Origin: Candidatus Bathyarchaeum sp.
GTDB taxonomy: Archaea; Thermoproteota; Bathyarchaeia; Bathyarchaeales; Bathyarchaeaceae
Length of the DNA: 33,427 nucleotides
Assembly: GCA_026014565.1 (NCBI GenBank)
Contig: JAOZIB010000030.1
Coordinates: 1-33,427, forward strand
Reading direction: 5' to 3'
The translations under genes and the position numbers were made by a program. This document shows positions 1-33,427 of this stretch, piece by piece (position 1 is the stretch's first letter; each line of letters begins with the position of its first letter). The notes under the pieces are model-generated. The model had not been told where the DNA came from and ran no database searches. It saw only the letters and a list, made by a program, of their open reading frames with translations.

Positions 1-1
1 G

Positions 2-108
2 TGGTGCGGCGGGCAGGAATCGAACCTGCGAACCCCTATGGGAAAGGATAGCTCATCAAAACGCTGATCTTGAGTCCTCCGCGTTTGGCCTGGCTTCGCT
101 ACCGCCGC
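2..108 (-). tRNA. tRNA-Leu (anticodon CAA) with intron, CCA encoded
   Basis: On the minus strand a 7-bp acceptor stem GCGGCGG/CCGCCGC closes the gene, with the T arm TTCGAATCC, a discriminator A and a genome-encoded CCA at the 3' end. The anticodon loop reads CT-CAA-G, and the long variable arm fits a class II tRNA-Leu. The gene spans 107 nt; removing the 19-nt intron leaves 88 nt including CCA, a normal tRNA-Leu length. After splicing, the anticodon stem closes as GAGGA/TCCTT with one G-T pair. Confidence 0.95.
50..68 (-). other. tRNA-Leu intron (bulge-helix-bulge)
   Basis: A 19-nt insertion lies at the canonical 37/38 site. The exon/intron junctions form a bulge-helix-bulge: exon stem GGA/TCC, 3-nt bulge CTA at the 3' site, 4-bp helix CTCA/TGAG formed by anticodon-loop bases with the intron, 3-nt bulge AGA at the 5' site, then an intron helix TCA/TGA around a 6-nt loop. 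Cutting AG^A and CT^A, as the archaeal splicing endonuclease does, joins CTCAAG to ATCC and restores the anticodon arm. Confidence 0.9.
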
Positions 109-132
109 CCCATCGCACAAAAACAAACAGGA

Positions 133-146
133 CTAGTTAATTTAAG
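133..146 (-). promoter_or_regulatory. TATA box of tRNA-Leu
   Basis: On the minus strand the sequence CTTAAATTAAC lies about 30 nt upstream of the tRNA 5' end, in the gap between pyrH and the tRNA. This fits an archaeal TATA box with initiation a few bases before the mature tRNA. Confidence 0.5.
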
Positions 147-160
147 CCTTACTTACCAGC

Positions 161-835
161 CTATTCAATTTTTGTGCCAATGTGCCGATCCTGAACTGCG
201 TATACTACGTAGCCAGGGTCATGACCATTAACTACAACAGTTTTGAGCTTAATTCGGCCAAGAATCTTCACTGCCTCGGGGTCGATGACCTGATTAATTC
301 CAGGGGTATGCTCTTTGGCTTCTAGCAGTTTTTCTAGTTCTTCAAAACTGATCTTGTCAAGGCGTTTGGCGTCCGGATACTTGTTGGGGTCTTTGGTGAA
401 AATTGCACTCACGTTAGAACATTTAACCAAGATGTCTGCTTTTATGCGCTCTCCAACTAACGCCGCAACGGCATCAGTTGTGATTCCAGGATGCAAACCA
501 CCCATAACAACAATCTTGCCAGAGTTTACACATTCTTCGGCTTCATCTATGGTGGTGGGAACTTTTCCACAGCCGTCATCTGCTAATCCCATGGTGAAGA
601 GTTGAGCAAAAAGGCGAGAAACATGAATTGCTGCCCAATCTTGCTGGTCTTCTTCTAGGTGCACATATTTTGCAACTTTAATGAATTCTCGGGCGAGTTT
701 GCCGCCGCCGACAACTGCGACGACTTGATGTCCTTGATTTTTGAAATCTCGCAATACTGTTAGGTAACAGTTTATGGTTGAGGGGTTCAGAGGGGAAACC
801 ACGACTGAGCCGCCAATTCGAACAATGATTTTCAT
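161..835 (-). CDS. pyrH: UMP kinase, archaeal type
   Basis: This is a 224-residue amino-acid-kinase-fold protein that phosphorylates UMP to UDP in cytosolic pyrimidine synthesis. The N-terminal phosphate-binding RIGGS (residues 6-10), the glycine loop VVGGGK (42-46), the segment MGGLHPGITTD (111-121) and the TKDPNK motif (147-152) match the archaeal PyrH family, and the length is usual for it. ATG start follows an AGAGGT ribosome binding site. A TATA-like TTATATTG lies about 45 nt further upstream, in the gap shared with the divergent MBL gene. The tRNA-Leu gene follows in the same direction but has its own promoter, so co-transcription is uncertain. Confidence 0.93.
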   Translation of the reverse strand: MKIIVRIGGSVVVSPLNPSTINCYLTVLRDFKNQGHQVVAVVGGGKLAREFIKVAKYVHLEEDQQDWAAIHVSRLFAQLFTMGLADDGCGKVPTTIDEAEECVNSGKIVVMGGLHPGITTDAVAALVGERIKADILVKCSNVSAIFTKDPNKYPDAKRLDKISFEELEKLLEAKEHTPGINQVIDPEAVKILGRIKLKTVVVNGHDPGYVVYAVQDRHIGTKIE

Positions 836-967
836 TTGGTTAACCTCTTTGTGTTACTGTGGGAGTTTACTTCAATATAACATTCTCTGCTTTCCGAGAT
901 TCAAAGCCTTATAACTTCATAATGCAATATTCTAAGAAACAACAACTCAAATTCAGGTTGACTTCTG

Positions 968-1825
968 GTGAAGGAGATTCAAGGAGCAGAGCTGGTCTTT
1001 TTAGGTACAGGAGGAGGAAGGTTCGTTACCATCACCCAAAAACGACGAACCGGAGGATTCCGACTCTTAACCCCAAAAGAAAACATACACGTAGACCCCG
1101 GACCAGGAGCTCTTATCTATTCTTTAGAAGCAGGATTAAATCCCCAAAAACTCAAAGCAGTATTAATTTCCCACCGCCACCCCGACCATTACGCCAACGC
1201 CGAAGTTATGGTAGAATCCATGACCCGCGGAATGCTCAAAAAACGAGGATTAGTTGCAGCACCCACAAGCATTCTAGCAGGGGACGACCAAGCGGGACCT
1301 GCAATCTCGTTGTACCATCAAAACATGATAAAACAAATAGTAAGGTTGAAGCCTAACGTTAACTTCAAGGTCGGAAACATAGACATCGTAACAACTCAAA
1401 CTAAACACACAGACGCAGAAACAGTTGGCTTCAAGTTCAACATCCCCGAAGTTGGAACAGTCGGATACACCGCAGACACAGAATACTTTGAAGGCATAGA
1501 AGACCAATTCAAAGGCGTTAGGCTCCTTATTTTGTCCGTGATGCGACCAAATGGGAGCCCATGGACAGGACACATGACCCCCAAAGAAGCTGCAACAATT
1601 GTGGACACCGTAAAACCTGAAATGGTGGTTGCAACCCATTTTGGCATGAAAATGATTTACAGCGGACCCTCCTACGAAATCAAATACATCGAACAAAAAA
1701 CAGGTGTTCCCACGGTTGCAGCTTTTGATGGAATGAAACTGCAAATAGGTGAAAATATAACCATCGGGAAACTCAACAGACGGCAACAAAACATAGAAGA
1801 TTTCCTGAAACGCCCAACAAAATAA
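968..1825 (+). CDS. MBL-fold metallo-hydrolase
   Basis: A 285-residue metallo-beta-lactamase fold protein with the metal motif HRHPDH at residues 69-74 (H69, H71, D73, H74). Further candidate ligands are His in TKHTD near 148, Asp in TADTE near 170 and His in ATHFG near 224. It opens with a LVFLGTGGGR strand-loop like RNase Z and related hydrolases. Start is GTG with a weak AGGT upstream; no ATG lies near. It is divergent from pyrH and convergent with the AIR-synthase-like gene, leaving only 5 nt between stops. The substrate cannot be named from sequence: RNA, phosphodiester or thioester hydrolysis are all possible. Confidence 0.85.
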   Translation: MKEIQGAELVFLGTGGGRFVTITQKRRTGGFRLLTPKENIHVDPGPGALIYSLEAGLNPQKLKAVLISHRHPDHYANAEVMVESMTRGMLKKRGLVAAPTSILAGDDQAGPAISLYHQNMIKQIVRLKPNVNFKVGNIDIVTTQTKHTDAETVGFKFNIPEVGTVGYTADTEYFEGIEDQFKGVRLLILSVMRPNGSPWTGHMTPKEAATIVDTVKPEMVVATHFGMKMIYSGPSYEIKYIEQKTGVPTVAAFDGMKLQIGENITIGKLNRRQQNIEDFLKRPTK

Positions 1826-1830
1826 TTGCG

Positions 1831-2835
1831 TTAAGTCTTAGCGGAAAGAATTCTTGCGTAGGGGTCGTCTGGTTTTATTGGAAAAACAGTTTCTTTCCCG
1901 TTTTTCAGTAGAACTCGACTCAAATCTTTTGTAAACTCTCCCACAAATTGAGCAGAAATATTGTTTTCGCGCAGAACATTTTCAACCTTTGTTTTTGATT
2001 CAGGGCTAACAGCAACTAAAAACGTGCCAGTAGACGACATAGACAACAACTGCGTATCTGTCAACTGGTAATAATCTTTTAATATTTGCGTCTCCTCCGA
2101 AAACGAAAATCTTTTCCAATCAACTCGAAACCCAAGCCCTGAAACTTCAGCCAACTCATTCAAAGCCGAAATTACTCCACCTTCAGTTGCATCATGCAGA
2201 GCATGTGTCCCCTCGCAGCCAGCAAGCAGTAAGGCTTCTTTGACACAAGTTTGCATGACAACTAGTTCGGTCAAATCTTCAGTTTTTTTAGCACCAAACA
2301 GTTTTCTAGCCAACTTGTTGTGCACCAACGCAAAATTTACAACAGTTTCTAAACCCACAGGCTTGACACATAACACAAGGTCGCCATGTTTTGCCCCTGC
2401 AGGAGTCTTTAGTTTTTCTTGGCTTATTTGCCCATAACCAGTACACACACCAACCAAAGTAGACAAACCCTGATATGTCCCAGTGTGACCAGTTACAATT
2501 GTTATTCCAAGTTCTTCAGCGGCGTTACATGCTTGTTTCATTATTTCTTTGAACACTTTAGACTGTGTTGAGGGTGATCCCAACAAATTGATTGTGCAAA
2601 ACTGGGTTTTGGCTCCAAACAAGGCGATGTCTGAAGCCACGTAATTGATTAAAAACCAACCAAAGAACTGCTCAGGAACACCAACACAAGGATCTGTAGA
2701 TACAACAAGACACTTGTCATTGTTTAATTTGTGAACTCCTGAGTCAAAACCAAACTGGGGCTTAACAACTACCCTAGAATCTGGTTTGACACAATCTAGC
2801 AACTGTTTGAGGTCGTTTGTTGAAAGCTTACCCAA
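1831..2835 (-). CDS. AIR-synthase-related protein (PurM/ThiL/HypE fold), thiamine operon
   Basis: A 334-residue protein of the PurM/ThiL/HypE/SelD superfamily, whose known members use ATP to activate or phosphorylate a substrate. The pattern VVSTDPC (near 45), NYVASDIALFGAK (near 64-76) and ITIVTGHTGTY (near 111) matches the central ATP-binding/dimer core, and HDATEGG (near 214) the C-terminal domain. Start is TTG with CGAGGC upstream. It follows the thiT-like gene by 12 nt under the same TPP riboswitch, so it is expected to respond to thiamine pyrophosphate. A thiamine or thiamine-phosphate kinase role is inferred from context and fold only; the common annotation hydrogenase maturation factor is not supported by any hydrogenase gene nearby. 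Confidence 0.8.
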   Translation of the reverse strand: MGKLSTNDLKQLLDCVKPDSRVVVKPQFGFDSGVHKLNNDKCLVVSTDPCVGVPEQFFGWFLINYVASDIALFGAKTQFCTINLLGSPSTQSKVFKEIMKQACNAAEELGITIVTGHTGTYQGLSTLVGVCTGYGQISQEKLKTPAGAKHGDLVLCVKPVGLETVVNFALVHNKLARKLFGAKKTEDLTELVVMQTCVKEALLLAGCEGTHALHDATEGGVISALNELAEVSGLGFRVDWKRFSFSEETQILKDYYQLTDTQLLSMSSTGTFLVAVSPESKTKVENVLRENNISAQFVGEFTKDLSRVLLKNGKETVFPIKPDDPYARILSAKT

Positions 2836-2847
2836 GGTTTTGCCTCG

Positions 2848-3366
2848 TTACATGTAAATTTCTAGTACTTTACTTCGTTTGAGCATGTATATGATGTATA
2901 AACTTATTACTAGTTCAACTATCAAGTAGCCGCCGTTGTAGACTGCAGAGTAAATCAATGGATTGCCCTCAGCGAATTCGGCAAAAAAGATAAGCCCCGA
3001 GAAATAGTGGGCCACAAATCTGCCAATTATCCCCAAAGTGACCCCAATAAAGGGACGTTTTCGGAAAAACCCGGCAACTCCTAGTAAACCAAAAGCTATT
3101 GGGTAATCCAACAACATTTGAGCAGGATGAACAATGAACGGGTCAAAAACTGCTTGAATAAAGCCATACATTATCGCCCCAAACACGCCCACAGTTGGTC
3201 CTCGTCGAAGAGCCAACCACAAAATCGGCACCATAGACGCCGCAGTGACTGACCCTCCTTGAGGTAACTGGAAAATTTTGATGTTACTTAATACAGTAGC
3301 TAGAGCCACAAACATGACGGTCTCTGCTATTACTTTTGTTGAAAAACTACTATTTTGTATATTCAC
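2848..3366 (-). CDS. thiT: ThiT-like thiamine ECF transporter S component
   Basis: A 172-residue membrane protein with about six hydrophobic segments (roughly 10-30, 42-53, 58-75, 84-100, 108-128, 142-165). Size, the early VMFVALATVLS helix and the small-residue-rich loops fit the substrate-binding S component of an ECF-type vitamin transporter; the family known as ThiT/YuaJ binds thiamine. The TPP riboswitch directly upstream supports thiamine as substrate. Start is GTG, with GGAGGG eight nucleotides upstream; that ribosome binding site is part of the riboswitch core. No ECF ATPase genes lie in the window, so the energising module must be elsewhere. The AIR-synthase-like gene follows 12 nt downstream. 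Confidence 0.85.
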   Translation of the reverse strand: MNIQNSSFSTKVIAETVMFVALATVLSNIKIFQLPQGGSVTAASMVPILWLALRRGPTVGVFGAIMYGFIQAVFDPFIVHPAQMLLDYPIAFGLLGVAGFFRKRPFIGVTLGIIGRFVAHYFSGLIFFAEFAEGNPLIYSAVYNGGYLIVELVISLYIIYMLKRSKVLEIYM

Positions 3367-3372
3367 TTGTTT

Positions 3373-3464
3373 TTCCCTCCGCCAGCATTATCTGGATCAG
3401 GTTTTCAGGGTCGACAACACAGTAGTTGTCCTCTCAGCCGAGTATTCTCAGCTCCCCATGCACC
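3373..3464 (-). promoter_or_regulatory. TPP riboswitch (THI element)
   Basis: Read on the minus strand, the region has the conserved TPP aptamer elements in order: GGGG, a 7-bp P3 stem AGCTGAG/CTCGGCT closed by AATA (3436-3453), the CTGAGA element, an optional 6-bp stem GACAAC/GTTGTC (3413-3430), ACCCTGAAAACCTGATC, a P5-like stem CCAG/CTGG around ATAATG (3382-3395) and the 3' GCGGAGGGAA. The stem CCAG/CTGG replaces the usual CTGG/CCAG, a compensatory change. The GGAGGG at 3375-3380 is also the ribosome binding site for the GTG at 3366, so ligand binding should block translation. Confidence 0.93.
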
Positions 3465-3488
3465 TTAATTAAACAAAAGAAAGCCTTT

Positions 3489-3498
3489 GTATTTAAAG
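3489..3498 (-). promoter_or_regulatory. TATA box of the thiT operon
   Basis: CTTTAAATAC on the minus strand ends about 25 nt before the first base of the TPP aptamer, the expected archaeal spacing for a transcript starting close to the riboswitch. Confidence 0.55.
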
Positions 3499-3524
3499 AT
3501 TCACAGAAATTACGCCCATAATTG

Positions 3525-3532
3525 TTATAAAG
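3525..3532 (+). promoter_or_regulatory. TATA box of parvulin gene, leaderless start
   Basis: TTATAAAG is centred about 27 nt before the ATG at 3555 and there is no Shine-Dalgarno in between, so transcription would begin at or near the start codon and give a leaderless mRNA. Confidence 0.5.
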
Positions 3533-3554
3533 TGTCTTTGGTTTAGTTCCTGTT

Positions 3555-3830
3555 ATGTCAAACAAAGTTCATTGTGCACACATTCTAGTAAAAACAGAAA
3601 AAGAAGTAAACCAAGTCCTAGAACGACTCAAAAAAGGCGAAAAATTCTCAGCCATCGCAAAAGACGTATCCCAGTGTCCCTCCAAAAAACGAGGCGGCGA
3701 CCTAGGAACCTTTGGACGAGGACAAATGGTCAAAGAATTCGAAACAGCAGCTTTCGCTCTGGACAAAGGACAAATCTCAGGAATCGTCAAAACCCAGTTT
3801 GGTTACCACATAATCAAACGACTTGAGTAA
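3555..3830 (+). CDS. Parvulin-type peptidyl-prolyl cis-trans isomerase
   Basis: A 91-residue single-domain PpiC/parvulin protein. It begins with the characteristic HCAHILVKTE, contains the loop CPSKKRGGDLGTFGRGQM (near 42-60) and ends with TQFGYHIIKRLE, all hallmarks of parvulins. It has no signal peptide or extra domain, like the minimal cytosolic parvulins of Thaumarchaeota. It would speed prolyl isomerisation during protein folding. A TATA box at the leaderless distance precedes it. The gene stands alone between the thiT operon and the SAH hydrolase gene. Confidence 0.93.
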   Translation: MSNKVHCAHILVKTEKEVNQVLERLKKGEKFSAIAKDVSQCPSKKRGGDLGTFGRGQMVKEFETAAFALDKGQISGIVKTQFGYHIIKRLE

Positions 3831-3922
3831 CTGCGGTTACTTTCTATCTTTTTTTGGGCTATACCGTAAAAACCAAATAATACTGCGCAAAAAGTTAATG
3901 GCAACTATAAAGGCGATTTATT

Positions 3923-5179
3923 ATGGCAGATTACAAAGTAAAAGACATAAACTTGGCTCCTCAAGGAGCATTACTTGTTGAATGGGCAACCGAACACATG
4001 CCCGTTTTGGCTCAAATCAAATCCAGATTCGAAAAAGAAAAACCCCTTAAAGGCATCACTATTGGGGCTTGTTTGCACGTAACCAAAGAAACAGCAGTTT
4101 TGGCATTAACCCTCAAAGCAGGCGGCGCAACCGTTGCTCTGTGTGGCTCAAACCCATTATCTACTCAAGATGAAGTAGCTGCATACCTTGCCACTCAAGG
4201 AATCAACGTTTATGCATGGCGCGAACAACCGACCGATGAATACTTCTGGTGCATCAACCAAGTTTTGGACTACAAACCCCAAGTCACCATGGACGACGGA
4301 GCAGATGTAGTAGGAGTGCTCCACAAAGAACGAACTGACCTACTCAAAAACGTAATTGGTGGAACCGAAGAAACCACCACCGGAGTCATCCGCCTGCGAG
4401 CCATGGAACAAGACAATGCCCTAAAATACCCTATAATAGCAGTAAACGACGCTTATACAAAATACCTTTTTGACAACCGCTATGGCACCGGCCAAAGCAC
4501 CATTGACGGCATCCTACGCGCTACTAGTGTTCTGATTGCAGGAAAATACTTTGTAGTCGCAGGATATGGATGGTGTGGACGCGGCCTAGCCATGCGAGCA
4601 AAAGCCATGGGCGCCAAAGTAATTGTTACTGAAGTAGATGCAACCAAAGCCCTAGAAGCAGTAATGGACGGCTTTTTTGTAATGCCCATGGAAGACGCAG
4701 CAGAACTCGGAGACATATTTGTTACACTCACAGGAAATACTAGTGTTATTCGAAAAGAGCACATGGAAAAAATGAAAGATGGCGCCATAGTAGCCAACAG
4801 CGGTCACTTTAACGTAGAGATCGATATCCAAGACCTAGAAAAAATGGCCAAATCCAAACGAACCCTACGACCAAACCTAGAAGAATACACCTTGCCAAGC
4901 GGAAAGAGAATCCATTTACTTGCTGAAGGTAGATTAGTGAATCTTGCAGCTGCAGAAGGACACCCCTCTGAAGTTATGGATATGTCCTTTGCAAACCAAG
5001 CTATGAACGCTGAATATTTGGTGAAAAACAAAGGCTTGAAAATCAAGGTTTATCGTGTTCCTAAGGAAATTGATGAATTAATTGCTGGCTTGAAACTAAA
5101 AGCCTTGGGCGTAAGTATTGATGAGTTAACTGAAAAACAGAAAAAATACTTGGCAACATGGGATGAAGGAACTATTTGA
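3923..5179 (+). CDS. ahcY: Adenosylhomocysteinase (S-adenosyl-L-homocysteine hydrolase)
   Basis: A 418-residue enzyme that splits S-adenosylhomocysteine to adenosine and homocysteine with bound NAD, clearing the product inhibitor of methyltransferases. Seen are the NAD-binding [20 protein letters not shown] stretch (near 211-230), the N-terminal [17 protein letters not shown] segment, MDDGADVV (near 133) and the substrate-loop NAVNDAY-like [13 protein letters not shown] (near 173). Length matches archaeal and bacterial forms without the plant/animal insertion. ATG start follows AAAGGCGAT. It is the first gene of a plus-strand run with a small membrane protein 66 nt downstream. Confidence 0.96.
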
Positions 5180-5245
5180 ATTAACAATAAAGCTTATAAT
5201 ATGGTTACAGATAGAGAATGGACTACATCGTGGTGAATGAAAGAA

Positions 5246-5521
5246 ATGGTTAGTAAAGATCAAGCCATCGGATGGATTATTTTTTTGGTCTGTGCAGTAA
5301 TTGCACTTGGTTACACTGTTAGCATGATCTGGCCAAGCGAAGTAACTGACGTGCTCGGATGGAGCATGTCCTCACAAACATTCAGACTTTACTTAGTTGC
5401 AGTTCCAGTGTTGATCGCTTTTGTTGCAGTTTTGGCTATTGGTGCATGGATTGGCTGGACAATGGGAACTACTCCACCTCCTAGACCAATCGAAGAGATT
5501 GAAACCGAAAGCTCAGACTAA
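5246..5521 (+). CDS. Small two-helix membrane protein
   Basis: A protein of about 91 residues with two hydrophobic helices (roughly 8-28 and 46-70 from this start) separated by a short polar loop, and a soluble acidic, Pro-rich tail beginning PPPRPIEEIE. I do not recognise a family. The ATG at 5237 is in frame, but the GTGGTGA ribosome binding site abuts it; the ATG at 5246 has proper spacing, so I chose that one. It lies between SAH hydrolase and a nucleotidyltransferase without clear link to either. Confidence 0.7.
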   Translation: MVSKDQAIGWIIFLVCAVIALGYTVSMIWPSEVTDVLGWSMSSQTFRLYLVAVPVLIAFVAVLAIGAWIGWTMGTTPPPRPIEEIETESSD

Positions 5522-5574
5522 AAAAACAAAATCCCTATTTTCTTCTTTTCCTTTTAATTTTGGTAGTGTTATAA

Positions 5575-6327
5575 ATGGATAATGTTAAAGGAATGGTTCT
5601 TTGTGGCGGAAAAGGCACACGACTCAGACCCCTTACAAACTATATACAAAAAACCATGGTTCCTGTGGGTCTAAAACAAAAACCCCTTCTCGAATATGTT
5701 GTTAAGCTGTTCAAATATCATGGCGTCAAAGATTTGGTGTTTTTAGTAAACTACAAGTCAGAACAGATAACTAATTATTTTGAAGATGGATCTCGGTTTG
5801 GCGTAAACATCACTTACGTGAAGGATGATCCAAATTCAAAAGGAACCGGTGGCGCAGTTTTAACTGCTTACAATCAAGGTGCAATCAGTAAAGATGATAC
5901 CTTGCTAGTTTATTATGGTGATATAGTAACCGATATTGACCTGTTGGGTCTAGTAGAATATCACAATAAAAATAATGCTTGGACCACCCTTGCTTTGTCT
6001 TCAGGTTTTAAAACTAGAGTTGGCGTAGCAAGTTTAGATGACAATTCAAAGGTTATTGATTTTGAAGAAAAACCAGTTTTAAAAAAGCCTGTAACTATAG
6101 GAATTTCAGTTCTGAAAGGTGAAATGCTCAAGTTGATGAAACAACTAAAAGGGGACAATATTGAGCTTGATTTCATGGGAGAAGTTTTGCCACACCTTTT
6201 GAAGGAAGAAAAACCAGTTTATGGTTATGTTACTCCAGCTTTCTGGTACGACGTTTTGAGTACTGAAGCGTATGAAAAACTTGACCAAAAACTTGTTGAT
6301 GATCTGTTTAAGGACATTTTGGGCTAA
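5575..6327 (+). CDS. Sugar-1-phosphate nucleotidyltransferase
   Basis: A 250-residue NTP-transferase fold protein that would join a sugar-1-phosphate to an NTP to make an NDP-sugar. It starts with the signature VLCGGKGTRLRPLT (near 7-20), has KTMVPVGLKQKPLLEY just after, the metal-binding YYGDIVTDID (near 111-120) and the FWYDV segment near the end. It lacks the C-terminal left-handed beta-helix seen in larger GlmU-like or GDP-mannose enzymes, and so matches short RfbA/RmlA-like or MurU-like transferases. Nucleotide and sugar cannot be fixed from sequence. No Shine-Dalgarno is evident before the ATG. It may feed the glycan cluster at 23-28 kb. Confidence 0.85.
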   Translation: MDNVKGMVLCGGKGTRLRPLTNYIQKTMVPVGLKQKPLLEYVVKLFKYHGVKDLVFLVNYKSEQITNYFEDGSRFGVNITYVKDDPNSKGTGGAVLTAYNQGAISKDDTLLVYYGDIVTDIDLLGLVEYHNKNNAWTTLALSSGFKTRVGVASLDDNSKVIDFEEKPVLKKPVTIGISVLKGEMLKLMKQLKGDNIELDFMGEVLPHLLKEEKPVYGYVTPAFWYDVLSTEAYEKLDQKLVDDLFKDILG

Positions 6328-6409
6328 AATTGCCCAGTTTTTTATGTTATTGATCCCGTTTTGGGCCGTTCATCCCTGTGGGCGCTATCTTCTTTTTATT
6401 TGTTGCTCA

Positions 6410-6422
6410 TAACTTTTATAAA
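6410..6422 (+). promoter_or_regulatory. TATA box of LSm gene
   Basis: AACTTTTATAAAC, about 35-40 nt upstream of the GTG at 6455, is a good archaeal TATA match and would leave a leader of roughly 10-15 nt. Confidence 0.45.
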
Positions 6423-6454
6423 CTGTTGCATATGTTAGTAGGACTATTACTGGT

Positions 6455-6706
6455 GTGATTTCATTGGAACCAAGTAGAAAACCTTTGAATGCGTTAATCA
6501 AGCAGATGAACAGTTTCGTAGCTATCGTTTTAAAAAATGGAGTAGAATACCGCGGCACAATGGTCCGTTGCGACAGCCACATGAACGTACTACTGGAAAA
6601 AGCCACCGAACGTGTCAACGACAATTTGACCGCAAACTATGGCAGTATCCTTTTGCGAGGAAACAACATACTTTACATCTGTGTCGATATGGCACCTGAA
6701 AAATAG
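6455..6706 (+). CDS. Sm-like (LSm) RNA-binding protein
   Basis: An 83-residue protein with Sm motif 1 (SFVAIVLKNGVEYRGTMVRCDSHMN, near 20-45, including the G and the D-x-x-M-N) and Sm motif 2 in ILLRGNNILYI near the C terminus (RG-N-x-I). Archaeal LSm proteins form heptameric or hexameric rings that bind U-rich RNA. The length is normal for an archaeal SmAP. Start is GTG at 6455, supported by Sm fold length and by the TATA at 6410. It ends 48 nt before the convergent RIO2 gene. Confidence 0.93.
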   Translation: MISLEPSRKPLNALIKQMNSFVAIVLKNGVEYRGTMVRCDSHMNVLLEKATERVNDNLTANYGSILLRGNNILYICVDMAPEK

Positions 6707-6753
6707 GTTATATCAACAGTTTGTTCAGTTTGCCTCTGTCAAGTTAGTTTTTG

Positions 6754-7644
6754 TTATTTTTCAGTAACATAACTTAAGGCATCTTCTAAGTTTATTTCCA
6801 AATTATGTTTACGTTGGAAATACGTTATAACATTTCTCAAGTCTCGTTCAAGCAACTCCTTTGCGCTAGGATGATTTATAGAAACATTTTGAGGCCAATC
6901 AATTATCAAAATGCCCTGATTGGGCTGAACAATAATGTTGTATGGGCTAAGGTCTCCATGTATCATGTTTACTTTTTGGTATGCTGTTTTTACATTGTTT
7001 AATATTTGTTTGTAGGTGACGTTTGCATCCTCCAATTCGGGGTTATGAAAAAGTTCTACCCCTTCTATCATGCTCATAACCACAATGTGACGGTTTTGCA
7101 TGATTGGTTTGGGGACCGAAACATCCTGTGGATACAACAGTTTCAGGGCGTCATACTCTTTTTTAGCCGAAATTTGGGATTGACGGTGCCAATTGGGCGT
7201 GTATGTGTATTTTATAGTGTAGTTTCGTTTGAGTTTAGTTTTTTTAAAGCTTGTTCGGCCAATGCGATGAAACTTCAACGCTACTGGGGTTTCATCAGGT
7301 GCAAGGGCCTCATAAACATCTGACTCTTTGCCTACGCCCAAAGGTTTGCCAAGGGCTGTGATTACATTGGCATTTACAAGCGTATTGATTGCTAAGATGT
7401 CATGTCCTGCTGTTGTTAGCCGATATCCTAGATATTTTTCTCGCCGTCCTTGGACTAAACCTTGTTTAATAAAAAGGGGTAACCGGTATTCTATCTCTGA
7501 AAAGTGAAGTTGGGCTTGATTTTGGATGGCATCTTTTGGGGCATACTCGTAGTTCTTCATTTGCTGTTCAAGGGCCAGCAGTAACTGAAAATCTTCAGGT
7601 TCAAGTTTCCGTATAGCTCGAACAGCAATATGAACAGTTGACAT
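6754..7644 (-). CDS. rio2: RIO2-type atypical serine kinase
   Basis: About 296 residues. The N-terminal 90 residues form the winged-helix domain specific to RIO2. The kinase domain follows, with the glycine-poor nucleotide loop GVGKESDVYEA (near 99-109), the Lys in VALKFH, the catalytic loop MIHGDLSPYNI and the metal motif IDWPQ, which identify RIO2 rather than RIO1. RIO2 acts in late maturation of the small ribosomal subunit. The ATG at 7644 is preferred over an in-frame TTG nine bases upstream. The GNAT gene lies 50 nt upstream in the same direction. Confidence 0.94.
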   Translation of the reverse strand: MSTVHIAVRAIRKLEPEDFQLLLALEQQMKNYEYAPKDAIQNQAQLHFSEIEYRLPLFIKQGLVQGRREKYLGYRLTTAGHDILAINTLVNANVITALGKPLGVGKESDVYEALAPDETPVALKFHRIGRTSFKKTKLKRNYTIKYTYTPNWHRQSQISAKKEYDALKLLYPQDVSVPKPIMQNRHIVVMSMIEGVELFHNPELEDANVTYKQILNNVKTAYQKVNMIHGDLSPYNIIVQPNQGILIIDWPQNVSINHPSAKELLERDLRNVITYFQRKHNLEINLEDALSYVTEK

Positions 7645-7694
7645 GATTAACAATAGTTTGGGAAAGATTCCCTTAAAGCAGTTTACCGCAAGAA

Positions 7695-8243
7695 CTAAAG
7701 AAAAAGCGCCATCCTGTACTCGTCACGATATCTGCCGTTGACGTAACTTTCTTTTTGCAGAATTCCCTCAGTTCTAAATCCTGCTTTTTTGTAAACATGA
7801 ATAGCGCGTTCATTTGATGCACTTACGTCTAAATGAATTTTTTTCAGTTTTCTTTTTCGAGCAATTTTAATGATGTGCTTTAGTAATGCTGAGCCAATGC
7901 CCATATTCTGGTAATCGTCATGAATGGTAAGTCCTAACTCTGCTTTGTGCTTCAAAGTCTCTTGGGCGTTGAATTTCAGAGAAATTGACCCGATTATCCG
8001 TTTGTTATCTTTTTCAGTTAGCACTGCAACAATTGCTAACAGTTTATCGTAGTCTATGTCTGTTGTCCAACTTTCTATCCGGTCACGAGGAAACGGAGGA
8101 AGCAGATGTGTTGCACTTTTTTTAGAAAGGGTTGAAAACATAACCCACAACATTTCGGTGTCATCTGGCTGTTTAGGACGAAAAACGATTTTTAGGCCAT
8201 TTTTTGTCGTGAATTCTGTTTTCCATTGAGTTGGATAGTCCAT
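7695..8243 (-). CDS. GNAT-family N-acetyltransferase
   Basis: A 182-residue acetyltransferase of the GNAT fold. Motif A is visible as LTIHDDYQNMGIGSALLKH (near 99-117) with the acetyl-CoA pyrophosphate loop Q-x-x-G-x-G, followed by motif B in SNERAIHVYKKAGFRTEG (near 143-160). The protein resembles the RimI/phosphinothricin-acetyltransferase-like branch. The acceptor, whether a protein N terminus or a small molecule, cannot be deduced. It is placed upstream of rio2 in the same direction. Confidence 0.88.
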   Translation of the reverse strand: MDYPTQWKTEFTTKNGLKIVFRPKQPDDTEMLWVMFSTLSKKSATHLLPPFPRDRIESWTTDIDYDKLLAIVAVLTEKDNKRIIGSISLKFNAQETLKHKAELGLTIHDDYQNMGIGSALLKHIIKIARKRKLKKIHLDVSASNERAIHVYKKAGFRTEGILQKESYVNGRYRDEYRMALFL

Positions 8244-8412
8244 AAGTTAACGACCTATTGTAGCATCAAAATATTTGATTGTTTACTAAAGTCATCACTA
8301 ATTGTTAAAAAGATAATGTTAATTTTAAAAGTTTAGGTCATTGATTTCTATACAAAATCTATCGATAACATTTATTTTGTTTGAAGATAAACATTTTAGG
8401 TAGGGATTTTTG

Positions 8413-9060
8413 ATGGAAAATCAAACAAATGAAATTAAGATGCCGTTAATTGGAGAAAAAGCACCTGACTTTGAAGCCTTAACAACACAAGGAACATTGA
8501 GGCTCTCAGATTTCGAAGGAAGCTGGCTAATACTCTTTTCTCATCCTGCAGATTTCACACCAGTGTGCACCACCGAATTCATTGCATTTTCAAAAATTTA
8601 TGACGAACTCAAAAAACGCAACACCGAACTTTTAGGATTAAGCGTAGATAGTGTTTCATCTCACATTGCATGGGTTAGAAATGTTGAAGAAAAAATGGGC
8701 GTAAAAATTCCGTTTCCCATAATTGCTGACCTAAACAAAGAAGTTTCCCAAAAATTTGGAATGATACATCCCGCCCAGAGCAAAACTGAGACTGTTAGAT
8801 GCGTTTTTGTCATGGACCCTGAAAGCAAAATCCGAACCATATTATATTATCCACTAACCACAGGCAGAAACATGCAAGAAATACTCCGAATAATTGATGC
8901 ACTGCAAACCACAGACAAAAACAAGGTAGCTACTCCTGCAAACTGGAAACCAGGCGACCCCGTAGTAGTTCCTCCCCCGGGTACAACAGAACAAGCAGAA
9001 GAACGAACCAAAGAAGGCTACGACTGCAAAGACTGGTATTTGTGCTTTAAGAAGTTGTGA
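8413..9060 (+). CDS. Peroxiredoxin (Prx6-type, archaeal)
   Basis: About 215 residues; reduces hydrogen peroxide and alkyl hydroperoxides. The peroxidatic site is DFTPVCTTEF (Cys 52 from this start), and two more Cys lie in the C-terminal YDCKDWYLCF (205 and 211). This arrangement and length match the archaeal thioredoxin peroxidases studied in Aeropyrum, which form large rings. A TTG directly precedes the ATG; the ATG is the natural start. The stop overlaps the GTG of the following winged-helix gene by four bases (GTGA), indicating translational coupling. Confidence 0.95.
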   Translation: MENQTNEIKMPLIGEKAPDFEALTTQGTLRLSDFEGSWLILFSHPADFTPVCTTEFIAFSKIYDELKKRNTELLGLSVDSVSSHIAWVRNVEEKMGVKIPFPIIADLNKEVSQKFGMIHPAQSKTETVRCVFVMDPESKIRTILYYPLTTGRNMQEILRIIDALQTTDKNKVATPANWKPGDPVVVPPPGTTEQAEERTKEGYDCKDWYLCFKKL

Positions 9061-9287
9061 TTAGTTTGCCGTGTGTATCTGCAGATGGTAAACCCACCAA
9101 AAGTGGCATCGCAACCCTTTCTGCCTTGAAGAATGGAGCTTCAACTCCAAAGGCTGTTTCAGAGGTTACTGGACAACCCATGTTCAAGGTTAGAAGTGGT
9201 CTTCGGGAACTGGTTGCTGCTGGGTTCGTAAAAAAAGTGGATGACAAGTATAAACTGACCCCTCAAGGAAGCAAGTTGGTTCCATAG
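9057..9287 (+). CDS. Small winged-helix DNA-binding protein
   Basis: A 76-residue protein that looks like a stand-alone winged helix: helices at about 14-26 and 30-38 (TPKAVSEVTG), a recognition-like helix PMFKVRSGLRELVAAG and a wing VKKVDDKYKLTPQGSKLV. LTPQGSKLV is typical of archaeal winged-helix repressors. The GTG start overlaps the peroxiredoxin stop, so both are translated from one message. It may regulate the peroxiredoxin or the next promoter, where a palindrome occurs at 9368; this is inference. Confidence 0.75.
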   Translation: MISLPCVSADGKPTKSGIATLSALKNGASTPKAVSEVTGQPMFKVRSGLRELVAAGFVKKVDDKYKLTPQGSKLVP

Positions 9288-9367
9288 CTTCTTCCCTCTT
9301 TTCTTTTTTGTAATTTCTTGTTTTGTTGTCTTTTATCTGAATAAACCGTTTACATATATTTACATAA

Positions 9368-9382
9368 TATATAGTCTATATA
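9368..9382. promoter_or_regulatory. 15-bp palindrome in promoter region
   Basis: TATATAGTCTATATA is a perfect inverted repeat (7 bp arms, central T) in a very AT-rich stretch with TATA-like elements either side (9345-9410). It lies 80 nt downstream of the winged-helix gene and about 110 nt upstream of the zinc-ribbon microprotein. Position and symmetry fit an operator or overlapping TATA/operator, but AT-rich sequence gives such palindromes fairly often. Confidence 0.35.
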
Positions 9383-9490
9383 GATTACATGGTTAATGTA
9401 TATATTTTTGGCTCTTATTGAAGAATCATACTAAAACAAACATGGAGCGCAAGCAAGTCGTTACAACGTGATGTTGGAGGTGGAAAAGGA

Positions 9491-9613
9491 ATGAAATGTC
9501 CGACATGTAATTTGGAAATGAAACTAAAAGAAGAGTGTGGCTACATGATAAAATACAAGTGTGAAGTCTGCAAACGAACAGAAACCTTGTGGACTGTTTG
9601 TGTAACCCCCTGA
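9491..9613 (+). CDS. 40-residue zinc-ribbon microprotein
   Basis: A 40-codon reading frame starting MKCPTCNLEM with a strong GGAGGTG Shine-Dalgarno eight bases upstream. Two CXXC pairs (C3/C6 and C24/C27), with further Cys at 16 and 37, give the zinc-ribbon pattern CPTC...CEVC. Such small rubredoxin/ribbon-like proteins are usually structural or RNA/DNA binding. A nine-codon frame (9442-9471) precedes it in the leader. Function unknown; coding potential rests on the ribosome binding site and the paired cysteines. Confidence 0.75.
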   Translation: MKCPTCNLEMKLKEECGYMIKYKCEVCKRTETLWTVCVTP

Positions 9614-9758
9614 ACAATAAACCCAAAAACTAAACTTTAATCAGGTTTTAATCTAATTTTGCGAACAGTCTGATTTTATCTTGTTAGATAATTCTTAGTT
9701 AGTTCAAAGAGAAAATTATATTAAATTTTTAACAATTAATTCTTAGGGGACTTAATTT

Positions 9759-10121
9759 ATGACTACCAATTTAGTGGCAGTGTGTGGATTATTTTGTGGA
9801 ACCTGTGAACATTTGGACACAAAATGCAAAGGATGCGGAACCCAAAAGGGCAAACCCTTTTGGACAACTTTAATGAATGTTGAATTCTGTCCCCTGTATA
9901 ATTGTTGTGTGAACAATAAACAGTTAGAGCATTGTGGCTTATGCAATGATTTTCCCTGTGATGCATTTAACCAGTTACGTGACCCATCATTAAGTGACAA
10001 AGAAGCACAAGAAGCACTTATTGAACGCCAAAAAGACCTTGTTAAAAGAAAAGAACTGGGAACAGAACAGTGGCTCAAAGAAAAACAGAAAAACTATTTA
10101 CAACTCAACCAGTTTTACTGA
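9759..10121 (+). CDS. Cys-rich DUF3795-like protein
   Basis: A 120-residue protein whose first 67 residues hold eleven cysteines (9, 13, 16, 23, 26, 44, 49, 50, 59, 62, 67), with CGLFCGTC at the front and CGLCNDFPC at the end of the cluster, the pattern of DUF3795 proteins common in anaerobes. It probably binds zinc or an iron-sulphur centre; no activity is known. The C-terminal third is a charged helix. ATG start follows AGGGGACTT. The last 24 bases overlap the end of thiI on the other strand. Confidence 0.8.
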   Translation: MTTNLVAVCGLFCGTCEHLDTKCKGCGTQKGKPFWTTLMNVEFCPLYNCCVNNKQLEHCGLCNDFPCDAFNQLRDPSLSDKEAQEALIERQKDLVKRKELGTEQWLKEKQKNYLQLNQFY

Positions 10122-11291
10122 CTCCAAGGATCGTTTAACCATCGCGTCAATATCTAGTTTTTCTTCTGCTTTGTGAACGTCTTCCAATTTAGCTTTCGTG
10201 GACGGCTGATATGGAACAGCTCCACAACCTGATGCTTTTCGGGTGGAGAGTTCGTGGGTTCCAATTTTTCTGGCGATGGCTTCTGTTTCGTGTTTGTCAA
10301 ACCCTAACAAGGGTCTATGAACAGGATATTCGGTAATTGCCTCGCTAAGAACTCGCAAGTTGGTCATTGTTTGGCTGGCTTGTTCCCCGATGGCTTCTCC
10401 AGTTACTATTCCTTCAGCATGCAACTGCTCAGCAAGCTTTTCTGCAACCCGATACATCATGCGTTTACATAAAAGACAAGTATACTTCCGGTTAGTTTCC
10501 ATAATTTGCTTCAGGTTCTCACCGTGCTGAACCACATACATTTTTCTTGGTCCCCCAATTGCCCAACTAAACACGGCTTCTGCGACTTTGAGGGCTTTTT
10601 TTGTTACAGCTTCATCAGTAAAGGGCGCATTGTCAAAATAAACAGGAACAACTGGGCTGCCTCGTTTCATTACTAGCCAACAGGCAACTGGAGAATCGAT
10701 TCCTCCACTAAACAAACCAAGAACCCGTGGCTGAACCCCAAGGGGCATTCCACCAACGGCTTCAACTGTTTGAGAGTAAACAAAGGCTTGATTATCCCTG
10801 ATTTCAACACCCAAAACCACGTCAGGGTTGCCCAGATTAACTGTTAATTCCAGTTTTTCACCAAATGTGTCCAAAACTTTTTGCCCTAAAATTTTGCGAA
10901 CATCAGAACTGGTGTAATTATGCTCACCCACACGTTTACATTTCACAGCAAAACTGTTTCCAGCTTTAAGCACATTTCCTACAACTTGTAAGCTTTTTTC
11001 GATTATTTCATCAAGATCAGGATTTACCTCAACAGCAGGAGAAAGAGAAGAAACCCCAAAAACCCGAGCCAACTTATCTGCCGCTTCTAACGCTGAAGAC
11101 GTTTTTAGGTAAAATCTACCATGTTTTCGAACAAGTTCACTGTATTCAATGTTGTAGTGTTTAAGGCTCTGTCTAATGTTTCGGGAGAGCTTTTTTTCAT
11201 AATATTTTCGGGTCCAAATTTTTTTGAGCCACAACTCGCCACTGAAACGAACAATAACCGTGTCGTAAATACTGTTCAGGCTAGTTTCCAC
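10098..11291 (-). CDS. thiI: tRNA 4-thiouridine synthase (ThiI)
   Basis: A 397-residue enzyme that adenylates and thiolates U8 of tRNA. An N-terminal ferredoxin-like/THUMP region (about 1-175) is followed by the PP-loop ATPase domain with FSGGIDSP (195-201). The CXXC in YTCLLCKR (C272, C275) corresponds to the cysteine pair that binds an iron-sulphur cluster in methanogen ThiI, and another Cys is at 356 in SGCGAVP. There is no rhodanese domain, as expected in archaea. GTG start follows AGAGGGA. It overlaps the end of cysS by 16 bases, so the two are an operon; both depend on cysteine or sulphur. Confidence 0.94.
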   Translation of the reverse strand: METSLNSIYDTVIVRFSGELWLKKIWTRKYYEKKLSRNIRQSLKHYNIEYSELVRKHGRFYLKTSSALEAADKLARVFGVSSLSPAVEVNPDLDEIIEKSLQVVGNVLKAGNSFAVKCKRVGEHNYTSSDVRKILGQKVLDTFGEKLELTVNLGNPDVVLGVEIRDNQAFVYSQTVEAVGGMPLGVQPRVLGLFSGGIDSPVACWLVMKRGSPVVPVYFDNAPFTDEAVTKKALKVAEAVFSWAIGGPRKMYVVQHGENLKQIMETNRKYTCLLCKRMMYRVAEKLAEQLHAEGIVTGEAIGEQASQTMTNLRVLSEAITEYPVHRPLLGFDKHETEAIARKIGTHELSTRKASGCGAVPYQPSTKAKLEDVHKAEEKLDIDAMVKRSLESVKLVEL

Positions 11292-12730
11292 TTGGGTCCC
11301 TCTGCAGTATCTTCAATAACTAATCCAGCTTTTTTCATGCGGGCTCTAATTTCATCCGATAAATCGTATTCACCTTTTTTGCGTAACTGTTCTCGTAAAT
11401 CAAACAACAACTGAACCAAATCGTCAGTTACCTGTCCGCCAACAACTTCAGTTTTCTCTTCTTGGAACAAACCTAACGCCTTGGAAAGACCTGAAAAACT
11501 ATCATAAACCTGCTCCAAAACCTCCAAACTAACCTGTCTTTGTTCAGCCAAAAACTTGTTAATCTCTTTTGACATCTCAAAAAGCGCAGCCAACGCTTTT
11601 GGTGTATTGAAATCTTCATCCATGGCATCAATAAAATCTGCTTTTAGTTTTGCCACATTGTCACTGAATGTTTGTTCAATTTCAGTTGGGCATCGTTTTT
11701 CTGAAGTTTTTTTGGCATCTTCTAAAGAATCTAAACTATTACTGAGACGATTCAAACTAGTTTCTGCGGCTTTCAAGCGTTCATCAGTGAAATCAATTTC
11801 ACTTCGGTAATGGGTGGACATAACAAAAAGGCGAATGGCATCTGCAGAATATTTCTTCAAAGCTTCACGCACAGTAATGTAGTTGCCTAAGGATTTCGCC
11901 ATCTTTTCTCCATTAATTTTGAGAAAACCAGTATGCAACCAATACTTAACAAAAGGCTTGGTTCCCGTAATCGATTCACTTTGAGCAATTTCATTCTCAT
12001 GATGAGGAAAAATCAAATCACGGGCTCCACCATGAATGTCAAACTGTTTTCCTAGATACTTCAACCCCATAACTGCACACTCAATGTGCCAACCTGGAAA
12101 GCCATACCCCCATGGACTCCACCATTTCAGAGCAGTTTCAGGTTCTGCCCGTTTCCATAACGCAAAATCTCGTGAATTTTGTTTGTCAGAATGAACCTCA
12201 AATCGAGAACCTTCCAACATTTCATCAACTTTGATTTTGGAAAGTTTACCATAATCATCCAACTTAGAAACATCAAAGAACACGTTGCCGTTAACTTCGT
12301 AGGCAAATCCATTATCTATCAAAGACTGAATTGAGTCAATCATATCCAGAAGATGCCCCGTAGCCCGAGGAGAAATATCTGGGCGTTTAACGCCTAGGGC
12401 GTCTAGGTCTTTGAAGTATTCTCGCATGTAAAACTCTACTAACTGCATGGGTTCGACTTTTCTTTCGATTGCCCGCTTTGTGATTTTGTCTTCAGCTGTG
12501 TCTGTAGTAAGGTGCCCAACATCAGTTATGTTTTGAACATAAAAAACAGAATAACCCTTAAACTCCAACCAGCGGACAATAACATCAAATGCAATGTACG
12601 TTCGGGCATGACCTAAATGAGCCCAATCATAAACCGTGGGTCCACAAACATACAACCCGACTTGTTTTTTATGTATTGGGACAAATTCTTCCATTTCTCC
12701 GCTCATTGTGTTAAAAACTCGCAAAACCAT
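11276..12730 (-). CDS. cysS: Cysteinyl-tRNA synthetase
   Basis: A 484-residue class I synthetase that charges tRNA-Cys. It has the zinc/amino-acid-site C29 in YVCGPTVYDWAHLGHAR, the HIGH motif as HLGH (38-41), the remaining zinc ligands C218 and H243 region (FPHHENE) and the KMSKS loop as KMAKS (276-280). The C-terminal helical anticodon-binding region is complete. ATG start with AGGTGA seven bases upstream. A palindromic GATTTAAATC (near 12811) is a plausible TATA. thiI follows with overlapping ends. Confidence 0.97.
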   Translation of the reverse strand: MVLRVFNTMSGEMEEFVPIHKKQVGLYVCGPTVYDWAHLGHARTYIAFDVIVRWLEFKGYSVFYVQNITDVGHLTTDTAEDKITKRAIERKVEPMQLVEFYMREYFKDLDALGVKRPDISPRATGHLLDMIDSIQSLIDNGFAYEVNGNVFFDVSKLDDYGKLSKIKVDEMLEGSRFEVHSDKQNSRDFALWKRAEPETALKWWSPWGYGFPGWHIECAVMGLKYLGKQFDIHGGARDLIFPHHENEIAQSESITGTKPFVKYWLHTGFLKINGEKMAKSLGNYITVREALKKYSADAIRLFVMSTHYRSEIDFTDERLKAAETSLNRLSNSLDSLEDAKKTSEKRCPTEIEQTFSDNVAKLKADFIDAMDEDFNTPKALAALFEMSKEINKFLAEQRQVSLEVLEQVYDSFSGLSKALGLFQEEKTEVVGGQVTDDLVQLLFDLREQLRKKGEYDLSDEIRARMKKAGLVIEDTAEGPKWKLA

Positions 12731-12957
12731 ACAACTTCACCTAAACTGTAACCAAACATTTCTGAAATAAACTGACGCGTAAACAATTAAACAGAAAATA
12801 GGATGCCCACGATTTAAATCTAATTAAAACCCAGTCATCACACGCCATAATTTGGCAAAATTTGGATATGCGACTCTTAAAAAGCTGTTATTTGATGACG
12901 TAATAACGCCTAAAACGCGATTAAACTGTAAAAAAAGACGTTTTTGCGAAAGATTTT

Positions 12958-12966
12958 GCATATAGA
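12958..12966 (+). promoter_or_regulatory. TATA box of Cys-rich zinc protein gene, leaderless start
   Basis: GCATATAGA is about 28 nt before the ATG at 12990, and no ribosome binding site lies between. The spacing predicts a leaderless transcript. The remaining gap back to cysS (12731-12950) shows nothing coding. Confidence 0.45.
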
Positions 12967-12989
12967 TTTGGAGTTCATTAAACCTAAAT

Positions 12990-13520
12990 ATGTTTAACAT
13001 AGCAAGTCTTATCAAAGAATACTTGAGAGTTGCAGCAAGATTGCCGAAAAAATCTCCAACCGTTATTTGTCCAAATCCTAAATGCGGAAAAGAAATTGAA
13101 GATTCAATAATGCTCAATGTGCTTTCGGTTGATCCGCCCAAACAATATGAAGCATGCCCCTACTGTTTTATTGACTTAACGAAAGAAAAAGTAAAAGAAA
13201 CACCCAAAAAACCAGAACCACAAATTGAAGAAGTGAAAGAATCTGGTTCTAAAATGTTTGACAGAGTTAAATCATTGATACCTAATAGAACCAAGATCGA
13301 AGAAATTCAAGAAAAGCCAACTTTTACAAGAGAAAAACCAGAGGACAAAAAACCTGAGAAAAGCAAGAAAAAGGACGATAAATCATCAGACAAAGACAAA
13401 AAGTCAGGTTGTCCGGAACACTTTGGTTATCTGGCCAATCGCCCAAGTGACGTAGCAATTCCTCAAGCATGTTTGACCTGCCCAAAAATGGTTGACTGTA
13501 TGTTAAGTCCAAAAGATTGA
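12990..13520 (+). CDS. Zinc-ribbon protein with Lys/Glu-rich linker and C-terminal Cys motif
   Basis: A 176-residue protein of no family I can name. Residues 27-59 form a zinc ribbon (CPNPKC then CPYC: C27, C32, C56, C59). Residues 65-138 are a low-complexity linker rich in Lys, Glu and Pro, probably disordered. The end, GCPEHFGYLANRPSDV followed by CLTCPKMVDCM, has Cys at 141, 161, 164 and 170 (C-X19-C-X2-C-X5-C) and may bind zinc or an iron-sulphur cluster. The C-terminal motif looks like a separable module. Probably leaderless. Confidence 0.75.
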   Translation: MFNIASLIKEYLRVAARLPKKSPTVICPNPKCGKEIEDSIMLNVLSVDPPKQYEACPYCFIDLTKEKVKETPKKPEPQIEEVKESGSKMFDRVKSLIPNRTKIEEIQEKPTFTREKPEDKKPEKSKKKDDKSSDKDKKSGCPEHFGYLANRPSDVAIPQACLTCPKMVDCMLSPKD

Positions 13521-13611
13521 GCTATTAACCTTAACTTAACATTATTTTGCATCATTTTTAGATGCATTCAAACCTAGATGTGTTTACACAAAACGGTTTA
13601 AGAAAAATTAA

Positions 13612-13651
13612 TAGGTTCTCTTGAAGCATTTCATGTAAGTTGGAGAACCTA
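13612..13651 (+). promoter_or_regulatory. Inverted repeat covering the ribosome binding site of the MBL gene
   Basis: TAGGTTCTC (13612-13620) and GAGAACCTA (13643-13651) are perfect 9-bp complements separated by 22 nt. The right arm includes GGAGA, the ribosome binding site for the TTG start at 13653. If both arms are transcribed the hairpin would hide that site; if transcription starts inside the loop the repeat could instead be a protein operator. Confidence 0.5.
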
Positions 13652-13652
13652 A

Positions 13653-14672
13653 TTGTTTGAGGCGCCACTTATTCCTTCAAAAGCTAATGTAAGTAAATCA
13701 GGTGCAATCCGTTTGGGTAAACATGTTGCATGTGACGCCTACGATGAGACAAGACCCATCAGAGTCGTTACTCACGCTCACTCTGATCACATGGTTGGAG
13801 TTGGAAAGAGCCTAAAAAATTGTGAAGTAACCTTAATGACTCCTGCGACTAAAGACCTAATCGACGCCCTTAAAGGTCCTCACTGGTTAGCTCGGGGCCC
13901 GGTGAAAACCCTTGATTTTGGTGAAAAATTTACATATGAAGATGAAACCTTGACCTTTCATTATGCTGATCACATTTTGGGAACTGCACAAACTCTTGTT
14001 GAAGATAAAGACCAAACTCGAATGCTGTATACGAGCGATTTTCGATACTCCCGAACTCCATTGGTGGAAACAGACATACTAGTTATGGAAGCAACCTACG
14101 GCGACCCCGTTCGGGTTAGACCTTTTAATATGATGGTTGAAGGCATGCTGGTTTCCATGGTGGAACAAGGTTTGAAAAAAGGGCCAGTATACGTTTTTGG
14201 TTATCATGGCAAGCTTCAAAAAATGATGCAAATACTGTACGAAGCAAAAATTAAAACACCTTTTATTGTTCCCGAAAAAATTTTCAAAGTATCAAAGATA
14301 TGTGAACGCCACGGAATGAAACTAGGCAAACAACTTCTTGATTTCGACTCTGGAAAAGCTCAGTCGATTTTATCTAAAAATGAATCTTCTGTTGTTTTTT
14401 ATCATTCTTATTCCAGAAAAAAAGTTGAAAATGAGGCATTACAAATCCATGCTAGCGGTTGGGAGTTCAAAAAACCTTGCCGAAGAGTGGGAACCAACAA
14501 ATTCGTGGTTGCGTTAAGTGACCACTCAGACTTTAATGAGTTGCTAGAGTATGTAGAACGCTGCAACCCAAAATTGGTAATAACCGACAAGCACCGCTCA
14601 GAAGCTGCAAACATTTTTGCAAAAGAAATTCAAAAAAGGCTAAAAATTCCTGCCCGAGCAGCTCCAAATTAA
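13653..14672 (+). CDS. MBL-fold nuclease-like protein (mRNA 3'-processing/SNM1-like)
   Basis: A 339-residue metallo-beta-lactamase protein with HAHSDH at 41-46, His 107 in YADHILG, Asp 129 in YTSDFR and MEATYGD at 145-151, the order seen in the CPSF73/SNM1/beta-CASP-related nucleases. The C-terminal LSDHSDFNELLEYV plus LVITDKH resembles the last two metal/beta-CASP motifs, though the usual V-H-G ending is TDKH here. The middle region is shorter than a full beta-CASP domain. Nuclease activity on RNA or DNA is likely but unproven. TTG start with GGAGA ribosome binding site inside an inverted repeat. Confidence 0.85.
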   Translation: MFEAPLIPSKANVSKSGAIRLGKHVACDAYDETRPIRVVTHAHSDHMVGVGKSLKNCEVTLMTPATKDLIDALKGPHWLARGPVKTLDFGEKFTYEDETLTFHYADHILGTAQTLVEDKDQTRMLYTSDFRYSRTPLVETDILVMEATYGDPVRVRPFNMMVEGMLVSMVEQGLKKGPVYVFGYHGKLQKMMQILYEAKIKTPFIVPEKIFKVSKICERHGMKLGKQLLDFDSGKAQSILSKNESSVVFYHSYSRKKVENEALQIHASGWEFKKPCRRVGTNKFVVALSDHSDFNELLEYVERCNPKLVITDKHRSEAANIFAKEIQKRLKIPARAAPN

Positions 14673-14745
14673 TGTTAATGGCATTTAGTTTGTAACCCAA
14701 ATTCTTATTATCGTAACTGGTACCACTGGTTTGTAAGTGATTTGA

Positions 14746-15108
14746 ATGACAGACCCAGTGATTAAAGCGGAATCCTTCAAAGAAGTAATTATCATGGAAC
14801 AAACCCACTTTAAAACAGTTGATGATCTGGCAAGATTCACAAACATTACCGTGGGTGGAAAACCAGCAGGATTGTATTGGGCAAATGGAGTGATCTTTGT
14901 TTATTATCCTTTACCAATATCAACTGAAGTTGTAGCCAAAGCTTTAATTGAAGAAAAAAAGGTTTACTGGGCCTTTGTAAGTTATGCCCTTATGCCCCAA
15001 TACAAACCAATAATCGAAACAAAAGAAAGGATAATGGTGCCAGTCCTCGACATGTCCACCAATAACTTGTTCGTAAAAGTTGCTCAATGGCTTAAAGAAC
15101 AAGTTTAA
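14746..15108 (+). CDS. Conserved-looking protein of unknown function
   Basis: A 120-residue soluble protein I do not recognise. It has alternating strands and helices, a GGKPAGLYWANGVIFVYYPLP core and a helical C terminus. There is no Cys, no metal motif and no membrane segment. The ATG at 14746 has AAGTGAT before it; an in-frame ATG at 14794 is an alternative. It follows the MBL gene by 73 nt and could share its transcript. Confidence 0.65.
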   Translation: MTDPVIKAESFKEVIIMEQTHFKTVDDLARFTNITVGGKPAGLYWANGVIFVYYPLPISTEVVAKALIEEKKVYWAFVSYALMPQYKPIIETKERIMVPVLDMSTNNLFVKVAQWLKEQV

Positions 15109-15136
15109 CTTTTTTTATCCATTTTTCTTTGAGTTT

Positions 15137-16630
15137 TTAGCTATTTTTTCGTTTTAGGAAATTTTCAACGTATTTGTCGTAGCATCCAGTCTTTTTGAGA
15201 TATCTTCCATACCTTGAAAGGGCAGCCATTGCACGAGCCGCATCCTCAGGAGACAAATAAGCTGGGATTCCAAACTTATCAAACTTGGAGCGAATATGAA
15301 GTGCCATTTCAGTTTCTCCAACGTCGCAAGCAACAACTGATTTTTGATATTTTTTGGACAGTTCATAAACACGGTCAACAAAGTCATCTTGAAGCGCAGG
15401 CAGATGATGCAACCCTAAAACAATTATTCCATCGATTTCGGGGTCTTCAAAGAGAATCTTGATTCCCTCTTCAAACATTTCAGAAGTTACTGAACCCGTC
15501 AAGTCAACAGGGTTATAGTTAGTTGCGAAGCGAGGAATCTTTCCTTCGGCCTTGAGTTTTTCAAACTTCGCTACTGTTTCATCAGAAAATCTGTTAACAC
15601 TAAGACCTTGGGCGATACACTCATCAACACCCATAATTCCTGGACCTCCAGCATCGGTGATTATTGCTACTTTATTTCCGGCGATTGGAGCTTGAAAAGC
15701 CAAAGCTTTACCCATATCAAAGAATTCTTCAAGGTCATTTGCTCTTAAAACGCCAACTTGTTTAAAGGCAGCAGAATAAATTTCGTCAGAACCTGCAATT
15801 GAACCCGTGTGCGAAGCCGCAGCCCGAGCACCCGCAGCAGACCGACCTACTTTAAGGCAAACAATTGGTTTTTTACAAGTAACTGTTCTTGCAACATCCA
15901 TGAATTCTCTACCGTTTTCGATGCTTTCTGCGTACATCAGCATTACATCAGTTTTTTCATCATGCAAAAGATACTTGAGCATCTCAGAAGCTGTTACGTC
16001 GGCTTTGTTTCCAAAACTTACGAATTTGCTCACACCCATTTGTTTACCTGCCAAGTAGTCCAAAGCGGCAGCACCAAAGGCACCACTCTGGGTAACTATT
16101 GCCATAGGTCCAGGTCGAGGTCGTGGTGTAGCAACAACTTCGTCTCCTGTGCTGAGGGTTTTTGTTTCTGGGAGAAACAGCATGTCTACACCCGTTGAAG
16201 AATCGTAAACTCCTAGACAGTTTGGACCCAAAACTCGGATTCCTGCCTCTTTGGCAATGTCTGCTACTTCTTTTTCTAGTTCATGATTGCCAATTTCACT
16301 AAAACCTGACGTAATAATTGCAGCGGCTCTAACCTTTTTTTCTGCAAGCTCATGCATAACGCCTGGAACAAACTTTGCGGGAACAACAACAACCGCCAAA
16401 TCAACTTCACCAGGTATGTCCAGCACTGAGGAATAACACTTGATGCCCTGTATGGTTTTTTCGTTAGGGTTAACGGCATATAATTTTGCTTTAAACAGGT
16501 TTCGTTGACTGTTAATTACAAAGTTTTTGAAGATAACGTGTCCGGCCTTCATTGTTCTGCGAGATGCACCTATAATGGCAACTGCTTTGGGTTCAAAGAA
16601 GGTATCCATTTGTTCCAGGAATGCTTTCAT
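15137..16630 (-). CDS. acdA: Acetate-CoA ligase (ADP-forming) alpha subunit
   Basis: A 497-residue subunit that, with a beta subunit, converts acetyl-CoA, ADP and phosphate to acetate, CoA and ATP, the main substrate-level energy step of many archaea. It has the CoA-binding Rossmann segment FEPKAVAIIGASRR (about 12-25), GPNCLGVYD, the succinyl-CoA-ligase-like FVSFGNKADV and the segment AASHTGSIAGSDE that holds the expected phosphorylated His. Length matches the stand-alone alpha subunit. ATG follows AAAGGAGT. No ATP-grasp beta subunit is adjacent. The CofE-like gene lies 34 nt upstream in the same direction. Confidence 0.93.
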   Translation of the reverse strand: MKAFLEQMDTFFEPKAVAIIGASRRTMKAGHVIFKNFVINSQRNLFKAKLYAVNPNEKTIQGIKCYSSVLDIPGEVDLAVVVVPAKFVPGVMHELAEKKVRAAAIITSGFSEIGNHELEKEVADIAKEAGIRVLGPNCLGVYDSSTGVDMLFLPETKTLSTGDEVVATPRPRPGPMAIVTQSGAFGAAALDYLAGKQMGVSKFVSFGNKADVTASEMLKYLLHDEKTDVMLMYAESIENGREFMDVARTVTCKKPIVCLKVGRSAAGARAAASHTGSIAGSDEIYSAAFKQVGVLRANDLEEFFDMGKALAFQAPIAGNKVAIITDAGGPGIMGVDECIAQGLSVNRFSDETVAKFEKLKAEGKIPRFATNYNPVDLTGSVTSEMFEEGIKILFEDPEIDGIIVLGLHHLPALQDDFVDRVYELSKKYQKSVVACDVGETEMALHIRSKFDKFGIPAYLSPEDAARAMAALSRYGRYLKKTGCYDKYVENFLKRKNS

Positions 16631-16664
16631 AATCTTAATACTCCTTTTATCTGAATTTTAATAC

Positions 16665-17540
16665 TCATTTTTGTACGTTTTGGATTTTAGTTACTTTAAA
16701 TCTTATAAGTACTACCGGTCGATGCTCAGTTTGGTCAAGCATGTTCCAAGTAACCTCTGTTAAACTAACCTTAAAGTTTTTAGCCATGTCCCAGACCGTT
16801 CGACCAGCCCCAGAACCACGAGCTCGGTTAGCAACTTTAGCAATTTCAATTGCTTCTTCAGTTGACATATTAGATCCAGAAAAAGCCAAAGGTGTAGCCC
16901 GTTTTTGTAGTTTAAGGGATCGTCCAAAAACATAAGCCAGAAACCCTCCAATTGAATAAATTCCTTTTATTGGTTTTGGACGTGGAGTAAAATGAAATCC
17001 CTTCAAAGAATATGTTTTATCAGTGTCGACAATTACAACTGAAACTTTTTTTCCTAGTTCGCTGTAGATCCGTTCTCGTAATTCAAAAACAATTTCTTGT
17101 GCATTTTCTAACGGAAGGCAAACATAAGAAAAAGCTAAGTTACTTCCATCGATTCCTCCTTCAGAACCGTGCATTAAAGCTTGCAAAAAACCGCCTCGCT
17201 GTAACGCTAATTGTTTGTGGCGACTGCCCTCTTCAAAAGGATATGACCGAAGATAATCTAAGGTTTTTTTTCTCAAATGGCAAACTGGTCCCAGAACATA
17301 AGGCCAGATAATTCGCATCCAGTATTTGGCAATGAACCGGGCAAGACTACTTGGTTTGATTTTTTTTTCATCAACAAGGTTTCCAAGGGCTGTGGAAACA
17401 GCCTTTTCAGATATTGTAACAAAATCTCCGTCATTAACTACGTTTTCGATTGAACTAATTATGTCTGTGATGTAGTCGTCTTTTGGTTTCCAGTATCTGG
17501 TTCTTACTGCGAGGGTCTTGTATTTTTTTTCCAATTGCAT
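16665..17540 (-). CDS. CofE-like F420-0:glutamate ligase family protein
   Basis: A 291-residue protein related to coenzyme F420-0:gamma-glutamyl ligase (CofE), which adds glutamates to F420. Seen are VRTRYWKPKDDY at the start, GDFVTISEKAVSTALGN (near 38-55), the active-site-like EGGIDGSNLAFSYVCLP (near 128-144) and VVIVDTDKTYS (near 169). It is longer at the N terminus than classical CofE and the GR-R segment after VDTD has changed, so it may be a paralogue with another amide-forming role. GTG and ATG are adjacent; ATG chosen. Mer, an F420-dependent enzyme, is encoded in the same window. Confidence 0.75.
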   Translation of the reverse strand: MQLEKKYKTLAVRTRYWKPKDDYITDIISSIENVVNDGDFVTISEKAVSTALGNLVDEKKIKPSSLARFIAKYWMRIIWPYVLGPVCHLRKKTLDYLRSYPFEEGSRHKQLALQRGGFLQALMHGSEGGIDGSNLAFSYVCLPLENAQEIVFELRERIYSELGKKVSVVIVDTDKTYSLKGFHFTPRPKPIKGIYSIGGFLAYVFGRSLKLQKRATPLAFSGSNMSTEEAIEIAKVANRARGSGAGRTVWDMAKNFKVSLTEVTWNMLDQTEHRPVVLIRFKVTKIQNVQK

Positions 17541-17651
17541 CACAATGAACTTTAGTTCTGTTTTGTAAAGAGTGAACCCTCAATAAATAGATAATATTTT
17601 GTAGGAAGAATGCATTTCAAAACATAGTAAACCCTGTGAGGTGCGAACCAA

Positions 17652-18122
17652 ATGCCTGCAAAAGATAAGGAGAAATCATCAAGCCTGTTTGATCTCCTTG
17701 AAGATGTTCCTGACGAAGTAGAAGAAAAAGAACCAGCAACTGAAAGAGAAAATCTATTGGATTCTATGGGTGTTGAAGACCGCTTCAAAGAAGGAAGCAT
17801 CAGTATCGACATGAGAACCTGCAGAGGTATAGAATGTAACTTATGCGTGAAGGCTTGTCCCACAAACGCCTTGTATTGGAAGGGTGGAGATATTGGCATA
17901 ATCGACGACCTATGTATTCATTGTACTGCATGTGTAGCAAATTGCATGGTAGATGATTGCATAAAAGTCAGTAGAAAACGTCCTGATGGTAAAAAAGAAA
18001 CCTTCAGTAATGCAAAAGATGTTTGCATGTTACTAAAGAAAATAAACTCCAAAAAGGGAGTTGACCGGGTAACATCACTTTATCCGACAGTTGATGAGTA
18101 TCTTGATCGCCATGGCGAATAA
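17652..18122 (+). CDS. Dicluster 4Fe-4S ferredoxin-like protein
   Basis: A 156-residue protein. Residues 1-45 are acidic and probably disordered. Two cluster motifs follow: C57, C62, C65, C69 (C-X4-C-X2-C-X3-CP, with two extra residues in the first loop) and C88, C91, C94, C98 (C-X2-C-X2-C-X3-C), with another Cys at 103. The C-terminal 50 residues are basic/helical. It should carry two 4Fe-4S clusters and move electrons in the cytosol; the partner enzyme is not adjacent. ATG start with GTGAGGTG upstream. Confidence 0.88.
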   Translation: MPAKDKEKSSSLFDLLEDVPDEVEEKEPATERENLLDSMGVEDRFKEGSISIDMRTCRGIECNLCVKACPTNALYWKGGDIGIIDDLCIHCTACVANCMVDDCIKVSRKRPDGKKETFSNAKDVCMLLKKINSKKGVDRVTSLYPTVDEYLDRHGE

Positions 18123-18235
18123 TCAGATTTAGTGTATAGTTTTTCAACTCATTTTTCTCGCAAAATGCAGGTTGTCTTATTCCATTCACAAATAAAACTT
18201 GTTTACTGTCAATTTTCAAAAAATGTTGTTTGGAA

Positions 18236-18255
18236 TAATGCAGTTAGCTGCATTA
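18236..18255 (-). terminator. Hairpin after the 18268-18993 gene
   Basis: Perfect 8-bp inverted repeat TAATGCAG/CTGCATTA with a TTAG loop, 13 nt past the stop of the minus-strand gene, followed on that strand by a T run (CATTTTTTG). Fits a transcription terminator. Confidence 0.55.
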
Positions 18256-18267
18256 CCAAGTTGTGTT

Positions 18268-18993
18268 TTACTGAAGTATGACTTCTCCAGTAACGCCATC
18301 GATGTTTACGGTTTTTTCTTCTTTGGTTTTGACATTTCGCAGAGTGATAATATAGACAGGATTGTAAATTGTTGCATGTTCAGTGATTTGGAACAATTCA
18401 TTATCTACAGATTCAATGTCATTAGGTTTGTTGACTAGTCTGTCTTTTATCATTGCTATGACTTCTTTGTTGGAAAGTTTTGGATTTTCAGTTTTGTTTT
18501 TGAACTCTTTCAACAATTTTTTAGGGCTATCTTCCGAAGGGGCAATAGGAACCTGATCTGGTAAGATTTCTCGTCCTGTTTTGTCCAAAATGATGTAAGC
18601 TTTGTCTTCATAATATGCCCATTCTTGACCTGGAACAGTAATGACTTTTTTGAATTGAGTGGGTTCTGAATTAGGAACAATCAGTTCATGAGGCGCGAAA
18701 GTTTGCCCAAAAATTTTTACTTCTTTGGCTTTTTCGTCTACTTGGATGTTGTAGCTCTTTTTGATGTAATACTCAATTCGGTATTGTGCGTCCACAAGAG
18801 TGTATGGAACATAATGTTTGTCAATTGAAACTACCCGGATGTCTTCTGGTTTGGGTTTGGAAAAACGTTTAATGAACAATTCGTTTTTTATTTCTTCGGC
18901 TTTTTGTTTTAGCGTGGACTGGTCTACTCTAGACTTGTAGACAATAATCTTCTGTTCTACAATCTTTTCTGGAATCTCTGTAACTGACGTCAA
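18268..18993 (-). CDS. Uncharacterised protein with PepSY-like C terminus
   Basis: A protein of about 241 residues without membrane segment or signal peptide. The N-terminal half is rich in charged strands (KIIVYKSRVDQ; YRIEYYIKKSYNI). The last 60 residues, including NPVYIITLRNVKTKEEKTVNIDGVTG, resemble a PepSY-type beta-alpha-beta unit, in which a strand ending in D-x-x-T-G is typical. An in-frame GTG at 19002 exists, but the TTG at 18993 has a properly spaced TAGGTG and is preferred. It follows the translin gene in the same direction across a 97-nt gap that has its own TATA-like sequence. Confidence 0.6.
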   Translation of the reverse strand: MTSVTEIPEKIVEQKIIVYKSRVDQSTLKQKAEEIKNELFIKRFSKPKPEDIRVVSIDKHYVPYTLVDAQYRIEYYIKKSYNIQVDEKAKEVKIFGQTFAPHELIVPNSEPTQFKKVITVPGQEWAYYEDKAYIILDKTGREILPDQVPIAPSEDSPKKLLKEFKNKTENPKLSNKEVIAMIKDRLVNKPNDIESVDNELFQITEHATIYNPVYIITLRNVKTKEEKTVNIDGVTGEVILQ

Positions 18994-19090
18994 GTGTAAC
19001 ACCTAGGGAACAGGATAAAAATGAAACGTTAACTAATTAATCATTTATGAATTGAAAATCCACATTATAGTTATGTATAAAACAAAAAAT

Positions 19091-19738
19091 TCAGATTTTA
19101 TTTTTTGTTTTGTTTCCAAGAGACGTTTCTAGTCTTGAAATTGACTGTTCAAGAGCATTTCTTCGGACTTCCATGGTGATGTCTCCACGTGTAATTTCAA
19201 TTAATTTGCGGGCAACGTCACATTTTCTTCTAAGACCGTTAACAATCACGTAGGCATTATCCAAGGAGGTTAACTCAGAATAGATAAGCTCCATGCCTTC
19301 TAGACATTTTTCAGCGAGTTCAACTTCTCCTCTTCGAATTAAATCAAGGGAGCGGCGTCTGAGTTCTCCAATAACGTCGCCTAATGACAAAATGTACGGA
19401 GTTTGGGGAACTTTAATTTCTTCTGGAGTTGGAAAGCGGTTTTCCTGGACCAAAGTAAGCAGTATACACGCTTCGGCATGCTCTTCGTAGGCTGCATTTA
19501 CAGACCCACTGTAAAGCATGTGTGGATAATCTTTGATTACCCCTTGAAGGGCTTCAAAAATGGTTTTTGCGCCTTTGATAAATGAGGCTGCGTCATCAAA
19601 TCGTTCTTGGTGGGTAACTTGGATGGCTTGTTTAGAAAGGCGGGTTGCTTTTCGCATGTCACGGTTGACGTCCTCTCGAATTTTGTCGATTTTTGTTAGT
19701 TCTTCTTGAATTTGTTCTAAAATCTCTTTCAAAGACAT
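19091..19738 (-). CDS. Translin-family protein
   Basis: About 215 residues, almost entirely alpha-helical. Helices rich in Glu and Arg (SLKEILEQIQEELTKIDKI; RDMRKATRLSKQAIQ), the YSGSVNAAYEEHAEA stretch and SLGDVIGELRRRSLDLIRRG match archaeal homologues of eukaryotic translin, which form octameric RNA/DNA-binding barrels. ATG at 19738 preferred to a TTG 15 bases upstream. taw1 lies 33 nt upstream in the same direction, which suggests an RNA-related operon. Confidence 0.85.
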   Translation of the reverse strand: MSLKEILEQIQEELTKIDKIREDVNRDMRKATRLSKQAIQVTHQERFDDAASFIKGAKTIFEALQGVIKDYPHMLYSGSVNAAYEEHAEACILLTLVQENRFPTPEEIKVPQTPYILSLGDVIGELRRRSLDLIRRGEVELAEKCLEGMELIYSELTSLDNAYVIVNGLRRKCDVARKLIEITRGDITMEVRRNALEQSISRLETSLGNKTKNKI

Positions 19739-19770
19739 AAAGCTCACAACCAAAAACAGTTCAAAAGAAG

Positions 19771-20727
19771 CTAGGCTAACTTAATAGCCTTTTCCAAGCG
19801 GCTAAGTAAAACAACTCGGCTGTCTGTTGACTCATCAATCATTTTGTAACCGATTTCTTCAGACAATTTTGTTCCAAAATCTTTGATTTCAGTATGAGAA
19901 GGCATGTTACTGCCATCCATTCTTAGTCTAGAAAAGCCCACATGCATGTACGCTTTGGGCTCTAGATATGTTGGGTTGGCTTTTTCCACAAGTTTGGCAA
20001 ACTGTTTTGGGTACTCAAGGTTTAGGTGCCGTGCCAAAGTGAACCTGATTACTGTGGGGCATTTGAAGCTAGGAAGCAGCTCCAAAGTTTCGTTGAGTTT
20101 TTCCCATGCACTATTACTGTTTGGGCGGCAAACCTTTGAGAAAGCGTTTTTGTCAAAGGCAGAAACAGAAATGTACAGTTGGGTTGGCTCTTCGTTCAGG
20201 TTGGATAATCTTTCTGGAATGGTTCCGTTGGAAACAAGAAAGGTTGTGAATCCTCGCTTGTGAAAATTCTGGATTAAGCCGTCCAGATTGGGATAAATTG
20301 TTGGTTCACCAGTTAGGCTTATTGCTGCATGTTTAGGATCCAATGCCTCTAGGCGTTTTTGTTGGTCGGCGTTGGGGGTTGCTTTGTATCCCGTTAGGAT
20401 GCGCCGTTGTTCATTGATGCACCCGTCGATTATGGTTTCCGGGTCGTTCCATTGAGGCAGTTTAGTTTCGTCCCATCTTATATTGTGGTCGCCGCTTTGG
20501 GCGCGCCAGCAAAACACGCAACCTAATGTGCAATGAAACAAGGAAGGGGTCATTTGAAGGCATTGGTGGCTGTTGATTCCGTAGAATTTTTGTTTGTAGC
20601 ATGTTCTGCCCTGAACAATGCTGTTGTAAAGCCATCTGCACCGTTTAACTGCAGAGTGGTTTCCTACTACATGATACTTTTGCCGATGTAACATCTCCAT
20701 TATTTCGTTGGGAACCAAAGAATCCAA
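19771..20727 (-). CDS. taw1: tRNA 4-demethylwyosine synthase (radical SAM)
   Basis: A 318-residue radical SAM enzyme that builds the tricyclic 4-demethylwyosine at G37 of tRNA-Phe from N1-methylguanosine and pyruvate. The radical SAM cluster motif is HCTLGCVFCWR (C66, C70, C73; C-X3-C-X2-C). The three extra cysteines of the second cluster, C30, C43 and C56, are spaced C-X12-C-X12-C exactly as in Taw1. The GEPTIYPNL segment near 185 matches the SAM-binding region. Start is TTG with GGCAGG upstream. Translin follows 32 nt downstream. Confidence 0.95.
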   Translation of the reverse strand: MDSLVPNEIMEMLHRQKYHVVGNHSAVKRCRWLYNSIVQGRTCYKQKFYGINSHQCLQMTPSLFHCTLGCVFCWRAQSGDHNIRWDETKLPQWNDPETIIDGCINEQRRILTGYKATPNADQQKRLEALDPKHAAISLTGEPTIYPNLDGLIQNFHKRGFTTFLVSNGTIPERLSNLNEEPTQLYISVSAFDKNAFSKVCRPNSNSAWEKLNETLELLPSFKCPTVIRFTLARHLNLEYPKQFAKLVEKANPTYLEPKAYMHVGFSRLRMDGSNMPSHTEIKDFGTKLSEEIGYKMIDESTDSRVVLLSRLEKAIKLA

Positions 20728-20810
20728 GGTTTAAGCCTGCCCGATTGTTAGAAGGATAAAGATTAAATCGTTGTATTAAAAACTACGTGGTGCTGAAAGA
20801 GGTGTACTTT

Positions 20811-21098
20811 GTGTCTTACAAAAAAATCGTAGAAATGATTCCTGTTGAAAAACGTGGAACACTTTCAGATAAACTTCTGAATTATTTACTGAAAACCAAA
20901 AAAGAAGGAAACCTGCCCGCCAGTGTGGCTACATGTTTTCTTGAATACGTTCAAACCGGCGAGTTTGAAGACGAAAAAGGTCTTGCCCTTTTGTTAGGAG
21001 CAACCGCGATGGTTGAACTCGATAAAACTACCAAATTTTTGGAAGAAGATCTCGGCTTGACAGACGTCGCCAAAGCAGTCAAAGAGGCAGAAGCATAG
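20811..21098 (+). CDS. Small helical protein upstream of mer
   Basis: A 95-residue predicted all-helical soluble protein, no recognised family. It has KRGTLSDKLLNYLLKTKKEG, TGEFEDEKGLALLLGA and an acidic C-terminal helix. The GTG at 20811 has AGAGGTG six bases before it and is preferred over in-frame GTG codons at 20787 and 20790. It ends 14 nt before mer with GGAGTTGA between, so the two very likely form an operon and the protein may work with Mer. Confidence 0.65.
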   Translation: MSYKKIVEMIPVEKRGTLSDKLLNYLLKTKKEGNLPASVATCFLEYVQTGEFEDEKGLALLLGATAMVELDKTTKFLEEDLGLTDVAKAVKEAEA

Positions 21099-21112
21099 GA
21101 GTTGAATTAACA

Positions 21113-22105
21113 ATGGTAAAGTTTGGAATCGAATTTGTCCCCAAAGAAGCATACTGGAAAACAGTCTATTATGCAATTCAATCAGAAAAACGCGGTTTTG
21201 ACAACCTGTGGATAACTGACCACTACAACAACCGCAACGTGTACACCACCCTTGCAACCACTGCCCTTTACACCAAGAAAATCACTTTTGGCCCCGGAGT
21301 AACCAACCCCTTTATGATTAACCCAGTAATGACCGTTCAGTCTCTAGCTTCATTAGATGAAATGGCTCCCGGACGCGTTGTTTTGGGAATGGGTGCAGGT
21401 GACGTTACAACCCTTGCAAAAACCGGAGTAGAAGCAAAAAAGCAACTATCCGCAGTTGTAGACGCAATATCAATCTTCAAGAAAATGCTTGAAGGAAAAA
21501 GCGTCAAATACGAAGGAAAAGTTTTCTCAGTTAACGGAACCAAATTTAACTTTAAACCAAGAGGGCAAATCCCAGTTTACATTGGTGCCCAAGGGCCAAA
21601 AATGCTCGCAACAGCAGGCGAAATTGGTGATGGTGTTTTGATTAATGCTTCTCACCCACGAGACATCGACTATGCAGTAAGTCAAATCAAGAAAGGTGTC
21701 GAAAAAGCAGGAAAAAGTATGTCTGACGTAGACGTTACTGCTTACACTTCCTTTGCCGTAGACAAGAAAGTTGACAAAGCCATGGGTGCAGCTTCTCCAG
21801 TTGCAGCATTTATCGTTGCTGGAAGCCCCGACGTAGTATTGGAGCGACACGGACTGAACATGGAAAAAGTAAACGCCATCCGAAATGCCTTGGCTAAAGG
21901 TGACTTTGGTACTGCTTTTGGCTCTGTTACTCCAGAAATGATTGAAGCATTCGCTATTGCGGGCACTCCAGACATGTGCAACGAAAAAATAGCTCGACTA
22001 CTCAAAGCCGGAATAACCCAGTTCGTTGTTGGTTCCCCAGTAGGACCTAATGTCCGAAAATCGATCGACCTTATCAGCGAATCTGTTATTCCACAATTCA
22101 AGTAA
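21113..22105 (+). CDS. mer: 5,10-methylenetetrahydromethanopterin reductase (F420-dependent)
   Basis: A 330-residue luciferase-like (LLM) F420-dependent enzyme. FGIEFVPKEAYW at the start, LWITDHYNNRNVYTTLA (near 32-48), FGPGVTNPF and VLGMGAGD (near 89) closely follow methanogen Mer, which reduces methylene-H4MPT to methyl-H4MPT with F420H2. In non-methanogenic archaea the enzyme serves the methyl branch of the Wood-Ljungdahl pathway. Length is right for Mer. ATG follows GGAGTTGA; a strong hairpin terminator lies 20 nt after the stop. A different LLM oxidoreductase cannot be excluded without phylogeny. Confidence 0.88.
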   Translation: MVKFGIEFVPKEAYWKTVYYAIQSEKRGFDNLWITDHYNNRNVYTTLATTALYTKKITFGPGVTNPFMINPVMTVQSLASLDEMAPGRVVLGMGAGDVTTLAKTGVEAKKQLSAVVDAISIFKKMLEGKSVKYEGKVFSVNGTKFNFKPRGQIPVYIGAQGPKMLATAGEIGDGVLINASHPRDIDYAVSQIKKGVEKAGKSMSDVDVTAYTSFAVDKKVDKAMGAASPVAAFIVAGSPDVVLERHGLNMEKVNAIRNALAKGDFGTAFGSVTPEMIEAFAIAGTPDMCNEKIARLLKAGITQFVVGSPVGPNVRKSIDLISESVIPQFK

Positions 22106-22124
22106 AACTGTGACAAACCCAAAC

Positions 22125-22164
22125 TGTGCCCCATTTTTTGTGAGGGCACAACTAAACTTTTTTT
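22125..22164 (+). terminator. Terminator of mer
   Basis: 7-bp inverted repeat TGTGCCC (22125-22131) and GGGCACA (22144-22150), 12-nt loop, followed by a run of seven T at 22158-22164. Confidence 0.75.
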
Positions 22165-22353
22165 CAAAATTTACCTTAAATTTCTTGTTTGTAAATATTT
22201 GTTAATCAATAATTTGGCATTAAAATCAAAAACAACTGCCAAATTCACAGAGTTAAAAAACATAAAATTTTTATTCTGTGTAGAGCTTGCATATTTTGCT
22301 GATATTACAGAAACTGCGAAAGAATTTTTTTCGAACGAAGGTCGTGGCACATA

Positions 22354-22644
22354 TTGGTTGAAACGAAATATTGCTCCCCAAAATGTCGTTTGTTTAAATG
22401 CGTAAAACGAGCTGTAATCTACCAACGAGACAAAATCTGGTGCAGATGGACCGATGAAGAATGCAACGTAGCAAATTGTACCTACGCAACCTGTGTGCGT
22501 AGACAATTGTTGCCTAATGGTGTATGCGGTGAATCTGTGAAACGAAAAACCGTTGAAAAACGAAGACCTGAAGAAGACAAAATGCCTCCTGTTAGATTAA
22601 AAAGCAAAACTCTAAGAAAAATCCGCGACGACGACTATTTCTAA
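22354..22644 (+). CDS. Cys-rich small protein of unknown function
   Basis: A 96-residue protein with nine cysteines in the first 60 residues, in the pattern CSPKC, FKC, WC, EC, NC, TC and VC, and a Lys/Arg-rich C terminus ending in RKIRDDDYF. It probably binds zinc or an iron-sulphur cluster. Start is uncertain: TTG at 22354 with AGGTCGTGG upstream is the best candidate, no ATG is available near. The 249-nt gap before it holds the mer terminator and nothing else clear. Unrecognised; coding is supported by regular Cys spacing. Confidence 0.6.
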   Translation: MVETKYCSPKCRLFKCVKRAVIYQRDKIWCRWTDEECNVANCTYATCVRRQLLPNGVCGESVKRKTVEKRRPEEDKMPPVRLKSKTLRKIRDDDYF

Positions 22645-22725
22645 CTTCAAATTTTATATCCACTCTGTTGATACTAAAATTAGAAGTATTTCAGTAGTGC
22701 ATTTTTTGTTTATGAAAATTCAGAC

Positions 22726-22827
22726 ATGTCCCTCGGAAAAAAAGACCTTGAAAAGTTGTTAACCTTCAAAACCGTCAGGGACGAAATTGACGGTTACTTG
22801 AAATGTTCTATGAAAAAATGTGCTTGA
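22726..22827 (+). CDS. Possible 33-residue protein
   Basis: Short frame MSLGKKDLEKLLTFKTVRDE... ending in CSMKKCA, predicted one amphipathic helix plus a Cys pair (C28, C33). No convincing ribosome binding site precedes the ATG. Amino-acid composition looks protein-like, but at this length that is weak support. Confidence 0.35.
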   Translation: MSLGKKDLEKLLTFKTVRDEIDGYLKCSMKKCA

Positions 22828-22879
22828 AATAAGTAAGATGTGCCTAGAACAACTAGGCAATACCTTGCAAAAATCTGTT

Positions 22880-23050
22880 TTAGCCTGTTGTAACCCTTTT
22901 AACTACTGGGGGTCGTTGTTTTTTTAGAACTCGATAACCACAGTAGGTGCATTTTACTCCGCCGCCGCGCAACTCGAGTTCTTCGGTTCGTACTTTGGCG
23001 CCGCATTTTACACATTCATAAACAAGTCCACGTGCAGCTCTTTCTGACAT
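22880..23050 (-). CDS. rpoP: DNA-directed RNA polymerase subunit P (Rpb12)
   Basis: A 56-residue subunit of archaeal RNA polymerase, homologous to eukaryotic Rpb12. The zinc ribbon is YECVKCGAKV (C13, C16) and VKCTYCGYRVL (C34, C37), the family signature, followed by a basic tail KKQRPPVVKRV. Length is normal. ATG with TGGAGATA upstream; TATA GTTTAAAT at 23090-23097. A 5-bp inverted repeat GCCTG/CAGGC (23075-23089) sits between TATA and ribosome binding site. Confidence 0.93.
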   Translation of the reverse strand: MSERAARGLVYECVKCGAKVRTEELELRGGGVKCTYCGYRVLKKQRPPVVKRVTTG

Positions 23051-23089
23051 AATTTTTATCTCCAGACTAAAAACGCCTGTTTTGCAGGC

Positions 23090-23097
23090 ATTTAAAC
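23090..23097. promoter_or_regulatory. Shared symmetric TATA box, rpoP and glycosyltransferase
   Basis: ATTTAAAC contains the palindrome TTTAAA and lies at TATA distance from a start point for both rpoP (minus) and the Alg14-Alg13 gene (plus). It would place the plus-strand transcript start near 23118-23122, downstream of the ATG at 23105, supporting the ATG at 23156 as the real start. Confidence 0.4.
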
Positions 23098-23155
23098 ATT
23101 TCTAATGAAGCAAAGCACAGATATATACCTTTGGAAGCTGAAAGGTAACGTGGGA

Positions 23156-24136
23156 ATGCAAGTGAAGGGGCACGTCCTAATTCTTGTTGGGGGCGGAGGA
23201 CACGCTGGTTACGCGTACGCCTTAGCTCAGGCCCTTCATGACAAGATGAAGTTATCCTTTATTGTGCCCGAAGGAGACAAGCTCAGCGAAAAAAGACTAA
23301 AAAAATTTGGCCAAGTAAAATTTCTTATCAAGCCCCGAGGACCAAAAACCTCAACCCAACAATTCATTCCACGGTTAGCTAAATCCTTCATAAAATCTTT
23401 AGGTCAGCCCTTTACTGAATTTGATGTAGTAGTAAGTTCAGGAAGCAACTTCTGCGTTGTCCCCTCGATAATGGCGTGGATGCGAGGTGTTCCTGTAGTT
23501 AGCATGGAAAGCCCAGTTCGTTTCACAAAAGCTTCACGGACTGCCCGTATTCTTCAAAATTTTGCAGCAGTCACTGCCTTGCATTGGGAAGAACAAAAAA
23601 AGATACTAAAGGGCACCGTGGTTGGCCCAATATTTCCCAATGTAGAAGTTACCCCGGAAAACCAAGGCTATATTTTGGTAACAGGTGGAACCCATGGTCA
23701 TAAACTGTTGTTTAAAGCTCTAGATGAAAGCAACCTAACCAACGTTGTTTTGCAAACTGGCAAAAATGACCCTAAACCTTTTGCTGAAAGGCACCCCGAA
23801 TGGAAAGTTTTGGATTTCACAGACAAGTTTCAGGAGCTTATAGCCGGAGCTGAGGTTGTAGTTACCCATTTTGGGTTAACTGCCTTGGAGGCTGCTGTGG
23901 TGTACAAAAAACCTGTTGTTATTGTTTTGAATCCTGAATGGACACGAACCGTGGGAGCAGAAGATGCGAAAATATTTGCTAAAAAATTAAATGCTGTATT
24001 TATTTCTGAATCAACTGTGGAAACTCTCACGAATGCAATAGCAGAAGCAAAAACCAAAAAACCACTCAATTTGCCTTCTGGTGCGGAAAACCTAGCAAAT
24101 ATTATCGCTGATTTAGTAAATAAAAAACGAAAATAA
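23156..24136 (+). CDS. Glycosyltransferase, Alg14-Alg13-type fusion
   Basis: About 326 residues joining two half-domains of a GT28/MurG-like GT-B enzyme. The N-terminal half (HVLILVGGGGHAGYAYALAQ, then VVVSSGSNFCVVPSIMAW) is Alg14-like; the C-terminal half (ILVTGGTHGHKLLFKAL and VVTHFGLTALEAAVVYKKP) is Alg13-like and carries the UDP-GlcNAc site. In eukaryotes the two proteins together add the second GlcNAc to dolichol-PP-GlcNAc at the membrane. The start at 23156 fits homologues that open directly with the Gly-rich loop; an ATG at 23105 is also in frame. First gene of the glycan cluster. Confidence 0.85.
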   Translation: MQVKGHVLILVGGGGHAGYAYALAQALHDKMKLSFIVPEGDKLSEKRLKKFGQVKFLIKPRGPKTSTQQFIPRLAKSFIKSLGQPFTEFDVVVSSGSNFCVVPSIMAWMRGVPVVSMESPVRFTKASRTARILQNFAAVTALHWEEQKKILKGTVVGPIFPNVEVTPENQGYILVTGGTHGHKLLFKALDESNLTNVVLQTGKNDPKPFAERHPEWKVLDFTDKFQELIAGAEVVVTHFGLTALEAAVVYKKPVVIVLNPEWTRTVGAEDAKIFAKKLNAVFISESTVETLTNAIAEAKTKKPLNLPSGAENLANIIADLVNKKRK

Positions 24137-24185
24137 ACATTTATACTCTTTCCAGTTTAGGTGTTAATCAAAAGGTGATGGTCTG

Positions 24186-24620
24186 ATGATTGCTGAAACC
24201 GTAATTGTTGGAAAAAACGTTCAGATTGGCAAAAACGTTACCATATGGAATTATGTAGTCATAGGTGATAACGTCAAAATAGGTGATAACGTCAAAATCG
24301 GTAGCAGTTCCGACATTGGCCGAGACGTAACAATTGGAAACAACTGCTTGATTCAATGTCACGTAACTATTGGTAACCAAACCACAATCGGTGACGACAT
24401 ATTTCTTGGACCAAAAGTAACAATTCTTAACGACAAACACATCGACGGAAACATCCAACCCTGCACAATCAAAGACAAAGCAAGAATTGGCGGCGCAAGC
24501 ACAATTCTTCCTGGCGTAACAATAGGCAAAGACGCTCTTGTCGGTGCAGCCTCTGTTGTAACAAAAGACGTAGAAGCAGGAAAGATGGTTTACGGCAATC
24601 CAGCACGAGAAATCAGTTAA
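24186..24620 (+). CDS. Hexapeptide-repeat acetyltransferase (WbpD-like)
   Basis: A 144-residue left-handed beta-helix protein made almost entirely of I/V-G-x-x-x-x hexapeptides, ending with the typical GGASTILPGVTIGKDALVGAASVVTKDV and MVYGNPAR. It most resembles acetyltransferases acting on UDP-3-amino-sugars, such as WbpD. ATG follows AAAGGTGAT. An exact 18-bp tandem duplication at 24261-24296 adds one coil of the helix. With the downstream aminotransferase and dehydrogenase it would make a 3-acetamido uronic-acid or related sugar nucleotide. Confidence 0.9.
   Translation: MIAETVIVGKNVQIGKNVTIWNYVVIGDNVKIGDNVKIGSSSDIGRDVTIGNNCLIQCHVTIGNQTTIGDDIFLGPKVTILNDKHIDGNIQPCTIKDKARIGGASTILPGVTIGKDALVGAASVVTKDVEAGKMVYGNPAREIS
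24261..24296 (+). repeat. Exact 18-bp tandem duplication in the acetyltransferase gene
   Basis: Two adjacent identical copies of ATAGGTGATAACGTCAAA, each encoding one hexapeptide (IGDNVK). No mismatch, so the duplication is recent. Confidence 0.95.
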
Positions 24621-24755
24621 ATAAAACAAAAAATTGATTCAAAACTTATTTTATTTAACAATTAACTAAACTGCCCTTTAGATTACATTTATTAGTTTTC
24701 AGCCATCATGTAGTAAAGTTCCAGATGGAAACAATTTCAGCATGAGGCTTAGCAC

Positions 24756-25607
24756 ATGGTTAAACCGGTAGTTTTGGTTGTTGGTTTGGGTGAAGTAGGG
24801 CGCTCCTTGTATGAGCTACTAAAACAGAGTAAAAAATTCGAACTTTACTGTTATGATGTCGACAAACAAAAAATGCAAGACATCAGACAAGACAAAATCC
24901 CAAAAAAACTTGATGTAATGTATATTTGCTATCCATGTGGTAACCAAGAAAATTTCGTAAAACTAACAGTGGATTACATGAACAAATTCACATCAGAACT
25001 AACAATCATCAATAGCACTGTTCCTCCGGGAACCACCCAACAAGTGCACCAGATTACTGGAGGCAACTTGGTTCATTCTCCAATCAGGGGAATGCACAGT
25101 AGCCTAGAAACAATGAAACGAGATTTGCTGTTTTGGACAAAATTCATAGGTGGCATAGATCAAAAATCCGCTGAATTGGCTCACAAACACTTTGAAGAAC
25201 TCGGATTAAAAACCAAAGTGTTAACAGGAGCCACAGAAACAGAACTGGCTAAACTGTTTTCAACAACTTACCGTGCATGGATGATTGCTTGTTTCCAAGA
25301 AATGCACAGGATCTCAAGAAACTTCGAAGCAGATTTCAGTCAAATCATCGAATTTTTGCAAGATACCCATTCTGTTCGGTTTGATAGACCAATCCATTTT
25401 CCGGGCGTCATTGGGGGACACTGTTTGATTCCTAACACTGAATTGCTTTCAAAAGTTTATGATTCAGAATTCCTCAAGCTGATATTATCTTCAAACGAAA
25501 AACGAAAAACGGAAATGAATAACCCAAAAATTGCTGCTGACGTAGAAAAAATTCAAGAAAAAGTCAAGTCCTTTGAAGAAAAAATATCAAAATGGAATAA
25601 TCCTTAA
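24756..25607 (+). CDS. Short UDP-sugar dehydrogenase-like protein
   Basis: A 283-residue protein with the N-terminal NAD-binding Rossmann fold (VVLVVGLGEVGRSLYELL, 5-22), STVPPGTT (87-94), the Lys in ETELAKLFS (K166) and the catalytic-Cys loop PGVIGGHCLIPN (C223), as in UDP-glucose/UDP-ManNAc 6-dehydrogenases. The usual C-terminal UDP-binding domain (about 130-150 residues) is absent; the protein ends with a Lys/Glu helix. It could be a compact member of the family with another substrate, or need a partner. No truncation mark is seen in the DNA. ATG follows GAGGC. Confidence 0.75.
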   Translation: MVKPVVLVVGLGEVGRSLYELLKQSKKFELYCYDVDKQKMQDIRQDKIPKKLDVMYICYPCGNQENFVKLTVDYMNKFTSELTIINSTVPPGTTQQVHQITGGNLVHSPIRGMHSSLETMKRDLLFWTKFIGGIDQKSAELAHKHFEELGLKTKVLTGATETELAKLFSTTYRAWMIACFQEMHRISRNFEADFSQIIEFLQDTHSVRFDRPIHFPGVIGGHCLIPNTELLSKVYDSEFLKLILSSNEKRKTEMNNPKIAADVEKIQEKVKSFEEKISKWNNP

Positions 25608-25649
25608 TGGATTGTTTTTGAAATTAACAAACAAAGCTGGGTGGAAAAA

Positions 25650-26756
25650 GTGAAGCGTAAAATACCAATCGCGAAACCTGAAATTGGAACAGAAGAAATG
25701 GAAGCCGTGAAAGAGGTTCTTGAATCTGGCATGTTGGTTCAGGGACAAAAAGTCAAAGAATTGGAAGAAAATTTTGCATCATGCATTGGAGTTGAACATG
25801 CTGTTGCTGTGAGTAATGGAACAGTTGCGTTGGATGTAGCTCTTAAAGCACTTAACATTGGTCCAGGTGATGAGGTCATAACTTCTGCTTTTTCGTTTGT
25901 TGCTTCTGGTAACTGTATTTTGTTTCAAAACGCAAAACCCGTATTTGCTGACATAGACCCCAAAACCTTCAATATTGATCCATCGGATGTGGCTGAAAAA
26001 ATTACTTCTAAAACTAAAGCCATAATTCCCATTCACATCTTTGGGCAACCGGCAAAGATGGATGCCATAAAAGAAATTGCAGAAGACAACAAAATTTTTG
26101 TAGTTGAAGATGCCGCTCAGGCTCATGGGGCAGAGTACAAAGGACAAAAAGCTGGCAGCATGGGAACGATGGGCTGTTTTAGTCTTTATGCGACAAAGAA
26201 TATGATGACCGGGGAAGGAGGAATTATTACTTCTAACGACCAAAAACTTGCAGATATGATGCGCCTGATTAGAAGCCATGGTGAAGTAAAAAAGTACACT
26301 CACGATATTTTAGGATATAATTACCGTTTGACCAACCTTAATGCCTCGATTGGGTTAGTTCAACTGAAAAAACTTGAAAGATTTAACCAAAAAAGAAGAG
26401 AAAACGCGAAGCTCTTAACCAAAGGAGTCGAAGCAATCAAAGGATTAACTGCTCCATTTGTGGATTCTGATGTTAAACATGTTTTCCATCAATACGTTCT
26501 ACGGATAGAAGACGAGTTTCCCATGAGCAGAGACGAGCTTTCCAGTTATCTGCCTGACAAGGGCGTTGGTGTTGCCGTTCATTATCCAATTCCAATTTAC
26601 AATCAACCCTTATATCAAAAACTAGGATACAGCAAAGTGAAATGTCCTAACACCGAAGACGCTTGCAATCGAGTGTTGAGCTTACCTGTTCATCCTAGCG
26701 TGACCAAAGAAGATATTGATTACATTGTAACCGCTCTGAAAGAAATTGCAAAGTAG
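25650..26756 (+). CDS. DegT/DnrJ/EryC1-family sugar aminotransferase
   Basis: About 368 residues, a PLP enzyme that aminates a keto-sugar nucleotide (WbpE/ArnB-like). It begins IPIAKPEIGTEE, has VSNGTVALDVAL (PLP phosphate region), VVEDAAQAHGAEY (Asp 154 from this start, pyridine N contact) and the Schiff-base Lys 183 in SLYATKNMMTGEGG. Two GTG starts compete: 25641 and 25650; the second has GGGTGG at normal distance. The adjacent acetyltransferase would act on its amino product. Confidence 0.94.
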   Translation: MKRKIPIAKPEIGTEEMEAVKEVLESGMLVQGQKVKELEENFASCIGVEHAVAVSNGTVALDVALKALNIGPGDEVITSAFSFVASGNCILFQNAKPVFADIDPKTFNIDPSDVAEKITSKTKAIIPIHIFGQPAKMDAIKEIAEDNKIFVVEDAAQAHGAEYKGQKAGSMGTMGCFSLYATKNMMTGEGGIITSNDQKLADMMRLIRSHGEVKKYTHDILGYNYRLTNLNASIGLVQLKKLERFNQKRRENAKLLTKGVEAIKGLTAPFVDSDVKHVFHQYVLRIEDEFPMSRDELSSYLPDKGVGVAVHYPIPIYNQPLYQKLGYSKVKCPNTEDACNRVLSLPVHPSVTKEDIDYIVTALKEIAK

Positions 26757-26824
26757 GATTAATATTCTGTTCACTATGTTTCAATCGAATTTAGTAGTGT
26801 TTCACGGGCAGGATGAAAACAAAA

Positions 26825-27760
26825 ATGAAAGTTGTAATGGTCAATGATTGCTCATTTGTCGGAGAAACTCTACTCAAAAATCTTCCAAAAGAAATTGATT
26901 CAGTTCATTTGAAAAGGTCAAGAAATTTTTTTGACAAAACATTCAAGATAGCTTGGAAAATTTCTAGGTCAAAAGGAGATGTTTATCATTTCAATTATCT
27001 GCTTCAAGATTGTTATATTGGTTCAAAATTAGGAAAGCGGCCATTAGTTGGTCACGCTCATGGAACTGATGTAAGAAAAAATCTTAACCATTTTGTTTGG
27101 AAACGCATTGTTAAACATAATTTAAAGAAATGTGACGTAATACTTGTTAGCACTCCGGACATACTTGAAGCTGCACAAAATTATCGTGAAGATGCAGAAT
27201 ATCTTCCAAATCCGGTTGATTCTACCCTTTTTTATCCAAAGCCAGTTAATGAGCAAAACGAAAAGTTGAAAGTTTTAATTGCCAGTGACTCAAACTGGAG
27301 TGTAAAAGGCACTGATATTGCTATACATGCATTAGCCCATGTAAAAAATGAGGTTGAAATTTCTCTTATTAGAAAAGGTGTAGATTTTACAAAGACTGTG
27401 GCTTTGGCAGAGTCGTTAGGTTTGCATCTAAATATTTTGCAGCCAACAGCCCATGAAAACATGAATGAATATTTTTGGAACGCTGACTTGGTGATTGACC
27501 GGTTTAAGCTTGGGTCTCTTGGTTTGATTTCTTTAGAAGCAATTGCATGTGGTAGGCCAGTTTTGAATTTTGTTTCTTCTGATTATAAACAATATGAAGA
27601 TTTTCCAATAAAAGAAATTGATTCGGTAGAAAAAATTGTTGAACTACTAAAGAATCTGTCCCCAAAATTGTGGGAGTCAGAATATGATTATGTAAAAAAG
27701 CATCATGATAGTAAATTAATCGGGGAAAAAATGGCAAAAATTTATGAATCTCTAATTTGA
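26825..27760 (+). CDS. Glycosyltransferase family 4-like
   Basis: About 311 residues, GT-B fold. The middle holds LVGHAHGTDVRKN and LVSTPDILE, then EYLPNPVDSTLFYP; the C-terminal half has the donor-binding LGSLGLISLEAIACGRPVLN motif, with Glu of the E-x7-E pattern. It would transfer a sugar to a lipid-linked or protein-linked acceptor. The ATG at 26813 has the AGG directly against it; the ATG at 26825 is better spaced from GGCAGGATGA. Last gene of the plus-strand cluster; its end overlaps the broken winged-helix gene on the other strand. Confidence 0.85.
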   Translation: MKVVMVNDCSFVGETLLKNLPKEIDSVHLKRSRNFFDKTFKIAWKISRSKGDVYHFNYLLQDCYIGSKLGKRPLVGHAHGTDVRKNLNHFVWKRIVKHNLKKCDVILVSTPDILEAAQNYREDAEYLPNPVDSTLFYPKPVNEQNEKLKVLIASDSNWSVKGTDIAIHALAHVKNEVEISLIRKGVDFTKTVALAESLGLHLNILQPTAHENMNEYFWNADLVIDRFKLGSLGLISLEAIACGRPVLNFVSSDYKQYEDFPIKEIDSVEKIVELLKNLSPKLWESEYDYVKKHHDSKLIGEKMAKIYESLI

Positions 27761-27887
27761 ACAAAATTGTGTTTTGCGAGAAATTCTGTTAGGCCCTCAC
27801 TGGTAGTGTTGGTCAAGTTGGTGCGTTTGGATACGTCCTTTATGTGATCCATTGACCTTTTTCTAGTAATTGAAGAACCGTTTTCAT
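27742..27887 (-). pseudogene. Small winged-helix-like gene with a frameshift
   Basis: The ATG at 27887 overlaps the CDF stop (ATGA), and the first frame reads MKTVLQLLEKGQWIT before a TAA at 27840. The next frame continues KDVSKRTNLTNTTSEG then LTEFLAKHNFVQIRDS and stops at 27742. Joined, the two pieces form a helix-turn-helix of about 50 residues like small archaeal winged-helix proteins; one missing base at about 27842-27846 accounts for the break. It may be a true pseudogene, a sequencing error or a programmed shift. The end runs under the 3' end of the GT4 gene. Confidence 0.55.
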
Positions 27888-28765
27888 GGCGTGTTTGTGT
27901 CGCGTTCTTCGCAAACCATGCCGGTGCAGTGGTATTTGCTTTCGAGTTCAATAGTTGAGTGTTCAATATGATGTTTGAGCAAAGTTTCTTTGATGATGTG
28001 TTTTGTTGGTTCAGGGTTTTTGAGGGTTTGGTTATCCAGTACTACATGGGCAGTGAACACGTCGGTTTCTCCTTCTAGTGACCATATGTGGATGTCGTGG
28101 ATTCCAAGGACGCCTTGGATGTTTTGGAGGTCTTTTTTGACTTTTTGTAGGTTGATGTGTTTGGGGACTCCTTGCATGAGGATGTTTATGGCTTCTCGTA
28201 GGCTTTTAGTTACGTTGTAGATTATGAAAATGGTCAAGCCGATGGTCAAGATTGGGTCAAGGATGTAAACTTTCCCAAAGTAAATGATTACTGCGCCTAC
28301 AAGGATTGCTGCCCAGCCCAGAACGTCTTCCAGAAGGTGCCATGAGAGGACTTTTTCGTTGAGGCTTTCTCCTTTTTTCAGGGAAATGAATCCCAGTCCA
28401 TTGAACACTATGCCGATGATTGCAATGCCTAACATTCCTGTGGAGTTTACTGTTTCGGGATTGATGAGTCGGGGGATGGCTTGGAACATTATGAGTATAG
28501 AGCCACCTACTAATATGCTGGCAGAAATTATTGCAGAAAACAGGGACAGACGTTGGTATCCAAAAGTTCGGTTGACGTCTGGAGATTTTTTTGCTCCCCG
28601 TTCAAACAGCCATGAAACCAACAGCGCGACGCTGTCACCAAAATCGTGTAGAGCATCAGACAATATCGCAAGGCTGTTTGTCCAAAATCCGCCAAAGATT
28701 TCTAAAACTGTAAAAGCTAGGTTTAAAAATGCAGCCAAGCGAACTCTTTTTTCCCGTTCAGGCAT
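27884..28765 (-). CDS. Cation diffusion facilitator (zinc/metal exporter)
   Basis: A 293-residue CDF transporter with six predicted helices between about 8 and 185. The metal site in helix 2 reads LSDALHDFGDS (D37, H40/D41, D44) and helix 5 contains HLLEDVLGW. The C-terminal cytosolic domain with HIHIWSLEG and a His/Cys-containing end (KYHCTGMVCEE) is complete. CDF proteins export Zn, Fe or other divalent ions against protons. A TATA-like CTTTTTATC lies about 25 nt before the ATG with no ribosome binding site, suggesting a leaderless message. Its stop overlaps the start of a frameshifted helix-turn-helix gene. Confidence 0.93.
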   Translation of the reverse strand: MPEREKRVRLAAFLNLAFTVLEIFGGFWTNSLAILSDALHDFGDSVALLVSWLFERGAKKSPDVNRTFGYQRLSLFSAIISASILVGGSILIMFQAIPRLINPETVNSTGMLGIAIIGIVFNGLGFISLKKGESLNEKVLSWHLLEDVLGWAAILVGAVIIYFGKVYILDPILTIGLTIFIIYNVTKSLREAINILMQGVPKHINLQKVKKDLQNIQGVLGIHDIHIWSLEGETDVFTAHVVLDNQTLKNPEPTKHIIKETLLKHHIEHSTIELESKYHCTGMVCEERDTNTP

Positions 28766-29194
28766 AAAATACAGTAACTTTACGAGCTGATAAAAAGCTA
28801 TCCAAAACAGTGATTTTTTGTTTTCTGTTGTGTTTTTTCTGTAAAAAGGTTGTTTTCGACATTGTGCCTCTATTAGTATTCAAATATTTTCTGTAACATG
28901 GTCTATTTCCTTTCCGAAAATAACGTTTGAACCGAATTGCGTTGTTGGTTTTTTGGTTTAGAACGTTTGTGTTGTTTTTTTAAAGTTAACAGATATCAGG
29001 CAAATTATATGGTTAATCTGTGGTTGTAAATACATTTGGGCTTTTTTGGTTATTTGTTGTGTAATAGTCAAGATTAGCTGTTGTTTTTTGATCCAAATGC
29101 TCTATATTCATTGTGTTGTGTATTGTTTGCAAAGTATGCTTTTAAATAGCTGTAATTTAATTTTTTTGAATTCAAATTTGGAGATGAAAAATAC
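28766..29194. other. 429-bp AT-rich divergent intergenic region
   Basis: T-rich on the plus strand, no convincing reading frame or RNA on either strand. It holds the CDF promoter at its left end and, at 29130-29142, GCTTTTAAATAGC, a good TATA candidate for the polyamine operon. Confidence 0.6.
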
Positions 29195-30262
29195 GTGGAT
29201 GTTCCTTTGACAAAAAAGGTTGAAGGTTTCACTGTGGAAAAAAAATCAGTTTCCCAGCTTCTTTCTGAAATGGGCAAAACAGCATATCAAGGCAGAAAAT
29301 TGTCTGAAGCTGTGGATCTTTGGGAGCGCATGATAAAAGAAGACGACCTAGTTATCGTTTTAGGGCTGGCAGGTTCTATGAGCACTGCTGGTCAATGGAC
29401 TTTGGTTAATTGGCTTGTTCAGAATCGTTTTGTTGATGTTATAGTTTCAACTGGAGCAAACGTTTCAGAAGACATTGTTGATGCCATGGGTCTTGGATAC
29501 TATCAAGGTGATGCAAACGCCAACGATGAAGAACTCCTCAAGGCTGACATAAACCGCTACTATGATGTTTTCGGCATAGAAACCGATTACAGAAAAATGG
29601 AAGAACTAGTAACAGAGTTTTTGTTGACTTTAAAGACAGATCATCCCTATTCTTCTATGGAAATTTTACATTTATTGGGTAAATGGCTGGGCAAAAAGAA
29701 CATCCCCAGCATAACTGCAACCGCTGCAGCGAATGGAGTTCCTGTTTTTAGTCCAGCAATGTTGGATAGTGCCTATGGAGAAACTGTTTTGATGGCCAAA
29801 AATCAGGGTCATAACTTGATTGTTGATCAAGTCAAAGAGTTTGACCAGTTTGTTAGCATCGGTGAAAAAACCAAAAACACTGCCGTGATTTACGTGGGTG
29901 GTGGAGTTCCTAAAGATTTTACTCAGTTGCTAGCGATTTCGATTTCCCCAAAAACAAACGACCAAGAAATCAACGGTCGTTCCGGTAACTGTCGTAAGAG
30001 TTTGCAGGAATATTATTACCCTCACAAGTATGCCCTTCAGATTACAACAGATTCTCCCCAGTGGGGTGGCTTGTCAGGTTGCACCTTGGAAGAAGCCAAA
30101 AGTTGGGGAAAAGTTGATGTAAATGGCAGAGACATTACCTGTTACTGTGACGCAACAATCGCATTGCCCCTGATTACTCATGCTCTTAATGAGCGTTTAG
30201 ACTCAAATGTACGAAAAAACCGGGCTCCAGACCTTTCTTGGCTGTTCCCAAAACAAAAATGA
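29195..30262 (+). CDS. Deoxyhypusine-synthase-like protein (SpeY-like)
   Basis: A 355-residue member of the deoxyhypusine synthase family, which moves an aminobutyl group using NAD and a Lys-imine. LGLAGSMSTAG, VSTGANVSEDIVDAMG and the active-site segment AKSWGKV (W304, K306, aligned with human W327 and K329) are present. The canonical stretch PKHHIxNAN, with the substrate His, is instead PKDFTQLLA followed by an insertion, and ITTDSPQWGGLSGC replaces the usual sequence. That form resembles bacterial DHS homologues reported to make homospermidine rather than modify IF5A. GTG start with GGAGATGA. Arginine decarboxylase follows 26 nt downstream. Confidence 0.85.
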   Translation: MDVPLTKKVEGFTVEKKSVSQLLSEMGKTAYQGRKLSEAVDLWERMIKEDDLVIVLGLAGSMSTAGQWTLVNWLVQNRFVDVIVSTGANVSEDIVDAMGLGYYQGDANANDEELLKADINRYYDVFGIETDYRKMEELVTEFLLTLKTDHPYSSMEILHLLGKWLGKKNIPSITATAAANGVPVFSPAMLDSAYGETVLMAKNQGHNLIVDQVKEFDQFVSIGEKTKNTAVIYVGGGVPKDFTQLLAISISPKTNDQEINGRSGNCRKSLQEYYYPHKYALQITTDSPQWGGLSGCTLEEAKSWGKVDVNGRDITCYCDATIALPLITHALNERLDSNVRKNRAPDLSWLFPKQK

Positions 30263-30288
30263 AAATGGAATAGGAGAAAAACAAACAA

Positions 30289-30831
30289 ATGATTCCAAAA
30301 CAAGTATTCTTAACCAAAGGCGTAGGAAAACACAAAGACTATCTACAATCTTTTGAATTGGCGTTGCGTGGTGCAGGTATTCAAGCCTGCAACATCGTAA
30401 CTGTCTCCAGTATTTTGCCCCCTGGATGCGAAATTATCACCAAGGAACAAGGATTGAAAAGTTTGCATCCTGGAGAAATCACCTTTGCTGTTATGTCCAA
30501 AAATTCTGTAAAAGAGCCTCACAGACAAATTGCAGCTTCTATCGGTATGGCTGTTCCCTCAAACAAAGACAGTTACGGTTATCTTTCCGAGCACCACTCC
30601 TATGGAGAAACTGCTGAAGTTGCTGGAAACTATGCTGAAGACTTAGCTGCAACTATGCTTGCTACGACCATGGGTATTCCCTTTGATTCAGAGCAAGCTT
30701 GGAACGAAAAAAAACAGATATTTCAAACCAGTGGCATGATTATCAAGACCAACAACATTACCCAGTCGGCTAAAGGCGACAAAAACGGTTTGTGGACTAC
30801 TGTTCTTGCTGCTGCAGTTTTTGTACCTTAA
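30289..30831 (+). CDS. pdaD: Pyruvoyl-dependent arginine decarboxylase
   Basis: A 180-residue proenzyme that cleaves itself between Ser40 and Ser41 in [13 protein letters not shown], turning the second Ser into the pyruvoyl cofactor; the alpha chain then decarboxylates arginine to agmatine. The pattern VSSILPPG, the [10 protein letters not shown] strand and [11 protein letters not shown] match the archaeal PvlArgDC family and its length. ATG after TAGGAGA. It is downstream of the deoxyhypusine-synthase-like gene, so agmatine and its products probably feed that enzyme. Confidence 0.94.
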
Positions 30832-31073
30832 ACTCTTAGGTACAAAATCTGTTCTATTTTTATTCTGATTAAACTGTGTTGTTTTTCCGCCAACACTTTG
30901 TACTAGATTTGGTGTTGTTAGATATATTCCATTTTTTCTTGTTTTTAGTTTGTTTATTTCTTTGCTAAGTGGTTTGTATCTTACGTAAATCACACAAATT
31001 CCAGTAACCGAAACAGCAAGATTTTGCCAATATGTGGAGAACCAAGCGTACCTCAGTCCAGTATTTCAGTCAT
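30832..31073 (-). pseudogene. Small single-TM membrane protein, frameshifted
   Basis: An ATG at 31073 opens MTEIL and then stops at TGA (31053). The next frame, read from 31061, gives LRYAWFSTYWQNLAVSV then TGICVIYVRYKPLSKEI, a hydrophobic helix followed by a basic stretch. The near-duplicate CTGGA/CTGAG at 31052-31061 explains the break: removing five bases joins the frames into MTEILRYAWFSTYWQNL.... TTTTTATCC lies 25-28 nt before the ATG, so a leaderless promoter is present. The natural end is unclear because the frame stays open into the decarboxylase antisense strand. Confidence 0.5.
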
Positions 31074-31154
31074 CGTTGGTCAGTAACATTTCTTGTGGAT
31101 AAAAATTATGCTTAACTTTTTTGATGAATGGCTAGTTGCTTGGCTAATATTTTT

Positions 31155-32108
31155 TTAGAATATGAATATTGAAACTCCAATTTGTTGCAACACAAATGCG
31201 GCATAGATGGCACAAAGGAAGACTGCTCCTTTTTTGTTTATGGATTTGTTGGAGCTTATCATGTACCAGACGGTGAGTGATGAGATTAGTACATAGAACA
31301 TTATGCTTTCTACTGCAAGGATGTTTACTTCGGAAAAGGAAACCAGTGATGATATTCCTAAAACCAAAGTGATGTTTGTGATGCAGCTTCCCAAAAGGTT
31401 GCCCAGAGCCATTTCATAGTATTTCTTTTTGAGTGTCTGAACGGTGGTAGCCAATTCGGGAATGGAGGTGCCTACTCCTATAATTGTTGCCCCGATAATG
31501 GAGGAAGGCAAATTAACAAAGTCGGCTATGTCCAGTGAGCTGTCTACTACTAGTTGGGATAGAAAAATTATGATAAGTAAACAGCAAATAAATTTCAAAC
31601 CCGCCCTCACGGGTTTTTCTGTGAGTTCGTCGGGTTGTTCGGCTATTTGGGATTGTTTTGGGGTTTTGGAGATTGTGAAGCTAAAATAAACAAACAGTAT
31701 CAGCAAAACAAATCCCAGAACTGGTCCTAGGCTACCCCGTTGTACGATGAATAAGGGTATGACGGAGGATAAGAACAGAAACTGTACGAGTTCTTTTTGG
31801 GATTCTCCTTTAATGTGGATTGCAGTTTTACTTAGAAATACTGCTAGTCCAATGATGATGGTGAGGTTGGCGATGTTTGAGCCTAGTACGTTTCCTACGG
31901 ATAGTCCACCTTCGCCGGATATGGATGAGAGTATGGATACCGACAGTTCTGGCAGCGATGTTGTTATGGATAATAGAATAAATCCTGCTGCCATTTCTGA
32001 AAAGCCTAACCATTTTGATAGTACTAAGGTGTAGCTGATTATTTTGTCACTTACCAGTGCGATAAGAAACAGTGAGCCAATTAAAAGAAGTACACTTAGA
32101 AGTATCAT
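31155..32108 (-). CDS. CaCA-family sodium/calcium exchanger
   Basis: A 317-residue transporter with about ten hydrophobic helices. The two inverted alpha repeats are clear: SITTSLPELSVSILSS plus VGNVLGSNIANLTIIIG in the first half, and GVGTSIPELATTVQTL plus LGNLLGSCITNITLVLG in the second. The acidic residues in the S-L/I-PE motifs are the ion-binding Glu pair. It would exchange Na or H for Ca across the membrane, like YrbG or archaeal NCX. ATG follows AAAGGGAT. Single gene, expressed away from the polyamine operon. Confidence 0.93.
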   Translation of the reverse strand: MILLSVLLLIGSLFLIALVSDKIISYTLVLSKWLGFSEMAAGFILLSITTSLPELSVSILSSISGEGGLSVGNVLGSNIANLTIIIGLAVFLSKTAIHIKGESQKELVQFLFLSSVIPLFIVQRGSLGPVLGFVLLILFVYFSFTISKTPKQSQIAEQPDELTEKPVRAGLKFICCLLIIIFLSQLVVDSSLDIADFVNLPSSIIGATIIGVGTSIPELATTVQTLKKKYYEMALGNLLGSCITNITLVLGISSLVSFSEVNILAVESIMFYVLISSLTVWYMISSNKSINKKGAVFLCAIYAAFVLQQIGVSIFIF

Positions 32109-32204
32109 TTGAATCCCTTTATCCGAGTTGGTTAATTGTTATTTTGGTTGTTGTTAAAACAGTTTTTGCAATCTATGGACTGCACTACTGATTTGATGCG
32201 TGTA

Positions 32205-32253
32205 AATTAAAAAAATACAAACAAATTCCTAGTTTGAGTTTGTTGTCAAACTA
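32205..32253 (-). terminator. Terminator of the micro-ORF pair
   Basis: Perfect 8-bp inverted repeat TAGTTTGA/TCAAACTA (32230-32253, 8-nt loop) includes the stop codon of the basic micro-ORF; on the minus strand a run of seven T follows at about 32212-32218. Confidence 0.6.
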
Positions 32254-32298
32254 TTTCTCTTTTTGAGCTTTGCTTTTCTTTCCTTTTTTCTTTCCCAT
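32251..32298 (-). CDS. 15-residue basic micro-protein
   Basis: MGKKKGKKSKAQKEK, nine Lys in 15 residues and one acidic residue. The Shine-Dalgarno GGGGAGGCGA ends about seven bases before the ATG. It is 49 nt downstream of the acidic micro-ORF in the same direction. A TATA-like AATATAGA lies 27-35 nt upstream, so it may also have its own promoter. The peptide is too short for a fold; it might bind RNA, DNA or its acidic neighbour. Translation is inferred only from the ribosome binding site and extreme composition. Confidence 0.5.
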   Translation of the reverse strand: MGKKKGKKSKAQKEK

Positions 32299-32347
32299 TA
32301 TATTCGCCTCCCCTACCCGGATTTTCTATATTGGGATGTTTGGTGGT

Positions 32348-32407
32348 TTACCAGTCTTCGTCTTCTTCTTCGTCGTCCCAATCTTCGTAGTCGTCTTCTT
32401 CGAACAT
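32348..32407 (-). CDS. 19-residue acidic micro-protein
   Basis: MFEEDDYEDWDDEEEDEDW, fourteen Asp/Glu and three Trp/Tyr in 19 residues, no basic residue. AGAGGTGA is placed five bases before the ATG, an excellent archaeal Shine-Dalgarno, and a TATA box (32446-32453) is upstream. No in-frame upstream start extends it: the frame is open only to a TAA at about 32470 and has no earlier ATG. Such an Asp/Glu/aromatic peptide could bind metal or basic proteins. Confidence 0.5.
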   Translation of the reverse strand: MFEEDDYEDWDDEEEDEDW

Positions 32408-32445
32408 TTGATTCACCTCTCTATTAGTTGCGCCATAGTAACCAG

Positions 32446-32453
32446 AATATATG
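32446..32453 (-). promoter_or_regulatory. TATA box of the micro-ORF pair
   Basis: GCATATATT on the minus strand is about 27 nt before the probable transcript start at 32420-32423 and leaves a short leader that contains the AGAGGTGA ribosome binding site. Confidence 0.45.
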
Positions 32454-32677
32454 CATTTAGGTTAAAAATAAAGCCAAATTTGACGGTTAAAAACTAAACA
32501 AAGAATTTTTTAGCATTAATTTTTGATTTATAAGTAAAAAACCCATCTAAAACAATAACAAAGGGCATAATACTGAGGGGCAATCAATCAAGTACCGATA
32601 CATCAAGGATTTCAAATCTAAAGCGATTAAAACCAAGGGTTACACAATGATTGTCTGTGGGTCAAAAAGCCATAACA

Positions 32678-33427
32678 CTAATTTGCTATTGTTTTTTGTG
32701 TGACTTTGTGTTTTGGGGGTTTTAGTGTGATTATGGTGCCTTTGGGGATTTTTGTGGTTATCCAGACGTTTCCACCGATGGTGGAGTTGTCGCCGATTAT
32801 GGCTTTTTCTCCGAGGATGGAAGCGTTGGAGTAGATGATGACGTTGTTGCCTACTGTGGGGTGCCGTTTTACGCCTTTAATCAGGTTGCCTTTTTCGTCT
32901 CGTGGAAAACTAAGAGCCCCCAACGTAACCCCCTGATAGATTTTCACGTTGTCCCCAATTTCTGCGGTTTCTCCTATAATCACGCTGGTGCCATGGTCAA
33001 TAAAGAAGCTCTTGCCAATGCTCGCACCGGGATGAATGTCAATCCCCGTAATGGAGTGGGCATGCTCGCTCATTATTCTTGGAATCAACGGAACTCCCCG
33101 AACATGCAACTGATGAGCCACCCTGTACGTAGAAATCGCCAACACACACGGATAACTCAAAATCACTTCATCTACACTTTGAGCCGCAGGATCACCCTCG
33201 TAAGCCGCTTTGATGTCTCCACTTAAAAGTAACCTTATACTGCAAAGCTCATCCAAAACCTCACCCACAATAACGCACGCAAACTCACGGCAAATATCCT
33301 CAGCACATTTCTCATGATTTTTACAAAAATACTTCAGGCTCTTGTCCACTTCCACGACCAGACGAGAATAAATCGACGCTAAAGTCTTGCTCAAATAATC
33401 TTCAACATTAGTTTTTTTGATTTTTTC
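32678..33427 (-). CDS. cysE: Serine O-acetyltransferase, partial at the 5' end
   Basis: At least 249 residues; the frame stays open through the window edge, so the true start is outside. It makes O-acetylserine from serine and acetyl-CoA for cysteine synthesis. An all-helical N-terminal region (RLVVEVDKSLKYFCKNHEK) precedes LSYPCVLAISTYRVAHQL and the left-handed beta-helix with the catalytic His in FIDHGTSVIIGETAEIGDNV, the serine-acetyltransferase signature. The long N terminus resembles EpsC-type enzymes. A TTG at 33394 could be an internal start but nothing supports it. cysS and thiI in the same window also need cysteine. Confidence 0.9.
   Translation of the reverse strand, partial: EKIKKTNVEDYLSKTLASIYSRLVVEVDKSLKYFCKNHEKCAEDICREFACVIVGEVLDELCSIRLLLSGDIKAAYEGDPAAQSVDEVILSYPCVLAISTYRVAHQLHVRGVPLIPRIMSEHAHSITGIDIHPGASIGKSFFIDHGTSVIIGETAEIGDNVKIYQGVTLGALSFPRDEKGNLIKGVKRHPTVGNNVIIYSNASILGEKAIIGDNSTIGGNVWITTKIPKGTIITLKPPKHKVTQKTIAN

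Follow-up and report, generated by a model that had tools for sequence, protein, structure and literature searches.

All archaea and eukaryotes have ABCE1, which is essential to them, yet the literature searched revealed no accessory factor for it in archaea. Among described systems, the closest to the locus presented here is eIF3j/Hcr1, which assists ABCE1 in recycling (PMC7196836) and contains an acidic motif centred on a conserved tryptophan, which binds in a hydrophobic pocket on its partner eIF3b (PMC2824034). The NTA motif of eIF3j/Hcr1 resembles our acidic peptide in being a Trp-organised acidic segment, a likeness in composition and spacing only, and in its tie to ABCE1 and recycling (PMC2824034, PMC7196836). 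However, eIF3j is longer than 250 amino acids and acts with eIF3, whereas the product described here is a free peptide of 16-45 amino acids with no detectable homology to eIF3j. To our knowledge, eIF3 is absent from archaea. Since the acidic repeats are of low complexity and give no profile match, the resemblance is compositional only, and we treat it as an analogy rather than as membership.

Three other systems share features with the locus. MgtL, an acidic leader peptide that controls mgtA (PMC11282234), likewise comes from a very short ORF that has its acidic motif near the start and lies immediately 5' of an important gene, as the copies at rli1, the gene for ABCE1, do. Unlike MgtL, the acidic family is far more acidic, Trp-periodic and conserved as a peptide, and its members are often found at loci other than rli1 or in divergent orientation to it. 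DSS1/Sem1 is a very acidic, short chain with spaced tryptophans that binds many partners, which recalls the acidic peptide, but it has about 70 amino acids, is eukaryotic, serves as a proteasome/BRCA2/TREX-2 subunit, and no sequence match between the two was found. The disordered tails of eIF1A are basic at the N-terminal and acidic at the C-terminal end, and the Lys/Gly peptide (MPKKKGKKKGKGKK) resembles the basic tail; this compositional likeness is a lead only.

The window, that is, the whole stretch of 33,427 nucleotides from Candidatus Bathyarchaeum sp. that was analysed, contains a micropeptide unit between cysE and a gene for a CaCA-type exchanger, with all elements on the same strand (Table 1).

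Table 1. Elements of the micropeptide unit and its flanking genes, in the order in which they are read on the minus strand
Feature	Position in window	Strand	Remark
cysE	32678-33394	minus	flanks the unit on the upstream side
TATA-like archaeal promoter element AAATGCATATAT	32447..32458	minus	read in the sequence
Shine-Dalgarno of acidic ORF, GAGGTGA (context GAGAGGTGA)	32413..32419	minus	7-nt match
Acidic micro-ORF MFEEDDYEDWDDEEEDEDW-stop, 19 aa, 14 D/E	32348..32407	minus	translation
Shine-Dalgarno of basic ORF, GGAGG	32307..32311	minus	sequence
Basic micro-ORF MGKKKGKKSKAQKEK-stop, 15 aa, 8 Lys	32251..32298	minus	translation
8-bp hairpin UAGUUUGA/UCAAACUA, begins at or overlaps the basic stop codon	32230..32253	minus	RNA fold
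7-T run, probable archaeal terminator	32209..32215	minus	sequence
CaCA-type exchanger	31155-32108	minus	flanks the unit on the downstream side

The TATA-like element is placed about 40 nt 5' of the acidic ATG, and the 49-nt gap from the acidic stop to the basic start contains the sequence GGGGAGG. The T run is a more convincing archaeal terminator than the hairpin, because the latter is modest (MFE -10.1 kcal/mol, z -1.57) and located 14 nt away. Judged by these elements, the unit represents a two-gene micropeptide operon with its own promoter-like box, ribosome-binding sites and terminator-like end. A sequence-only reading had described the acidic frame exactly, with 19 residues of which 14 are acidic, and had given the correct length of 15 residues for the basic frame, although it counted nine lysines where there are eight. 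The near-ideal Shine-Dalgarno sequences, the single promoter, the closing hairpin and T run, and the position between the exchanger and cysE that it reported were all recovered here. The same genome also encodes F420-dependent Mer, deoxyhypusine synthase and a pyruvoyl arginine decarboxylase, which mark it as an archaeal MAG. A pattern search of this genome gave no further copies of the unit, but it missed the known copy too and thus shows nothing.

The unit of an acidic followed by a basic ORF recurs in at least 12 other genomes of Bathyarchaeia, at different loci and in divergent DNA, with the charge of the peptides, the promoter and the ribosome-binding site maintained. Within the family, a DNA search recovered the entire unit at 69% identity in G005, which also shows a comparable UAGUUUGA...UUAAACUA stem, as well as less similar versions at other sites. 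The two-ORF pattern identified pairs in further genera and in two additional families of the order. Among 257 genomes, the pair pattern matched 15, a count that includes a few unrelated matches, as compared to none for the reversed-pattern control. When 13 pair loci were compared side by side, the Shine-Dalgarno sequences and the gene order were shared, and the promoter box was similar in most of them, with a AAATGCATATA-type box at a similar distance in G005, G014, G041, G154, G191, G198 and G024. Homologs of the basic ORF (MGKKKGKKGKGKKKE, MPKKKGKKKGKGKKEK and others) are located 3' of the acidic ORFs in these 13 loci, mostly followed by T runs, and the stop-to-start gap is 2-8 nt or 30-49 nt, except in G016, where it is 134 nt. 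Three genomes (G024, G154, G198) contain two pairs each. Since the neighboring genes differ between loci, the pair moves as one unit. A whole-collection pattern scan gave matches in close relatives within Candidatus Bathyarchaeum.

Several candidate contexts and occurrences were rejected. Synteny with the exchanger was discarded, as exchanger orthologues were found without the pair. Candidate pairs outside Bathyarchaeia turned out, when read, to be two aIF1A-like genes, of the kind starting with MPKKKRKR, and one unrelated ORF; by a pattern search of the phylum, the pair is confined to Bathyarchaeia. Several bacterial matches in the whole-collection scan were taken as chance and left unread. 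A protein search with the 15-residue basic peptide found no match, not even its own locus, and is uninformative. The canonical TFS/RpoL-type locus was likewise dismissed as a linked context, as only a second TFS paralogue is located near some pairs. This TFIIS-like paralogue lies 3' of the pair in G005, G013, G016 and G198, which represent three genera and a second family (L130:10223-10571, L116:10250-10565, and also L137 and L136), and is distinct from the canonical TFS locus.

The acidic ORF of the window belongs to a far broader unannotated family found across the phylum Thermoproteota, which the searches covered. The typical sequence is M(V/I)FEEEEEWEEEDWEEEEWEEEEW, and the members are Glu/Asp peptides of 16-45 residues in which the aromatic residues (Trp/Phe) are mostly 5 or 6 positions apart, with a Shine-Dalgarno sequence or a promoter close by. 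The window peptide agrees with this description (14 of 19 residues D/E, Tyr7, Trp10, Trp19, and a Shine-Dalgarno match of 7 nt). The pattern, which specifies repeats ending in Trp-stop, was found in 72 of 257 genomes of the class and 80 of 398 genomes of the phylum; a handful of the matches are visibly unrelated sequences, and the figures are lower bounds because the patterns miss divergent members. The reversed pattern gave no match in the 257 class genomes and few or none overall. Nearly all loci that were read are short ORFs rather than tails of long proteins. The 59 class-level ORFs have a median length of 24 residues and consist of 62% Glu, 13.5% Trp and 7% Asp. Since the pattern required Trp-stop, this ending is not an independent finding, and some members identified by other routes have a C-terminal Glu, Asp or Phe. 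A Shine-Dalgarno match of at least 7 nt precedes 31 of the 59 ORFs versus 0.3% of random start codons, an enrichment of about 100-fold that is partly due to selection, as the start with the best Shine-Dalgarno sequence was chosen. No Shine-Dalgarno-preceded acidic micro-ORF outside the family was found in about 330 kb around related loci, nor any other acidic tail with at least two tryptophans in 300 kb of phylum loci.

The peptides gave no match in NCBIfam or PDB, no Rfam covariance match was obtained up to E=1, and no description of the family was found in the open-licence literature. Relative to these databases and this literature, the family is new, and the earlier statement that no such pair had been described still holds.

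The acidic ORF is under strong purifying selection at the codon level. In 18 independent close pairs, 92 synonymous and 69 non-synonymous changes were observed, and 126 of the 161 substitutions were located at codon position 3. The synonymous fraction of 0.57 compares to a maximum of 0.34 in neutral simulations with kappa up to 8, and many of the non-synonymous changes are exchanges between Glu and Asp or between aromatic residues. These data bear on the idea that the frame is a non-coding, low-complexity purine tract in DNA or RNA that is open by chance. Although GAR and AAR codons do produce a purine-rich strand, the pyrimidines are nearly confined to the third codon position and to the codons of aromatic residues, substitutions are concentrated at position 3, and the Shine-Dalgarno enrichment over the null and the lack of an Rfam match do not fit such an element. 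We consider it extremely improbable and have rejected both the purine-tract and the RNA-element explanations on the basis of the codon-position substitutions and the Rfam result. The micropeptide unit in the window is genuine and not a product of chance. The frames, Shine-Dalgarno sequences, promoter and order recur across genera and families, so that the refuting condition set in the sequence-only reading, a lack of conserved frames or ribosome-binding sites in related genomes, does not apply, and its interpretation is partly supported.

The family is linked to rli1, which encodes the ribosome recycling factor ABCE1 (assigned by NF009945), across Thermoproteota. In the clustering of neighboring genes, rli1 is the commonest neighbor of the acidic ORF, present at 47 of the 59 class-level loci, nearly always on the same strand, 3' of the acidic ORF and mostly 130-250 nt from its start. 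At these loci, a gene that we take to encode an isoaspartyl peptidase/asparaginase is frequently located upstream of the acidic ORF. ABCE1 is near the acidic ORF at 27 of 40 phylum loci, at a distance of 29-49 nt in genomes that we call Sulfolobaceae-like; this name for family f42 was inferred because its ABCE1 best matches 3ozx and 6tmf, both of which are ABCE1 of Sulfolobus solfataricus. In a less biased test, the family model placed ABCE1 in 161 genomes, and the sequence 5' of it was read in 70 cases, most of which had been chosen independently of the acidic pattern. The acidic ORF occurs upstream of ABCE1 in about 14 families and is absent within 1.2 kb of ABCE1 in families including f29, f35-f37, f39, f44-f46, f48 and f50-f53. 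The linkage is ancient. It may still reflect general co-expression, since the neighborhood of rli1 holds other informational genes.

The same-strand position close upstream of rli1 raises the possibility that the acidic ORF is a cis-acting regulatory leader. Translation of the acidic run would then destabilise or pause the ribosome and control read-through of a T run into rli1, so that the supply of ABCE1 is tuned to recycling capacity, and the dispersed copies would be relics or would serve other genes as leaders. There are T-rich tracts between the acidic stop and rli1 at the Sulfolobaceae-like loci, and precedents exist in the aborted translation caused by N-terminal D/E runs through intrinsic ribosome destabilisation (PMC9718836) and in MgtL/mgtA and the relief of acidic-residue pausing by EttA (PMC11282234). 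However, a short ORF in the 5' leader on the same strand, seen at rli1 in most loci, is found neither at rli1 of the window genome, where ABCE1 is on a different contig without an acidic ORF, nor at the convergent orphans. At least six dispersed loci have a convergent next gene, the copies in family f28 are divergent from ABCE1, and in G332 the acidic ORF is 0.3 Mb away from it. In the genus of the window, the rli1 leader has lost the acidic ORF wherever it was readable, while seven of eight genomes retain a copy elsewhere, with or without a basic partner. Moreover, the 5-6 residue spacing of the tryptophans is unnecessary for an effect of this kind. Because dispersed and divergent copies cannot serve as rli1 leaders, function more likely resides in the peptide itself, and a purely cis-acting role is unlikely given the convergent downstream genes. 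Overall, we judge the leader explanation to be unlikely, and a regulatory role at rli1 may exist alongside a function of the peptide.

The explanation that we prefer, tentatively and with somewhat less than even confidence, is a trans-acting acidic-aromatic micropeptide that is tied to ABCE1 or the small ribosomal subunit and that acquired a Lys/Gly partner later, in Bathyarchaeia. The acidic peptide would act as a factor in ribosome recycling or on the small subunit: ABCE1 or the 30S subunit would offer a basic surface or pocket to its acidic-aromatic repeats, in the way that eIF3j docks on its partner through its acidic Trp motif. In Bathyarchaeia, some copies are no longer at rli1 and have acquired a Lys/Gly-rich micro-ORF on their 3' side, often coupled to them by a gap of 2-4 nt. 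The basic peptide would be made in step with the acidic one, to neutralise it or tether it to RNA. A more specific form, in which an ancient Thermoproteota micropeptide is dedicated to ABCE1 or to the 30S subunit after splitting and is an archaeal functional counterpart of the eIF3j acidic-Trp motif, turned into a two-peptide system with a Lys/Gly polycation in Bathyarchaeia, is possible but more doubtful. Evidence against a recycling role comes from dispersed copies near a second TFS paralogue or TBP, which point to transcription.

Alternatively, the two peptides may form a polyelectrolyte pair unrelated to recycling, in which the acidic one is a polyanion that mimics nucleic acid or forms condensates, the Lys/Gly one is its polycation, and the pair acts in transcription or on the nucleoid. 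Such a pair is consistent with the tight spacing of 2-4 nt in several loci, with the second TFS paralogue beside the copies in the four genomes named above, and with copies near TBP in G024, G013 and G023. It is harder to reconcile with rli1 as the commonest neighbor and with the absence of the basic partner, by pattern, from most genomes and from the phylum outside Bathyarchaeia, and we regard it as rather improbable. The same distribution excludes self-pairing, proposed in the sequence-only reading, as the original function; the oppositely charged partners are real, but they are not the whole story. Binding to nucleic acids, also raised there, or to the ribosome is possible in principle. The further suggestion of a toxin-antidote pair in that reading is in line with two close, co-oriented small ORFs that share a promoter-like box. 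Type II toxin-antitoxin systems are obligate pairs, unlike an acidic ORF that is mostly alone and tied to rli1/ABCE1 by an ancient linkage; no mobile or defence context was seen, and a fold of the toxin-antitoxin type is hard to imagine in 15-20 residues of one charge. We therefore consider this explanation most improbable.

A conserved peptide of 16-45 residues is encoded beside the ABCE1 gene phylum-wide, including in Sulfolobaceae-like organisms that have cultivable relatives. It would mean that standard gene calling, which drops such short ORFs, has overlooked part of the core translation cycle, be it a component or a regulator. The dispersed pairs would likewise offer a case from nature in which two micropeptides of opposite charge are made together.

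A few additional observations were made at the acidic loci. In G178 and G185 (L216, L217), the acidic peptide is joined to a basic N-terminus in a single ORF (MSKRKTPPKEEEEEEEEWEDWGEEEEEWEEEEWEEEEEEW), possibly a natural fusion of the two partners. An uncharacterised protein of about 250-280 amino acids recurs near dispersed acidic ORFs (L118, L120, L132, L208, L216, L217, L233, L240); its start looks Cas2-like (VVYRAxxExKxRxxIPxRLxxLGC), and the member scanned had no Pfam match. A Lys-rich ORF of 42-44 amino acids (MTKKSKKEKAAGREKHRQ..., MSKGKRKLERAERAKKK..., MAKKSRKEKAAGREKHRQ...) was also found repeatedly (L116:10593-10721, L122:11149-11283, L069), located 3' of the second TFS paralogue in L116 and L122, and two members scanned gave no Pfam match.

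In G011, G009 and G024 (L263, L265, L267), the region 5' of ABCE1 contains what look like degenerate remnants of the acidic ORF, in which the Shine-Dalgarno sequence is kept and the frame is short or broken and ends in GAATGG or GAGTGG; in G024, pairs are located elsewhere. In family f32 (G261, G269, G283, G290; one genus), a single in-frame stop interrupts the ABCE1 match, as TAG in three genomes and as TAA in one, which may be an edge effect of the alignment. In family f35 (G278, G292, G306), ABCE1 matches only from model position 56-57 within open frames of 922-926 codons, which suggests either that the N-terminal (Fe-S) region has been replaced or that the protein is a fusion.
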